Positions 1-64,000 of a stretch of 64,000 bases of DNA are shown here, one piece after another. Made by a program: the position numbers and the translations under genes. Source of the DNA: Paenibacillus sp. D2_2 (GTDB lineage: Bacteria; Bacillota; Bacilli; Paenibacillales; Paenibacillaceae); the NCBI RefSeq assembly GCF_031199965.1, contig NZ_CP133605.1, positions 5,499,001-5,563,000 on the forward strand. Direction: 5' to 3'. Below the pieces are notes generated by a model. It was not told the DNA's origin. It worked only from the letters and a program-made list of their open reading frames with translations, and did not search any database. The stretch's first letter is position 1, and each line of letters starts with the position of its first letter.

Positions 1-959
1 ATAATGTATACAAATGTCAGGTGCGAGAATTTGTGAGAATCCTCCGATATATATCACATTAGCCCCTGGAGCAAGACCTTGCAGTGCAGGCACCGGTTGG
101 CCTAAATAACGAAGCTCTCCCCGTAGTCATCCTCAATAATGTATCCTCCATGCGCCTCAGCCCACCTCAGTAGTTCCATTCTTTCGTTAATCGGCATCAC
201 TCTTCCACCAGGGTATTGATGTGAAGGTGAGACAGCAACAATACGGGCTGATGTCTTCAACAAGCGAGATATGTCGATGCCCTGATCCGCCTCTGTGACG
301 TAAGATATCCCATAACCCTCTGCTTGAAAGGTATAGGGGAGCAGCGGATAACAAGGATCTTCCACAGCCATCACTGAGGAAACATCCTTAAGCAGAATCG
401 CGAGATAATGAAGAAGCAGATGCTGCTCTGCGCCGAGTACAATCTGTTCCTTGCGACAGACTACACCACGAATGCGATAAAGATAGGCTGCCAGCTCCTC
501 TCTCAATCCTGCCTCCCCTTGATAATCTCCATAGAATAATAGATCGTTGTATTCATCCCGCAGCGTGTCCGTCAACAGACGCTTCCATTGGTTGATCGGG
601 AAGCCCGCAAAGTCATTTTTGCAGAGATGGAAATCATAGGGATAAGCTCCCTCCATTGAACAATCCCTCTCAAAATGAACAGGCTCGTTCAGGTGATCAG
701 TCAGCGTGAATTGCCCGTATGACACTGGAAGGGCAGCAACAAAGAACCCTTTTCTGGGCCGATTCTCTATGAATCCTTCCGCAACTAGCTGCTGATAGGC
801 AGTTTCTACCGGCGTAGTACTTATCGATAATTGCCGGGCTTGCTCGCGAATCGAGGGCAGACGATCGTTTGCCCCTAATTTTCCCTGGACAATATCCTTC
901 TTGATAGATTCGTATATTAAAGCGTAGATGTTCTGCATTTTTACCCTCTCTTCTGTCAC
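1..959 (-). CDS. MocR-type regulator (GntR HTH + aminotransferase fold), frame-broken and cut by window edge
   Basis: Probable PLP-dependent transcription factor. Residues about 10-75 form a GntR winged helix (SIREQARQLSISTTPVETAY); about 100 onward match the class I aminotransferase fold used by MocR/PdxR proteins, with the block IEDDYGE near residue 278. As read the frame stops at 102, but the next frame continues with YLGQPVPALQGLAPG and runs off the window at base 1. One missing base near 109-113 explains the break, so I treat this as one gene whose C-terminus lies outside. It is divergent from the GNAT gene at 1046, which it may control through the inverted repeat at 973-1000. Whether PLP binds cannot be judged because the catalytic lysine region is not in the window. 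Confidence 0.85.
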
Positions 960-972
960 CTAAAAATAATCG

Positions 973-1000
973 AATCTGTACATCCTCAAGTATACAGATT
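973..1000. promoter_or_regulatory. Inverted repeat between mocR-like and GNAT genes
   Basis: AATCTGTA and TACAGATT are perfect 8-base inverted arms separated by 12 bases. The repeat sits in the 86-bp divergent gap, where a MocR-family regulator would be expected to bind. Assignment to that protein is inference. Confidence 0.45.
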
Positions 1001-1045
1001 AGTGGTAGATTAAGGTAGAACTGAGATAAAGGAGATATGAATGAT

Positions 1046-1612
1046 ATGGAAAATGTACGCTTTCTCGAAGGAAAAAAAGTATATTTGCGTCCGATTGAAG
1101 CAGCCGATACCAACTGGTACTTTAGTACGTTGTACGATAAAGAAACAAGAAGACTCACCGGAACGCAGAGACACCATACTCGGGAGCAAATTGCTAGCTA
1201 CATTGAAGCCAAGTCACAAGACTCATCTTCCGTGCTGCTCTTGATCGCTACCTGTAGCGACGACGCACCAATCGGAGACATTGCGATTCAGGATATTGAT
1301 ACAATGAATCGTAATGCGAATATTCGGATAGCGCTCACTGACGGTAGCCAGAACAAAGGATACGGTACAGAGGCACTTCAGCTCATGCTCGAATATGGGT
1401 TTGGAGTGCTTAATCTGCACCGGATTGAACTTAATGTATTCTCGTACAATCATCGTGCAGTGAGAGTATATGAGAAAGTAGGCTTCAAACAAGAAGGGGT
1501 TCAAAGAGAAGCTTTGTTCTACAACCATGAGTATCATGATTCCATATTGATGAGCATTTTGGAGGATGAGTACAAAGTTATTAAACAGAAACTAGCAACC
1601 AAGGACTCATAG
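1046..1612 (+). CDS. GNAT family N-acetyltransferase (RimJ/RimL type)
   Basis: Acetyl-CoA-dependent acetyltransferase of the RimJ/RimL group, about 188 residues, usual length. The acetyl-CoA-binding stretch is visible as SQNKGYGTEALQLMLEYGF, followed by NLHRIELNVFSYNHRAVRVYEKVGF, a typical motif A/B end of this family. AAAGGAG at 1028-1034 favours the ATG at 1046 (11-base spacing); an in-frame ATG at 1037 is only 2 bases from the site. The substrate is unknown. The gene is divergent from the MocR-like regulator and ends at a bidirectional terminator. Confidence 0.9.
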   Translation: MENVRFLEGKKVYLRPIEAADTNWYFSTLYDKETRRLTGTQRHHTREQIASYIEAKSQDSSSVLLLIATCSDDAPIGDIAIQDIDTMNRNANIRIALTDGSQNKGYGTEALQLMLEYGFGVLNLHRIELNVFSYNHRAVRVYEKVGFKQEGVQREALFYNHEYHDSILMSILEDEYKVIKQKLATKDS

Positions 1613-1631
1613 GGGCTTGCACTTCTAAATA

Positions 1632-1664
1632 AAAGAGGCTAACCACTTTTCAGGTTAGCCTTTA
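1632..1664. terminator. Bidirectional intrinsic terminator
   Basis: Nine-base stem AGGCTAACC/GGTTAGCCT with an 8-base loop between the convergent GNAT and MerR genes, A-rich on the left and T-rich on the right. Confidence 0.75.
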
Positions 1665-1673
1665 TCCATACTG

Positions 1674-2653
1674 TTATTCCTTCGACTTAGGTCTGATTGG
1701 AAGCAACAGATCCAATTGAAGCCGTCGATCAGCCTCCTCATTGCTTAGGTGGTATAGATTGATGTAATTCAAATGCTCTTCCATAGAACCGTACATGCAA
1801 TCCGGATTACCCCAGTTAGGCTCATACTCTTTACTCTCATCTACCCATTTGGCAAGCAGCCCCCACTCCTCGAAATTCCCCATTGGAATCATATGAGCTG
1901 CATATAAACCGCCAACAAATTTCTTTTTCACAAAAGGTTCTTGTACCTCCATATCATCCGGAATGGTGACCCATCTTTCGTACCCATGATCTGAACCATC
2001 GGATAGTACTCCGTTCGGATGGTTAAAGCCGTAATGACGCAGATCCAGCTTCTCACTGGCGAGGTTCGTCTGAGTCATTAATTGTTGAAGTTTAATCCAT
2101 GTATCGTACTCCGGTGTTCCACCTACCAAATGAATAGAAGCTACCGTACAAGGGGGTACATAGAGAATTCTTGCCTCTTTAAGCTTAGACAAATGGTGAT
2201 CGGCTACATTCAAATGATTCACAGTGATTTCCTCCTTTAAATGATTCGTTGTCGTTGGCAGAGTCTTAATGGTATCCCAAGCAACCTCCAGAAAATCTGA
2301 ACTCATGTCCAAGTGACCCTTAACGTCAAGTAAGATTATGAATTGTTCCAAGGCCGTTCTAACGGCAGTCAATGCCAAAATATCACTGGATAGCTCCTTA
2401 ATCTTCTCCTGAAACACAGTGATAGCTTCCAAGGACTCTTCGCTGTGTAGAACCCGGTCAATTTCCCTTAATGGAATTCTCAGTTTTCGTAAGATTAAAA
2501 TCTGTTCCAACCTAATCAGCGAATCCTGGTCATAGCTGCGATAAGCATATCCCTCTTCTTTACACTCTGCAGCAATCCGATCTGCTCATAATATCTGAGT
2601 GTTCTTGTGGAAATCTGATATATCTTAGAAACCTCGCTAATTGTATGCAGCTC
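1674..2653 (-). CDS. MerR family regulator with GyrI-like effector domain, frame-broken
   Basis: The N-terminal MerR winged helix is read from the ATG at 2653 (MELHTISEVSKIYQISTRTL, then RYYEQIGLL). As read it stops after about 43 codons. One extra base near 2551-2560 (run of GAAGAGG) continues into EGYAYRSYDQDSLIRLEQIL and the 278-residue remainder. The centre (about residues 75-120) is the dimerisation helix; the C-terminal 150 residues resemble a GyrI/BmrR-like small-molecule-binding domain (VASIHLVGGTPEYDTWIKL). The RBS AGGAGG precedes 2653. BmrR-like regulators usually sense cationic drugs or metabolites; the ligand here is unknown. It is encoded alone, convergent with the GNAT gene. Confidence 0.82.
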
Positions 2654-2736
2654 CATGTTTTCCTCCTTTCTAGGTACAGCTTAGAGTACGACACGACGTC
2701 AAAGTCAATGGGTTTGCCTATAAAATTGCAAGCAAA

Positions 2737-2781
2737 ATAAAAAGGCAGTCTTCGTCCATAGAAATTAGAAGAAAGACTGCC
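2737..2781 (-). terminator. Terminator of mqo
   Basis: Nine-base stem GGCAGTCTT/AAGACTGCC. On the minus strand it is followed by TTTTTATTTTG, 25 bases after the mqo stop codon. Confidence 0.8.
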
Positions 2782-2805
2782 TAGATTTATATATTATATC
2801 ATTGT

Positions 2806-4304
2806 CTATTGCATAGGCTGCGGTTCACGGTTCAATCCCAGCGTCCGCGCCGTTGAAGTATGGATCTGCCCAATCAGTTCCGGCTTGCTTAAGAGCCTCA
2901 TGCCATAGGATGGAATCATTTCTTTGATCTTTGGCTCCCACTCTTTGATATGCTGTGGGAAACATTTATTGATCACCTCAAGCATGACAGGAACGGCGGT
3001 AGAAGCACCTGGTGAAGCGCCGAGTAATGCAGCGATTGAACCATCGGCAGCACTAATGACCTCCGTACCAAATTGCAGTGTTCCTTTGCCACTTTCCGTA
3101 TCCTTAATAATTTGTACGCGCTGGCCTGCCACCACCAGATCCCAATCCTCAGATTTGGCATTCGGTACAAATTCCCGTAAAGTTTGCACGCGCTTTTCCT
3201 TCGATTGCATCAATTCCTTGATCAGATAAGTCACCAATGACATGTTCTTGGCACCTGAAGCCAACATCGTTATGAGGTTATGCGGTTTAACCGAAGAGAT
3301 CAGATCGAACATAGAACCAAACTTCAAGAACTTAGGAGAGAAGCCGGCGAACGGACCAAATAATAAGGATTCCTTACCCTCGATTAATCTGGAGTCCAGA
3401 TGCGGAACAGACATCGGTGGGGCCCCCACCTGAGCTTGACCGTATACCTTAGCATAATGCTGCGCAACAACGTCTGGATTCTTACACACCATAAACAATC
3501 CGCTTATTGGGAATCCGCCGATCCCTTTACCTTCAGGAATGCCGGATTTCTGCAGCAAATGAAGGCTCCCTCCCCGCCGCCGATGAAGACAAATTTAGCC
3601 GTATGGCGCGTAACCGTACCGTTCTCGATATTCCGCACCTTCAATTCCCATCTGTCATCACTAGTCCGCTTCACATCCTGGACGTGCTGGTTGAACTTCA
3701 TGTCAACGCCTTTACTCTTCAAATGATCGAACAATATGCGTGTTAAAGCGCCAAAATTAACATCTGTGCCTGAGTCAATCCTTGTAGCTGCGATCGGACC
3801 ACTTACCGTCCGGTCCTTCATCATCAGCGGAATCCATTCCATCAGCTTCGCTGGATCATCCGAATACTCCATCCCTTGGAATAGTGGGTTGCTGGATAAT
3901 GCTTCGAATCTCTTCTTTAGAAAGGCTACATCCTTAGCCCCTTGTACAAAGCTCATATGAGGCACTGGCATAATAAAGTCTCGCGGATTACGTATCAGCT
4001 TGCTGTTTACAAGATATGACCAAAACTGCTTAGAAACCTGGTACTCTTCATTAACCTTGATCGCTTTACTAATATCCATGGATCCATCCGGTTTTTCTAC
4101 GGTGTAGTTAAGCTCACACAGTGCGGAATGCCCTGTTCCAGCATTATTCCATTCGTTAGAGCTTTCCTCTCCAGCGCTACTGCGCCTCTCAAACACTGTA
4201 ATTTCCCAGTCCGGTGCTAGTTCTTTCAGTAGTGACCCTAAAGTCGCACTCATGATCCCGGCACCGATCAAGATAACGTCTGTCTTGATTTGTCCATTAG
4301 CCAT
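2806..4304 (-). CDS. mqo: Malate:quinone oxidoreductase, frame-broken
   Basis: FAD-dependent membrane-associated enzyme that oxidises malate to oxaloacetate and reduces quinone (TCA cycle/respiratory chain). The dinucleotide motif is [14 protein letters not shown] near the N-terminus; [19 protein letters not shown] is a hallmark of the family. The frame fails in the GGGG run at 3572-3575 (plus strand CCCC); one more G gives [20 protein letters not shown] and a 499-residue protein, the normal length. The ATG at 4304 is preceded by AAGGACGG; an upstream in-frame TTG at 4328 has no site of its own. It is monocistronic with its own terminator. Confidence 0.93.
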
Positions 4305-4515
4305 TTCGCCGTCCGTCCTTATATTCAAATATTTGATGAAAAGATGTAGGCGCTCCTACGCAGACACCACAGCAAGCCAGAGTGCGACATCGTCACACAT
4401 TTCTTCCGGAGCAATATAACCTATAATGAATCAGCTTAGTTAAAGATTTAATATCCTCATTATATGATATTTATTTGCTGTTTGATAGACATTCAAGACT
4501 ACCGGACGGGGGTGA

Positions 4516-4629
4516 ATGGCTATAAAAGATTTCTTTAACACCCATAACCATATTTCATTGTTACATGAGCGGATATCACATTACTGGTCGAAAAACCCAA
4601 CGTCTCTACTAAATGTCGGGCCTTCTTAG
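4516..4629 (+). CDS. Possible 37-residue small protein
   Basis: Short frame beginning MAIKDFFNTHNHISLLHERI and ending NVGPS. The only support is a good ribosome-binding site (GGGGGTGA) directly upstream of the ATG. It lies alone in the 470-bp gap between mqo and the pst operon. I recognise no family, and it could be the start of a decayed gene. Confidence 0.25.
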   Translation: MAIKDFFNTHNHISLLHERISHYWSKNPTSLLNVGPS

Positions 4630-4720
4630 AAAACTTATAATGCCTCTACAAGCTCTAACAAATTGACGCAATATTCGTTCCCAAATCCGTCTGGTATGAT
4701 AGATTAATATCCTGAAACCT

Positions 4721-4762
4721 AAAAAAGGCCTATTCCAATTACAACAAGGAATAAGCCTTTTC
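4721..4762 (-). terminator. Terminator of the pst operon
   Basis: Near-perfect 12-base stem (AAGGCTTATTCC with GGAATAGGCCTT) followed by T6 on the minus strand, just after pstA. Its position shows the operon ends at pstA. Confidence 0.8.
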
Positions 4763-4775
4763 GACCGTAGCCGCT

Positions 4776-5656
4776 CTATTTCTTCAGCTTGCGATTATTG
4801 ATCCAGATCGGCAAGCGAAATACAAGATTAATCAATAGGACAACGAATACTAGAACAGCAGCCGATTTATCGGCAATCTGCCTGGCATCCTCCACGATCG
4901 CTTCGGACTGTACGTACCACAAATGAACAGCCAACGTCTCGCCAGGAGAGAATAGGTTAAAATCCCACATCTCGCCGAAGTGCTGAGTCCCGCCGTCAAA
5001 ATAATAACGGCCGATTCCCCGAAAGCACGGCCCGCAACAAGACAAATGCCGGTGATGATTGCCTGCATGGCTGTAGGAATGACGACCGTGCGGATCATAT
5101 GAAACTGGGTCGTTCCAAGTCCATATGCCGCGTGTCGCAGATCATTCGGCACCGCCCGAACCGCTTCTTCCGTAACCCGAGCCAACATCGGCAGGTTGAG
5201 AAAGGCCAAGCTAACGGCTCCGCCAAGAATCGTAAGCCCGATGCCGAAATATTCGGCGAAAATCGCCAGGCCTAGCAGGCCGAATACGATCGATGGCACA
5301 GAGGATAGCGACTCGACGCAAATACGAAGAATTTCTGTGAATCGGTTGTTCGGCGCGTATTCCGCCATATAGATGCCCGCTCCCACACCGATCGGAACTG
5401 ATATCAATAGCGAGAGAAACAGGATATAGAAGGAGTTGAATAGCATCGGTCCGATGCCTCCGCCAGCATCAATCTCCTCCGGCAGCTTAATCAAGAAATC
5501 CCAGGAAATTTGCGGCAGCCCTTTGCTCAGGATAGTGAACAGCAGCCAAAACACCAGCAGCAGGACCCCCGCTCCCAAAGCATAAAAACAACCCGTGGCT
5601 ACCCGATCCCATAGCAAGGAGCGAGTAGTTTTCCGCGACAGTTTATACCCGGTCAT
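4776..5656 (-). CDS. pstA: Phosphate ABC transporter permease PstA, frame-broken
   Basis: Inner-membrane permease subunit of the high-affinity phosphate importer. About six membrane helices; the permease loop with the EAA-like block is seen at AVPNDLRHAAYGLGTTQFHMI. As read it ends in an unrelated tail; one extra base near 4971-4976 rejoins the frame as LSTSAEMWDFNLFSPGETLA and gives 293 residues, the family length. Its ATG overlaps the pstC stop (ATGA), so the two are translationally coupled. No pstB follows: a terminator comes 14 bases after the stop. Confidence 0.92.
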
Positions 5657-6621
5657 CGATTAGCCCCTCCTTTGCGCCCGATAATACGGATGATCAGAAT
5701 CAACACGAACGAGATGAGCAACAGCAAAAACGCCATTAGGTGCAGACTATAGTTCCAGGTCGAATCAAAATCGACGTTGGAGATCTGCATGACGATGTTG
5801 CTCGTCAGTACCGAGGTTGGAGCGAACAGGGATTTTGCCAGCTGCGGTGTATTCCCGATCACCATGACTACGGCCATCGTCTCTCCGATCGCCCGGGTCA
5901 TACCCAAAATGATCGCCGCCACGATGCCGCGGCCAGCTGCGGGCAGAACCACCCTGAAGGTAGTCTGAAGCCTGGTGGCACCAAGCGCATAAGAAGCGTC
6001 ACGGTACTTTCTCGGCACGGCCGAGATGGCATCCTCGCTGATGCGGCTGATCGTTGGAAGGATCATGATGGTTAACACCAGGGAAGCGGCCAGTAGGCCA
6101 TCCCCAAGCCCTTCACCACTAAGCTCTCTAAGTAATGGAAGCAGTATGGTCAGTCCAAGATATCCGTATACGATGGATGGAATCCCGACCAATAAATCAA
6201 GCAGCGGGCTCACGAACTTCTTCACCCAGCTAGGTGCAATCTCTGCAATCAGAATAGCCATTCCCACGGATAGCGGGACTGCAATGATTAAGGTCAAGAC
6301 CGTTAAAGACAATGTGTTGACAATGAAAAGTGCAGCTCCGAACCTTCCCTCTTCCGGCGCCCAATCAAACGAGAAGAAGAACTCGGCAGGTGTCACCTCC
6401 TGAAAAGTTAACAACGCCGTCTTCCCTATAAAGAAAATGACCATCGCCAATACCAGGCAGAGAGCTAATATACTGAACAGAAAATAGTATTTAAACAGCC
6501 AATTTACCATCCGAGCTCGGGCATTTCTCGACGTCAAATTCCAACGGTTGCGCGGATATATTCCTGTTCCGGATTCCCGGACAGTTTTGTGAGCAGAAGT
6601 GTTCAACCTGGTTCCTCCCAT
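5653..6621 (-). CDS. pstC: Phosphate ABC transporter permease PstC
   Basis: Partner permease of PstA, about 320 residues, six membrane helices starting near residue 42 (YYFLFSILALCLVLAMVIFF). The cytoplasmic coupling loop is AVPRKYRDASYALGATRLQT. The N-terminus carries about 40 charged residues. The ATG at 6621 has no good upstream site; GGGAGG lies 6 bases before an in-frame TTG at 6606, which may be the true start. It follows pstS by about 55 bp and overlaps pstA by 4 bp. Confidence 0.95.
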   Translation of the reverse strand: MGGTRLNTSAHKTVRESGTGIYPRNRWNLTSRNARARMVNWLFKYYFLFSILALCLVLAMVIFFIGKTALLTFQEVTPAEFFFSFDWAPEEGRFGAALFIVNTLSLTVLTLIIAVPLSVGMAILIAEIAPSWVKKFVSPLLDLLVGIPSIVYGYLGLTILLPLLRELSGEGLGDGLLAASLVLTIMILPTISRISEDAISAVPRKYRDASYALGATRLQTTFRVVLPAAGRGIVAAIILGMTRAIGETMAVVMVIGNTPQLAKSLFAPTSVLTSNIVMQISNVDFDSTWNYSLHLMAFLLLLISFVLILIIRIIGRKGGANR

Positions 6622-6675
6622 ATATAAGACCAGTCCCGTAAATCAGGGACTGGTCAAATTGTAGCTATCGCTGAT

Positions 6676-7536
6676 TTATTTCATTGCCGAGATCGGAATG
6701 AACTTCAATTTTTTCAGGGAACCCTCTTGGAACTTTTTGCTTTGAATGTATTCGATGAAAGCTTTTGTCTCTCCAGTTGGCTCTCCCTTGGTCATAAAGT
6801 AACCATAAGACCAGATCTTGTATTTACCGTTGATTACGTTATCCACGGTTGCCTCTACCCCGTTATGTTTCACGGCTTTGATGTCATCGCCGCTGATGTA
6901 GGTCAAGTCGATGTAACCGATCGAGTTCGGCGTTGTTGCCACAGCCGTCTTCATATCACCGCTGGAGCCCACTTCCTTGTAGTTCTTCTCCTTCTTGACA
7001 ATGTCTCCGCCACCAAGCGCCTTTGCTTGGTAATTGACACGAGTACCGGAACCGAAGGAACGAGTGATGACTACGATATCCTTGTCTTCGCCACCAACAT
7101 CTTTCCAGTTCGTGATTTTCCCGGAATAGATGCCTTTTAATTGTTCCGTCGTCAAGCTATCGACCTTAACGCTTTTGTTCACGATCGTCGCGAACGGAAT
7201 TACCGCAACTTTATTAGCCACTTGGCCATCAAACTTTTTAAAGCCTGGTACGTCTGTGCTGGCATCCCAGTCGCAGGCGCCAATATCAGCGATACCCTTC
7301 TTCACAGCCTGTGGGCCAGTAACCGAGCCCTTACCCGAAGCAGCGATTTTCACTTTCGGATGTAGCTTTTGGAATTCCTTAGCGGCTTGCAGCGTCAACG
7401 GCAACAACGCCGTCGAACCGTTCACCGTAATTTTACCTTTCAATTCATCCTTCGCCCCTACAGTGCCCGAGATCGTTGCAGACAAGAGGAACGCTGAAGC
7501 GACCGCAGCCAAGGACAGTGTTTTCAACCATTTCAT
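6676..7536 (-). CDS. pstS: Phosphate-binding protein PstS (no lipobox cysteine)
   Basis: Substrate-binding protein of the phosphate importer, 286 residues. A signal peptide (MKWLKTLSLAAVASAFLLSA) precedes ITVNGSTALLPLTL, the phosphate-loop start; ITRSFGSGTRVNYQAKAL holds the second phosphate-contact segment. Gram-positive PstS proteins are normally lipoproteins, but there is no cysteine around the predicted cleavage site, so this one may be secreted or held by partners. It starts 33 bases after the stalk/propeller gene, in the same operon. Confidence 0.92.
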   Translation of the reverse strand: MKWLKTLSLAAVASAFLLSATISGTVGAKDELKGKITVNGSTALLPLTLQAAKEFQKLHPKVKIAASGKGSVTGPQAVKKGIADIGACDWDASTDVPGFKKFDGQVANKVAVIPFATIVNKSVKVDSLTTEQLKGIYSGKITNWKDVGGEDKDIVVITRSFGSGTRVNYQAKALGGGDIVKKEKNYKEVGSSGDMKTAVATTPNSIGYIDLTYISGDDIKAVKHNGVEATVDNVINGKYKIWSYGYFMTKGEPTGETKAFIEYIQSKKFQEGSLKKLKFIPISAMK

Positions 7537-7568
7537 ATTGAGTAACCCCTTCCGAATTATAGATTATA

Positions 7569-9002
7569 TTATTTCGTAAGTTCCGATACTTTTCCGTCTT
7601 GCACCAGCATTACTTTGCCATCCGCGATGAACGCAATGGTTCCATTCTGTGCAATGGTCCAGTCAGAGACGGATTCGTCTGTGCTGAACAGCTCCGTTTT
7701 AGCGCCCGATGCGGCTACTTCGAACCATTTGCTGCTACCATCTGCCGCCTCAGCAAGAATAATCAATTTGCCCGAGATGAATTCACTGGAGATCACGTTA
7801 ACGTCAGCAACTAAATTACGGATTTGGGAACCATCGGCTGGAATGATCTTCAGGGTGTCGTTCTCTACCTTACCTTCCGGATCGGCGCTGATGTAAGTAA
7901 CACTGCCATCCGACAACAGGGACAGGTACAATTTGTTGTCCATCTGCTGAGTCAGTTGCACCGGTTTCGCCTCAGGATTGCCAAGCTCGAGCGAATACAC
8001 CTGAGTGCCCGCTTTCGAGTAATCGATGGTCAGTGACTCCTCGGTTCCTTCCTTATCCGTTTGGGCATTTCCGGTCACGTTTACGAAGTAGACGACTTTC
8101 TTCCCGTCCATCGATACTTGTACCTCAGATTTATTTTCGACTTTGTCAGCCAGTACTTCCGTGATTTTACCAGTATCCACACTTATGTAAGCAATTTTCT
8201 CTTGTTTGTCGCCTTGGATGAAATAGATTCTCTTGCCGTCTGCAGACCATACCAAATCAGTCTTTACTGATTTGTCCTTACCAAGCGGTTGGATTCTGCC
8301 AGTTGCCGTGTTCAGCAAGAGCAATGCCCCGCTCTGATCTGTAAATGCAGCCAAAGAACGGTCAGGGGATAATGCTGCTCCGATGGCGCTCTCGTTGCTG
8401 GAGAACATTTCAACTTGCCCGTTGTTCCACAACTTGATCAATGTCGGATTCTCTGCATCCTCTTGGCTAACAATGACGTTACCAGCAGCATCGAACAGTG
8501 GCGTACCAAACTGACCGCTCAAGCGTCCCACACTACGCAGATCACCTGACTCCTGCACTTCTCCTCCCAAAGCCTGAACCAGCGCTATCGGCTCTACGAA
8601 CATAACGCCTCCCGCAATTTGCGGAGCGATCGTAAATTGGGCAGTGGTGCCGTCTAAGCTATAGCCTTTTGAGCCGGATTTGAGGCTCACTTCGTGCAAT
8701 CCTTGACTGTCCGTTACAATAAGACTCTCTCCACTCAGCTTGATCGTGGCTCCTAGACCACCAGCCAGATCGCGAAGCGAATAAAGTTTTGTCTTTCCTA
8801 CGACCATTGTTTTCAGCGTATATTTAACGCCGTCGATCGCCACGCTTTCACTAGCTGCCTTGAGTTGGCTTGCCCCGGCTTTAGTCGCAATCGGCTTTTG
8901 GCCAGCTTCAGCCGCAGACGCAGATGCCACCGCCACAGACGAAGTCACCAGCGCAGAAGCAAGAATCATTCCCAGAACCTTACTCTTCTTCATCCAATTC
9001 AC
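7569..9002 (-). CDS. Secreted stalk-domain (copper amine oxidase N-like) and TolB-like propeller protein
   Basis: A signal peptide (residues 1-31, ending ASASA) leads to an exported 477-residue protein. Residues about 55-155 fit the copper-amine-oxidase N-terminal 'stalk' domain (KLYSLRDLAGGLGATIKLSG, then VMFVEPIALVQALGG). Residues about 165-475 are beta-propeller-like repeats resembling TolB (ALSPDRSLAAFTDQSG, LVWSADGKRIYFIQGD). There is no enzymatic copper site; in this group the stalk domain is thought to bind cell wall or protein. It is the first gene of the pst operon, directly downstream of the Pho-box-like repeats, so a role in the phosphate-starvation response or in holding PstS outside the cell is a reasonable inference. 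Confidence 0.8.
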   Translation of the reverse strand: MNWMKKSKVLGMILASALVTSSVAVASASAAEAGQKPIATKAGASQLKAASESVAIDGVKYTLKTMVVGKTKLYSLRDLAGGLGATIKLSGESLIVTDSQGLHEVSLKSGSKGYSLDGTTAQFTIAPQIAGGVMFVEPIALVQALGGEVQESGDLRSVGRLSGQFGTPLFDAAGNVIVSQEDAENPTLIKLWNNGQVEMFSSNESAIGAALSPDRSLAAFTDQSGALLLLNTATGRIQPLGKDKSVKTDLVWSADGKRIYFIQGDKQEKIAYISVDTGKITEVLADKVENKSEVQVSMDGKKVVYFVNVTGNAQTDKEGTEESLTIDYSKAGTQVYSLELGNPEAKPVQLTQQMDNKLYLSLLSDGSVTYISADPEGKVENDTLKIIPADGSQIRNLVADVNVISSEFISGKLIILAEAADGSSKWFEVAASGAKTELFSTDESVSDWTIAQNGTIAFIADGKVMLVQDGKVSELTK

Positions 9003-9047
9003 CCTTTTATATTGGCATATGTAACTAAATAGATTGTCGTATATATT

Positions 9048-9115
9048 TGTTAAAGTGATTTTAGAAGATTGTAAAGTTATGTAAAATCAACAGAAAAATT
9101 TCGTCAGATTGTAAA
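9048..9115 (-). promoter_or_regulatory. Probable Pho box upstream of the pst operon
   Basis: On the minus strand there are TTAACA (9053-9048), TTTACA (9075-9070), TTTACA (9085-9080) and TTTACA (9115-9110). Distances are 22, 10 and 30 bases, i.e. helical-turn multiples. B. subtilis PhoP binds tandem TT(A/T/C)ACA hexamers with about 5-base gaps, and the site lies 45-115 bases before the operon's first start codon. Confidence 0.6.
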
Positions 9116-9134
9116 GTTCTGATCTTCTGATAAC

Positions 9135-9173
9135 AAAAAGACGGCGCAGGGATGGGATCCCTCGCCGTCTTTT
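9135..9173. terminator. Intrinsic terminator after the SRPBCC gene
   Basis: Ten-base stem AAAGACGGCG/CGCCGTCTTT flanked by A and T runs. It serves the minus-strand gene ending at 9197. Confidence 0.75.
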
Positions 9174-9196
9174 CATTTTCTCCATGCTATTTATCG

Positions 9197-9622
9197 CTAG
9201 ATATTCTCGCAATATTTTTTGAAATTGTCTAAAATCGACTGCCAACCAGCTCTTTGCATCTCAACGGGGTTGGTGGCCTCAGCATCAAAGATTTCGATCA
9301 CTTTCGTGCTGTCTTCCTGACTAACGAAAGTGATCGCTACTTTTCTTCCATCATCCATCGTGTATGAAATGAACTCGTTGATTCTGACATCATCATAAAC
9401 TCCGCCGAAATCAAATCCAAAGCTGCCATCCTTCGCTTCCATTCTAGTGAGGAGCTTCCCGCCGACCCGTAGATCATTTTCGGCTTTTGGAGTGTGCCAA
9501 TCATCGGAAGCGGAATTCCATTTTGTAAGATGCTGAGGTTCTGTCCAAAATTCCCAGACTTTCTCTACTGGTGTTTGAACTGTAGTTTCAATCGTTATCG
9601 ATTCTTTATGCCCTGTCCCCAT
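9197..9622 (-). CDS. SRPBCC (AHSA1-like) domain protein
   Basis: 141-residue single-domain protein of the START/AHSA1 superfamily: IETTVQTPVEKVWEFWTEPQ is the standard opening strand-helix, and AGWQSILDNFKKYCENI the closing helix over the hydrophobic cavity. Ligand unknown; such proteins are often annotated as activator of Hsp90 ATPase homologues, but here the domain is alone. It lies downstream of trpB on the same strand, 40 bases after the trpB stop. Confidence 0.85.
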   Translation of the reverse strand: MGTGHKESITIETTVQTPVEKVWEFWTEPQHLTKWNSASDDWHTPKAENDLRVGGKLLTRMEAKDGSFGFDFGGVYDDVRINEFISYTMDDGRKVAITFVSQEDSTKVIEIFDAEATNPVEMQRAGWQSILDNFKKYCENI

Positions 9623-9661
9623 AAAGAAGCCCCCTCATTATTAGGTTTATTAATCGTCTGC

Positions 9662-10825
9662 TTACTTCTTAAGCATTTGGAACACTTGCTCGACATCCTT
9701 ATCGCCGCGGCCGGACAGATTCACGATGAGAATCTGATCCTTATGCATCGTAGGAGCTAGCTTCTTAGCGTAGGCAACCGCATGAGCACTCTCAAGAGCA
9801 GGAATAATCCCCTCCGTACGGGACAATTCCTGGAAAACTTCAAGCACTTCCTCGTTAGTTACGGTCGCATATTCCGCCCGCCCAGAGACCTTAAGATGGC
9901 TATGTTCTGGCCCAATACCTGGGTAGTCCAGGCCTGCTGCAATGGAATAGGTCTTCTGCGGCTGACCTTCCTCATCGAGCAGTACTAGACATTTAAAGCC
10001 GTGGATGACGCTTGGAACGCCTTGTGTCAAGGTCGGAGCTTGATCAGGCTCGACCCCAATCAGACGAACGCTCGGCTCATCAATATAGTGGGCGAACGCG
10101 CCAATCGCATTACTACCGCCTCCAACGCAGGCAATCACCGCATCTGGCAGGCGACCTTCCTTCTCCAAGATCTGCCGTCTTGATTCTTCGCTAATGACGG
10201 ATTGGAAGTGCTTGACCATCGTTGGAAATGGATGAGGCCCAACCGCGGAACCCAGCAGATAAAATGTATTCTGATAGTTCTCCACCAGATCATTCAGCGC
10301 TTCATCTACCGCATCCTTCAACCGACCTTGTCCTTTATTAACAGGAACAACGGTAGCTCCCAGCAGTTCCATCCGGAACACGTTCAGCGCTTGGCGGCGA
10401 GTATCTTCAGCCCCCATATAGATGACACATTCCATATCGAACATAGCGCAGGCCGTCGCTGTGGCTACTCCGTGCTGTCCGGCGCCAGTTTCGGCAATAA
10501 TCCGCTTTGCACCCATTCTTTTGGCAAGCAGAATCTGGCCGATAGCGTTGTTGATTTTATGCGCGCCCGTATGGTTTAAATCTTCCCGTTTCAAATAAAT
10601 CTTAGCCCCGCCCCAATCATCGGACAATCGCTGTGCATACGTCAATGGACTCTCACGTCCCACGTATTCACGCAAATAATAGCGAAGTTCTTCATTAAAT
10701 TCGGGATCATCCTTGAATTTGTAGAATTGCTCACTTAAATAGTCCATAACCTCTTGCAATTGTGGCGGAACGAAGCTACCTCCGAACTCTCCAAAATACC
10801 CCTCTTGCTGCAGCTGTTGGCTCAT
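9662..10825 (-). CDS. trpB: Tryptophan synthase beta chain
   Basis: PLP enzyme joining indole and serine to tryptophan. [19 protein letters not shown] contains the PLP lysine; GGGSNAIG is the phosphate-binding loop; [12 protein letters not shown] is the substrate loop. This is the TrpB1 type that normally pairs with TrpA, yet no trpA or other trp gene is next to it. I use the ATG at 10825 because AGGAGGTG lies 7 bases upstream and [16 protein letters not shown] matches the family start; the longer open frame to 11017 is spurious. 387 residues, normal. Confidence 0.95.
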
Positions 10826-10941
10826 CTTGTAACACCTCCATAATAGATACAATTGAAAATTTTTCTTACTATCGTACCATAATTTTCTGCTTATGGGCGG
10901 TATTATTTCTGAGCCCCTTTCCGTCAAAAACATGACTGTAC

Positions 10942-11859
10942 TTAGGACTGCATCTCGTCCTCGATCCGCTTCATGAACTCTTCCGCGGCGCTGTAACCAA
11001 GCTGCTTGAGATACCAATTATTCGCCGCTGCCTCGATCAGACCAGCTACATCACGTCCCGGCTGCAGCTGAATTTCGATATGCGGTATCTGCACACCCAG
11101 ATAATCAGTGAACTGAGGGACGACCTCCAGCTCATTGTTCAGAGAATCTCCCTTCCACGGGGTTAATTCGATATCAAGTACAATCCGCGTCTCGTCCTGA
11201 AAGGCTCTTCGCCCATATTGACGGACGACATTAATCAGTCCGACGCTGCGCAGAGCAAGAAATTCGCGGGTCGTCTCATTATGTGATCCAAGAAGAGTAG
11301 ATGGACTGAGCCTCTTAAGCACCACTATATCGTCCGCCACAAATCGATGTCCCCTCCGGATGAGCGTATGAGCGGTCTCGCTTTTGCCAATGCCGGATTT
11401 ACCCCTGAGCAGGATACCTATGCCGGAGACATTTATACATACCCCATGAATCGATACTTCCGGTGCCAATGCCTTCACTAGATAACCATCCAGCTTAACA
11501 ATAAAATCCGTTGTTGTCTCTGATGTCCTCAGCAAAGGGATGCCTTCCTGCTCGCAGAACAGGGTTAGAAAAGGGATCTCCTGCTGGCCAGACGTCACAA
11601 TAAAGCACGGTGGATGATATTTGACGATGTTCCCAATATGCAGCTTGCGTTCCTCTACCGTACGCGTCAATAAATAGGTAATCTCCTTACGTCCAAGTAT
11701 TTGAACCCGCTTCATAGGGAAAAAATCAAAATACCCGACAAACTCTAGCCCCGGTCTGTGTGTACGAGGTCGGGTAATCTCGCGATCCATGTGGCCAGCT
11801 CCAGTAAGCACCTCTAATTTGAATACATCGGCCAGTCTCTGAACAGTGATCGTCTTCAT
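10942..11859 (-). CDS. hprK: HPr kinase/phosphorylase (isolated copy)
   Basis: Bifunctional kinase/phosphorylase of HPr Ser-46, the sensor for carbon catabolite repression in Firmicutes. The Walker A is [10 protein letters not shown] (residues about 152-161), preceded by the conserved His region SIHGVCINV and followed by RGHRFVADD, so catalytic residues are present. The later signature ([15 protein letters not shown]) is diverged from the usual GLGIINV form. AGGAGGAGAG lies before the ATG at 11859. It stands apart from lgt and ppaX, its usual operon partners, so this is probably a second, specialised copy; the main copy would be elsewhere. Confidence 0.9.
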
Positions 11860-12020
11860 GTGTCTCTCCTCCTTCGAACTATCTATTCTAGTTGGATTGA
11901 TTTTAACAGAATTCTGTTACGAGTTCCTCTCTGTGTTCTAACAGTTATGAGACAGTTCATCCTATAGAGGTTGTTCACACTTATATTGAACCATTCACCC
12001 AACTGAACATCGCAAACCTA

Positions 12021-12060
12021 AAAAAATCACTAACCCTAAAACAGGATTAGTGATTTTTTT
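12021..12060. terminator. Intrinsic terminator after the CarD-like gene
   Basis: Stem AAAAAATCACTAA/TTAGTGATTTTTT with a GC-poor loop. T-run on both strands. Confidence 0.75.
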
Positions 12061-12105
12061 ATTCGGTATTTTAATAGCCAGCGGGAATCTCTATTTATTC
12101 AACCA

Positions 12106-12607
12106 TTAAGCACTCTGCGCAATTAAGCCGTTTACTTCATCCAATACAGCCTCATACGTAGTTCCCAACGCGATGGCAATTTCTTTGAACAATATATTTC
12201 GAGTTGAAGTTAACATGGTCTGATCTTGATTGCTCAGCTTTTTGTTATTTCTCTCGGCCCTTTGCTTTTGACGCATTAGCGTATTGATAATTTTAGCGAT
12301 TTCTTCCCGGTTGCCAGAACGGATGACTTTAGAATACGTATGATTGCGATCTGTATTTTTCTCGATCCATTCCGTGCCCAGAGATCTAAAGGATTGTATG
12401 ACCTCCTCGGCTTCCGCCGGGCCAATAAGGTTAAGCATGAGCAAGTTATGGTTGTCCACCGGGGCACTGATCTTTAAATTATCATCGCTCAACGGATGCA
12501 AATCATAATACAGTTTCAGTTTGCCTGGCAATTTCCTTCTCACTTATACTATCAATTTTGCATATGCCGTGTACTGAATATATAACTAAATGACCCACTT
12601 TAAACAT
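12106..12607 (-). CDS. CarD/CdnL-like RNA-polymerase-binding regulator, frame-broken
   Basis: The N-terminus read from the ATG at 12607 (MFKVGHLVIYSVHGICKIDS) is the Tudor-like RNA-polymerase-interacting domain of CarD/CdnL. After ISEKEIA the frame is lost at GCCTGGC (12523-12529, plus strand); removing one base restores EKEIAGKLKLYYDLHPL and the 145-residue helical DNA-binding domain (EWIEKNTDRNHTYSKVIRSG). Total about 166 residues, as in the family. AGGAGG precedes the start. CarD proteins stabilise the open promoter complex. It is divergent from a MarR gene with two operators in between, so its expression is probably ligand- or stress-regulated. Confidence 0.8.
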
Positions 12608-12629
12608 GCTGATGACCTCCTCGCCATTT

Positions 12630-12644
12630 GTCAACCAAGTTGAC
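12630..12644. promoter_or_regulatory. MarR-type operator 1
   Basis: GTCAAC-CAA-GTTGAC, a perfect 6-base inverted repeat with a 3-base centre, extended by TT and A. It lies just downstream of the likely carD-like transcription start. Confidence 0.7.
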
Positions 12645-12650
12645 ATACTT

Positions 12651-12688
12651 CTCTATTATACACCATCGTCAACCCGGTTGACAATGAA
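12651..12688 (-). promoter_or_regulatory. Predicted sigma-A promoter of the CarD-like gene, with operator 2 inside it
   Basis: On the minus strand TTGTCA, an 18-base spacer and TATAAT form a strong sigma-A promoter. The second operator GTCAAC-CCG-GTTGAC (12668-12682) overlaps the -35 and spacer, so a bound dimer would block RNA polymerase. Its centre is 38 bases from that of operator 1. Confidence 0.65.
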
Positions 12689-12744
12689 TAGCCTGCTTTT
12701 GTATATTGAATGAGCATATACCGAAAGGAATGATAATAATAAAT

Positions 12745-13182
12745 ATGGAATTGCATAACTTAAATGTGATAGACCTAGTAAGTGAGCTTCATATCCGTCT
12801 TCGCAGCTTAAACAATCAATTGTGGCATCAGAGCCATGATATCCATATATCCAACTCAGAATGGTACATTATGTCAAGGACCTACAAGAAGCAGGTAACC
12901 ATATCCTATGTCGCAAGGCAGATGGAAATTTCTCGTCAGGCTACACATAAGTTCATTAAAAATTTAGAGTCCAAAGGCTTGGTAGAAATCAACAATGCAC
13001 AGCATAATAACAAGGACAAATGCATCCAGCTTACAAAGCTCGGCGAAGAATGTTTTGAACAGAACAGAGCCATTAGGGAAAAGCTCGAAGCGAAGATTAT
13101 CGCCTCCATCGGAGCCGAGCGTACGGATCAGCTTGTGCAAATCTTGAATATGGATTGGGGATTGGATAATGTCTCATCTTAA
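12745..13182 (+). CDS. MarR family transcriptional regulator
   Basis: Winged-helix repressor of about 145 residues. The recognition region is VTISYVARQMEISRQATHKFIKNLESKGL, followed by a wing with NAQHNNKDKC and the dimerisation helix. The start is uncertain: ATG 12745 fits the family (MELHNLNVIDLVSELHIRLR) but AAAGGA is 15 bases away; ATG 12730 touches AAAGGA. It is divergent from the CarD-like gene and very probably represses it and itself through the two GTCAAC-N3-GTTGAC operators. The ligand is unknown. It ends shortly before a terminator shared with the chemoreceptor gene. Confidence 0.88.
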   Translation: MELHNLNVIDLVSELHIRLRSLNNQLWHQSHDIHISNSEWYIMSRTYKKQVTISYVARQMEISRQATHKFIKNLESKGLVEINNAQHNNKDKCIQLTKLGEECFEQNRAIREKLEAKIIASIGAERTDQLVQILNMDWGLDNVSS

Positions 13183-13204
13183 AAAAACATCCCGTATAAT
13201 ACAG

Positions 13205-13244
13205 AAGAAGGACATCCTCTATAACTAGACGGATGTCCTTCTTT
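13205..13244. terminator. Bidirectional terminator
   Basis: Eleven-base perfect stem GAAGGACATCC/GGATGTCCTTC followed by TTTT, between convergent MarR and chemoreceptor genes. Confidence 0.85.
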
Positions 13245-13251
13245 TAGTAGT

Positions 13252-15297
13252 TTATAACTTAAATCCTTTAACAAGACTTTGTAAATCATCAGCCATTTTC
13301 GCCAAGGATTCGGAGAACGAGTTAACTTCCTCCATGGAAGCCAATTGTTCCTCTGCTGCGGCCGAAATGTCCTTTGTGCCGTCAGCTGAATTTTTCGCCA
13401 CTTCAGAGATTTGACTAACAATCTCAACGGCTTGTCCTGTACTGGATTGGATCTGCTGGGAATATGCAGTAACCTCTTGGATTTGTGCCGCTACTTCGTT
13501 AATGGATTGTTGAATGATCTCGAACGACTTTCCTGCATGATCGACAACTTCAATACCCAGGCCTACTTCTTTGGTTCCCTTGCCCATCGCCTCGACAGCT
13601 AACTGGGTCTCATTTTGAATCGAGGAGATCAGCAGCCCAATCTGTCCTGCCGAGTGAGCGGAATGCTCCGCCAATTTGCGGATTTCATCCGCAACTACGG
13701 CAAAGCCACGGCCATGCTCCCCTGCTCGAGCAGCTTCAATAGCAGCGTTGAGCGACAGTAGATTCGTCTGAGTCGCCATATCAGAGATGACTTTGGCCAT
13801 ATCTTCAATTTCGGCTGATCTTGCTCCCAGATTCGATATAATTTCGGCAATTTGCGTTACTGTATCTTTGATGGAGTGCATCTGTGCAATAACTGACTGA
13901 ATCTCCTCGTTCCCTTCTCCAGCGGTTCGGGATGTCTGTATTGCCGAATCTGTCACTTGCTGTGCATTCGCAGCAACTTGCTGTACGTCTTCAGCAACTT
14001 CTGTGATCGAATTGACACTCGCTTCGGCATCATGAAGTTGCTTGTCCGTCCCTTCAGCCATTTGTTCAATGGTTAGAGCAATCTGTTGGGTCGCTTTGCT
14101 CGTTTGTTCGGCATTTGCGGACAGCTCTTCAGCCGAAGTTGCCACTTCTTCTGCCGTAAACTGAACCTTTGATATGAAGCTGCGTAAATTCTCTACCATT
14201 GCATTAACGGATTGAGATAATTGACCAACCTCGTCTCGGGAGCGGTTCTTTAATGCAGATACCGTTAGATCCCCTGAAGATATGCGTTCAGTAACAGAAG
14301 CAGCCTCCATAATTGGTCTAGTGATTTGTCGACTTACAAAATATGCAATGATGATAACAAGCACCATGACAAGCAAAACGACAATCGTGATTTCTTTTTT
14401 TACTGAATCAACCTGCTCCGTAATAGCTTTCTGAGGGAGGTGGAGATATAATCCATACCCCGACTGCGCCATCGGAGCATAGACAACGATAAAGGTTTTT
14501 CCCTCTTCTTTGTATGTAGTAGAACCAGAACTTGTTCCATGGGATTCCAAAATATTGGCCAAGTCCTGCGAAACGCCTGCTTCGCTAACCTTCTTCCCAA
14601 TTAACTCTTTGTTCGGGTGGAGCTGGATTACTCCCTTTGAATCGACAACTACAGGATAGCCCGCTCCGTTATCGATATACAAATCCTTCGTGTATTCATT
14701 CATGAATGCTTCAAAGTCAACTAAACCGGTAAGAACTCCTAATACTTTATCGTTCTCTCCTTTTACCGATGTAGCTACGATAATCGATCTTTTTCCAGTA
14801 GATTTGGCAACTACGACTTCACTGTAGGCGTCTTTACCTTCCAACCCGCTCTTAATATACCCCCTTTCACTTAAGTCAACTCCGATATTACTCTCGAACG
14901 TATCTGCAGCTACAACCCCATTTTCGTTAGTAAACGTATTACCGTCGAAAACATTGGTGCTCTCAGTAAAGTTTTTAAGGAATTTAGATTTTGCCACTTC
15001 ATCCGTAGATTTTATATCAGATGTAGAAGCCAAGATTTTTACTTCCGCCATCCGCTGTCCGATGTACTGGTCCACGGTGTTCGCTGTGGTGGTTACGAGC
15101 TTTTCATAACTATCTCTTTGCTTACTGATTAACGCCGAAGAAGATTGGTTAAAAATATAGAGCGATGTCGTAATCAACGGAATCAGTGCAACAATTAGAA
15201 ATAAGCTTATGATCTTATTCCGCAACGTACCGATAAATAAACCTGTAGTTTTGCCAACCCCTTCCTTAGATTTTTTCATAAATTGAGAACTCTTCAT
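13252..15297 (-). CDS. Methyl-accepting chemotaxis protein with dCache sensor
   Basis: 681-residue membrane chemoreceptor. A first membrane helix at about 28-50 ([21 protein letters not shown]) is followed by an extracellular double-Cache domain (about 55-300; [20 protein letters not shown]), a second helix at about 305-327, HAMP (to about 380), and a cytoplasmic signalling rod with the conserved tip [20 protein letters not shown] near residue 525. dCache_1 domains commonly bind amino acids or other small metabolites; the ligand here is unknown. The ATG at 15297 has GGAGGGG upstream. The 200-base leader carries an attenuator-like hairpin. Confidence 0.95.
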
Positions 15298-15344
15298 CTT
15301 ACACCCCTCCGTAATGTTGTACCTTTACCTTGCTGAATAAAATG

Positions 15345-15374
15345 TGGACTGCCGAAAATAAATTCGACAGTCCA
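15345..15374 (-). promoter_or_regulatory. Attenuator-like hairpin in the chemoreceptor leader
   Basis: Twelve-base stem (TGGACTGTCGAA with TTCGGCAGTCCA, one G-U pair), 6-base loop, followed on the minus strand by CATTTTATT. It lies inside the mRNA leader, between the predicted promoter and the start codon. Confidence 0.55.
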
Positions 15375-15500
15375 TGAATAACTTCGTTTCTGGTCGATTG
15401 CAATCTCAGTCGCGTTTAATCAAAAAATCCGGCTGGTGCAGTCACCCGAAAAGCTCCTTTACCCTTAAATCTTTGGAAATATTTGACTTCATGTTATGTA

Positions 15501-15530
15501 TTTATACATTATTAATCGGACAGGTTTCAA
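15501..15530 (-). promoter_or_regulatory. Predicted sigma-A promoter of the chemoreceptor gene
   Basis: TTGAAA, 18-base spacer, TATAAA on the minus strand. It implies a 5' leader of about 195 bases. No other good promoter is seen closer to the gene. Confidence 0.5.
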
Positions 15531-15604
15531 CATTTTTTTATATTATCCGACATCGTTTTTCAGAAAATTTTTCAAATTCACGAAAATTCATGCCTAACTC
15601 CTGT

Positions 15605-15647
15605 CAAAAAAGGCGAAGGCCCCGTATACTAAGGGTTACCTTCGCCC
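15605..15647 (-). terminator. Terminator of the MATE gene
   Basis: Stem GGCGAAGG/CCTTCGCC followed by T6 on the minus strand, about 70 bases after the MATE stop codon. Confidence 0.8.
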
Positions 15648-15713
15648 AGTTATTAAACCTGCTGCTCTCGCGAGCAGAATTTTGACTCTTTCCTACTCCT
15701 CCTCCGAGAGAAG

Positions 15714-17108
15714 CTAAGCTTGCGATTCGATGCCAACTTCCGGAGTGGAGAGCGGCTTCACCAGTGCCTTTTTCTCCCAAGCCCGGCTTCTCCAGCGAAG
15801 CAGCATGATAACTCCGCGCAACCATTCATCCACCGTAAACGCGATCCAAATACCAAGCAGCCCGATCCCAAAATGGACACCTAGCACATAAGCGAGTGGG
15901 ACCGAAACTCCCCACATCGAAAGTACACCCATCATAACAGGAAACCGCGCATCGCCAGCAGCACGGAGCGAATTGATAATGACTGTATTAAAGGTTCTGC
16001 CAGGCTCAAGCACGATGGAAAGCAAGAAAATAGTTGCACCAACCGCAATAATGTCAGGATCCTTCGTGAACATACCGATCATCTGATAGCGGAATAGAAG
16101 CGATGCGATACCGACAATGACAAACGTTAGTAAGAAGCTGGTTCTCACGCTTTTAATCAGTCTCCGGTAAGCAGCCTTCATCTCCCCTGCGCCAACCATT
16201 TGTCCGACGATGATCTCCGTACCTGATCCAATCGCCATTGCAAGTGCCATAAAGTAGTTCGATACGTTCATGACATAAACATGCGTATTTAGAGCTGTAA
16301 CGCCTATCATATTAACAAAGCTGATGATCATCAGATACTGCGACTGCCAGGAAAGATGCTCCCCCGCAGCTGGCAGACCAATGCTCATGATCTGCTTCAC
16401 ATATGAACCATCCCAGGTCACGTAGTCCTTACGATGAATCGGTGCAGGAATGCGACGGTATAGAATTACGATCAGAACGATAATGCCGAGCAAGCGGCTA
16501 ATCACCGTCGAGACGGCTGCTCCTGTAACACCCCATTGCGGGAAGCCGAAGTTGCCGAAAATCAGCAAATAATTGCCGGTCATATGAATTATGTTGACGC
16601 CTAATGTAACATACATAACACTCTTCGTATGTCCAGTAGATCTGATGACTGACGAGATCGCATATGAGAGCGCCTCAATCCAGATAAATCCACCGATAAT
16701 CTTTAGATAGTGACTGGCAATACCAACTTGTTCAGGATTCAAATTCAGCAATCGCAATAAGGGTTCTCCGAAGCTAAACAGTGCGATACTGACGATGATC
16801 CCGAAGATCAGATTAATCGTAATGGCGAGCGCCGAGATCCGACTTGCTTCCTGCTCTCGTCTGGCGCCAATGTACTGGGACACCGCAACACTCGTTCCAA
16901 TTCCGACAAAGCCGAACATCAGAATACAGAAGAAAATAATTTCGTTGGCTAATCCAACAGCTCCTGTTGCCGTGTCAGAGACGCGGCTTAACATAAACAC
17001 GTCCACTGTACCCAGTAGCATCCGTAGCACGGAATCTATGAAAATGGGCCAAGTTACGGCAAAGAGGCTTAGTTGTTTCCATGAAGGAATATGATCAGAT
17101 GTCGTCAC
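15714..17108 (-). CDS. MATE family efflux transporter
   Basis: 464-residue polytopic membrane protein with about 12 helices in two halves, typical of MATE (NorM/DinF) drug/cation antiporters. The opening WPIFIDSVLRMLLGTVDVFM and the repeat-half block SIGLPAAGEHLSWQSQYLMI fit the family. It begins with GTG at 17108, with TAGGAG about 11 bases upstream. The substrate is not predictable. It is encoded alone. Confidence 0.93.
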   Translation of the reverse strand: MTTSDHIPSWKQLSLFAVTWPIFIDSVLRMLLGTVDVFMLSRVSDTATGAVGLANEIIFFCILMFGFVGIGTSVAVSQYIGARREQEASRISALAITINLIFGIIVSIALFSFGEPLLRLLNLNPEQVGIASHYLKIIGGFIWIEALSYAISSVIRSTGHTKSVMYVTLGVNIIHMTGNYLLIFGNFGFPQWGVTGAAVSTVISRLLGIIVLIVILYRRIPAPIHRKDYVTWDGSYVKQIMSIGLPAAGEHLSWQSQYLMIISFVNMIGVTALNTHVYVMNVSNYFMALAMAIGSGTEIIVGQMVGAGEMKAAYRRLIKSVRTSFLLTFVIVGIASLLFRYQMIGMFTKDPDIIAVGATIFLLSIVLEPGRTFNTVIINSLRAAGDARFPVMMGVLSMWGVSVPLAYVLGVHFGIGLLGIWIAFTVDEWLRGVIMLLRWRSRAWEKKALVKPLSTPEVGIESQA

Positions 17109-17309
17109 GTTTTTGTATGCTCCTATATAGGTCTATTCTTTACATCTACAATAGTTTAATAGGTGTAAACAAAAACGTCTATAACATTAAAAAACAATAA
17201 AATCGATCCCCGATTCATATACATGTTAAAAATTATACGGTATTCTTGTACATGGTATTATCACATATGATTTGAAGCAAGCAATCCAGCTAGAAAAGGA
17301 AGACTCATA

Positions 17310-18140
17310 ATGAGTAATTTATATACTTTTGGCAATAAAGATGGCATTGAATTAACAGCACGAGTGTACTCTATAGCCTCTGACAAACCTGCGATTTTGT
17401 ATTTTCATGGAGGTGGGCTGCTCTGTGGAGAAAAAGACGATTTACCTAAGGCCTATATTCAGAAATTCCTAGATTCAGGCCATCCATTTATCACTTTTGA
17501 TTATCGACTTGCCCCCGAGGTAGGTCTACCAGATCTATATACTGATGTACAGGATGCAGTTAATTGGTTTCAAGCTAATTTTGAGCAAATCGGGCTTACC
17601 CATCATCGATTTATTTATTTCGGACGCTCTGCAGGAGCATACTTAACCTTCCTCGCTGCGAAAGATGACAGTCTGCCTAAACCGGAAAAAATGATAGCTT
17701 TCTACGGTTATCCAAGGCTCGATATTGATACATTCAGTTCCAAAACATATCAGCATATTACGCTTATACCTAAAGCTCTTGTTGACGGAATAATAGGAGA
17801 CAAACCGGTTGTATACGGCCCTATCCATAAACGATATGCATTATATTTGCACGCACGCCAAACTGGAACCTGGATTTCTAGTTTATTTCATGACCCTACG
17901 ACAAATGTAAATAACTACCAATTATCAGATGAGGATCTACACAAGCTTCCTCCTACTTTTATCGCACAATCTAGAACCGACTCAGATGTACCTTTTTATG
18001 TGAGCGGAACACTTCATAGCCAGATTCCGAATAGCGAATTATTCGTCGTCGATCAAGGAGAACATGATTTTGACCGTGACCCATCTAATCCGCTCGCGAT
18101 CGAAGCTTATGAGAAGGCAATCGCATTTTGCATGGAGTAA
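17310..18140 (+). CDS. Alpha/beta hydrolase (HSL-like esterase/lipase)
   Basis: 276-residue cytoplasmic esterase-type hydrolase without a signal peptide. HGGGLLCG is the oxyanion-hole motif; GRSAGAY (near residue 110) is the nucleophile elbow; the acid and histidine are probably in SRTDSDVP and QGEHDFD. The lid and middle part are long (about 60 residues between). AAAGGAAG precedes ATG 17310. Substrate unknown; likely short-chain esters. Monocistronic, with a terminator right after. Confidence 0.88.
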   Translation: MSNLYTFGNKDGIELTARVYSIASDKPAILYFHGGGLLCGEKDDLPKAYIQKFLDSGHPFITFDYRLAPEVGLPDLYTDVQDAVNWFQANFEQIGLTHHRFIYFGRSAGAYLTFLAAKDDSLPKPEKMIAFYGYPRLDIDTFSSKTYQHITLIPKALVDGIIGDKPVVYGPIHKRYALYLHARQTGTWISSLFHDPTTNVNNYQLSDEDLHKLPPTFIAQSRTDSDVPFYVSGTLHSQIPNSELFVVDQGEHDFDRDPSNPLAIEAYEKAIAFCME

Positions 18141-18145
18141 CAATT

Positions 18146-18192
18146 AAAAAACCAGTGTGTCACCTTATTATCTTTGGCTCACTGGTTTTTCT
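18146..18192 (+). terminator. Terminator of the esterase gene
   Basis: Stem AACCAGTG/CACTGGTT followed by TTTCTT, just after the stop codon. Confidence 0.75.
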
Positions 18193-18293
18193 TATCTATA
18201 TTAGATTGACTAAGCAGAAACTCGGAAAATATTGACATATAATACAGCCCGATGGTACGTTTTATAATAATTTTATTTATTATAAGGTGGCCT

Positions 18294-18893
18294 ATGAGAA
18301 GAAAACTACAGATTTTTATATCGTCTACTTATCCCGATTTAATCGAGGAAAGGCATACCGCTGTGGAAGCCATACTTAAAGCAGGTCACATCCCTGCTGG
18401 AATTGAACAATTCTTCAAGCGCCCTCAAGCAGGAATTATTAAGAAGTGGATTGATGAATCCGATATATTCTTCCTGATTCTCGGAGGACTCTATGGGAAC
18501 ATGCTTCCGGACGGATCAAAAAGCCACACTCATTGGGCATTTGATTATGCCGGCGAAGTTGGTAAACCTAGATTCGCTTTTGTTCTCACCGATGAAGCCT
18601 TAAGACAGAAACCATACGACTTTGTAGTATTGGAGGACTATCCTCAGTACCAAAAGTTCAAGCAATCCGTAATAGAGACAGTACCTATATATCATATTGA
18701 AGATATGCGGCACATTCAGATGGTGATTCGTGATCAATTGCCCGAGCTTGCAAGAAGGGACGATTTATATGGCTGGGTCTCCGGCAAGGATGTCCAAGAC
18801 GCAAAGAAGCTGTTGGAAGACAACACACATCTGTTGAAAGAGAATGCTAAATTGAAAGCTGAGCTAGAGGAAATAAAAAGAGCAAATCAATGA
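18294..18893 (+). CDS. DUF4062 domain protein with C-terminal coiled coil
   Basis: About 199 residues from the ATG at 18294 (TAAGGTGG upstream). RKLQIFISSTYPDLIEERHT is the DUF4062 signature; the fold is related to TIR/nucleoside-deoxyribosyltransferase-like Rossmann folds and is usually the N-terminal part of large STAND/NACHT or effector proteins in defence loci. Here it ends after a 35-residue leucine-heptad coiled coil (LLEDNTHLLKENAKLKAELE), with no NTPase. It may oligomerise or pair with another protein, but none is adjacent. Function unknown. Confidence 0.8.
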   Translation: MRRKLQIFISSTYPDLIEERHTAVEAILKAGHIPAGIEQFFKRPQAGIIKKWIDESDIFFLILGGLYGNMLPDGSKSHTHWAFDYAGEVGKPRFAFVLTDEALRQKPYDFVVLEDYPQYQKFKQSVIETVPIYHIEDMRHIQMVIRDQLPELARRDDLYGWVSGKDVQDAKKLLEDNTHLLKENAKLKAELEEIKRANQ

Positions 18894-19363
18894 CATGCAA
18901 AATTACGAAATTACTCAATACGGAATTTGATCAAAGGTTTGGATGGATGGGAAGCTGAAAAGGTAAATGATCCATCACAGCGCTAAATCAAGGGGGATTT
19001 CGCAAGTTACTGCAGTAACGGTTGCCACAGTGGCTATTTAGCCCATAATCCTCCATTTTGATTTTTAACGGTTGTCATGGAGCTTATTGATCGATTTTGA
19101 TGTAAATATACCTACTCTTGATGGAAATAGGCGCTATGACAACCGTTAGACTGCGAAATGCGGCATATTACGATGAATAAAGGCTATGGCAACCGTTAGA
19201 AGCCACGACACCCTCATTCCGCATTTATTGGTTTCATCAAATCGTTGTTCGTTAATTTATTTGTTCGTATGTTCATCATCTGTTTGAACACTTATTGGAA
19301 CTGCCATCGTGATGATCCCAGTATCAATAGAAGCTTATTTTTTTCTCACACTGCGTAAGTTTA
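18894..19363. other. 470-bp gap holding an inverted-repeat element
   Basis: No convincing gene. The left part has AT-rich sequence after the DUF4062 stop; 19016-19198 carries four copies of a 15-base motif (see repeat entry); the remainder up to 19363 has only a weak reading frame that is antisense to the hydrolase end. Confidence 0.5.
19016..19198. repeat. Four-copy inverted-repeat intergenic element
   Basis: TAACGGTTGCCACAG at 19016 and TAACGGTTGTCATGG at 19066 (50 apart) are mirrored by CTATGACAACCGTTA at 19134 and CTATGGCAACCGTTA at 19184 (also 50 apart). The symmetric layout can fold into a long cruciform or nested RNA hairpin. It looks like a short non-autonomous repeat family. Confidence 0.75.
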
Positions 19364-20133
19364 TCAATCCCGCCCCGCCTCGTAGAGCTTCTGCGCCACC
19401 ATGGCAGGCCTTGTACGCGAATCCGTCATGTGGTCCCCATCACCAACAATCAGTCGGAACAGACCGAGCCGCATGGACATATGTGGATTCCACCCATAGC
19501 CTTCTCCCTGTGGCAATACGTTGTCCTGATAGAAATAGACATAGCTCCTTGGTGTAGACAATGCATAGAACGCCTTAAGATCCAATTTCTCAAAGAGCGG
19601 TTTAGCCGGTTAGGAACAACACCAGCATAGATTTGCCTAGCCACATCCAAGGTAGCGGTGTTGACGAACAATTCCCGAAACAACGGAAACGGAAGCATGA
19701 TCGTGTCGTCCTTTGAACTAGCTCTAAGCTGCTCAAATCCTTGTCTCGTTTGCGGAGGTAACTCATCGGCAAGCGACTCGCCGTCTTTCAGTACAAATGC
19801 ATCCCAGAAGACGAGGCGCTTAATACGGTCTGGTACCTGTTCGGCTACCTTCTGAATGACTGTTCCCCCAAAGCTGTGTCCAACAAGAATAATATCGTGC
19901 AAATTTAGCTCCGTTATAAAATCGACTACAGAATTCGTGACCATGGCATGCGTGACATTTTTGTTAGGATCATCTCCATGACCAGCATATTCCGGCGTAT
20001 AGACGACATGCCCATTCCTGCGCAGTGCCGTCGCTATGCCGTCCCAGAAATGAGCATCGGCCCAGGAGCCATGCACAAGCACGAAGGTAAGCCGCTGCTC
20101 GACATGCACTTGATAGTTATTGTTCGATTCCAT
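19364..20133 (-). CDS. Alpha/beta hydrolase (salicylate-esterase-like), frame-broken
   Basis: Small hydrolase of the MES/salicylate-methylesterase-like group: FVLVHGSWADAHFWDGIATA opens the fold, VGHSFGGTV is the nucleophile elbow, GDGDHMTDSRTRPAMV holds the C-terminal catalytic His. As read, the frame derails at 19596-19600; one extra base gives NRLFEKLDLKAFYALSTP and a 256-residue protein, the usual length. The start at 20133 (MESNNNYQVHVEQRL) is chosen by homology; the open frame extends to 20265 without a better ribosome site. No signal peptide. Confidence 0.8.
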
Positions 20134-20366
20134 GGCTTCATCCCGTAAGAACCATCCACCTTCAAAATTAAGGGGAAAATACCTATAAGGCATAAACCGG
20201 TAATCGGTATAGGGAAATTGATGATTTTTTTGGCAATAAGGATACATGCACAAACATCCTCTCAAATCAGCATATATCAGCTTATGCCTAATGCGTTTGA
20301 GAGGTTCCCACCACTTGATCTATATATCGCTCATGCCCTCACGTCTGGTCTCCTAGCAATTATCCT

Positions 20367-21083
20367 TCACTGTCGTTGGTTATCTCTTAGTTTTTGGAGT
20401 TTCGCAATGATGTAATCGTAATCCAATTCATCGATATTCGGATATCCATTGATCTTCGATTTCACATCAATCAGTTCCTGTGGTAATTCTGTATTTGCAC
20501 CTCTCGTAAAGATGGCTGCCACAGTACCTGTAACCACACCGATAACTCCAATTCCCGAAAGCATAAGTACACTTGCAATAATTCTCCCCACGGTTGTCAC
20601 CGGTGAAATGTCCCCATAACCCACCGTAGTCATTGTGACAATCGCCCACCATAACGCATCCTCATATGTATGTATATCTGGCTCGATCAACTTCATTGGT
20701 AGAGCAACCACAAAAAGCATGGTCATAACAAGCAATAATAGATTATCAATCTTGTACTTCTTCAAAAACAGATCAAAGAGCGCTGTACGTCGATTCATAA
20801 TCATCAGCAACCGCAATAGCCTAATAATTCGCACAAAACGCGCAGTTCGCAAAATGTGATCGATCGGGAGAATGGATATAAAGTCCAATGGATGTTCCCT
20901 AAAAAACTTCCATTTATTCTCACTTAGTGCCAGTCGGATAATGTAATCTACAAAGAACACTGCCCAAATAAACCTGTCCAAAATTACGCCCTCGACGGAA
21001 GGAAGGTCTAATGTAAGTGAAAGGACTACTAAAAGCCCCAGCCCTATTTCATAGATTAGTCCAAATGATATTTTCTTTGTCAT
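20367..21083 (-). CDS. Voltage-gated-type potassium channel (six-helix)
   Basis: 238 residues with the full 6TM plan: S1 near 10-25, S2 38-53, S3 66-76, S4 with repeated arginines (RTARFVRIIRLLRLLMIMNR), S5 115-130, pore with the selectivity filter TVGYGD (residues about 152-157) and S6. It resembles KvAP/KvLm-type bacterial channels. The C-terminus is a short cytoplasmic helix without RCK domain. Start at 21083 is preceded by AAAAGGAGG. Monocistronic. Confidence 0.93.
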   Translation of the reverse strand: MTKKISFGLIYEIGLGLLVVLSLTLDLPSVEGVILDRFIWAVFFVDYIIRLALSENKWKFFREHPLDFISILPIDHILRTARFVRIIRLLRLLMIMNRRTALFDLFLKKYKIDNLLLLVMTMLFVVALPMKLIEPDIHTYEDALWWAIVTMTTVGYGDISPVTTVGRIIASVLMLSGIGVIGVVTGTVAAIFTRGANTELPQELIDVKSKINGYPNIDELDYDYIIAKLQKLRDNQRQ

Positions 21084-21198
21084 TGATCCTCCTTTTCATC
21101 AATAAACGTTTGGAAAAATATTATTCTTCTCCATTATATTACCTTATTATCACTTATGATATGGTTCAGCTTGACGGATCTATCGGGCGGAAAACAGA

Positions 21199-21240
21199 AT
21201 AAGCCTCTATTCCATACACGGAATAAAGGCTTATTTTTTA
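21199..21240. terminator. Terminator between the channel and GyrI-module genes
   Basis: Long stem AATAAGCCTCTATTCC with GGAATAAAGGCTTATT followed by T5. Lies right after the minus-strand gene ending at 21255. Confidence 0.75.
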
Positions 21241-21254
21241 TACTTTTGCTTACT

Positions 21255-21717
21255 TTAATACTCCCCTTTTATGACAAAGAACGAGCCCCGAATAGTTCCA
21301 GCAAGTTTAGATTTCTGCCTAGCAAACTTAAACTTCCCTTCTAGCTCCTGCGGTACCTCCATCCCTTCAGAAAGCTTAAAACCAACAGCCCGCTTCTTAG
21401 GGTCATCAACCGTATACATCACATTAAGTCCCAGACCATCTTCATAGAAGACGTAGGTAAACAGAATATTTTCTACTTGGAAACGCGACGTCTCTAAAGG
21501 TTTAGCTGCAAACTCAATATCACGTTCTTTTAATACTCGGTTCACATAATCAAGGTTCTCCTGGCTTTCACTAGCAGGTACAACCGTAAATTCATGCTTG
21601 TATTTATTCATAAAGTAACGCGCTTCATTCGCACGTAAGCCTGGCAAGCGCCTCTGCCACAGGAGAAGATTCTAAACCAACCGTAGACACATTTTTAAAA
21701 TCAACGATATACGACAT
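21255..21717 (-). CDS. Conserved small protein of the GyrI-like module, frame-broken
   Basis: Reads MSYIVDFKNVSTVGLESSPV from ATG 21717 (AAGGA upstream), is lost at GCCTGGC (21639-21645), and after removal of one base continues EALAGLRANEARYFMNKYKH to give 153 residues. I do not recognise a named family; it is a soluble alpha/beta-looking protein with no signal peptide. It follows the GyrI-like gene by 18 bases in the same operon, so it probably shares the WYL regulator's control. Confidence 0.65.
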
Positions 21718-21735
21718 TCCAATCCTTCTCTCTAT

Positions 21736-22215
21736 TTATTTACTAACAACAGGAATCCACATCTCACCAAACACTAAGCCGTCTCGCTGCCCCATATGAA
21801 CCGTTGTATTTGGCCCACCAACATAGGCAAAATTCTTTGCTTCTGGTAACACTTGACCAAAGGCAATGCCAGCAAGCTTATTACTAAGCTCATCAGCCGT
21901 CGTCCCTTCCCCTTTTACAACCAGGTATTCCCCCTTAGGGAATTGAATAACCCTTGTTGCCTCTGGCAGTGATTCCTCTGTCATGACACCAGCATAGTGC
22001 ATCATCTTATTGTTCACCGCTTCGTTCACAGCAAAAATGTAATCATTTGTGGCGATGGCTTTTAAAGTGGCTAGCCTTCCATCTTGTTCGACAGCCGACC
22101 AAAAGTCCGCCTTTTCCTTATTTATGCCAACAAAGTCTGTGTAATCGCTCTTCAGCTCTGTTCCAATCCCTAATACGGTAAAGCTTTCTTTTTCCTCCAA
22201 CGCATATTGTGCCAT
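21736..22215 (-). CDS. GyrI-like small-molecule-binding domain protein
   Basis: About 159 residues from the ATG at 22215 (MAQYALEEKESFTVLGIGTE). The stand-alone GyrI/AraC-effector fold is evident from strands such as FTVLGIGTELKSDY and the acidic ligand-pocket region GGPNTTVHMGQRDGLVFGEM plus the closing WIPVVSK, typical of the family. An in-frame ATG at 22227 overlaps the AGGAGG site, so 22215 is preferred. Similar to B. subtilis YobU, which is also divergent from a WYL regulator. Ligand unknown. Confidence 0.85.
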   Translation of the reverse strand: MAQYALEEKESFTVLGIGTELKSDYTDFVGINKEKADFWSAVEQDGRLATLKAIATNDYIFAVNEAVNNKMMHYAGVMTEESLPEATRVIQFPKGEYLVVKGEGTTADELSNKLAGIAFGQVLPEAKNFAYVGGPNTTVHMGQRDGLVFGEMWIPVVSK

Positions 22216-22324
22216 AATCAAAACCATCCTCCTTTTTAAATGAACCAAATGATTTGTCTTTTCACTTGATGGGTTTATAATAGCCTTAAATCATGTCAAA
22301 AAGTGATACTGTTTAGGGGGCCCT

Positions 22325-23290
22325 ATGAAAAAAGTTGAACGGATTAATATCATCATGCGCTATATTAACAATCGTGCCCACTTTACTATTTCTGAAATCA
22401 TGCAAGAATTTAATATTTCTCGTTCGACAGCGATTCGAGATATCAGAGAAATTGAAGCCCTAGGGATGCCACTTGTCGCTGAAGTTGGGAGGGATGGAGG
22501 GTATTTTGTCATGAACAACTCTGTCCTTCCCACGGTTCGCTTTACCGATAATGAGATCAAAGCCCTTTTTATTGCCTTTATGGCCACAAGAAATCAACAA
22601 CTTCCTTATCTAAAGAGTCGTCAGTCTTTAACTGAAAAATTACTAGGCCTCATCTCAGAAAACCAGCAAGACGACCTTGTTCTTTTAAATCAGATATTGC
22701 TGTTTGAAGGGACTAACCCCCATAATCCCGATCTACTTGATCTGTCAGACCTGCCCCATCCTATGGTAGAAAACCTCTTCCAAAGCCTTCTTTTAGATAG
22801 CTATTTATTGGTTACCATTCAAGAAGAGAAGATAACTCAATCATATCCCATTTTTCTCTTGCACCTTTATCACGAAAAAAGCCAATGGCTCATTGAAGGC
22901 TTTGACTTAAAGGAAGAGAAGCGGCGAATTTTCCCTGTCGACAATCTCATCCATGTAGAACCCTACCCTACGAAAAAAAGAGAAAATAAAAAAAAAATTT
23001 TAGAAAAACTCAGTAAACAGGAAGAAGCAATCAACCTTATCCTTGAGCTTGGTCCAAAGGCGATTGCCCAGTTTAGAAAATATCATCCTTTGAAAGCTTC
23101 CATTTCTTATACAAATCCTTACCAAACCACAGCCATTCTAAAGACTTTTATCAACGTGAACAGTTCAGAAGAATTAACCGAAATTACAAGTTGGCTACTT
23201 TTTCTAGGTGGGGATATCAAGATCAGGGAAATGCCCGAAGAAGTCTTAAAGATTCTACAAGAGAGATTTAAGATATGGAGGTTTGAATGA
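22325..23290 (+). CDS. DeoR/WYL-domain transcriptional regulator
   Basis: 321 residues. HTH_11 at residues 1-60 (FTISEIMQEFNISRSTAIRD, then IREIEALGMPLVAE), a helical middle, and a WYL domain at about 150-215 (KSQWLIEGFDLKEEKRRIF). GGGGGG lies 5 bases before ATG 22325. It is divergent from the GyrI-like gene with a 97-bp gap containing TATAAT, the same arrangement as B. subtilis yobU/yobV. WYL domains sense ligands (nucleic acids or nucleotides in some cases). The module is AT-rich and more Bacillus-like than its surroundings, which could reflect transfer. Confidence 0.88.
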   Translation: MKKVERINIIMRYINNRAHFTISEIMQEFNISRSTAIRDIREIEALGMPLVAEVGRDGGYFVMNNSVLPTVRFTDNEIKALFIAFMATRNQQLPYLKSRQSLTEKLLGLISENQQDDLVLLNQILLFEGTNPHNPDLLDLSDLPHPMVENLFQSLLLDSYLLVTIQEEKITQSYPIFLLHLYHEKSQWLIEGFDLKEEKRRIFPVDNLIHVEPYPTKKRENKKKILEKLSKQEEAINLILELGPKAIAQFRKYHPLKASISYTNPYQTTAILKTFINVNSSEELTEITSWLLFLGGDIKIREMPEEVLKILQERFKIWRFE

Positions 23291-23359
23291 GCGCAACAGA
23301 AAGCTTCTATATATATGTGTACAAAAAAGAGGAAGCATGCGCCCCCTCCTTCACTCGTT

Positions 23360-26296
23360 CTAATGTTTAATAGCGTCTTTGCCTACATAATACGTTTCGG
23401 TAGGTCCTAAATAGCTGTCTGCAGGTTGCTTTCCTTCTGGATAGATCACCAATTTTTCCAATACAAAGCCTGGGCTAACTGCATAAATCCTCAATGTATT
23501 TAACCCTTCGCGGCACTGGATCCCCGTGCTGTATTTACGAATATGATCAAGAACTCCTTGTGCCCAATGATCGTCATCCACTCGGTATCCTTCAGGCATT
23601 GTATTGACGATGCTAATCGCTTCCTCATTCACTTGAACCCCACAGAATAACGAGCCTTGTTTGGTAACTGGATTAGATGGTTGCATATAGAGCTCTACCT
23701 CATACAGACCGCCTTCCTCTACTGCAAAATGATATTCCAGATAAGGTGCGTCCTTACCTGCAGTAAAGTATTCTGTAGTTGGATAAGCCTTCACAGCGGA
23801 TAATGTCTTACCGTATCCTTCAATCACTTCGAATTTGCTAGCATTCCCATTAGGCTGGATGGCTTCCTGGTTCAGCGCATAATGCTCAGCTTCTATAGAA
23901 ATATAACCATTCGTCTCGATAAAGGTCATATGAGGCAGTTTACTAAGGTCATCTTTGGGTACATTTACAACTATAGTACATCTACCTAATGGCATTTCTA
24001 TTAAAATATGGCCTTCTGTCTCGTCGTTTATCGTACCACGGTCAACCTTTACATGAATGACATTTGTTGTTTGTTCTTTCCCGTCTAAGCTTCCGCTCGT
24101 CTTAGAACAGGTCAACCACGGATGATCACATGTAATCTTATACTCAGCAGTAAGATCGCTAATACTTGAAATGGTAAATGAAGCTTCCTCAACGTCCGGC
24201 TGTAGGAAATCATTCATATATAATTTGTTGATATGCCATGCGCTTCCTTCGCTACGCTGGGTCGTTCCATCTATTGCAACTACCAATCTCGGTTTATTCG
24301 CCGGTATAACATGCATGAGAATCGGATTTCGAGCTTCATCTTCATTCCACCTCGTGAAGCCGATATGCTCAGAGAGCCCCATACCGTACCACCTGCCATC
24401 ATCCATTACATGATACAGATCAACAAGCTCTTTATCCTTTTTCATGCATTGTCTAATCTGTTCAGCAAGCTTATTGGCTTCCATTTCCCCTAGCTTTGCT
24501 TTGTAATGGTTTTTACTTGTGAGCAACCACATTTTCTGCAAATTGAGATTCCCTACGGTTGGATAATAGATTAGTGCGAAATAAGACGGTAACTTCCCTT
24601 CATCCACTGTCTTATATAGTTCATTAGCTAGATCTAATAGGTAATCTATTTGATTTAATAAATGATCTGTTTCCTTATAATTTACCGGATGGTATACATC
24701 TGAATTCATGTGCTCAGGTCTGCGTATATGTGCCATCTTGGTATAGCCTGTCAGGAGCTCAAAGATCTTCTCCATATCATCCTCATTGAACACGCCAGCA
24801 AACTGCTGCTGAATCCACTGTTTCGTATATAGATCCGTCTTATTAAGAGCATCGGTTCCCCATTGTTCAAAATCATACGCCAAATCAAGAAAATAGGATA
24901 ACGGGAACTCCTGCGTACTAATATCACCCACATTGACGATCCAGAGATCACGGATTCCGAAGTCATAAGCCATCGTCATCTGCTCCCAAATTTTCGGGAG
25001 GTACGAACTGTTAATCCATTCAAAAGAGATCGGCCCGCCATGATAATCAAAATGATAATACATTCCATAACCACCTGGATGGTTACGCATTTCTTCCGTT
25101 GGCAATGTGCGGAGATTACCGTGGTTATCATCACAAAGCATTAGAATAATGTCCTCAAGCTCCTCGGAATGGATTAATCCTGGTGTCTGTTCATCTCCAT
25201 AGAAGAAAGGCTCCACCTCTTTATATAAGGCCAACATTCTTGGTACTTCTGACAGGTCTGGATTGACATTTTCCCGGATCAATCGGTTCTGTGTATGTAT
25301 GACTTCTCGCAGCAATTGAATATTATCGGACAGTGTAGCGCCTTTACCCATGATTGCAGTATCGGCTTCACCACGCATACCGACCGTAATCACACTTTCA
25401 AATTTGCCGCTTCGTTGAAGACCGTCTTCCCAGAATTTCGTAATCCCTTCTCTGTTCACAATGAAATTCCAGGCATCGCCATAGATTGAATCCTTACCAC
25501 GGAGATATTTATATTCCTCACCAGATCGCAAACAAGGCTCGTGATGGGAAGCCCCCATGACGACTCCATATTCATCTGCCAGTTCCGCATTAGCCAAGCC
25601 GGGCCCATCATCATAAAATCGAGCTGACCACATCGCAGGCCAGAGATAATTTCCTTTCAATCTTAGCAATAACTCAAAAACGTGATCATACATTTCTGCG
25701 TTAAAACCGCCATAATTTTTCATCGTCCAATTGCCAAAGGCCGGCCATTCATCATTAATAAAAAAGCCGCGAAAACGAACGGATGGTTCTTTAGAGATAT
25801 ATTTCAAATTCTCACTCAGAGAGAACGATTCTTTCCACTCTGGCTTCACATTGGCCCAATCCACCAACGGAGAAACCCCAAGACACTCTGATAGATGAAA
25901 AAGACCGTAGATTGTACCGCGTTTATCACTTCCTGCGATAACCAATGCCTTCTCAACGCCTTCAAAGGGATGATCAATGACCTGGAATAAGAATACTTCT
26001 CTCTTCCCTTTGATGTCTGACAAATCGATCAACTTCTTCTCCTCAAGCTCGAGTAGCATTGGGCTACGACCCACGGTTCCATACAGAACAGCATTTTTGC
26101 CAAGCTGGCTTCTGTCTGTCGTTGCTTGTGGTGCATAACCAAAGACCAACTCCACATCATGCATAACCTTTTTAGCTATTTTGTTCACACCGACGAAAGC
26201 TTCCTCTTCCGAGTAAAATAGCGCGCCTGCTATTGATGCACTATCGTCTGTAGTGCTTACATTTTTAAGCATCTCTTGAGTAATAGTGAACTCCAT
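23360..26296 (-). CDS. Glycoside hydrolase family 115 (xylan alpha-glucuronidase type)
   Basis: 978-residue intracellular enzyme without a signal peptide. The N-terminal domain (1-160) carries the GH115 opening; RFRGFFINDEWPAFGNW and LKGNYLWPAMWSARFYDDGP are family landmarks of the TIM barrel; ASHHEPCLRSGEEYKYLRG and GMRGEADTAIMG contain probable active-site residues; the C-terminal third contains beta-sandwich modules (from about 690). GH115 enzymes remove (methyl)glucuronic acid from xylan. The ATG at 26296 follows GAAAGGAAG. No other xylan gene is adjacent. Confidence 0.93.
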   Translation of the reverse strand: MEFTITQEMLKNVSTTDDSASIAGALFYSEEEAFVGVNKIAKKVMHDVELVFGYAPQATTDRSQLGKNAVLYGTVGRSPMLLELEEKKLIDLSDIKGKREVFLFQVIDHPFEGVEKALVIAGSDKRGTIYGLFHLSECLGVSPLVDWANVKPEWKESFSLSENLKYISKEPSVRFRGFFINDEWPAFGNWTMKNYGGFNAEMYDHVFELLLRLKGNYLWPAMWSARFYDDGPGLANAELADEYGVVMGASHHEPCLRSGEEYKYLRGKDSIYGDAWNFIVNREGITKFWEDGLQRSGKFESVITVGMRGEADTAIMGKGATLSDNIQLLREVIHTQNRLIRENVNPDLSEVPRMLALYKEVEPFFYGDEQTPGLIHSEELEDIILMLCDDNHGNLRTLPTEEMRNHPGGYGMYYHFDYHGGPISFEWINSSYLPKIWEQMTMAYDFGIRDLWIVNVGDISTQEFPLSYFLDLAYDFEQWGTDALNKTDLYTKQWIQQQFAGVFNEDDMEKIFELLTGYTKMAHIRRPEHMNSDVYHPVNYKETDHLLNQIDYLLDLANELYKTVDEGKLPSYFALIYYPTVGNLNLQKMWLLTSKNHYKAKLGEMEANKLAEQIRQCMKKDKELVDLYHVMDDGRWYGMGLSEHIGFTRWNEDEARNPILMHVIPANKPRLVVAIDGTTQRSEGSAWHINKLYMNDFLQPDVEEASFTISSISDLTAEYKITCDHPWLTCSKTSGSLDGKEQTTNVIHVKVDRGTINDETEGHILIEMPLGRCTIVVNVPKDDLSKLPHMTFIETNGYISIEAEHYALNQEAIQPNGNASKFEVIEGYGKTLSAVKAYPTTEYFTAGKDAPYLEYHFAVEEGGLYEVELYMQPSNPVTKQGSLFCGVQVNEEAISIVNTMPEGYRVDDDHWAQGVLDHIRKYSTGIQCREGLNTLRIYAVSPGFVLEKLVIYPEGKQPADSYLGPTETYYVGKDAIKH

Positions 26297-26433
26297 AATA
26301 ACTTCCTTTCTGCTGCTGTTTTCTCATACGATTGTATGCTCTCTTCATTTTATTACAGCCAGTATATATAAATTGGGGATTAAAAGATATGCACTCTACG
26401 AGCATGAATCTACCATAATCTCTCATGATCGAC

Positions 26434-26472
26434 CAAAAGGCCATCCTATGCGGATGGCCTTTCGCTTTTTTC
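26434..26472 (-). terminator. Terminator of the phosphotransferase gene
   Basis: Perfect stem AAAGGCCATCC/GGATGGCCTTT between the phosphotransferase stop and the GH115 promoter region. Confidence 0.75.
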
Positions 26473-26509
26473 AACATCGTAGTCATGTACTAGGTTAACG
26501 TACCTCCGG

Positions 26510-27519
26510 TTAAAGATCTCCGAGAAGTGCATCGAATTGCTCCCAACGCTCCGCAGTGTGAATCATTTCTTCGGCAAAACGGGCAGGGGCCACACTGAAC
26601 GATTCGATCGACGGCTGGATCCACCAAGACGATTCGATACACCAGACGTACTTGATTGCCCTCAAAATCGAGCCCGGCGGCAGCGACCGTACACTACGGT
26701 AGCCTTCAGTAAAAGCAACCACAGCATCTTTGTGAAGTCCATATTCGCTGAGCGTGCCGGAAAGGATAGCCCGTCCAAGGTCCAGTGCTGGAAACGAGTA
26801 GCGCGCCCGATCAAAATCAACGATGGCTGCTAGATGGTCCCCTTCGAAAAGCAAATTGTCCGCCCACAGATCAAGGTGGGTCCAGCCCGCACTCAGAGGC
26901 GGCACAAAGTCATCATTTTCAAGTGAATTAATAATCGACTTCTGTAATTGCAGTAAGTTCCTGACACGTTCAGACGAGTCACGAGCTGCATTCCAATTGA
27001 CCTCCCAGGTGTGTTCCATCTCCTTGCGAGACAACTGCCAGACCAGGTCCTTCCGGCGGCACTGCTAATCCGAGCCCTATTGCTGCTGAGGAATCCCAGA
27101 AGGCATGCATATCCGCGGCAGCTCGTCCGAGTGAGTGCATCCTATGCTCACCAATCATTCCAGCAGGTACCATAGCCCCCGGACAGCACGTCATGACGGT
27201 CATGTACCTTCCGCACGGCAGGATGTGCATACAGCGCCCTTCCAGTGTCAACGGCTCAGGACACGGTCCTCCCGACTGATAAAAGAAGCTGCAGTTGCAG
27301 CGCATTTTCAATCTTGTCGCGGAACTCCGGATCATGCATCTTATACCGTCCGGGGTGATAGCTTTTGACGAACAGCCGCCCCTTGCTCGTCTCGACGATC
27401 CACTTCTCGTTCTTTAGCCCACGCCTTACACGCTTGGCAGACAGCAACTCAGTCAAAAAATGCTTCTTCAGCCAGCCCGCAATCTCGTCTATTAGCTGGT
27501 CCTCAGTCGTTAACGGCAT
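26510..27519 (-). CDS. APH-family phosphotransferase, two frame breaks
   Basis: Kinase-like protein of the aminoglycoside/choline kinase fold. Three overlapping frames join: the N-lobe (27519-27285; GRLFVKSYHPGRYKM), a middle (to about 27055; YQSGGPCPEPLTLEG) and the C-lobe with the Brenner motif THLDLWADNLLFEG and the metal-binding VDFDRARYSFPALDLGRAI. One T too many at 27281-27284 and one base missing near 27053-27059 restore about 336 residues, the family length. HLDLWADN replaces the usual HxDxxxxN, with catalytic D and N kept. It may modify a drug or a small metabolite; substrate unknown. AAGGGTGG lies upstream of 27519. Confidence 0.8.
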
Positions 27520-27785
27520 TGAAATCCACCCTTTCTAATCAGCAGTTTGGATACCTATCCCTAAGGGAGCATTTGCTGACTTCTGATACCACCTGTTCCT
27601 CCCCGCCAGAAACGGGGTTGCAGCAAAATGTCACTGAATGGAGAACTCACCTGTTCATGAGGAGCGAGTATGACCGTAAGTTAGCCTTCGCGATTAAATT
27701 CCATGCCCCTCAAGTAATTCCTCCCAATTGCCAGCAATAACTTGCCGCTACTTATGATACAGTTCTCCGTATCATCCCAAAGGCG
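27520..27785. other. Gap with no supported gene
   Basis: Between the phosphotransferase start and the terminator of the SR-rich protein gene I see no convincing reading frame. A 73-codon plus-strand frame (27519-27740) is antisense, lacks a ribosome site and resembles nothing. Confidence 0.5.
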
Positions 27786-27820
27786 AAAAAAAGAATCTGA
27801 TCTGTAAAAGATCAGACTCC
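27786..27820 (-). terminator. Terminator of the SR-rich protein gene
   Basis: Stem of AGTCTGATCT with AGATCAGATT, followed on the minus strand by CTTTTTTTC. Confidence 0.75.
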
Positions 27821-27888
27821 TTATTTTAGCTCTCCGCCAATCACGAATAGCCCCTTTGGGCCGTCCAAAAGGGCTGTTCTTCCTGCGG

Positions 27889-28448
27889 CTATTGTGATTC
27901 GACTTCTGCCGCGACTGCTTCGGCTGGTGTCATCAAGCCTTGAACGGCGCCAAGAAACGGGCGTACGGACCTGATCATGCCGTATCCCAACTTCACGACC
28001 GGGACAAATCGCTGGATCATACCGAACAACCGTATGCCGCCGCCGAGTGCTCCCGTAGCAGCACCACCAAGTCCACCGAGGCCGCCAAATCCCCCGAACA
28101 GAGATCCTAATATGGGAAGAAAAGCTGATATTTGGGCGTCCGGCTTGCGGGAGCGGGAACGGACGGAAGACTTGCGCGATCGTGAACGGACGGATGGCTT
28201 ACGTGAGCCGCTCCGTCTGCTGCCGGAACGACTGCCCGGGGCCTGGAGCCGGCTCTGTCCTGCTTAGACCTTGAGCCTTGATTCCCAGATGAGGTGCTCT
28301 GCTGAGCACCGACGCTAGCCAGCGCCAAGCCGCTGCTGTTCATGTCAGTAATGTAGCCGATGTAGGTTTTGCCGCTGTGCAGGGTGATACATACCGGCCG
28401 ACCCTGAAGCCGTATAGCCTGTGTGAACACCTCTTTGGATTGTGCCAT
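27889..28448 (-). CDS. Small protein: Sm-like N-domain, Ser-Arg repeats, Gly-rich hydrophobic C-terminus (frame-broken)
   Basis: As read it is 113 residues with a meaningless tail. One extra C in the run at 28238-28241 gives 186 residues. Residues 8-48 (LQGRPVCITLHSGKTYIGYI) look like an Sm/LSm-type or similar small beta-barrel; 55-110 are rich in Ser-Arg dipeptides (SRSGSRRSGSRKPSVRSRSR); about 112-186 are Gly-rich and hydrophobic (GSLFGGFGGLGGAATGALGG), then an amphipathic end. Strong positive charge plus a glycine zipper-like segment suggests a spore-coat or nucleic-acid/surface-associated protein, but I recognise no family. Its own terminator follows. Confidence 0.6.
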
Positions 28449-28591
28449 GGAAGTTCTTCACCTCGCTCACTGGTTATAGTTCATTGTACGCCAAGGGCGG
28501 ACTACCTGCTTGTGCGAATGCAGCATGTGCACATGCCCTCTTCGCAGTGAAACACCAGTTCCCGGAGCCTGCTACCATTTGTAGGCAAACC

Positions 28592-28630
28592 AAAACCCCC
28601 TCAAAAGATACTTTCTTCAGAGGGGGCTTT
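28592..28630 (-). terminator. Terminator of the S-layer phosphatase
   Basis: Stem CCCCCTC/GAGGGGG with a long loop, followed by TTTTGG on the minus strand, 30 bases after the gene. Confidence 0.7.
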
Positions 28631-28659
28631 CCGTCATTTATTTATACGAGCAGCTTCGA

Positions 28660-31600
28660 TTACTTTACGATCGACATGATGACCGTGACGGCTTCTGCCC
28701 GCGTAGCTTTTTCTCCAGGCGCGAAGCGGTTACCGCTGACGCCTTGGATCAGTCCAGCTTGATAAGCCGCCGCGACGTAAGGTACTGCCCAGGAAGGGAT
28801 ATAATCCGCGTCGTTGAAGGCCAGCTTCGCAGCCGAATCAAGCGGCAGTCCGGCAGCGCGCACGAGAATAACTGCCATCTCCAAGCGCGTGAGCTGCTGA
28901 TTAGGACGGAACGTTCCGTCCGTGTATCCGCTAATTAATCCAGAACCGACGGATTGATTAATCGCTTCAAGCGCCCATCCCGGGAATTGGCCTTGATCCG
29001 TAAAAGGAGTAATCTTTGATGTCCCCTTGATGGATAGCGCCCGAGAAATCATCGTTACGAATTCAGCGCGACTCACCTGCTGGTTCGGACGGAACGTTCC
29101 GTCCGCGTAACCGGTGACGATGCCTTTCGCAAGTGCTTTTTCAATTGAGCTTTTCGCCCAGTGGCCAGCAACATCGGTCACAGTCGAGGTGGAGCCTGTG
29201 CTGCTCCCGTACCACCGTTATTGGTATTTCCGTTATTGGAGCTCCCCCGTTAGGGCTGCCGCTATTACTGTTATTGTTATTACTGTTGTTAGCTGAATTG
29301 CTACTATTTCCAGTGTTAGTGCCAGCGTTTCCGCCATTACTTCCTCCTGTATTACCTCCGTTGTTGCCTCCATTACCGCCGTTGTTACCTCCGGTATTAC
29401 CTCCGTTGTCACCACCATTTCCGCCGTTATCGCCTCCGGTATTACCTCCGTTGTCACCGCCATTGCCGCCATTGTTGCCTCCAGTATTACCTCCGTTGTC
29501 ACCACCGTTGTCACCACCGTTACCGTTATTGGTCACGGCAATGGTCTCCGCAGAACTGGACTTTCCGTTAACCGCCTTGATGGCGAACTGGTAGGAATTA
29601 TGCGGATCAAGTCCTGTGACGGTATAGCTGAAGGACGACGCATTTGCATCTGGGACGATTCTGGCATTCCAGTTCGGATCAAGTTGTCCATTCTTTTCGT
29701 AAATCCGGTATGCCGACGCCACGGAGCCGCTTTCCGACTTGCTCCAGGACAACACGGCCTGCCCATTCTGGATCGGACTCATCATGGCGCCTTGAACTGG
29801 ACCTGGCTTGGCATCACTTTTGGTCAGGTTGAACTGATCGTATACATCCGTCGTACCCGTCTCTGTCGTCGTATAAGCCTTGAACGAAATGCTATCGTTC
29901 GTAATCGTAATGCCCGTGAACATCTCTTTACCTGGCTGCCCGTACTTGAATGCATACGGGAACGGTCCGCTCTTCGGCGTGTATCGTTTATCCCCTGCCG
30001 CATTACTCACAAGATACAAGGTTCCATTAGGGTTATCCATATTGCCGTTTGCGTCGACAGCTACCTTTTCAGGCACGTTGTTATACATTGGATACGTGCG
30101 GGTATAGGTATGGTCATGTCCACTTAGTACGACGTCAACGCCGATTTCATCGAACAAAGCGACAAGCTTGTCGCGGAAAAAGAGGACGTCACTATCCGAA
30201 GAGTGATTGGCCACTGAATATGGGGACTTATGGAACAAGACGATCTTCCACTTTTTATCCGTCTTGGCAGCCTCAGCACGAAGCCATTCCTCCTGCTTCT
30301 GATATACGGTGTCTATGTCTTTGGCTTCATTGTACTCCGTATTGATGACCATGAAGTGCGCCGGGCCGTAGTCAAAGGAATAGACCGATCCATCCGGCTT
30401 GGCCCCCGTATATGAGATGTTTGGCAAATTGAAATGATACCAGAAATTGTTGTTGGCTTTGCTCTCATGGTTACCCAGAGCCGGTACGAGTGGTGTATCT
30501 TTTAAGATGGAGTTCGGCTGGTTCAGTAACCACATCCATTGATTCTCGATATCCCCGTTATCGACAAGGTCACCCGTAATGGTGATAAAACGGGAATCCG
30601 GAAACTTTTTGAGGGCTTCATCAAGCGTGTGCTTCCAAGTCACGTATTCCCTTTCCGTCGTGCCCTGAGGGTCTGTCGTATACAGGAAAGTAAATGATTC
30701 CGGGTTCTGATCCGCCGTCTTAAAGGTTCCGATATCGCTCCAACGTCCCGCTTCGCCGTCACCGACACGGTAGCTGTATTCCGTACCTGGCTTCAGTCCG
30801 GTTGCCGTTACTTTATGGTCGGTATAAGACGTTTTTTTGCCTGCGCTTTTATCAGAACTCGATTGATAAACGTCAATCGGCATCGAATTTCCTTCGAAAG
30901 TCATGACACCCTCGGACGGCCAGTTACTGCCGGCAGCGCGAGATGCTTCAATCACTTCCACCTTCGTTCCCGTCACGGTTGGAATCGTGTACCAAGCGAA
31001 TCCCTGGGAAGTTTGAACATCGCCGTTGAACGTCAGCGCGATCGCAGTTGGCGTCTCAGGTCCTGACGTAGAACCGCCGCCTGTTCCTGTATCTGTTGGG
31101 TTTGCAATCAGTTGCATATCAAAGTACAGATCCGAGCTGCTTTCGCTGCGCTGATGCACCTCGGCCGCGAGCGTGTTGACACCTTCGCGCAGAACCCCCT
31201 TCAGAGCTTGCGTTAGATCGGCCGTTTCGGTCACCGGCTCATCGATAGTCGTCGCGCTGAGCGTCTGGTAACCCGCTTCGCCATCCGGCATGTTGTAACG
31301 ATAGACCTCTTGACCATTGGCATACAGAATGACGCCGTCGTCGATGCCAAAGGTTCCTACGATTTTTTTATAGTCAGCTAGACCCTTTACATTCATCGTC
31401 GTCCGGAAATACGATGTTATATATTTTTTGCTGCTGCTTGGCCCATAGCTGATGACTTGCTTAATACCGCCGAATACGGCCGTCGCTTTGGACACCGGAT
31501 ACCCAAGTGGAGCTGGGCCCGCGCTCCAGGCCGAATCGTTAAAATTCTCGGCGCGCCAGGCCGCACCTTGGTCGGAACCGTTATCGAGATATCTCCACGT

Positions 31601-32440
31601 CGAATTCGGAGCCATCAGCTTGATATTGGAAGTTTCAGCATTGCCGCTCTCTCCGTTATCATTGCTGCCATTTCCAGCGCCATTGTCACTACCATTGCCG
31701 CCAGGACCGCCGCTGCCGTTATTTTCATCTCCGCTGCCGGAACCATTTTGGCGCAGCTGTGCGGTAAGCTTCATGTCAAAATATAAATCTGAGCTGGATG
31801 CGCTCTGATTATGTACTTCCGCCGTAAACAGATTGTCGCCGTCCTTCAGCGCCCCCTTGAGGGTATCAGTCAGATCGGCATAAGTGACTACCGGCAGATC
31901 CTTGTTGGAGGTGGCCAGCTTACCGTATCCGACTTGGCCAACGGGCATTCCCGTCCGATAGATCTCTTGGCCATTGGCATACAAGATCAAGCCATCGTCC
32001 ACACCAAACGTACCCTGAAAGGACGCGTAAGCATTGACGTCGGGGATGGAAATGATCTTGCTGAAATAAGACGTGATATGCTTGTTAGATGCATCGCCGC
32101 CAAAGCTGATGATCGTGTTGACTTTGCCAAACTCCTTGTCAGGCGCTACATCGCCCGAAGTCACTCCGCTTTTGACCTTGTATCCAAGGGGGGATAGCCC
32201 TACCGGCCAAGTGGAAAAATCGAACGCGCTCGTCATCGCCCCGCTGTAGTCGAGCCCTTCATCATTGTAGCTCCAGGTAGAGCTCGCAGGGATCAGATCC
32301 ACGAAAGTAGAGCTTCCCGTCTGCACCATATCCGCTTCCGCTTGGACCTGGACACCCGGAAATGCCGCTGTAACAATCATAAAAATGGCTATCAACATTA
32401 TGAGCCATTTCCGCCTATCAGATATACGCATCATATACAC
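28660..32440 (-). CDS. S-layer-anchored metallophosphoesterase, two frame breaks
   Basis: Signal peptide (1-34), two homologous domains of about 170 residues each (45-230 and 275-450; both contain YFDMKL/YFDMQL), a purple-acid-phosphatase-type FnIII domain (about 465-575), a calcineurin-like phosphoesterase (585-800; TGDLVDNGD, ALGNHES, LSGHDHTYTR), another FnIII (about 890-975), a Gly/Asn linker of 15-residue repeats, then three SLH domains (GYADGTFRPNQQVSRAEF). The SLH part is in another frame as read; one G missing in each of the runs at 29206-29208 and 29244-29248 restores one 1,260-residue protein. All metal-ligand motifs are present, so an active cell-surface phosphatase or phosphodiesterase is likely. 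Confidence 0.88.
29325..29525 (-). repeat. In-frame 45-bp tandem repeats (Gly/Asn linker)
   Basis: About four copies of a 15-residue unit of the form GGDNGGNTGGNNGGN, coding for a flexible linker between the phosphatase and SLH domains. Copy number probably varies between strains. Confidence 0.8.
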
Positions 32441-32692
32441 CTCACAGATAAGATAAGATTAGATCTTATCCTATCAGCGAATCATTCGGTAAATATTAAT
32501 ACCATGTAAATCATCTATAAAGTTATGAGACTCCACCCAAAATAACTCCTTGCTACAATTTCCCTAATTCATCTACAAACGCCACCAGACTGAATTGTTC
32601 CAACTGGTATAGACTTCTGCCTTCATTCTCACTACAATTGAATCAATGATTTGGAGATAACCATCACTTAACATAACCGGAGGTATACATCC

Positions 32693-33214
32693 ATGATTAA
32701 GCATGGCGCAGAGTATTATATATCCAAGCTTGGGCTCGAACCCCATCCAGAAGGTGGGTATTACAAGAGAACTTTTGAATCTGAAGAAAAAACTTCAGAT
32801 CAAGAATTGTCTGTTTCCTTTGAAGGGACAAGACTGCTGTATACAAGCATCTACTTTTTATTAGACTCCAATAATATCTCTCATTTCCATCGTTTGAAAT
32901 CAGATGAGCTATGGTATTATCACGCAGGAAGCCCATTAACCGTACATGTTATTGATGAGAATGGAGAATATAAAGAGTTAAAATTAGGAACTAACTTGGA
33001 TCAGGGAGAAGTCCCGCAAGTGCTGGTCCCCAAAAATAGTATCTTTGCTTCATCTGTTACGGATCAAGATACCTTTTCTTTAGTAGGGTGCATGGTTTCA
33101 CCTGGTTTTGAGTTTAGAGATTTTGAGCTATTTACACAGGACGAGCTCTTGGCCGAATACCCTCAACATAAGGATGCCATTATGAAGTTGGCTTATGAAG
33201 TGATTCCAGTTTAG
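32693..33214 (+). CDS. Cupin_5 (DUF985) family protein
   Basis: 173-residue single-domain cupin. LGLEPHPEGGYYKRTFESEE is the family signature; SHFHRLKSDELWYYHAGSPL contains the conserved cupin histidines and glutamate; LVGCMVSPGFEFRDFEL closes the barrel. Function of this family is unsettled; some members are linked to sugar or nucleotide-sugar metabolism. GGAGGT lies before ATG 32693. Encoded alone, facing the second chemoreceptor. Confidence 0.93.
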   Translation: MIKHGAEYYISKLGLEPHPEGGYYKRTFESEEKTSDQELSVSFEGTRLLYTSIYFLLDSNNISHFHRLKSDELWYYHAGSPLTVHVIDENGEYKELKLGTNLDQGEVPQVLVPKNSIFASSVTDQDTFSLVGCMVSPGFEFRDFELFTQDELLAEYPQHKDAIMKLAYEVIPV

Positions 33215-33244
33215 TAACTTCATTAATCGATAGGTTATATAAAC

Positions 33245-33300
33245 AAAGACGTATAGGGAAGCCCTACTCTAAAATGGAGTATGATCCCAAATACGTCTTG
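33245..33300 (-). terminator. Terminator of the second chemoreceptor gene
   Basis: AAGACGTAT/ATACGTCTT stem enclosing a long loop with an inner GGAGTA/TACTCT pairing; T-rich on the minus strand. Confidence 0.6.
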
Positions 33301-33319
33301 TTCTATGTATCAGTATAAT

Positions 33320-34594
33320 TTAGTTAGTTTCGAAAACCCGAATTTTCTCATTTAACAAATGGGCGTTATTGTAAAGAACTTCAGATGAAGCTGCAATCTC
33401 TTGCATGACCGCGGATTGCTCCTGCGTGTAAGCAGAGGCATGTCTGGCACTGTTTGCAATCTGATCAGATATGGAGGCAATCTCCTTTGTCTCAAGAAGG
33501 GTTTGCTGAATTTGCTCTCTTTGCTCTGTGACCACCTCAGCAATAACTTGAACAGTTTCAGATGTTTGACCTGCGGCATCTGTGATATCTATAAGCGCAT
33601 GATTTACTTGTGCGCCTTTGGATGCTTCTGCGTTAATGGAGCTTACCTGACTTGTAATCTGATGAACTACAAGGCTAATCTGCTCCTGAATTTGTTGAAT
33701 TAGCTTATTGATACCATCTACGGCCATCGTGCTTTGCTCTGCAAGCTTGCGAATCTCTGTTGCCACAACAGCAAAGCCTCGCCCTTCCTCCCCTGCTCTT
33801 GCTGCCTCTATTGAAGCATTTAGAGCAAGCAGATGCGTTTGATTCGCTATTTCTCCTACGATGACTGAAATATTATTAATCTCTTGCGCATCATGATCAA
33901 GCTGATTGACCATCTCGATAGATTGCTCGCTGGATTTCGCCAGCTTCAGCATTCCTTCCACAAGTGAATGAACAATAACTTCACTTTCCAGTAAAGTATG
34001 AGACATGTTCTGAGCCAAGGTACGGGCTCGTTCTGCTTTGCTGCTTACATCATGAGCCGCTTCTGTAATACGTTCTACAGTGGAGAATGTGTTCCTAGTC
34101 GATTCCGCTTGCTGATCCGCGCCTTTTGAAATATCCGTGATCGTATTGGATATCTCCTCGACTTGTTGTGTTGCTTGCAGAAGTGTGCGGCTTAGTTCAG
34201 ATGCGTTGGAATTTGTATGGGCTGAGTTATTCGTGATCTCTTGAATAATAAGCCTGAGATTATTAAGCATCTTGGAGAATGATGTATATAGGATTTGGAT
34301 CTCATCATTTGAACGGTGTTCAGGAATCACGACGTTCAGCTTGCCTGTTGCTGCTTCATTTACAGTTGCTGTTAGCTTGACCAAAGGTCTGACTAAGTAC
34401 AGAGCAGCCAGCCACCCAAGCAGGCCTGTCCAGAAAATACCGAGGGCTAGAATGATAGGTATGTACAACACATCATCCATGTGGGGAGCAAGATAGTCTT
34501 TTAATACAAATATGAAAAAACCACTTGTACTATAGGTGACTAATGAAACACCAGCAATGCCAAGAACCATTTTTTTGATTAAGCTGAACTTCAT
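33320..34594 (-). CDS. Methyl-accepting chemotaxis protein with minimal sensor
   Basis: About 424 residues from ATG 34594 (GGGGG 8 bases upstream; the open frame to 34630 has no site). Two membrane helices near 8-25 and 40-65 are separated by only about 15 residues, so there is no periplasmic ligand domain; HAMP at about 66-115, then the signalling rod with [20 protein letters not shown]. Such receptors sense through the membrane, cytoplasm or partner proteins. Only distantly similar to the dCache receptor at 13252. Monocistronic. Confidence 0.92.
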
Positions 34595-34838
34595 CCACAT
34601 TACCCCCGTACATAAATTGGAATAATACAATTACACAGAAATTTGAAGGTTAATCAGAAGAGTTTGGGTTCTAAGATTGTTCATGAGTCCAAATTGTTTG
34701 CATATATCATACCCTAATACTGGATGCTACTCAATAATTTTCCGTTCCTCCGTATCACTCGAATAGCAAATTTAAAGGACCCCATGGATGCCCCCAGTGC
34801 TACTCGCTACAGATCCCCTTGCCACATCACGTCATCAT

Positions 34839-35162
34839 TTAGGACCCACTGTGTTCTTTTCCCCATGTACACAATACTTCCAGCACAGGCATCAGTGTCA
34901 AACCTTTAGGCGACAAAGTATATTCAACTTTAGGTGGGACCTGCGGATATTCCGTACGTACAAGTAAGTTGTCAGCTTCCAGTTCTTTTAACTGGGAACT
35001 AAGCATTTTGTGTGTGATGTTCCCCAATGCTCGCTTAAGTTCGCCATAGCGGAGAGTTTCTCTTTTCCATAGCCAGAACAAAATATGCATTTTCCATTTT
35101 CCATGAATTAATGAAATTGCATAAGAAAATGGCACAACATTAACCTCTTCTTGATTTTCCAT
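34839..35162 (-). CDS. HxlR family transcriptional regulator
   Basis: 107-residue winged-helix protein: ISLIHGKWKMHILFWLWKRE and RYGELKRALGNITHKMLSSQ are hallmarks of HxlR/YodB-type repressors. Cysteine positions: one near the C-terminus (EVLCTWGKEHS); it lacks the N-terminal Cys used by YodB for quinone sensing. Divergent from an Old Yellow Enzyme homologue, with an inverted repeat between, so it probably controls that gene. Confidence 0.9.
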   Translation of the reverse strand: MENQEEVNVVPFSYAISLIHGKWKMHILFWLWKRETLRYGELKRALGNITHKMLSSQLKELEADNLLVRTEYPQVPPKVEYTLSPKGLTLMPVLEVLCTWGKEHSGS

Positions 35163-35180
35163 TTTACACTCTCCTTTTAG

Positions 35181-35209
35181 ATAGTATCTACCCTAAAAGT
35201 GCATACTAT
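35181..35209. promoter_or_regulatory. Candidate HxlR operator
   Basis: ATAGTAT and ATACTAT form a perfect 7-base inverted repeat with a 15-base centre between the divergent HxlR and OYE genes. YodB-type sites have related TACTAT/ATAGTA arms. Confidence 0.5.
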
Positions 35210-35271
35210 ACGTTTAGTCTACTCTTTTTTATTATTAATTACGAACTATAAACGAAAGGAAGAAAAGAAGA

Positions 35272-36468
35272 ATGGAAAATAACAATTGGAATTTCCTGTT
35301 GCCTTATACCTTTACCAAAGGGATTACTCTAAAGAATAGGATCGTCATGGCGCCAATGACAACTATGTCGAGTTTCTTCGATGGTTCGATAACGCGTGAC
35401 GAAGTAGATTATTATGCAGAAAGAGCGGGAGGTCCGGGCATGATCATCACGGGCGTCGCGTATGTTGTCGAGAATGGAAAAGGGTTTGAAGGCGAATTGT
35501 CCATTGCCAAGGATACCGATATCAAGGGACTCTCCAAGATTGCCAACGCTATTCATAAGAATGGTACAAAAGCGGTTATCCAAATCTTTCACGCCGGTCG
35601 CAAGACCAATTCCAAGATTCTCAGAGGTGTTCAACCTGTAAGTTCAAGTCCCATCGCAGCCACACATCCCGCAGACTCGGAGACACCGCGCGAATTAACT
35701 CATGAGGAGATAGATGGTATTATCCAAGACTTTGGCAAGGCTACTCTGCGGGCGATTCAGGCTGGGTTTGACGGGGTGGAACTACATGGGGCAAACACCT
35801 ATCTTTTGCAGCAGTTTGTTTCTCCGCATTCCAATCGACGGTTAGATCAGTGGGGTGGCAGTTTTGAAAAGCGGGTCCGATTCCCACTGGCAGTTATTCA
35901 AAAAGTTGCATCCGTTATCGCCACCCATGCAAAAGAGCCATTTTTACTTGGCTACCGTCTTTCCCCGGAGGAAATTGAAACGCCAGGCATTAGGCTGGAT
36001 GATTCTTTAGCCTTTGCCCGGATGCTGGGAGATACTCCGATTGATTACCTTCATCTCTCATTGGCCAACTATAAACGGACATCCCTTCATGAAACCTCTG
36101 ATCAAGAGCCGCTTCTTGACAAGTTTGTTCAGGTTATGGCCAATAAGAAGCCGATCATAGGAATAGGCTCAGTCGAACGTCCAGAAGACGCGGAAGCTGT
36201 TATTCATTCCGGTGCGGCTTTGGTCGCGATTGGGCGGCAATTGATCCGCGAGCCGAAATGGGTGCAAAAAGTGGAAGCGGGTGATTCGGACAGTATCCGC
36301 TACCTTCTCTCCCCGTCCGAGTTGGATGAACTGCAGATCCCGTTGGCTATGCAAACCTACCTTGAAGGGTCGTTCAGGGAGGTCATGCACTTTTCCACCG
36401 ATGTACCAGAAGAAGATAACTATCAGAAATCTCTAGCTCCAATGGAAGGCTTTGAGAAGAAGATGTAA
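35272..36468 (+). CDS. Old Yellow Enzyme-type NADH-dependent flavin oxidoreductase
   Basis: 398-residue FMN-dependent TIM-barrel ene-reductase. LKNRIVMAPMTTMSS opens the barrel; the active-site block is FDGVELHGANTYLLQQFVSP with the substrate-binding His-Gly-Ala-Asn; the C-terminal VAIGRQLIREPKW binds the FMN phosphate. It reduces activated C=C bonds (enones, quinones, nitro compounds). AGGAAG lies before ATG 35272. Divergent from HxlR, which suggests induction by electrophiles. A terminator follows. Confidence 0.93.
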   Translation: MENNNWNFLLPYTFTKGITLKNRIVMAPMTTMSSFFDGSITRDEVDYYAERAGGPGMIITGVAYVVENGKGFEGELSIAKDTDIKGLSKIANAIHKNGTKAVIQIFHAGRKTNSKILRGVQPVSSSPIAATHPADSETPRELTHEEIDGIIQDFGKATLRAIQAGFDGVELHGANTYLLQQFVSPHSNRRLDQWGGSFEKRVRFPLAVIQKVASVIATHAKEPFLLGYRLSPEEIETPGIRLDDSLAFARMLGDTPIDYLHLSLANYKRTSLHETSDQEPLLDKFVQVMANKKPIIGIGSVERPEDAEAVIHSGAALVAIGRQLIREPKWVQKVEAGDSDSIRYLLSPSELDELQIPLAMQTYLEGSFREVMHFSTDVPEEDNYQKSLAPMEGFEKKM

Positions 36469-36488
36469 AGAATGAAAGTTTGAGAAAA

Positions 36489-36516
36489 GGCAGCCAATCA
36501 CAGGGATTGGCTGCCT
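36489..36516 (+). terminator. Terminator of the OYE gene
   Basis: Eleven-base stem GGCAGCCAATC/GATTGGCTGCC with a 5-base loop after the OYE stop codon; weak T run. Confidence 0.7.
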
Positions 36517-36535
36517 TCAAAAGTATTTTATTAGA

Positions 36536-36760
36536 TTATCGTTCGCAAAAGTATTCTAAAACAAATTGACGGAATTGCTTAGCGATCGGTGTAAAGTAGC
36601 GTTTTTCGTACCAAGCTAACCCAATAGTCCACCTACAAGATGGTTCGACAATTCGAAGTATATGTGGATACTCCTCTGATTTAGGCAGCTTTGACACTTC
36701 AGCACGAAAGCAACACCTAACCCCTGCTTAACTAATTCAGTGCCATCGGATGGATACTTT
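36536..36760 (-). pseudogene. LysR-family C-terminal remnant
   Basis: On the minus strand the gap reads SDGTELVKQGLGVAFVL, then, one base shifted, EVSKLPKSEEYPHILRIVEP and WYEKRYFTPIAKQFRQFVLE to a stop at 36536. This is the end of a LysR substrate-binding domain. The DNA-binding domain and the first 200 residues are absent: the SDR gene stop (36759) abuts the fragment. Confidence 0.7.
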
Positions 36761-37622
36761 ATTCCATGTAAACGGTCGATTTTGTCAGTTCTTCATATTC
36801 TGAATCCGATTCTGCCAATCGTTTTGCCCCTTCTTGAGCAATTTTCCAGGCACTTGTCCCCATTAATAAATGCAACGGTGGTTCGGACATCTCCGTCAAC
36901 TTCCATACCGCTTCCGCTATTTTGGCAGGGTTGCTTAAAATGCCCATCCGCTCTTCGGGAGTGGAGGCATTCATGTTCCGTAAATGCTCCACAACTGGAC
37001 TAATGACCGGATGGTAGGGTGCGCTTATCTGAGGGACACCCATGGACGAACCTGCCCAATCTGTCGCAATCCCGCCGGGCTCAACCGTAGTGACCTTGAT
37101 ACCAAATGAAGCCACTTCTTTTGCCAGCACCTCCGTAAAACCGTTGACGGCAAATTTGGAGCTTTGGTAAGCGCCTAGACCTGCACTACCGAAGCGTCCG
37201 CCAATCGAGGAGATATTAATAATTGAACCTTGCTTCTGCTCTCGCATCATCGGCAGAACGGCTTTTGTCACATATACCACGCCGAAGAAATTCGTAGCCA
37301 CTTGATTTTGAAAATCCTCGATGCCTATATCCTCAATAGAAGCAACATTGGCATACCCTGCATTATTGACAAGAACATCAATTCTGCCAAAATGGCTCAA
37401 GCCCTTTTGAACGGCTGACTGTACTTCTTCAACATCAGTAACATCCAGTTTGAGCGTGAGAACACGATCCCCATGTTTAGCCGACAATTCCTCCAAAGAA
37501 GTAAGATTCCGTGCGGTTGCAATAACACAATCACCATGCTGCAGAGCTATTGATGCAATCTCGTGCCCCAATCCTCGAGAACTGCCGGTAACCAACCAAA
37601 CTTTGTTTCTCATTCCATTCAC
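36759..37622 (-). CDS. Short-chain dehydrogenase/reductase
   Basis: 287-residue classical SDR: VTGSSRGLGHE is the NAD(P)-binding glycine motif, NNAGYAN the structural NNAG, and YQSSKFAVNGF the catalytic YxxxK, with Ser upstream (NISSIGG). Substrate is not predictable. The gene is driven by a MerR-type promoter (37646-37676) and is divergent from the MerR gene, so redox or electrophile induction is likely. Abuts a LysR remnant. Confidence 0.92.
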   Translation of the reverse strand: MNGMRNKVWLVTGSSRGLGHEIASIALQHGDCVIATARNLTSLEELSAKHGDRVLTLKLDVTDVEEVQSAVQKGLSHFGRIDVLVNNAGYANVASIEDIGIEDFQNQVATNFFGVVYVTKAVLPMMREQKQGSIINISSIGGRFGSAGLGAYQSSKFAVNGFTEVLAKEVASFGIKVTTVEPGGIATDWAGSSMGVPQISAPYHPVISPVVEHLRNMNASTPEERMGILSNPAKIAEAVWKLTEMSEPPLHLLMGTSAWKIAQEGAKRLAESDSEYEELTKSTVYME

Positions 37623-37645
37623 CTCTCATGGTTTTGTCAAGATGG

Positions 37646-37676
37646 AGTATAATAAATTCGAGTTACTCGAAGTCAA
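37646..37676 (-). promoter_or_regulatory. MerR-type promoter with 19-bp spacer and dyad
   Basis: On the minus strand TTGACT and TATACT are separated by exactly 19 bases (sigma-A optimum is 17). The spacer and the last base of the -35 hold the perfect palindrome TTCGAGTNACTCGAA (37657-37671). This overlong spacer is the classic target of MerR-family activators, which twist the DNA to realign the two elements. It drives the SDR gene. Confidence 0.8.
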
Positions 37677-37701
37677 TATAAATTTAGAAGGGGGTCATCC
37701 A

Positions 37702-38094
37702 ATGTCTTATTCTGTAAAGGAAGTCGCCGAAATGTTCCGTATTTCACCTCATACAGTGCGCTACTATACAGATCAGGAATTAATACCCGGTGTCACGCGG
37801 GATCATAATGGTCGCAGGATGTTTGATGATGCTTCACTCGGCTGGCTGCGAACGATTATAGCGTTTCGAACCGCAGGGATGTCGATTGATATGATTCGTC
37901 ATTACCTGGATCTATATAACCAGGGTGAGGAGACGATCCCCGCAAGGTACCAATTGTTAGTGCAGCAGCAGCAACTCACCATGCAAAAAATTGACGACCT
38001 CACGCATCAGCTAGAAGTTATTAATGAGAAAGTCCAATCTTACAACGGCTGGACTCATCCTGCCGGAAGTACCCCAATCAAAAAGGGGCGATGA
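37702..38094 (+). CDS. MerR family transcriptional regulator
   Basis: 130 residues from ATG 37702 (GAAGGGGG upstream); the longer open frame from 37450 is antisense to the SDR gene. The winged helix is SVKEVAEMFRISPHTVRYYT, with RDHNGRRMFDDASLGWLRTI as the wing; the rest is the antiparallel dimerisation coiled coil. No cysteine is present, so it is not a metal or [2Fe-2S] sensor; closest in plan to AdhR-type regulators that respond to aldehydes. Divergent from the SDR gene it probably activates. Confidence 0.9.
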   Translation: MSYSVKEVAEMFRISPHTVRYYTDQELIPGVTRDHNGRRMFDDASLGWLRTIIAFRTAGMSIDMIRHYLDLYNQGEETIPARYQLLVQQQQLTMQKIDDLTHQLEVINEKVQSYNGWTHPAGSTPIKKGR

Positions 38095-38225
38095 ATTTGC
38101 CGTTATTTATGACACGTTTCTCCGCGCTATCTGTAACGGTTTAAAATTAATGCCTGATTTTCGGCTACGGTTGTCGTAAGCTCAGGGTATAATAATTTCA
38201 ATCTTAATGCGTAGGGGTTACAAAT

Positions 38226-39280
38226 ATGATCCATAACGAGGAACGAAAAATCGAATATTATAAAGCGCTTGTCGAGAAAAGATCTGACTATGAAGGCGTC
38301 TTCTATGTAGGTGTCAAATCCACTGGTGTGTTCTGCCGGCCGACCTGTCCTGCTAGGAAGCCAAAATACGAAAACTGCGAGTTCTATGAGACTGCGCAAC
38401 AAGCGCTTCTGGCTTCCTTCCGTCCCTGCCAGCGCTGCCGACCCTTGTCGCACCCGAATCAAGTCTCGGATATCGTCCGACTGCTCGTTGAAGCGGTTGA
38501 GCAAAACCCAGAGAAGCGATGGAAGGGACGCGATTTCAAGGCTCTATCCATCGATGAATCCACTGCCCGCCGTCAGTTCAAGAAGCGCTTTGGCATGACA
38601 TTCGTCGAATACGCTCGAGCACGTCGAATGGGACTCGCTCTGAAGAGCATCCGATCGGGGGAAAAAATAATCGATACGCAATTAGCTTCAGGTTATGATT
38701 CCAGTAGCGGATTTAGAGATGCATTTTCTCGCATCATGGGCGCCCCTCCTACTCTCCTTGATGACAGCCGTATTCTTAAGGCAGCTTGGCTGGATACGCG
38801 GCTTGGCCCTATGATCGCCATAACGGACGAGGATGAGCTGTATCTATTGGAATTTGTGGACCGTCGAGGACTAGAACGCGAGGTTGAACGACTTAGGAAA
38901 AGATTAAAAGCAGCCATCATTCCCGGCCAAACAAAACCTATACAATGGATTAAACACGAACTGACTCAATATTTCGAGGGTACGTTAACTGAGTTTAAGA
39001 CCCTCTTCATCTTATCGGGTCACCTTTCCAGCAAAGCGTATGGGAGCAATTAAAGCAAATTCCACCTGGGGAAACTCGTTCTTACTCCGACATTGCGCTG
39101 AAACTTGGCAAGCCCACCGCATATCGTGCGGTAGCTCAAGCGAATGGTGCCAATCAACTGGCGATCGTCATTCCCTGTCATCGCGTGATCAACTCCGATG
39201 GTGAGCTCGGCGGGTATGGTGGCGGACTAGCACGCAAAGAGTGGCTGCTAAATCACGAGAAGAACAAAGTACATTCATAA
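38226..39280 (+). CDS. ada: Bifunctional Ada: DNA-alkyl-phosphotriester and O6-methylguanine repair/AraC activator, frame-broken
   Basis: N-terminal Ada zinc domain with the four Cys (FCRPTCPARKPKYENC; RPCQRCRP), the first of which accepts methyl groups from phosphotriesters; AraC HTH (ARRQFKKRFGMTFVEYARAR); C-terminal O6-methylguanine-DNA methyltransferase. As read the last domain is lost after EGTLTEFKT; one extra C in the run at 39001-39003 restores PLHLIGSPFQQSVWEQLKQI and the acceptor IPCHRV to a stop at 39280, 351 residues. The operon is not evident; alkylation-repair gene alkD lies nearby at 40279. Confidence 0.93.
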
Positions 39281-39282
39281 AT

Positions 39283-39310
39283 GAAGCCCTCGCCGAAATG
39301 CGAGGGCTTC
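39283..39310. terminator. Bidirectional terminator between ada and araC-like gene
   Basis: Eleven-base perfect stem GAAGCCCTCGC/GCGAGGGCTTC with a 6-base loop at a convergent boundary. Confidence 0.8.
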
Positions 39311-39340
39311 TAACACATGCGTACCGCATGAAGTAACAAG

Positions 39341-40188
39341 TTATTTTTTCTTCACCGGAATCCAAATCTCCCCTGTAACATACTCTCCCGTGCCATAATA
39401 CATCTCGAAACTAGGGCCTTCAACCTGTTCGTATTCCAATGTCGGAAACCATTCGGAATAAATCCGTCCCCATAACTTAATTAAATCACATTGTGGTTCC
39501 GGGAAAATCGCCACGTTAGTGCCGGGACAGAAAGTTTTGTAAATCTCTCCGGAATTTCAAGGCCTTTTGGCAAAAAATAACTCACCATGTATTTAAAAGA
39601 TGTTCCAGTATGATCATATAAGGCAGCGTGCAAGATGGTGTTACTAAAGCGTCCCAGTAATCCATTCATCCCTTCAACACTGCCATCTACATCACATTGT
39701 TGACGGAATTGAGCAACTTCAGCATATACTTTTTGGGGATCGGAATTGACCAGACCATAAGCTCCAAACATCTCAAAAGGGCCTTTTGATTCGATGCGGT
39801 AATTCATTTCGATATCTCCTTTAATTGAAATATGAAAGGACATTCGAGGATAGGCTTTTAGAGAAACGCCTTTATCGCGCGCAGATATCGGCATGATCCC
39901 ATGAAGATTCTTAAACGCCCGTGCAAACGCTTCTGGCGAATCATATCCATATTTCATAGCTACATCAATAACCTTTACATCAGTTGTTTGCAGATCAAAT
40001 GCTGCCAATGTCAACCGTCGACGCCGAATGTACTCAGATAACGACACTCCAGTAATAAACGGAAACATTCGTTGAAAATGATAAGTAGAGCAACAGGCTC
40101 TCTGCGCTATTTCATCATATGAGATATTATCCGCTAGGTTTGTTTCGATATATTCCATGGCGCTATTCATCCTATCCAACCAATCCAT
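39341..40188 (-). CDS. AraC family regulator with GyrI-like domain, frame-broken
   Basis: HTH_18 at residues 5-100 (ISYDEIAQRACCSTYHFQRM, then PFITGVSLSEYIRRRRLT), GyrI-like effector domain at about 125-282. The frame is lost at 39509-39512; one extra C restores TWAIFPEPQCDLIKLWGRIY and the family ending GEIWIPVKKK, giving about 282 residues. ATG 40188 follows AAAGGAGGG. Resembles Rob/SoxS-type multidrug-responsive activators; the target is unknown. Confidence 0.88.
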
Positions 40189-40278
40189 CGTTTTCCCTCC
40201 TTTCAAGAGTAAATTCTATCGGAGATAAAAAATGAATACCGTGCATTTTCTGCACGAAAAAATCAGCATGTCGATTGA

Positions 40279-40986
40279 CTAACACCTTACATATTTGCGT
40301 TTGAAACCGAGTTGCCCTTTATCTACCGCCTTTTGGATATTAACGGAAGCATCCAGGAACTTGCTTTTTGCCATACCCTGGTTGACTTCTACTGGGCCTA
40401 CTTCCTTTGTGATCGCAATCGCCTTATCATGAAGTGGCAGATAGGATACTCCTACAGTATAGATGAAATTATTCATCGCGTATTTCGTACGTTCAGGGGC
40501 TTTATGAATCGTATTTTTAATAAGCTCCAACATATCGGCAATTTTCTCTTCGGAAAATTCACTATCTGGACGATTCCCGAGCAGCCAGCAATAGCAACTC
40601 CAGCCCGCCGACATTTTTAGTTCTACGTCACTTGTAATCCATTTATCTGAAACTTCTTGCGCGATATCCGTTTCTGCCAGAGTTACCGCCACCACATAAT
40701 CCGATAACATATAAAAATAAGCCTTTTCAATCCACCGTTCAAAATCGGTCTCAGACATTGCTTTGGGATCCGCAATCACCCCGGCAAAGTACATAGCATC
40801 ATAATTCCCTGTAGCATAAAGCTGCTCGGCCAATGGTTGATTACGTTTTATTTTTCTGAAGAGGGGCTTCATCGCACCTGTAGCCACGCCAAAAAGGGGT
40901 TCGTGCGCACCATTAGATTGGTATATCTTCTTAGTACGTTCCTTACCGAGAGCTTCAAGCTCCTGCATAACCATTTCTAAGTTCAT
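40279..40986 (-). CDS. DNA alkylation repair protein (AlkD-like)
   Basis: About 235 residues of ALK/HEAT-like helical repeats: FGVATGAMKPLFRKIKRNQP, TLAETDIAQEVSDKWITSDV, SAGWSCYCWLLGNRPDSEFS. The family removes N3/N7-alkylated purines without base flipping. The Trp-Asp pair of AlkD is not clearly placed in what I can see, so the catalytic class is not certain. GAGGTG is 6 bases before ATG 40986 (a GTG at 40995 is also in frame). Located near ada and the AraC-GyrI gene. Confidence 0.85.
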   Translation of the reverse strand: MNLEMVMQELEALGKERTKKIYQSNGAHEPLFGVATGAMKPLFRKIKRNQPLAEQLYATGNYDAMYFAGVIADPKAMSETDFERWIEKAYFYMLSDYVVAVTLAETDIAQEVSDKWITSDVELKMSAGWSCYCWLLGNRPDSEFSEEKIADMLELIKNTIHKAPERTKYAMNNFIYTVGVSYLPLHDKAIAITKEVGPVEVNQGMAKSKFLDASVNIQKAVDKGQLGFKRKYVRC

Positions 40987-41098
40987 TAATTGCACCTCAT
41001 TTTAATGGGCTTGCCGTTAGTGATTAAGACATCTTAACTTGAATATATCATAAGGCGGCCATAATCCAATAAATTCAGAGCTAGGACTAGAAAGAATG

Positions 41099-41125
41099 AA
41101 GGCCATCCTCTACGGGATGGCCTAT
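41099..41125. terminator. Terminator of the NHL/stalk/FecR gene
   Basis: GGCCATCC/GGATGGCC stem with a short loop directly after the gene ending at 41131. Confidence 0.7.
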
Positions 41126-41130
41126 TACAA

Positions 41131-44100
41131 TTATTCTATTTCCTCTGCTGCAGACGGCGTTATTGCAACGACTTTTCGAACTTCGTTTTGATTACCGCCT
41201 ACCACCATTAAAACGTAAACATCATATTCCGTATTATCATCATCGAGTTCCACTTCCAGGGATAATTGTCCACTATTACCAATGTCCCTATTGCCATAAG
41301 CAATCACAGACTCCTCACTGCCTAGATAATCAAAATCAAAGATTTGATCTATTGTAGGCGCTGGTGCCCCACTCTTTAAAACGACGTAACGTACCTCACC
41401 TGGTTTATTAGTTTTAACAACAATATTTATTAATTTGCTGCCAGGTATCTCTCCTGTAATCGCTTTGGGATATCCATCGCTAAATACACTTGGAGTCTCA
41501 TAGCTTACGGTCATGACATCGCTGTCCACATAACCAGGTTTAACTGCAATTGCTTTTATCGTTGTACTTTGCTGAAGCTCAATCGGCTCTATATATTTTG
41601 TACCGTTGGTAGATGAAGGCTCAGTTCCATCTGTTGTATAGTAAATAACGGCTCCCGAAGTCGTTGTCGTAAGCTCAAGCGTTGTTTCGTTCTCAAAGGT
41701 GGCAGTTGGTTTTGCAACTTTTTGCCGAACCGGAGTTGTTGGGACTTCAGTTTCCGGCGTTGTTGTTGGTGTCGTCGGTGTCGGTGTTGTCGTCGGCTTC
41801 GGTACCTGCGGCTGCTGTGCTTGATCCTGCTGCTGCCTTTGTTGTTCCAAAGCTTTTTGTTGCTCCTCGAATTTTTGTCTTTCGGCATCCGAAAGTCCTT
41901 GTTTATACAATTCTTCCGCTAGCTTGGCGGCTTCTTCTTGTTTCTTCTTGTTCTCCTGCTCAAGCCGCTCTCTTTCCGCTTTAATCTTATCTAGTAGAGC
42001 TTGGTTTTGTGCTTCACGCTGCTTATTTTGCTCCTCCTGCCGCTTTCTGAGTTCTTCCTCCAATTGCTTCTGCCTCTCCTGCTGTTGCTTCTCCTCGTCC
42101 GATAATTGGAGTGGCGGAACATTATTCAAATCGATCTTTGTATCGGATTGCTTATTAGCCTCATCGATAAGTGCCTGCAATTGGCCTGGTTCTATTAAAT
42201 TCTGATCACGAGCCTGCTTTAAAATATTAGCAATCAGATTATCTAAATTATTCTGGTATCGATCCAGCTCGTCTGGAGACAAGCCACCCGGATTTTCGCC
42301 AGGGTTAGAGCCGGAAGCTGCATTCCTCATTCTCTCCAGCATCTCCGCATTTTCCTGAACTATTTTCTGCATATCCCTTAATATAGCTTCGATAACAGCA
42401 GGTGAAGCCTGATTAACGAAGTCAGACAGGTCAACTGGATAAGGCATACTTGGTATTGTCGAATCTGATCCTGGAAAAAAGTTCAGTTGCTGCCCAGGAT
42501 ATACGAAGACTGGATCCTGGCCGGTTCGTTGTCGCTTCCCTGAACCAGGCCGCTGTTTACAGAAAGAGTTGGTATCCCCGTAACCGGATTGATGACCACA
42601 ACAAAATTCGTGCCGCGAACATCGGTCAGAGCCGTCGGCGTCAGGATGTTGAAACTATCCTTAGCATTCACCAGCGAGGACACATTGGCCGAAGCCAGCC
42701 CGCTCCATAGCATAAAGCTCGTGTGCTTTATTTGAGATGCATTACTTAAATCTGAGATGTACAGCTCCGAGTTTTCGCTAATCGTAATTTCATCCTTACG
42801 GTCGACCGTTTTTAATATCGCGCTCGTCTTCTTTTCTGTGCGAATATGATCGCCTTGATGAAGATTCATGCCATTATAGGCCCGAAGGGTCATGGCACCG
42901 CCCGCCTGAGTGATCCAGACCTTTCCTTTAATCTGTTCAATCACCGCCGCACGCGATTTGCGATCTGCTGCAGGCAGCTTATCAACGACTTCTGTTATTT
43001 CTCGCAAAATAACGGTTCTTGTGTTTGGATCCCATTTGACATCTGCTCCGAATGCCTCACTGAAAAACCGGACTGGAACATAGGCACGGCCATCCTTCGT
43101 ATAAGGTGACGCTTCCAACTGCCGCTCCTCTTCCGCTCCCGCCGCGGTATTCCTGATCGAAATCAACTGACTTCCCATTTGCAGCCTGATTCTTGCCTCG
43201 CCCTTCGTCAATTCAATGGTACGCTGATTATCCAGAGATTCAACTTTATAGCCCATCGATTCGCTTAAGACTCTTACAGGCACCATCGTGCGTCCCTTCA
43301 CAATTTCGGGCTGCGCGTCAAAGCCGATTACCGAATCATCAACCACAACCTTCACCTGATCATTGTGAGGCAGGTTAGTTGGAAGCTGGTAATATTCAAG
43401 CTCGCGGATTTTATTGTTATAACTGTCCGCAATGAGCAAGCTGCCATTCGGTAGAACCGCTACATCCATCGGATTATGGAGCAGGTTGTGACCGTTAATG
43501 CCATCTACATGACCAAACTGTGCAGGTACACCGGCAATTGTACTCACATTTCCGTCAGTAAGATAACGAATCGTATGGTTCAAGCTGTCGGCAATAACCA
43601 GTCCCCCATCCTCCGTTACGGCGATCCCTCTAGGAAACAGAAAGCGTGCCTCCGAACTTGCTCCATCCGCATAACCGCCTTCGGCATATAGTTGGCCTTT
43701 CGCATACACAGGCTTCTCCCCCGTGGACAAACCTGCCGCGGTTGTAACCGTACCTTTGGCCAAATCAATATATCGGATAACATGGTTGCCTGTATCGCTA
43801 ACATATAAATTGCCTTTATGGTCGATGGCTATGCTGGTAGGCTCATTAAACTTGGATTCCGACAATTTACCGTCCGCATAGTCCCCTGCAGGAACCACGT
43901 CAGCCGGCTATAACTTCAACAACGCGATTAGATGGAGCGTTAAGTGTAGTGACTTGTCCATCCGGCGTTATTCGCCGAATCAAGTGATTCAACGTATCCG
44001 CAACATACAAGGTCCCATCTGCCGCAACAGCCACATCCTGAGGATGATAGAATCTCGCTTCCGTGCCCGTACCGTCTTCATCGCCGATAATACCATCCCC

Positions 44101-44592
44101 GGCAACCGTTGCTACCATTCCGTCTTTAGATATTTTTCGTATCCGATGATTATCGGTATCTGCTATGTATACATTACCTTCCAAATCCGTATCCATTCCC
44201 GAAGGACCGTTGAATACTGCGGTTTCCTTAGCACCATCGTGCCAAGCTCCCTCAGGAGTTACGTTGTCTTTCGTGCCAAGCATAAAGCCCGCATAAGTAG
44301 AAACCTTTCCATTCTTAACCTGACGGATAAGATGATTTCGGGTGTCCGCCACAAGCACAGAACCATCTTTCAAGACAGCGATTCCCTGAGGCATACGAAA
44401 AGACGCCTCTGATGCCTCACCATCCCAATCGTCAAATTCACCGCTCCCTGCAAATACCGTTACTTTTGACAGAGCTTCTTGGCTGTTGCCCAGGGACGAC
44501 TCGCTTTGAATTCCAGCAGCCCCCGTGGATGAGCTTCCAATTAGTGTGAAAATCATAACAGCGACCAGCAAACGACTAAATACTACCCTCAT
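41131..44592 (-). CDS. Secreted NHL-repeat, stalk-domain, FecR, coiled-coil and HexC protein (two frame breaks)
   Basis: Reads as three frames; one inserted base (about 43902, beside GCCGGC) and one missing base (about 42519-42522) join them into 1,153 residues with no net change. Order: signal peptide (1-25, ends GSSSTGAAG), NHL beta-propeller (about 45-390; AVAADGTLYVADTLNHLIRR), two copper-amine-oxidase N-type stalk segments (about 395-540; AYVPVRFFSEAFGADVKWDP), FecR domain (about 550-705, ending VFVYPGQQLNFFPGS), a Glu/Gln/Lys-rich coiled coil (about 790-920), a Thr/Pro linker (TTTPTPTTPTTTPETEVPTT), and a chitobiase/HexC-like C-terminal domain (about 970-1045; AVIYYTTDGTEPSSTNGTKY). Likely a cell-envelope scaffold; no catalytic motif. 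Own terminator. Confidence 0.8.
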
Positions 44593-44912
44593 ATTGATCC
44601 CCTTTCACTTCATAAGTTCAAACTTCCACCCTCTATTCGGCTGAAAGACTAACCAGCCTTTGCTTTGCGACCTGAGTAATCCCATCAACTGGAATTTTTG
44701 CTCCTTATACCATTCCATCTATTTCAGAAATTATAGATTAAAATTTAATAGATAAATAGTGAGCGTTGTCATTAATTTTGTCATGTGACAAATGTATCAT
44801 TGGGATTTATTTTTGTGGGGAGGAGTTCTGCTGACAAACCTATTTAAAAATGCTAGCATATTACCTAATAATGCCGACAGATTACTATGCGAAGCATGGA
44901 GGAATTGGGACG

Positions 44913-46007
44913 ATGCTTGAGAACCGTCGACTTAAAGTCATAATGGAAGTCCAACAACAAATGCTGTTATCTAACTTTGATTTGAAACTATTTATGCAGA
45001 CGATCTGCGATCGGATGTGCCTATTAACCGATGCCGACGGTTCTACCATCGAGATGCTGGCGGGTGATGAAATGGTGTATGCCGCCGTCAGCGGCACCTT
45101 GCAGCCTCATCTTGGAATTCGAATAAATAAGAACGGTAGTTTGTCAGGCTTGTGCGTGACGGAGAAGAAAATCTTGTATTCGCCAGATACACAGCAGGAC
45201 GATCGCGTCAACAAGGAAGCAACTATGAAAGTCGGCGCGCGGAGTATGGTCTGCGTCCCCCTGTTCGAATCTAGCAACGCCGTCGGCGTATTGAAAGTCA
45301 TCTCCGGCCGTCCTGATGCTTTCTCCAGCCGCGATATCGAGACATTGCAGTTGTTATCGCTCGCACTCGGTTCGGAGCTAGGCAAGCAAATCAGTTATGA
45401 CGACAAAGTTCGGATTCTGAACGATTACGAGAAATTATTGATTCAATTAAGAGCCGAGATTGAAAGACGGGAAAAACTGGAGAGCGAGCTTATTCAATTG
45501 ACAGAGCGCGATATTCTAACGGGATTGCTGAATCGTAGAGGCTTTAGCGATCGAATCCAAGGCTGGATTAATCAGGCTAGTCGAGAAGAAAGCTTATTCG
45601 GGGTGTTTTACCTCGATTTGAATAAATTCAAGCAATGCAACGATACTTACGGACATGATGTCGGCGATCTCGTGCTTGTAGAATTCGCGAATCGTATCAA
45701 GAAAGCAGTTGGCGAGTCCGACCTGATCGCACGCGTGGGCGGCGATGAGTTCGTGGTTGCGGCATGGCTGCAGGACGACTACGCCGGCTTGATGCAGGTT
45801 GCCAAGCGCTTGACCGAGCAACTAGAGTCGCCAATGCAGATTAAAGAGCTTCAACTGATGATGTCTACCAGCGTCGGCTGTACGCTATGGGCAGTAGGCA
45901 AGACGGAGCTCGATCTCATTCGCGTGGCGGACCAATCGATGTATCTCGCCAAGTCCAACGGCATCAACCGGATTGCGGTTAATGGGGAGCTCATCGGATA
46001 CCCTTGA
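44913..46007 (+). CDS. GAF-GGDEF diguanylate cyclase
   Basis: About 364 residues. GAF domain at 15-165 (FDLKLFMQTICDRMCLLTDA), short linker, GGDEF domain from 200 with ARVGGDEFVVAAW (intact catalytic GGDEF). No RxxD inhibitory site is seen five residues upstream, so feedback inhibition may be missing. Makes cyclic-di-GMP in response to a GAF ligand. GGAGG is 10 bases before ATG 44913; the open frame begins at 44850 with no site. Soluble, encoded alone. Confidence 0.9.
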   Translation: MLENRRLKVIMEVQQQMLLSNFDLKLFMQTICDRMCLLTDADGSTIEMLAGDEMVYAAVSGTLQPHLGIRINKNGSLSGLCVTEKKILYSPDTQQDDRVNKEATMKVGARSMVCVPLFESSNAVGVLKVISGRPDAFSSRDIETLQLLSLALGSELGKQISYDDKVRILNDYEKLLIQLRAEIERREKLESELIQLTERDILTGLLNRRGFSDRIQGWINQASREESLFGVFYLDLNKFKQCNDTYGHDVGDLVLVEFANRIKKAVGESDLIARVGGDEFVVAAWLQDDYAGLMQVAKRLTEQLESPMQIKELQLMMSTSVGCTLWAVGKTELDLIRVADQSMYLAKSNGINRIAVNGELIGYP

Positions 46008-46108
46008 CCCAATAATATGGGAGTTTGTGGTAACGATTTTTCCATTGGCTGGGGAGTTCACATATATCTCTCCAGCGCATTTGGGGGGGACATTGCAATA
46101 GCAAGTTC

Positions 46109-46549
46109 CTACATCATACACTTATCAAGTTGTTCAAGAACAAATGGCCAAGCTTGTTCATGTGCGTTCTTCGATTCCTCGTCAGGAAACCCCTTATGTG
46201 TCAGATACAATCGTGAACCTTCACCGTAGGATTCAAGTTCAACTGTAACAACCGTTTCCGCCCCCTTGGTTCCACCCGCTCCAGTAACCCAAGTAATCTC
46301 AACAAGATTATTTGGTACAAGCTTTAAAAACCTTCCGTAATGAGGGGATCGTTTACCTTCATATTCGGTTTCAAAAAAGAATGTTGTGTTAACCTCTCCT
46401 TGCATTATTACACTACCAGGTACTGCGAACCAATGGTCAAACTGGCTTGTCCACGCATTGAAAAGTACACTTGGAGATGTTTCCATTATCCGTATTACTT
46501 TTAGATTAAAAGGTCTTGTTGAAAGGTCTGGCATGCTAATAGGTTGCAT
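46109..46549 (-). CDS. SRPBCC (AHSA1-like) domain protein
   Basis: 146-residue START-like protein: [20 protein letters not shown] opens the fold, [20 protein letters not shown] closes before the long C-terminal helix. Same superfamily as 9197 but not close in sequence. Ligand unknown. The plus strand carries its convergent neighbour's end (diguanylate cyclase). Confidence 0.85.
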
Positions 46550-46747
46550 ACAAATTCCACCTTGTCGTTTTGATTTTTAGTATTATTTTATCCTCATGAT
46601 GCTCGTTCTACAATGATTCCAGTTCTCCGCGTTGTCTAAAACAGCAAGTTCTCTTATAAGTGTTTTATCCTTTGATATGACCATGGTGAATTGTTATGAT
46701 CTATGTAAGATTACGATCCATGACTTTTGAGGAAAGAAGAGAAGGAA

Positions 46748-47635
46748 ATGATAGAAATTAATACTGAAGTGGTACGTCAATTAATCAATAGCCAATTCCC
46801 TGAGTGGAAGGACTTAGATATAGTACCCGTTGAAAAAAGTGGACACGATAACCGCACTTATCGACTGGGAAGCGAGATGACGGTTCGTCTGCCGAGCCAT
46901 GAACGTTACGCCTCGGCGGTTGAGAAAGAACTAACCTGGCTCCCTATTTTCGAGCCTCTTCTGTCATTGCCCATTCCAGCCCCTATTGCACAAGGTGAAC
47001 CGACGAATGAATATCCCCTTCCATGGTCCGTCAACCGATGGATTGAAGGCGATACCGTTACACATTCCAACATACTCGATTTAAACGGATTTGCCGAAGA
47101 TCTTGCGGATTTTCTAAAAGAACTACAAGCTATCGATGCAAGCCAAGGCATACCATCAGGCGAACAAAACTTTCATCGCGGAGGAAACTTAGCGGTTTAC
47201 GATCAAGATACAAGGTCTGTCATTGACAAGCTATCCGGCCAATTTGATCAAAAGCTCTTAACAGAAATATGGGAGCTTGCCCTTGCGACAAGATATCAAT
47301 CTGCACCGCTATGGATCCATGGTGACGTGGCAGTGGGCAATCTGCTTGTGCAAAATGGGCGACTGTGCGGCGTCATTGATTTCGGAACTATGGGCGTTGG
47401 CGACCCCTCCAGCGATCTTGTGATGGCATGGAATTTTTTTGATGATGTAAGTCGCAACATATTCCTGAGCCGCATGGACTTTGAGCAGGATACTGTTAAT
47501 CGCGCACGCGGTTGGGCTTTATGGAAAGCACTCATCACCTACGTTGGGAATGAACCAAGCTCTGAAGCCTCAAATTGGGGAAAGCATGTGGTCGATGTCA
47601 TTATTCGAGACTATAAATCTCTAAACTGTCTGTAA
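46748..47635 (+). CDS. Aminoglycoside-phosphotransferase-family kinase
   Basis: About 295 residues, APH fold: N-lobe with HDNRTYRLGSEMTVRLPSHE, catalytic WIHGDVAVGNLLVQNGRL (HGDxxxxN kept), and metal-binding VIDFGTMGVGDPSSDL. Close to the enzymes annotated as macrolide 2'-phosphotransferase-like or unspecific APH in Bacillales; the true substrate cannot be told. GAGGAAAG lies about 12 bases before ATG 46748. Confidence 0.88.
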   Translation: MIEINTEVVRQLINSQFPEWKDLDIVPVEKSGHDNRTYRLGSEMTVRLPSHERYASAVEKELTWLPIFEPLLSLPIPAPIAQGEPTNEYPLPWSVNRWIEGDTVTHSNILDLNGFAEDLADFLKELQAIDASQGIPSGEQNFHRGGNLAVYDQDTRSVIDKLSGQFDQKLLTEIWELALATRYQSAPLWIHGDVAVGNLLVQNGRLCGVIDFGTMGVGDPSSDLVMAWNFFDDVSRNIFLSRMDFEQDTVNRARGWALWKALITYVGNEPSSEASNWGKHVVDVIIRDYKSLNCL

Positions 47636-47657
47636 CGGCACGTTCTCTATATATGAT

Positions 47658-47684
47658 AAAGGCCGCTTAAATAGCGGCCAAAAA
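47658..47684. terminator. Terminator after the phosphotransferase
   Basis: GGCCGC/GCGGCC stem with a 7-base loop, A run after it on the plus strand; probably serves both convergent genes. Confidence 0.6.
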
Positions 47685-47762
47685 CTAAAATATACCCTTC
47701 TTCTTACCGGGATCCATACTTCACAAATGCCACATCTAGCCAATGATCAAGACTAGCAGCTA

Positions 47763-48128
47763 TTAATAAATCTTTTTCAAAAGCTCAATAACTTCATCTA
47801 GGGTGAGGCCGAAGGATTTATAGTAGGCTGTGTCGATTTCCATTTGCTTTAGGATCATGTCATTGCGTATTCGCAGCTTCTCCTCTGAGGTAAATTCGGC
47901 TACAAAACATCCTTTACCCGTTACAGTATTGATCAACCCACTTCGTTCGAGCTCTTCCCAAGCCTTCTTAACAGTGATGACACTAACCCCAAGCTCCAGA
48001 GCAGCTTGTCGAATGGGCGGCAAACAATATCCGCTCTCCAACTCGCCTTTCAGAATTTGAGCGCTGATCTGTTCGAAAAGCTGCTGATAAATCGGTGTTT
48101 CAGATGTGTTCGAAATCGATACGTTCAT
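47763..48128 (-). CDS. GntR/YtrA-family transcriptional regulator
   Basis: 121-residue YtrA-type regulator: GntR winged helix at 10-75 (YCLPPIRQAALELGVSVITV, then KKAWEELERSGLI) with a short C-terminal helix and no effector domain. The last gene of an ABC operon: its ATG overlaps the permease stop codon. YtrA proteins repress their own operon; the palindrome at 49657-49670 is the likely site. Confidence 0.9.
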   Translation of the reverse strand: MNVSISNTSETPIYQQLFEQISAQILKGELESGYCLPPIRQAALELGVSVITVKKAWEELERSGLINTVTGKGCFVAEFTSEEKLRIRNDMILKQMEIDTAYYKSFGLTLDEVIELLKKIY

Positions 48129-48781
48129 AATATCTCCACTTTTAAGAATCGTCTAACCGCAATCCGATAGGCAATCAGGGTAAATGCAATAAATACCACG
48201 ATGCCTACGATCAGAATGGATAGTTGCAGCCCCGTATTGTTAGCGCCGGAACCATTGAATATATTATACACGAACGGACTCTGGATTCCGATCCATTGCG
48301 TAACTCCGGCAAAAAGCATAGCGCCCGTAATGGAAGCGATCCCCGCCTTGCCGAATTTATAAGCTGTCTTGTAATACATGGGTATAAAAAATATGTTGAA
48401 GATCGCAAACATAACAAAACAGAGTCCCCAAAAACCCAAGTGTGGTGCGAAGAAATAGTAGGTCAGATTCGGGTATAATCGAAGCGTAATCATGCCATAG
48501 ATCATTGCTGTTACAAGATGCAATAGTTCCAAGATGACAATAACGGCGACCCTTGCTTTCACGATATCTTTTTTAGTTACAGGCATCATTGTGGTAAACA
48601 TCAAATCGTTCTGAGATCTAAATCCATTAAACGTGTTCGGTATCGTGATCCAGCAAAAATACAGCGGGACCAGAAAATAAAGCCAGCCGGGTACAAGCAT
48701 TAATGCACCCATAAGGAACGGAAAAAGTAAAAACATAGGATTTACGCCTAACTTCAAATCCTTCATCACCAAGTTATACAT
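48125..48781 (-). CDS. ABC-2 type membrane permease
   Basis: 218-residue polytopic protein with about six helices (FLLFPFLMGALMLVPGWLYF is the first). It overlaps the ATPase stop and the GntR start by 4-8 bases, forming a tightly coupled unit. Substrate probably a peptide or cell-envelope antibiotic, by analogy with ytr/bcr systems. Confidence 0.88.
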   Translation of the reverse strand: MYNLVMKDLKLGVNPMFLLFPFLMGALMLVPGWLYFLVPLYFCWITIPNTFNGFRSQNDLMFTTMMPVTKKDIVKARVAVIVILELLHLVTAMIYGMITLRLYPNLTYYFFAPHLGFWGLCFVMFAIFNIFFIPMYYKTAYKFGKAGIASITGAMLFAGVTQWIGIQSPFVYNIFNGSGANNTGLQLSILIVGIVVFIAFTLIAYRIAVRRFLKVEIL

Positions 48782-49628
48782 ACGTATCCTCCTTTTTCGC
48801 GAAATATATCATAATCTCCTCAAGACTCGGCGTGGTCGCCTTTATGTTGGAGGATGGATCGAAGTCTTTGGTATGGATCAATCCTGTAAAGCCAAATGAA
48901 TTGACTTTATAGGAAATTAACCGTTCCTTCACTTGGCTCAACTGGCTCTCGCTACCGCTAAGTAATCGATAGGATTCCATAAAATCATGTTTCTCAGAAC
49001 TGGCGATGATTTGCCCGTTATCAATGAAGGTAATAAAATCTGCGCATTTCTCCAAGTCAGATGTAATGTGTGTCGAGAAAAGAATACTGATCTCACCATC
49101 AACGACGAGCTCTTGAAAAATATCTAACAGATCGTCTCTTGCGACCGGATCGAGTCCACTTGTCGGTTCATCCAGGATGAGAAGCTTCGCACCATGGGAT
49201 AAAGCAAGGGCCAAGCCGTACTTTACTCTCATGCCTGTAGACAATTCAGCAATTTTTTTGTTTTCATCCAATTTGAATCTTCGAAGATAGCTATAATAGG
49301 TGTCATCATTCCAATTCGTGTAAAATTTCTTGATGACATTTGTCAAGGTTCTTATCTTGCTTCGCGTATAGAAATCTAGGCCGCCGAATGCATATCCAAT
49401 GTCTTGCTTCAATTCAATCTCATGTTCGGCGATGTTCTTACCCAAAATGCATACCTCGCCGCTATCGATATAAATCATGTTCAAAATTGATTTGATCGTG
49501 GTTGTTTTCCCTGCGCCATTGGCACCGATAAACCCCATAATATATCCCTTCTCCAGCTGAAACGATACGTCTTTCAACTGAAAGTTAGGGTATTTCTTAT
49601 TTAAGTTTCGAATGTCTAATGCCAGCAT
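48774..49628 (-). CDS. ABC transporter ATPase (YtrB/BcrA type)
   Basis: About 284 residues: Walker A GANGAGKTT, signature AELSTGMRVKYGLALA (diverged LSGGQ), Walker B LLILDEPTSGLDP, H-loop region SILFSTHI. ATG 49628 has GAGGAGG upstream; the longer open frame to 49670 covers the operator. First gene of the operon. Confidence 0.92.
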   Translation of the reverse strand: MLALDIRNLNKKYPNFQLKDVSFQLEKGYIMGFIGANGAGKTTTIKSILNMIYIDSGEVCILGKNIAEHEIELKQDIGYAFGGLDFYTRSKIRTLTNVIKKFYTNWNDDTYYSYLRRFKLDENKKIAELSTGMRVKYGLALALSHGAKLLILDEPTSGLDPVARDDLLDIFQELVVDGEISILFSTHITSDLEKCADFITFIDNGQIIASSEKHDFMESYRLLSGSESQLSQVKERLISYKVNSFGFTGLIHTKDFDPSSNIKATTPSLEEIMIYFAKKEDTYV

Positions 49629-49656
49629 ACCGTACCTCCTCGTAAAATTGTGAATG

Positions 49657-49700
49657 TTGTGTATACACAATGTATCACAGTGCTTTTTATATAGTCAACT
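49657..49700 (-). promoter_or_regulatory. Promoter and GntR operator of the ABC operon
   Basis: On the minus strand TTGACT (49700-49695) and, 18 bases on, TACATT. The perfect palindrome TTGTGTATACACAA at 49657-49670 lies at or just after the -10, fitting repression by the YtrA-type regulator of the same operon. Confidence 0.65.
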
Positions 49701-49766
49701 GATTTTTAGCCTGATTTTGGATATTTTTTATATAGCTCCAATTCGAAAAAGTTCGAACAAGCATGG

Positions 49767-49813
49767 AAAAAGCCGCTGAAAGAGCACGAAAACGTGTCTT
49801 TGAATCAGCGGCT
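49767..49813 (-). terminator. Terminator-like hairpin without an obvious gene
   Basis: Nine-base stem TCAGCGGCT pairing, followed on the minus strand by TTTTTCC. No minus-strand gene lies upstream, so it may be left from a lost gene. Confidence 0.45.
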
Positions 49814-49896
49814 GTACATAATAAAAAAACTTCAAGTCTTATAAAATTGAGAAACAAGCATAATCTACATAAAAGAGTGATTTTTTCTTCCTACTT

Positions 49897-50466
49897 ATGA
49901 TACGGTTACCTGGCAATTGCAATTGAAAGCGCAAGGAACGCCGAATACATCTATAATGACGATCTCGCTCTTTTATTCGAAAAACTATTTGACCATTTCC
50001 CCGCTGAGCCATCAAGCCAAAGAATGGTTGCCTTGCAAGATGGGGACGTTCTAGGAACTATGTCCATCAAATGGGAAGCCAAATCCAGCATGAAGCAACA
50101 GAAGAAATTACCTCCGTGGAAGAGCTTCGACATGATCGGAAAATGGACTCTCTTTAAAATGTTGCTCGGATTACATTTCTTAGAGCACAAGCCCCAGGCT
50201 AGAGAATGCTATATTTTAGACATTGTTGTCCATCCAGACCATCGGGGCAAGGGAGTTGGAAAGCTATTGCTGCAGTGGGCGCAGCATTTTGTGCAAACGG
50301 ATCCCGCCTAGATGTGCTAAGCTTGTATGTCTCCGGTAAAAACAAACGTGCCAAGCATCTATACGAGCAGCTATCATTCCGAACTCATTTACAACAGAAT
50401 AGTATAGCGCGACATCTTCTATTCAATGAATTGAAATGGGATTATATGATGATGAGATTAAAATAG
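49897..50466 (+). CDS. GNAT acetyltransferase, frame-broken
   Basis: The body reads VALQDGDVLGTMSIKW and the acetyl-CoA site IVVHPDHRGKGVGKLLLQWA; it stops at 50311 in TDPA. One extra C near 50306-50309 continues LDVLSLYVSGKNKRAKHLYE. The N-terminal segment (SARNAEYIYNDDLALLFEKL) is continuous to about 49905, but the start codon is uncertain: the ATG at 49897 is one base out of frame and has no ribosome site. About 188 residues if repaired. Substrate unknown. Confidence 0.7.
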
Positions 50467-50479
50467 AGAATATGCCAGA

Positions 50480-50511
50480 AGGACGCACCCAAGTCCCTTG
50501 GATGCGTCCTA
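50480..50511. terminator. Bidirectional terminator
   Basis: GGACGCA/TGCGTCC stem with an inner CCCAAG/CTTGG pairing, between convergent GNAT and LRR genes. Confidence 0.7.
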
Positions 50512-50530
50512 ATATTGATATCGAATTCTG

Positions 50531-52033
50531 TTATTTAGTCCTATTCTCGAATATAATGACCATTTTCTTGCTGCCTAAATATTCAACAGAAGTATTAAGC
50601 TGCTCCGACACAAAACGCACAGGAACAAAAGTGCTGTTATTCCTCAGTAGTAAAGGAGCATCTGACATCACGGTTTGCTCGTTTATCTTAACCTGCTTAT
50701 TCCCCACACTCCAACGAATCGTTTTACCGTCCTTTTGAATCGTTACCTCTTTCGTACTCTGGTTCCAATTCACCTTTGCCCCAAGCTTCTCGGAAATGAA
50801 ACGAATAGGCACGTAGGTACGGCCTGTCTGAATAAATGGCGCTGCTGTTATATTGTAGATACTATCGCCCACATAAGCTGTCTTGCTGCCGATCATCAAG
50901 CGTTGAGTCTTACGCTGAGATCTAATACCATAAGGATCCGCACCTAATTTGTTAAATATTTTATAGGTTTGGGTTCCTTGGCTTAGGTCCAAGTAGTTAT
51001 CGTTCAACTGCAGTCCGTAGCGTTCCGCCCCCGTATCCCAATGAAAATCATAACTATTATGTTGAATCGGCTCCAGATCCCATACCCGGTTGTTGTTCAA
51101 ATTCAGGATTTTTAGAGCTTTCAAATTTCTTAACGGTTCCAAATTCCACACTCGGTTGTTATCCAAGTAGAGCATATCTAACTTGTTCAAATGTTTTAAC
51201 GGTTCTAAGTCCTTAATCTTATTGGAGGATAGATCCAATGTAAACAAGTTGGTTAATTTTGCCAAAGGGGCAAGATTCTCGATGTTATTGTTATTAGCAG
51301 ATAAACCTTCGAGATTGTTGAATCCTTCTAGTAACTTAAGATCAGTAACCCGGTTTCCGTCAATCCCCAGATACGTTAGACTTTTGGAAAGCTTCCGTAG
51401 CGGCGAAAAATCCTTAATTTTATTGTTAGATACATCGAGATATGTCAGCTTTTTCATGCTGCCTAGGGGAGCTATGTCTTCTATCGCATTATCGCCCATT
51501 TTCAAATACGCTAATTCTGCGGCACTAGAGATCGCCCCAACATTCGAAATTTGATTGTGGTCGGCGTCCAATTCGATTAGACTAGGCAATTGTTTCACTA
51601 CATCCAAGGACGAGATCTGATTCCATTTTACTTCTAGATACTTCAAATCCTTGAGAGCGGACAATTCCTCAATCGATGAGATTTGATTTGCTTTGAGGCT
51701 GAGATGACGGATCTTTGTAAGATTCTTTAGCGGTGTAAGATCAGTAATCTCATTAATGTCTAAATCGAGTTCCGTGATATTGACGGCATACTCCAATCCC
51801 TGCAGATCTTTAATTCCTTTACCTGATAACGATACATTGGTGAGTGACTCTAAATCCGCTTTGGTAAGTGGTTCATCGCCTTTTTTTCCTAACCAAGAAT
51901 TTATCGCTTGTTCAAGATTTTTATCTTTAATAACCGATTCTTGGCTAAGCCCCTCCATCGAAGCTTGTCCCGGGAGGACCAAACTCAGGACGAAAATAAA
52001 AGCAAACAATTGCACAGCAATACGTTTCTTCAT
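50531..52033 (-). CDS. Secreted leucine-rich-repeat protein with C-terminal stalk domain
   Basis: Signal peptide (1-25, FAFIFVLSLVLPGQA), then about twelve 22-residue internalin/SDS22-type LRRs (45-345; LKNLTKIRHLSLKANQISSI), ending in a copper-amine-oxidase N-type domain (about 385-500; RTYVPIRFISEKLGAKVNWN). Protein-protein binding at the cell surface is the likely role; no LPxTG or SLH is seen. ATG 52033 has AGAGGAG upstream, a codon group at 52042 overlaps it. Third stalk-domain protein in the window. Confidence 0.88.
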   Translation of the reverse strand: MKKRIAVQLFAFIFVLSLVLPGQASMEGLSQESVIKDKNLEQAINSWLGKKGDEPLTKADLESLTNVSLSGKGIKDLQGLEYAVNITELDLDINEITDLTPLKNLTKIRHLSLKANQISSIEELSALKDLKYLEVKWNQISSLDVVKQLPSLIELDADHNQISNVGAISSAAELAYLKMGDNAIEDIAPLGSMKKLTYLDVSNNKIKDFSPLRKLSKSLTYLGIDGNRVTDLKLLEGFNNLEGLSANNNNIENLAPLAKLTNLFTLDLSSNKIKDLEPLKHLNKLDMLYLDNNRVWNLEPLRNLKALKILNLNNNRVWDLEPIQHNSYDFHWDTGAERYGLQLNDNYLDLSQGTQTYKIFNKLGADPYGIRSQRKTQRLMIGSKTAYVGDSIYNITAAPFIQTGRTYVPIRFISEKLGAKVNWNQSTKEVTIQKDGKTIRWSVGNKQVKINEQTVMSDAPLLLRNNSTFVPVRFVSEQLNTSVEYLGSKKMVIIFENRTK

Positions 52034-52042
52034 GATGACCAT

Positions 52043-52421
52043 CTCCTCTGATGACTGTATTATGTTTAAATGACCTCGAGCTGCTTGATAAGAACAGACA
52101 TTATGTATATCCGCTACGTTATCGACAAATTAGTATAACACCTACAGTCTTCTTAACGAATAGGAAAATGTTGGGTAACGTGGAGATGACTCATATATCA
52201 CCAATTGTGTCTAAAATCTGAAATCAAATATTTATTTTCCTAAAAAATGATTGTGAAATTATGTACAAACTTTCAAATGCGATGTATAGTAGTTAACAAA
52301 GGTAGCTACTAATAAAAAAACTAAATATCAGACAACAAGTGATTAATTTCACAAAAACATTTCATCTAGTCCCTTTTACTTGTAAAATGAATTCATATAA
52401 TTCGGTATGGGGTGAGATGAG
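52043..52421. other. 380-bp divergent intergenic region
   Basis: Between the LRR and TrmB genes. AT-rich; several promoter-like hexamers but no clear operator, hairpin or gene. Confidence 0.5.
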
Positions 52422-53291
52422 ATGGAAAAAGTAATTCAATTGTTGAAATCATTCAACTTTACAGAATCGGAATCGAAAGTGTATATCTCTCTGTTAAAAA
52501 ACGGAGCGGGTACAGGCTATGAAATCAGCAAAAATTCCGCTGTGCCTCGTTCTAAGGTGTACAACATCTTGGAGATTCTCATGGAAAAGGGATGCATTGT
52601 CGTATCAAAGCAAACCAATCCTGTTCATTACAGTGCCGTTCCTATTGAAGAATTCATTGAGAATATCAAGAGCAATGTCAACGACAGTCTGACTGAAGTA
52701 AAAAAGGAATTGAAAAGCTATAACCAGACGATGGACCTCGAAAACTTTTGGTATATTCGCGGATATAAAAATATTTTCAACAAGTGCAAATTATTGCTGA
52801 GTGAAGCTAAGTCCGAGGTATATGTCCAAGTCTGGAAAGAGGATATTAATCACATTATTGAGGAACTACGTGCCGTGGAGGAAAGGCTTGAACGGTCGGT
52901 AATTATTCTCTACAGCACAAACCATGATTATCAAGTTCCGCTCACTAACTACTACAAGCATGGCTTTGAGGAAGAAAAACTTCAGGAAAGCGGCGGAAGA
53001 TGGATTAATATTGTGGTCGATTCCAAGGAAATCCTGTTCGGTCATATTCAAAATGACAAAAATGCTGAAGTGATATGGACGCAAAGCACTCCAATGGTCT
53101 TCCTGGCCAAAGAAAATATTATCCATGACGCTTACTGCCTAAGACTGATTGATGCAATGGGCAAGGATGCCAAGAAGCAGTTTGGTAACGAGCTAAAAGG
53201 GATCCGAAGCATTTTTAACCAAAAAAACGTAAAGAAGGATAAACAAAATGACAGCTGCGACGATTATACTGACCCTGGTGGTCCTGATTAA
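52422..53291 (+). CDS. TrmB family transcriptional regulator
   Basis: 289 residues. TrmB HTH at 1-75 (NFTESESKVYISLLKNGAGT; SAVPRSKVYNILEILMEKGC) and a C-terminal PLD-like effector-binding domain (about 105-265; KCKLLLSEAKSEVYVQVWKE). TrmB proteins usually sense sugars but the group is broad in Firmicutes. Its last 44 bases overlap the start of the TauE gene, and the tail (DYTDPGGPD) is simply the TauE start in another frame; the true end may be a little earlier. First gene of a three-gene cassette. Confidence 0.88.
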   Translation: MEKVIQLLKSFNFTESESKVYISLLKNGAGTGYEISKNSAVPRSKVYNILEILMEKGCIVVSKQTNPVHYSAVPIEEFIENIKSNVNDSLTEVKKELKSYNQTMDLENFWYIRGYKNIFNKCKLLLSEAKSEVYVQVWKEDINHIIEELRAVEERLERSVIILYSTNHDYQVPLTNYYKHGFEEEKLQESGGRWINIVVDSKEILFGHIQNDKNAEVIWTQSTPMVFLAKENIIHDAYCLRLIDAMGKDAKKQFGNELKGIRSIFNQKNVKKDKQNDSCDDYTDPGGPD

Positions 53292-54140
53292 TGTTATTTT
53301 TGCCGTAAGGTTCATTGTAGATGTGGTGAAGCACCGGGAGGAAATCAAGCAAGAGCCAGGTAACGGCTTTATGCTCGCATTATCCTCAACCTTGATTTTC
53401 TTCTTCTCAACCTTTGGAGTTTCGGACTTTGCAATTTCATCTATCTTGTACCGGAAAACAAAATGGGTGTCCGATAAGAAACTTCCGGGAACTTTAAATG
53501 CACAGTGCGTGATCCCTGTAGCGGTCATGGCTCTGGCATTCATAACAGTTATTGATGTGGACATTGTAACCCTAGTTGTATGTATAGTAGCCCAGATTAT
53601 CGGAGCCTATATTGGCCCTCGGATTGTGGTGAAGTTGTCCCCTTCTATCATTCGCAAATTCATCGGAATAGGGCTTGTGATTGCCACACTGCTCATCCTT
53701 GCCGGAAAATTCGGCCTGATTCCATCCGGAGGAACCGCTACTGGCCTATATGGCGGAAAATTAGTCATCGCTGCAATCTGCCTGTTTGCTTATGGAGCAC
53801 TCAATAATATCGGAATAGGATCTTATGCGTTAACCATGGTTACGGTTTATGCACTTGGTTTAAATCCATTGGTTGCCTTCCCGATCATGATGGGGCTTGT
53901 ACTTTTTCCGTTCCAATCGGCAGTATGCAGTTTATTAAATATGGTGAGTACAGCAGAAAAATAACACTGTTTGCAGCTACATTCGGAATTATTGGAGTTC
54001 TGATTGCCGTCTATATTGTAAAGGGATTAAATGTGTCTGCCCTTCAATGGGTTGTTGCCGCGATTCTACTATATAGCGGGACAAGCATGTTGATTAATGA
54101 GTTCAAGAATAAAAAAGCGGTTCAACAAGAAGCAGCATAA
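53248..54140 (+). CDS. TauE/SafE family exporter, frame-broken
   Basis: Sulfite/sulfonate exporter-type permease (DUF81), about eight helices. ATG 53248 has AAGGA upstream. The frame breaks in the GGGG run at 53892-53895; one extra G restores MMGACTFSVPIGSMQFIKYG and the C-terminal half to 54140, 297 residues. The family exports organic or inorganic sulfur anions in known cases. Followed after 24 bases by an ornithine-cyclodeaminase-like gene. Confidence 0.88.
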
Positions 54141-54164
54141 TACAAAAAATAGAGGTGCATCAGA

Positions 54165-55154
54165 ATGCTAGTTTTAACTAAAGAGGATATTCAGAAGGTT
54201 TTTTCAATGAAAGAAGCGGTTGACGCAAGTAAACAAGCTCTGCGTTTATATACAGAAGGAGAATGTACGGTTCCTTTACGCGTTAATATCGATGTTCCCA
54301 AACAACAAGGGCAAAACCTTTTTATGCCAGCTTATGTCAAAGAGATGGATGCTACAGGCATTAAAATAGTGTCTGTGTTCCCGGGCAATATCGAGCTTGG
54401 CAAGCCTTCTGTTCCGGCTCAAATGATTTTACTGGATGGAAAAACGGGCGAAGTGTGCGCCATTATGGATGGAACCTACTTAACGCAGCTTAGAACCGGC
54501 GCTGTCCAGGGAGCGGCTACAGATATTTTATCCAGAAAAGATGCCAAGATTGCCGTCTTGTTTGGAACAGGTGGACAAGCCGCGACGCAGCTGGAAGCGA
54601 TGCTTACAGTGCGGGAGCTTAAGGAAGTGCGGGTATTAGATATCAACTATGATCGGGCAAAAGCGTTTGCCGAGTCGATGCAACAGCAATTTTCCGCATT
54701 CAACGTAAGAATTGTTGCCGCAAGTAACGGAGATGAGGCCATTCGGGATGCGGACATCATTACAACAGTCACGACATCTACTCGTCCTGTATTTGACGGT
54801 AGTCTTGTGAAAAACGGCACTCATGTTAACGGAGTTGGCGCGTATACGCCACAAATGCAAGAACTGCCCGAGCAGATTGTTCAGCGGGCCAACAAAATTG
54901 TTTTTGACACCAGCGAAGGAGTCTTGGCGGAAGCGGGCGATCTGCTGATTCCTCTAGAAAAAGGCCTCGTATCCAAAGAGGACTTCACCGGTGAACTAGG
55001 ACAAATTATTCTAGGCCAAGTACAGGGTAGAAACAGCGATGAGGAAATCACGTTGTTTAAAACTGTGGGAACCGCTGTGCTTGATGTTGTGACGGCACAG
55101 TTGATTTATCAAAAAGCTCTATCTACAAACGTAGGACAACATATAGTAATTTAA
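54165..55154 (+). CDS. Ornithine cyclodeaminase/mu-crystallin family protein
   Basis: 329 residues, NAD-dependent. The N-terminal half has the substrate block (YLTQLRTGAVQGAATDILSR); the Rossmann motif is GTGGQAATQLEAM. Members are ornithine cyclodeaminases, alanine dehydrogenases or imine reductases; which one cannot be read off. AGAGGTG precedes ATG 54165. Last gene of the TrmB/TauE cassette, so amino-acid-like or imine substrates could be exported or sensed together. Confidence 0.9.
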   Translation: MLVLTKEDIQKVFSMKEAVDASKQALRLYTEGECTVPLRVNIDVPKQQGQNLFMPAYVKEMDATGIKIVSVFPGNIELGKPSVPAQMILLDGKTGEVCAIMDGTYLTQLRTGAVQGAATDILSRKDAKIAVLFGTGGQAATQLEAMLTVRELKEVRVLDINYDRAKAFAESMQQQFSAFNVRIVAASNGDEAIRDADIITTVTTSTRPVFDGSLVKNGTHVNGVGAYTPQMQELPEQIVQRANKIVFDTSEGVLAEAGDLLIPLEKGLVSKEDFTGELGQIILGQVQGRNSDEEITLFKTVGTAVLDVVTAQLIYQKALSTNVGQHIVI

Positions 55155-55209
55155 ACAGCAGCTATAACTTCATGATGGACCGAAACCAAAGAAGAATCCA
55201 ATTAATATC

Positions 55210-55260
55210 AAATCCGGTATGTGATGAGTTCCCTGAGAGAATTCATCATATACCGGATTT
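55210..55260. terminator. Large hairpin terminator
   Basis: AATCCGGTATGTGATGA pairs with TCATCATATACCGGATT; between the convergent ornithine-cyclodeaminase-like and methyltransferase genes. Confidence 0.7.
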
Positions 55261-55282
55261 ACTTGTTCCGTATATGGTCAAC

Positions 55283-56837
55283 CTATACAGATTCAAATCT
55301 GCGTAACAAGTCCAATGCCTCTTCATGATCAGGCTCAAGTCTTAATAATTCTCGAATGTAATTCAGAGCATCTTCTTCTAATTCCAACTCGAAACAACAT
55401 ATAGCTAGACAATAATATACGGTAGGTACAATTTCCTCCTCGTCTTCGTGTACCGATATTTCTAAGAACCGCTTGGATTCATCGTACATTTCCATCTCAA
55501 AAAGGACCAATCCCGCATCAAGTGCTAGATCATAACGCTGCTCCATCACGTAGTACGATGACCACATTAGATGGATCCCTCTCAAAATATCCTGCAGTTC
55601 ATCATCGCTTGCATCTGGCAACAGACTCGAGATCTGCTTCGCACTCTGAATAAAGAATTCCGCATCATATCCACCCAAACGCCAAAAGCTTAAAATTTGC
55701 TGTAGACCCATACTATCGATCTTGTTGTCCATCCATTCCTTAATACTAAAGAACTCATCCGGACCAAAACGTTCAATAAATCGACGATAAGCTAATCTTG
55801 TATTGGAATAGTTCATTGGCGTATCCATATGGATGATACAACCTACATTAATATTCTTATAATGTTGCGGGGAAACAACGCTATGGCTCCTCTATTTTCA
55901 AAAACATGCTGAATCGCATGGTAGTTGGCTGTAAAAGAAAAACTTCCATGTAAAATTAACTCTGGTGGTCCCGAGAACTTCCAGTAATCCAGCAGGTGAT
56001 CGCCCTTGTCTGCTGTTATTAATAGGAATCCCGCCGGGACAACTGATTCAAACGATCTAAACAAGTCAAGCCGGCAACTGGAAACAGGATATGTGAGTCT
56101 TCTAGTTGCTCCTGGTACACGGCTATGACATTTCGATAAGGATACGATTCATGCTCGTACTCTGGTGTCTTCCGATATTCATATTTCAAAGAAATTTGAT
56201 TTAATACCTCGGATGGTTGAAGTGAATCCATATGCTCTGGATATTCCACAGACACATCCGCTTCATGAATATGACCATCGCCAACATAAAGTAACTCTTG
56301 CGGAATACCATCAAAAAAGTAATTTGCCACAATGATGATAGGTTGTGCTAGGTCACCTGCACTAATCGTTGTTCCTGATACAACTAAGTTGAGCACAGTA
56401 TCATTAACAGCATCAAATTGTGCGAAATCAACTAATCCTTCAGTGATATAAGATTGTAACGCAGGATGCTCCTTCCAAGCCAGAACATTATTCATCGGCA
56501 AATCTGTCATCACATAGCGAAACGGCGGCAATGGGATCCTCGCATAATCTCTCAACTTACACAGCTCATGGACTACATGATAAGCAAGACGCCCCGCCCC
56601 TGCTCCAAGTTCCACAATCAAGACAGGCTCTGAGATATGTCCCTGACTCGCACGATCCTGAAGAAGACCAAATATCATTTCCGCATAGGAAGTAGCAATC
56701 ATCGGATTACTCGTAATGTATTGAGGAACTTGGTCATTATTCCAAGCCTTCGTTCCTTTTTGTTCATAATACGCCCGCTGCAAGTCCCATATAGGCGCCT
56801 CACTAAAGCGATAGCTTTGTTGTTTATTATCTGTCAT
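55283..56837 (-). CDS. SAM-dependent methyltransferase with C-terminal TPR region (two frame breaks)
   Basis: As read there is a 272-residue methyltransferase part, a short middle and a 181-residue TPR-like part. One extra base at GCCGGC (56070-56075) and one near 55862-55866 join them into 518 residues: NDUFAF7-like methyltransferase domain (1-350; SAM motif IVELGAGAGRLAYHV), linker (FPRNHYKNINVGCIIHMDTP), and helical TPR-like C-terminal half (ALDAGLVLFEMEMYDESKRF). NDUFAF7-type enzymes methylate protein arginines; the bacterial target is unknown. Confidence 0.78.
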
Positions 56838-57000
56838 TTCATCTAGCCTGCTCTCTTTTAGTTACTTACTACATGGCTATTACATAAATCAGCTCTGCTT
56901 TAATAATAACCTTATTAGCGTTTAATACCTAATTCCATTACGCTCGGGAACGCCCTACTTATGAAATGGTGCACCGCGCAGTCTCGAGCGGCAAGTTTTT

Positions 57001-57035
57001 GAGAGGCCATCCGGTTGAATGGTCCTCTCTTTTCA
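57001..57035. terminator. Hairpin after the truncated phosphotransferase
   Basis: GAGAGGCCAT with ATGGTCCTCTC, then TTTT on the plus strand; also usable on the minus strand after the gene at 57078. Confidence 0.5.
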
Positions 57036-57077
57036 AAATGAACGACAAGTTGGGCTTCACCAATGGCCTTTTTTCTC

Positions 57078-57645
57078 CTATAAATAATCTGTAAGAATCC
57101 GAAAGGCACTCTGCGTATTAAACGACATGATTTGTTTAACTAATTCTGCGTCTGGGTATTCTCTTTGAAGCAACCGGTGGGGACCAGCACTGTAGGAAAT
57201 ATGATGATACAACTTATAAAAAGCCATCCTATGGGGGTCCAGCTGAGTATTCTTTAAGTAACGCCTGTAGTTGTCGAACCGGAACTCCATGAAGCTGTGT
57301 TCGTATTCAGGATCGAAAAACAAGGCACCTTCAATATCAATAAGCCACGGACGCAACTGATTGTCCACCAGAACATGGTTCGGTCCCAGCTCAGCATGGA
57401 TAAAGCTGTAACATGATCTTGCACCAATTTTTGCAGCTAAAGCTTCTATTACTTGGATAAACTTGTCATGATGTTTCCGAAATTCCGAAACATTAGCAGA
57501 CAAATATTCCAGCTGCCTGGCAAGCTCCTACCAATATAGATAAATGGCACCCGGAAGGCGCTTCCGGGATCGGTTCATGCAGCTTGCCCCAGTGTTCTCT
57601 GGTTTGTTGATGCATTCGGTTCAGCATCCCGGAAAAATCATACAT
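57078..57645 (-). pseudogene. APH-like phosphotransferase lacking its N-lobe
   Basis: The C-lobe is clear: SFIHAELGPNHVLVDNQLRP (catalytic region, HxExxxxxH type) and WLIDIEGALFFDPEYEHSFM. A preceding segment (MYDFSGMLNRMHQQTREHWG) is in another frame and joins near 57526-57529 by a one-base change. About 120 residues of the ATP-binding lobe are absent: upstream is only the adh terminator. Most likely a remnant. Confidence 0.6.
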
Positions 57646-57681
57646 TTGAAATGGTTATCCGTATCACAAGTAGCGCGAAAT

Positions 57682-57708
57682 CAAAAGGCACCCAAAAGGG
57701 TGCCTTCA
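57682..57708 (-). terminator. Terminator of the alcohol dehydrogenase
   Basis: AAGGCACCC/GGGTGCCTT stem with a tight loop and T4 on the minus strand. Confidence 0.8.
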
Positions 57709-57737
57709 AACTTTTTAGACTGAGCCAAATTCTTTTA

Positions 57738-58759
57738 TTAATGTGCGCCGCTTAATTTAACTAGAATTTTTGCTTGAGATTTATCATTAATTAACGCCTC
57801 AAAACCTTGTTTAGCGATATTATCGATATCAATTTTACTTGTAATAATGGATTGTGCGGGGAAGTCTTTACTAGCAAGTAATTCAATGATCTCATTGTAA
57901 GTTTCATTACTGTATCCCACAGATCCCATTAATTTCACGCCGCTAAAGAGTAGGGAAAAAGGGACACTAAGTTGAATACTTTGAGTGTGGAAGCTGACAA
58001 CCATCATTGTGCCACGGATTTTAGTTGATTGAATAGCTTGATTAAATGTGGATTCAACGCCTGCAGCCTCAATTGCAACATCCGCTCCATCTGGGAATAA
58101 TTTACGGATCTCTTCAACAGGGTTCACATCTTTAGCATTAAAGATATGTGTCGCACCCAATTCAGTTGCTTTGTCGAGCCGACTTTCTAATAAATCGACA
58201 ACAACGATATTAGAAGCTCCTGCCGTTTTTGCACCTAAAACAGCAAATAGCCCAACAGGACCTGCGCCATAGATAACGACCGTATCTCCTTCCTTTACAT
58301 TTGCATCCTTAATGGATTGGAAAGATACAGCTGCCGGTTCTACCATGGCTGCTAAATCTAGTGGTAAATAATCTGGAATTTTAAATATCGTTTTCTGTGG
58401 AAGTACTGCGTATTCAGCAAAACCTCCATCGATTTGTGCACCAACCGCATCTAGAGTGATAAAACGTTCAATTTCAGCATTCGAGGGATCCTTAAACATC
58501 ATTGGATAAATGCATACTCTGTCCCCTCTTTAAATTTCGTAACATTAGACCCAACCTCTGCAATTTCACCAGAAAATTCGTGTCCGAGTATCGTATTCAG
58601 ATTCATTGGTACTGAACTTGGATGCAAGTATGCGTGCAGATCAGAACCACAAATACCAGCCCATGCCACTTTAACCTTTACATCATCGGGTTGTATTTCT
58701 TTAGCTTCTCTTTCCTCAATACTAATTTCTCTTTCACCATGCCACACGGCAGCTTTCAT
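57738..58759 (-). CDS. Zinc-dependent medium-chain alcohol dehydrogenase (butanediol-dehydrogenase-like), frame-broken
   Basis: N-terminal GroES-like domain with catalytic zinc ligands (AGICGSDLHAYLHP; ILGHEFSGE) and Rossmann domain (VVIYGAGPVGLFAVLGAKTA). The frame is lost in the GGGG run at 58523-58526; one extra G gives FKEGDRVCIYPMMFKDPSNA and 340 residues. The structural-zinc cysteine cluster seems shortened, as in 2,3-butanediol/sorbitol dehydrogenases. ATG 58759 follows GAGGAGG. Divergent from a TetR regulator. Confidence 0.9.
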
Positions 58760-58803
58760 AAGAAATACCTCCTCGAAGATCAATCAAATTAATGAATCCG
58801 TTG

Positions 58804-58821
58804 TAGACAACATAGTGTCTA
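58804..58821. promoter_or_regulatory. Candidate TetR operator upstream of the alcohol dehydrogenase
   Basis: TAGACA and TGTCTA arms with a 6-base centre; a further TAGACA half-site lies at 58886-58891. All are in the divergent adh/TetR gap. Confidence 0.45.
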
Positions 58822-58938
58822 TAAACTACTATATTCCTTGAGTTCCTTTCCATCAATCAGCAATAATAATGCGAATGACGTTTAGTAGACACGAATGAAA
58901 TCAGTGTCGGAAAAGTCAAATGATTAGGGAGATCCGAG

Positions 58939-59496
58939 ATGAATAAATCAATTGATCCGCGTGTTACCCGCACACGGCGGTTACTAATGGATGCCTTGAC
59001 TGAACTTATTGTTGAGGAGGGGGTTGAAGCCATTACCGTTCGCGAAATCGTTCGGAAAGCGGAGGTTAACCGATCAACGTTCTACCTCCATTTTCGTGAC
59101 AAACAGAACATAGTAAACCACATGCAAGATGATATCTTGAATAAGCTGTCGGAATCATTGAAATCCCCGATATACACCTATGAGTTAGCATTACATGATT
59201 ATCAAGTCTCAAAGAAGCCAATCCAATCACATACTACGATGTTCGAACATGTTCAGAAGCACGCATCTATTTATCGGACTATGTTAATTGAAGGGGAATT
59301 TCGTGAACGTATCACGCAAGTCATCAGAACAGAGGCACTTCGATATCAGCCTAGTTTCTGGGAAGCAGCCTTTGTGTCAAACGGAGTAGTTGGGGTCATT
59401 CTTTACTGGTTAGAGAACGGCATGAAGGAATCTATCATAGAAATGAGTTTATGGCTCACGCGAGTATCTTTGTTTCCGTTGGGGAAATTCGATTAA
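58939..59496 (+). CDS. TetR family transcriptional regulator
   Basis: 185 residues. HTH (EAITVREIVRKAEVNRSTFY) with the usual YLHFRDKQNIVNHM tail, and a TetR_C_33-like ligand domain. GGGAGAT lies before ATG 58939. Divergent from the alcohol dehydrogenase it probably represses. Its last 48 coding bases overlap the end of the opposite TetR gene. Confidence 0.9.
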   Translation: MNKSIDPRVTRTRRLLMDALTELIVEEGVEAITVREIVRKAEVNRSTFYLHFRDKQNIVNHMQDDILNKLSESLKSPIYTYELALHDYQVSKKPIQSHTTMFEHVQKHASIYRTMLIEGEFRERITQVIRTEALRYQPSFWEAAFVSNGVVGVILYWLENGMKESIIEMSLWLTRVSLFPLGKFD

Positions 59497-60054
59497 CACA
59501 TTCTCCATCCCTTTTTTATACATCAAAGAGATTTGATCCGCGATGTATTCAGAGCTAAATTGCGTGCCATCCTTAATCCACCACATAATAATCCCAAGTA
59601 GTGACGATGCAATAATATCAATCGAAACTACTTCCCTGGTATATTGAATCTCTCTCGTGTTTCTACGCTTTTCTATCGTGTTTATTAATAGGTTAAACAT
59701 ATGTTTTTTGAATCCTTTGTTCTCAAATAGTACAGCTAAAATTTTTCGATATTCATAAAAATAATTTAAAAATGTAACCAACGTTTCCTGCTCATTGCTA
59801 CTTTTCCCTTGCAATAACGGATCAATCTTCATCGATAGGTCATCAAAGATCTCATGTACAATCTGACGTAACAAGTCGTTAATATCCTCATAATGCAAAT
59901 AAAACGTTGCACGATTTAGTTCAGCACGTTTCGCAATTTTTTGAACGGTCAGTTGGGAGATATCGAGATCTTCAGTTATTAAGGAAAAAACAGCATTTTT
60001 CAGCATCCTTTTCGAACGAATGGCACGCGGGTCTTCTTTTTTATATATAGACAT
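59449..60054 (-). CDS. TetR family transcriptional regulator
   Basis: 201 residues: HTH ISQLTVQKIAKRAELNRATF, then YLHYEDINDLLRQIVHEIFD, C-terminal ligand domain related to the neighbouring TetR (SLLGIIMWWIKDGTQF). Divergent from the MFS transporter, which it probably represses via the repeat at 60108-60123. Confidence 0.9.
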   Translation of the reverse strand: MSIYKKEDPRAIRSKRMLKNAVFSLITEDLDISQLTVQKIAKRAELNRATFYLHYEDINDLLRQIVHEIFDDLSMKIDPLLQGKSSNEQETLVTFLNYFYEYRKILAVLFENKGFKKHMFNLLINTIEKRRNTREIQYTREVVSIDIIASSLLGIIMWWIKDGTQFSSEYIADQISLMYKKGMENVLIEFPQRKQRYSREP

Positions 60055-60107
60055 TTTATCCCTCTATCGTCGATTATTTCTCACTTCATTAACAGATCAA
60101 TCTATTC

Positions 60108-60123
60108 TGTTGATTAGTCAACA
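60108..60123. promoter_or_regulatory. Candidate TetR operator upstream of the MFS transporter
   Basis: TGTTGA-TTAG-TCAACA, perfect 6-base arms in the gap between divergent TetR and MFS genes. Confidence 0.55.
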
Positions 60124-60223
60124 TTTTTAAAGAGATTGTAAATAGGCATTTTTCTTAAATGTTGATATGCTCTATTTTATTGACACACTGTCGAAAAAGC
60201 AACGAAAAGAGGGCTTAATCTAT

Positions 60224-61675
60224 ATGCAAGAAGACAACAAGAAAATAAACAAAGGGATATTACTCAGCATTCTAATCGTTGGCTGTTTCTTATCAACATT
60301 GAATCAAACGATATTAAATATCGCATTAAGTAATTTAATGGATGTATTTCATGTATCGGCGACAACCGTACAATGGATTTCAACGGGATTCATGCTGGTC
60401 AACGGGGTATTGATTCCAGTTACAGCCTATTTAATGAAACGCTTTACAACGCGTCAATTATTCATAAGTTCCATGCTATTTTTATTAATCGGTTCGATGA
60501 TTTGTGCAGCGGCACCAAGCTTTAGTGTGCTATTAGCAGGGCGTATGATTCAAGCTGCTGGTGCAGGGATTATTATGCCACTTATGATGAGTGTCGTTCT
60601 CGCCATTTTCCCAATTGAAAAACGCGGGAGTGCAATGGGCTTACTGGGACTAGCGATGATCTTCGCTCCTGCCATTGGCCCTACACTTGCCGGATTTGTC
60701 ATCCAATATTACTCTTGGCGCTGGTTATTTATCGGTCTGATCCCGCTTATCGTCATCGTCATTTTGTTAGCACTGAAATATTTAGTAAATGTATCTGAGA
60801 CGTCTAAGGCGAAGCTCGATATACTAAGTGTTGTTTTATCAACCGTCGGGTTTGGATTTATTTTATATGGGTTCAGTAGTGCAGGCAGTAAAGGTTGGGG
60901 CGATGTAATCGTGGTCCTTTCATTAGTGATTGGTATCGTTGTAACAGCCATCTTCTGTATTCGACAAATAAAATCCAATGACCCTATGTTAAATCTATCT
61001 GTCTTTAAAAATAAAATCTTTACGTTAACGTCTCTTATTAACGTTTTAATCACAATGATGATGTACGCAGATATGATTTTATTGCCTATCTACCTACAAA
61101 AGGGTCGTGGATTTACAGCATTTGATGCAGGGCTCCTCTTATTACCAGGCGCACTCGTGAATGCGTTTATGTCACCGGTCACGGGTAGATTATATGATCG
61201 CTTTGGTGCTAAGCCGCTGTTTATCATTGGTTTACTGTTTATTATCCCATCCATGTGGGCGGTAACGGATTTATCTGAATCGACAACATATATGTATTTA
61301 ATGATTCGTACGATTGGGCTTCGAATTGGACTAAGCTTCATTACAATGCCACTCAATACGGCTGGATTAAATGCGCTACCCAAACAACTCGGTATGCATG
61401 GCTCCGCAGTGAATAATACCGTTCGCCAAATTGCCGGGGCGATTGGAACTGCTGTCGTAATTACGATTTATACCGCGCAGGCAACAAGCCATGCAGCTAC
61501 AGTGATGCAGACCAATCCTTCTACTTCTGCTGATCAGCTTAAATCCCTTGCTTCTATCCTAGGTGCAAGCGATGCCTATTATTTCATGATGATTTTAGCT
61601 ATTGCGGCGCTTGCCATCACATTATTTATGCCTATGAAAAGGAAGGCAAAGGTGGAAGAAGAACGCCTAGCATAA
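60224..61675 (+). CDS. DHA2-family MFS drug exporter
   Basis: About 483 residues and 14 helices (EmrB/QacA type). Motif near helix 1 is LNQTILNIALSNLMDVFHVS; motif C-like segment LGLAMIFAPAIGPTLAGFVI. ATG 60224 (MQEDNKKINKGILLSI) follows AAGAGGG; the open frame begins at 60167. Drug or toxic-compound/proton antiport is likely; induction through the divergent TetR is inferred. Confidence 0.93.
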   Translation: MQEDNKKINKGILLSILIVGCFLSTLNQTILNIALSNLMDVFHVSATTVQWISTGFMLVNGVLIPVTAYLMKRFTTRQLFISSMLFLLIGSMICAAAPSFSVLLAGRMIQAAGAGIIMPLMMSVVLAIFPIEKRGSAMGLLGLAMIFAPAIGPTLAGFVIQYYSWRWLFIGLIPLIVIVILLALKYLVNVSETSKAKLDILSVVLSTVGFGFILYGFSSAGSKGWGDVIVVLSLVIGIVVTAIFCIRQIKSNDPMLNLSVFKNKIFTLTSLINVLITMMMYADMILLPIYLQKGRGFTAFDAGLLLLPGALVNAFMSPVTGRLYDRFGAKPLFIIGLLFIIPSMWAVTDLSESTTYMYLMIRTIGLRIGLSFITMPLNTAGLNALPKQLGMHGSAVNNTVRQIAGAIGTAVVITIYTAQATSHAATVMQTNPSTSADQLKSLASILGASDAYYFMMILAIAALAITLFMPMKRKAKVEEERLA

Positions 61676-61722
61676 ATGTTCCGTTTGCCTAAAATAATCA
61701 TGTTAGACTTCATATAGCATCA

Positions 61723-61772
61723 CAAAAGCCACCCCTATCCGCGTATGCGTTCGGCTGGCTTTTGTATTTTTC
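61723..61772 (+). terminator. Terminator of the MFS gene
   Basis: AAAAGCCA/TGGCTTTT stem followed by GTATTTTTCC. Confidence 0.75.
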
Positions 61773-61819
61773 CTTTAGCAATAGTAACTATATCGACGAG
61801 AACATAGTAACATTGAAAG

Positions 61820-61841
61820 CCGCATAAATTGCGGTTTTTTT
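61820..61841 (+). terminator. Small terminator-like hairpin
   Basis: CCGCA/TGCGG, 5-base loop, then T7. No gene ends just before it. Confidence 0.5.
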
Positions 61842-61940
61842 GTTTTAACGCAATACCGTCCGAATAGATAGATTCATGTATGATCATTTGTGTATCCTGA
61901 TACGCTATGAATTTTTTTGAAATTTTACGAGAAATAAGTG

Positions 61941-61960
61941 AACCGAAATTCGGTTTTTTA
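61941..61960 (+). terminator. Second small terminator-like hairpin upstream of the sigma-factor fragment
   Basis: AACCGAA/TTCGGTT followed by T4, 40 bases before the sigma-factor start. Confidence 0.5.
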
Positions 61961-62001
61961 CGCCTTATCTATATAGAGACAAATGTGAAAGGAGAGACAT
62001 T

Positions 62002-62370
62002 ATGGAAGTGGAGAACGAACAACGGCTAATGGATGAGATTAGGCAGGGGAATAAAGACGCTTTCCGGACGTTGGTGAATCCGCTGATTCCGAAGGCTTAT
62101 CGGACCGCATATATGATGCTGCAATCCAAGCCGTTGGCGGAGGAAGCGGTACAAAACGCACTAATTGAATTGTATTCGACGATCGTGAGCGGCAAAGAAA
62201 TTAACAGACTTCATGGTTGGTTTAGTAGGTTGCTATCTAACCGGGCGGTTGATATCCCGAGGAAAGAGCAGGGCAATAAGTACCTCAAGTTGGATCATCT
62301 GAACGTCTATATTCCAGCGCCCAAACTAGACCAGTATACGCTCTCACACTGTCCCAAACCGGAGATTTGA
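62002..62370 (+). pseudogene. ECF sigma factor lacking region 4
   Basis: Sigma region 2 is intact: RQGNKDAFRTLVNPLIPKAY, MLQSKPLAEEAVQNALIELY, GWFSRLLSNRAVDIPRK. After NVYIPAPKLDQ the frame ends at 122 residues; the region 4 HTH needed to bind the -35 is absent from any frame up to 62550. GAAAGGAGAG lies before ATG 62002. Most likely a truncated remnant; a regulatory fragment is the less likely alternative. Confidence 0.7.
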
Positions 62371-62548
62371 TTACTGTGAACCGTGATTATACACTTCCGT
62401 TGAAGCCTTGATCAGCAAGGCATAACTGAATCAATTTCATAATTTTTTGTTACATTTCCGATAGGTTCTCATCGGTAGTCAGGCAAAGACACGGCGTTAC
62501 GCCTCCTGCCAAGCCTTGGCAGTCTGCTTTCCTCCCCAAGATCATTAG

Positions 62549-63318
62549 TTAGTTAAATTGCCAGCAGCTTAAGCTCAAGTTGCCGAATTGATAGCTACGG
62601 TGAAGCAAATTCGCTTGACGGTCTCTGTCTCCAGCCCCCATCGCCAGCAACAAGGGAATGAAGTGCTCATTTGTCGGCACAGCCTCCCCAGCGTAAGGTG
62701 CCAATTCCCTATAATGAAACAGGGCATCGAGATCCCATGCTTCCAGCTTACTTTGCAGCCAGTTATCGAACGATTCTGCCCATTCGTCAATCCCTTCCTT
62801 ATACCAATTAACCACTCGCAAATTATGAACGGTCCCGCCGCTGCCTATAATCAGGATATCCTGCTCCCGGAGCTCGGCCAGAGCTTTCCCGATTTGGTAT
62901 TGCTGTTCATTGCTCAAATATCGGTTTACGGATAGCGCAACGACCGGAATATCCACATTGGGGTAGAGCAGCTTGAGGATGGACCAAGCACCGTGGTCCA
63001 GCCCTCTTCTTCATTCAATACACTCTGTATACCATTCCTCGCAAACAACGCATGAATTTGTTCACTCAGGGAACGCTCCCCTTTAGCGGGATAAGTCATC
63101 TGGTATAGTTCGTCTTGGAAACCCCCGAAATCGTAAATCGTGCTATAAGCATCGACTGCGCTGACGGTCTGCGTCGATTGCTCCCAATGTGCCGAGAAAA
63201 GTACGATTGCTTTAGGTTTGGCCGTATTCTCCGCGAATTGACCCAAAAAATCCGTATATTTATTCCTGTCTAAAACTATCGAAGGTGCCCCATGCGCGAA
63301 AAAGTAAGAAGGCATCAT
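62549..63318 (-). CDS. LigB/DODA-type extradiol dioxygenase, frame-broken
   Basis: Class III ring-cleaving dioxygenase family (YgiD/DODA): YFFAHGAPSIV carries an iron-binding His, VLFSAHWEQS another; ILIIGSGGTVHNLR, then FHYRELAPYAGEAVPTNEHF the later metal and substrate residues. The frame is lost in the GGG run at 63002-63004; one extra G gives EEGLDHGAWSILKLLYPNVD and 256 residues, the family size. ATG 63318 follows AAGGAG. Same strand as the esterase and DoxX genes, likely one operon. Confidence 0.88.
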
Positions 63319-63325
63319 ATGATTT

Positions 63326-63719
63326 TCACTCCTTATTAGAATCCATGCCGGAATCACGACTCAACCAGCTCACGAAATCGCTTTGATTGTCCTCGGAGAC
63401 GGCATGATTGGTTGGATAAAGGTTAAAGGTTAAGCGAGACGTTAAATTTCTAAAATAATTAGCGGTTTCATGGCCAATTCGAACCGGGAATACGGAGTCG
63501 AACTCACCCAGCTCCCAACGTAAGATTGCCGCGAATGCCGACAATAATAAAATCGTCAGCCAACGGTTCAACTAGACCGAACATGTTTTTCTCATTCGAA
63601 CCTTTGCCATGTAGCGTGAAGATGGTCGGGTAACGTTTGTCCGGTTCCATGTTGGAAGGAAAGTGAATGTCATAGTGATAAGTCGGGTCCATATAACCGT
63701 TCTCCTTCGTGTTAGGCAT
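63326..63719 (-). pseudogene. MhqD/carboxylesterase-type hydrolase with internal deletion
   Basis: The N-terminal 70 residues are sound (FTLHGKGSNEKNMFGLVEPL, ending GNLTLGAG) and the C-terminal 65 residues also (GEFDSVFPVRIGHETANYFR; then LTFNLYPTNHAVSEDNQSDF with the catalytic His). About 110 residues including the GxSxG nucleophile are missing at the junction near 63504-63515, where the frame also changes. Its ATG overlaps the DoxX stop codon by 8 bases, so the genes are coupled. Confidence 0.75.
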
Positions 63720-64000
63720 CGTGTTTTTTTATCTTGAATAGGTAATCGAGTGATAATGGCGAACGTTCCGCAACAATCAAATAAATAGCAATAACAATAA
63801 AGCTCAGGTCTAATTCATAACCGGCCATTTGGCCGTTCCCTAGCAATCCGATGGAAAGCTTCGTCGTAAAGATCGCCCCAATGAGAATCATTACGAATAT
63901 AGCCGATACATATCTAGTGTAGATACCTATAATCAACATAACTCCACCTACCAGTTCGATAGTCGCTACTACATAAGCCAATACTCCGGGTACACCTATG
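63712..64000 (-). CDS. DoxX family membrane protein (5' end outside window)
   Basis: Open from the window edge: VLAYVVATIELVGGVMLIIG then helices SAIFVMILIGAIFTTKL and LSFIVIAIYLIVAERS. Four-helix DoxX family; the start lies beyond 64000. Followed with overlap by the esterase and then LigB. DoxX proteins (such as B. subtilis MhqP) occur with quinone-detoxifying enzymes. Confidence 0.85.
   Translation of the reverse strand, partial: IGVPGVLAYVVATIELVGGVMLIIGIYTRYVSAIFVMILIGAIFTTKLSIGLLGNGQMAGYELDLSFIVIAIYLIVAERSPLSLDYLFKIKKHDA

Follow-up and report, generated by a model that had tools for sequence, protein, structure and literature searches.

The gap between a marR gene and a divergent carD-like gene in the window (the whole 64,000 nt stretch of Paenibacillus sp. 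D2_2 DNA that was analysed) holds two palindromes, and raises the question of whether a MarR-family repressor governs a CarD-type transcription factor, and how far such control would reach. The original prediction had named two perfect GTCAAC-N3-GTTGAC sites, and a pattern scan of the window returned exactly these, at the same positions; at zero mismatches the pattern occurred twice, whereas 100 shuffles that preserved dinucleotide composition gave a mean of 0.00. The features of the locus are as follows:

12106..12607, minus strand: carD-like gene, interrupted near 12526 by a frameshift of one base, with the N-terminal RID part and the CarD_C part (ORF 12106-12543) in different frames.
12630..12644, no strand: putative operator 1, GTCAACCAAGTTGAC, a perfect match to GTCAAC-N3-GTTGAC, just 3' of the carD -10 element.
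12655..12684 (read from 12684 to 12655), minus strand: carD promoter pattern TTGTCA-18-TATAAT, a consensus match only (11/12 bases).
12668..12682, no strand: putative operator 2, GTCAACCCGGTTGAC, also a perfect match, overlapping the -35 elements of the carD and marR promoter patterns.
12678..12707, plus strand: marR promoter pattern TTGACA-18-TATATT, a consensus match only (11/12 bases), with its -35 element supplied by operator 2.
12745..13182, plus strand: marR, winged-helix MarR family; ATG 12745 is the chosen start, and the ORF opens at TTG 12706.

Both gene products could be assigned to families. The MarR protein scored 27.1 bits against Pfam MarR_2, which is marginal at a cut-off of 27, and its profile matched solved MarR proteins (best E = 5.9e-8). 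A recognition-helix stretch, ISRQ(A/G)THK, was common to all nine MarRs of one alignment (A1), including those linked to DUF2798 genes that have the same operator. A conserved redox cysteine was considered and rejected; C105 was invariant among the 10 MarRs of another alignment (A4), but is replaced by serine in one protein (L014) of A1. On the other side of the gap, the CarD_C part of the window gene scored 42.6 bits (Pfam), with the RID part in the other frame, and the closest relative (L007) carried both the RID and CarD_C domains above cut-off (PF02559, 46 bits; PF21095, 44.6 bits). The gene is CarD-like, as originally proposed, but the frameshift in the window assembly had been overlooked: the frame that begins at ATG 12607 stops after 34 codons, the remainder is in another frame, and the gene has one extra base relative to its counterpart in a related genome (G011).

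The frameshift is likelier to be an assembly error than a real break, to judge from the surrounding sequence, because three other window genes carry one-base indels and the completeness of the genome is 93.4% (most relatives in the genus are at 99-100). Single-base indels relative to G011 were observed in four of the 23 window genes compared, carD among them, the other three being mqo-like, pstA-like and ada-like genes (3415-4304, 4779-5656 and 38226-39262; named by eye). A fifth gene flagged in this comparison was marR, which only ends sooner than its G011 relative. A real pseudogene is the less likely interpretation for the same reasons; if the extra base is real, the marR-carD module of this particular strain could be non-working. 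Directly 3' of carD and on the same strand was an HPr kinase/phosphorylase-like gene with both Pfam domains (10942-11859).

The fold of the intact protein was predicted with AlphaFold2 for CarD of Paenibacillus sp. GM2 (L108), from 19 sequences, and the model had a CarD fold over its whole length (pLDDT 94.2). Foldseek and VIA-align returned Thermus and Mtb CarD as the top matches, with Z = 18.1 over 157 residues at 2.8 A for Thermus CarD with RNAP beta1, and Z = 17.8 at 2.4 A for Mtb CarD in the open complex. Trp80 was invariant in 19/19 CarDs and stood four residues ahead of the model helix at 84-97; in the profile alignment it was not paired with the known wedge tryptophan, the register differing from that of solved CarDs. 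In Thermus CarD, according to the part of the source available, the wedge tryptophan is found at the N-terminal start of helix alpha3 (PMC4593161). A role for Trp80 as wedge in the present CarDs is therefore unproven.

These results bear on the alternative that survives best, namely that MarR regulates the pair but CarD has ceased to function as an RNA-polymerase factor, or its gene is dead in the lineage concerned, such that control by the module stays local. The window gene is frameshifted; CarD was found in just 27/295 genomes of the family (E <= 1e-8), of which 16 were close relatives (E below 1e-70); and, in the accessible portion of one source, CdnL/YdeB of Bacillus subtilis is reported to make no contact with RNAP beta, and CdnL to be non-essential in both B. 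subtilis and B. cereus (PMC5324124). Against this, the divergent carD reads through intact in all 13 genus relatives that have it, the same type of one-base indel affects the three other window genes, and the predicted fold aligns well with CarDs from Thermus and Mtb. Loss of CarD function was judged unlikely.

Whether MarR and carD belong together was addressed by comparing loci. A set of 86 loci, less 11 that were identical over the carD start region, gave 75, comprising 55 with a clade MarR adjoining carD, five without, and 15 CarD paralogues; L168 (G514) was dropped since no intact CarD was found there, although its MarR has a site with one mismatch. An operator was scored at <=1 mismatch and <=200 bp upstream of carD. 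On this definition it preceded carD in 54 of the 55 non-redundant MarR-adjacent loci, the window included, and the single exception (L142) had two sites with two mismatches each. The orientation of marR relative to carD was divergent in 28 loci, convergent in nine, tandem with marR first in 17 and tandem with carD first in one, and the operator stayed in front of carD in every gene order. The 17 tandem loci with marR first all came from one genus (g69) and are not independent. Conservation of the operators in orthologous gaps, on which the original prediction had been staked, was thus borne out even where the genes were rearranged, and the divergent arrangement that it had envisaged was common, at 28 of 55. 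In genus g69 (L145-L161, L163), which belongs to the Bacilli, a single perfect operator lies between the tandem genes and overlaps the carD -35 element.

The operator was largely absent where no MarR of this clade was adjacent. It was found in 1/5 carD loci without an adjacent clade MarR, and in none of the 15 loci of CarD paralogues; sites with <=1 mismatch numbered zero in 253,540 positions outside the carD-upstream and marR regions of the same loci. The sole positive among the five was Neobacillus drentensis, where a clade MarR is encoded on another contig with a site before that marR also. Speaking against a MarR-operator link, neither the CarD gene of G509 nor its divergent MarR, located elsewhere, was preceded by an operator, although in the MarR tree the G509 protein grouped, if weakly, with the carD-linked MarRs. 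The more distant CarD paralogue (L041, L044-L048, L065-L078, L133) occurred without this MarR or operator, and in several cases adjoined an ABC-transporter-like gene. Additional sites with <=1 mismatch near the marR start were identified in four of the nine convergent loci and in the tandem locus with carD first. In the other five convergent loci, the scanned stretch around marR contained no site with <=2 mismatches, so self-repression of marR would not be general.

The pair was also followed through successive taxonomic levels. In the genus, MarR was present in 15/40 genomes, 14 with a divergent carD and one (L020) with a DUF2798 gene instead, and all 15 MarR loci had two sites each with <=1 mismatch; CarD_C was found in 16/40. 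In the family, 15 of the 16 close CarDs adjoined a MarR with operators, and the genome with the remaining one (G107) had neither MarR nor operator. Of the 16 weak family matches, 15 were retrieved, all but the second one in G238. Scans of the order (18/296 genomes at E <= 1e-20), of the class (36/398 at E <= 1e-35) and of named genomes (23 loci) extended the pair to Bacillus sp. EB600, Neobacillus, Mesobacillus, Oceanobacillus, Compostibacillus, Lentibacillus and Planomicrobium. A chance two-gene arrangement peculiar to the window's strain was rejected because of this conservation across relatives. From comparative sequence evidence, the marR-operator-carD pair is real.

The position of the sites relative to the promoters was consistent between loci. 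The promoter predicted around one site, TTGTCA-18-TATAAT, was recovered as a consensus match, and it stands back to back with the marR pattern, operator 2 overlapping both -35 elements; the scan returned seven promoter-pattern matches, where shuffled sequence averaged 4.0. The upstream operator was overlapped by the best-scoring -35 element in 55/55 loci, while the second operator started between -6 and +15 bases from the end of the -10 element in all 31 loci with two sites. Start-to-start spacing of the operators was 46 bases in 11 loci, 39 in seven, 45 in six, 38 in three, 37 in two and 43 in two. These spacings are not of one helical phase, and simple occlusion of the promoter would therefore be favoured over a fixed face-to-face contact. 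The habit of the MarR family, a palindromic operator overlapping the promoters of the regulator and its target, is matched here by pattern and position.

Such geometry might also be expected if the palindrome were simply the appearance of two back-to-back -35 boxes, since TTGAC reads in both directions, and were maintained by promoter constraint alone. The marR promoter does draw its TTGACA from operator 2, which overlaps the carD -35 as well, and the universal overlap of the upstream site agrees with this. Yet operator 1 follows the carD -10, a position that calls for no -35 element; the full palindrome is kept in convergent and tandem loci that have no divergent marR promoter; and it is missing from the paralogues and from the quarter of a million other positions scanned. 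Promoter constraint is very improbable as the sole explanation. Just as improbable is that another regulator binds the sites and MarR is a bystander target, for while the sites precede several kinds of gene (carD, DUF2798-like and one MFS) and MarR binding is a prediction, they track MarR in 19/21 DUF2798-group loci, in 54/55 carD loci and at an isolated marR on another contig; among the carD genomes without an operator, those from Cohnella (two copies of one genome), Clostridium and a MAG gave no MarR match at E <= 1e-12.

The MarR therefore remains the best candidate for binding the sites, and the operator also accompanies its relatives. Paenibacillaceae MarR relatives (L093-L107, L171-L175) were found beside DUF2798-like membrane-protein genes with the same operator; one of these genes was checked against Pfam, and the others were assigned by sequence likeness. 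There were 50 MarR matches in the family, of which 35 were not linked to carD; operators were scanned at 21 of these 35 (36 of the 50 matches in all), and 19 of the 21 had a site with <=1 mismatch; L104 and L176 lacked one. When 57 MarRs were placed in a tree, a branch with 100/100 support parted the DUF2798 group from the carD group, with which the proteins of N. drentensis and G509 fell; the tree was midpoint-rooted, which does not fix the polarity of change between DUF2798 and carD. The operator is common to both groups despite this split, and so the DNA specificity of the MarR would appear to predate the target gene or to be independent of it. The consensus over 87 sites was again GTCAAC-N3-GTTGAC.

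Further sites, for which a search had been proposed, do exist, but a large regulon was not seen. The window's genome (one contig, 5.75 Mb) had one other perfect site, C1:748681, inside an open frame (L001). Among 22 genomes, 15 of 19 perfect sites were at the marR-carD pair and four were off locus, compared with nine sites for a reversed-pattern control. Scattered matches to a looser pattern of 18 bases occurred in 24/40 genus genomes, and its control pattern matched too. One off-pair site with a single mismatch was noted in L207. In N. drentensis (L195 / L226), the isolated marR was accompanied by two sites (0 and 2 mismatches) before a DHA2-like MFS gene, which is a possible second target. 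The module was also considered as part of an efflux locus, and this was rejected; a DHA2-like MFS gene was not a constant partner, as a permissive blastp cut-off detected one in 9/45 stretches, of which two were distant matches (26-28% identity).

Taken together, it is highly probable that the two palindromes allow a dedicated MarR to repress carD as well as its own gene until it is released by a signal. Both palindromes would be operators of the adjoining repressor. A MarR dimer at operator 2 would cover the -35 elements of the carD and marR promoters, and another at operator 1 would sit at the carD transcript start; with two sites acting on carD and one on marR, carD is predicted to be strongly repressed and marR to be autorepressed. 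A signal would then release MarR, and CarD, as a CdnL-type RNA-polymerase-binding factor, would be made only at that point. In this scheme the sites, the promoter patterns, their conservation across the Bacillales and through rearrangement, and the CarD fold come from computation, while we infer MarR binding, the direction of control (repression, not activation), the ligand, and the action of CarD once made.

The original prediction went further, reading the module as a switch over many promoters. The operator-like character of the sites, and their being common to the marR/carD pair, stood up; the switch did not fare so well. It would have a small-molecule-responsive MarR set CarD synthesis, such that a single chemical cue adjusts the stability of open complexes across many promoters at once without a sequence-specific activator, and we regard this as a tentative and rather doubtful extension. 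The hypothesis is unproven, because CarD is an accessory gene here, and because CdnL of B. subtilis reportedly does not bind RNAP beta, so far as the partial source describes it (PMC5324124).

Comparison with characterized CdnL/CarD proteins places the system in context. Those of Mycobacterium, Thermus, Myxococcus and Caulobacter have the same two-domain architecture, RID plus a helical C-terminal fold, but the excerpts available describe them as either essential or promoting growth, and as often found in every member (PMC4593161, PMC5324124), whereas the present CarD is accessory in its family and is predicted to be under a dedicated MarR. The tryptophan of the present CarDs is also about four residues earlier relative to a conserved glycine than in those proteins. 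Bacillus cereus cdnL (BC4714), likened by its description, is likewise a Bacillota CdnL that is non-essential; it is stress-induced and, unlike the MarR-paired carD, has no regulator named in the portion of the source available (PMC4746229). On the regulator side, PchR (YvmB) of B. subtilis is similarly a MarR-like repressor, with several palindromic boxes in each of the divergent promoter regions it controls, but its box is GTTYMMYMGTAAAC rather than GTCAAC-N3-GTTGAC and its targets are pulcherriminic acid genes, as given in the part of that paper available (PMC4992311). Membership of the PchR regulon was rejected, as GTTYMMYMGTAAAC does not agree with the 87-site operator consensus.

The original prediction knew of no described case of a MarR/CarD pairing, and none was found in the literature searched, part of which was swamped by cardiology and bone-marrow papers; nor did that literature yield a description of how CarD-type factors are controlled in the Bacillota. 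The regulatory pair is apparently undescribed. A dedicated and conserved repressor would offer a handle on the targets of CarD in the Bacillales, and on its partner. The locus further provides a natural example of an operator that stays constant while the gene behind it changes, between DUF2798-like and carD, and as the genes themselves are rearranged.

MarR-family autorepressors with a divergent target are common; they are winged-helix proteins that bind palindromic operators over two promoters and repress both themselves and their neighbour. Because of this, the surprise of finding a MarR beside carD is partly lowered. The carD-linked MarR has the winged helix and the operators overlapping two promoters in common with these typical systems, but where their neighbour is a pump or an enzyme, here it is a CarD/CdnL factor, and the gene order varies around a constant operator.
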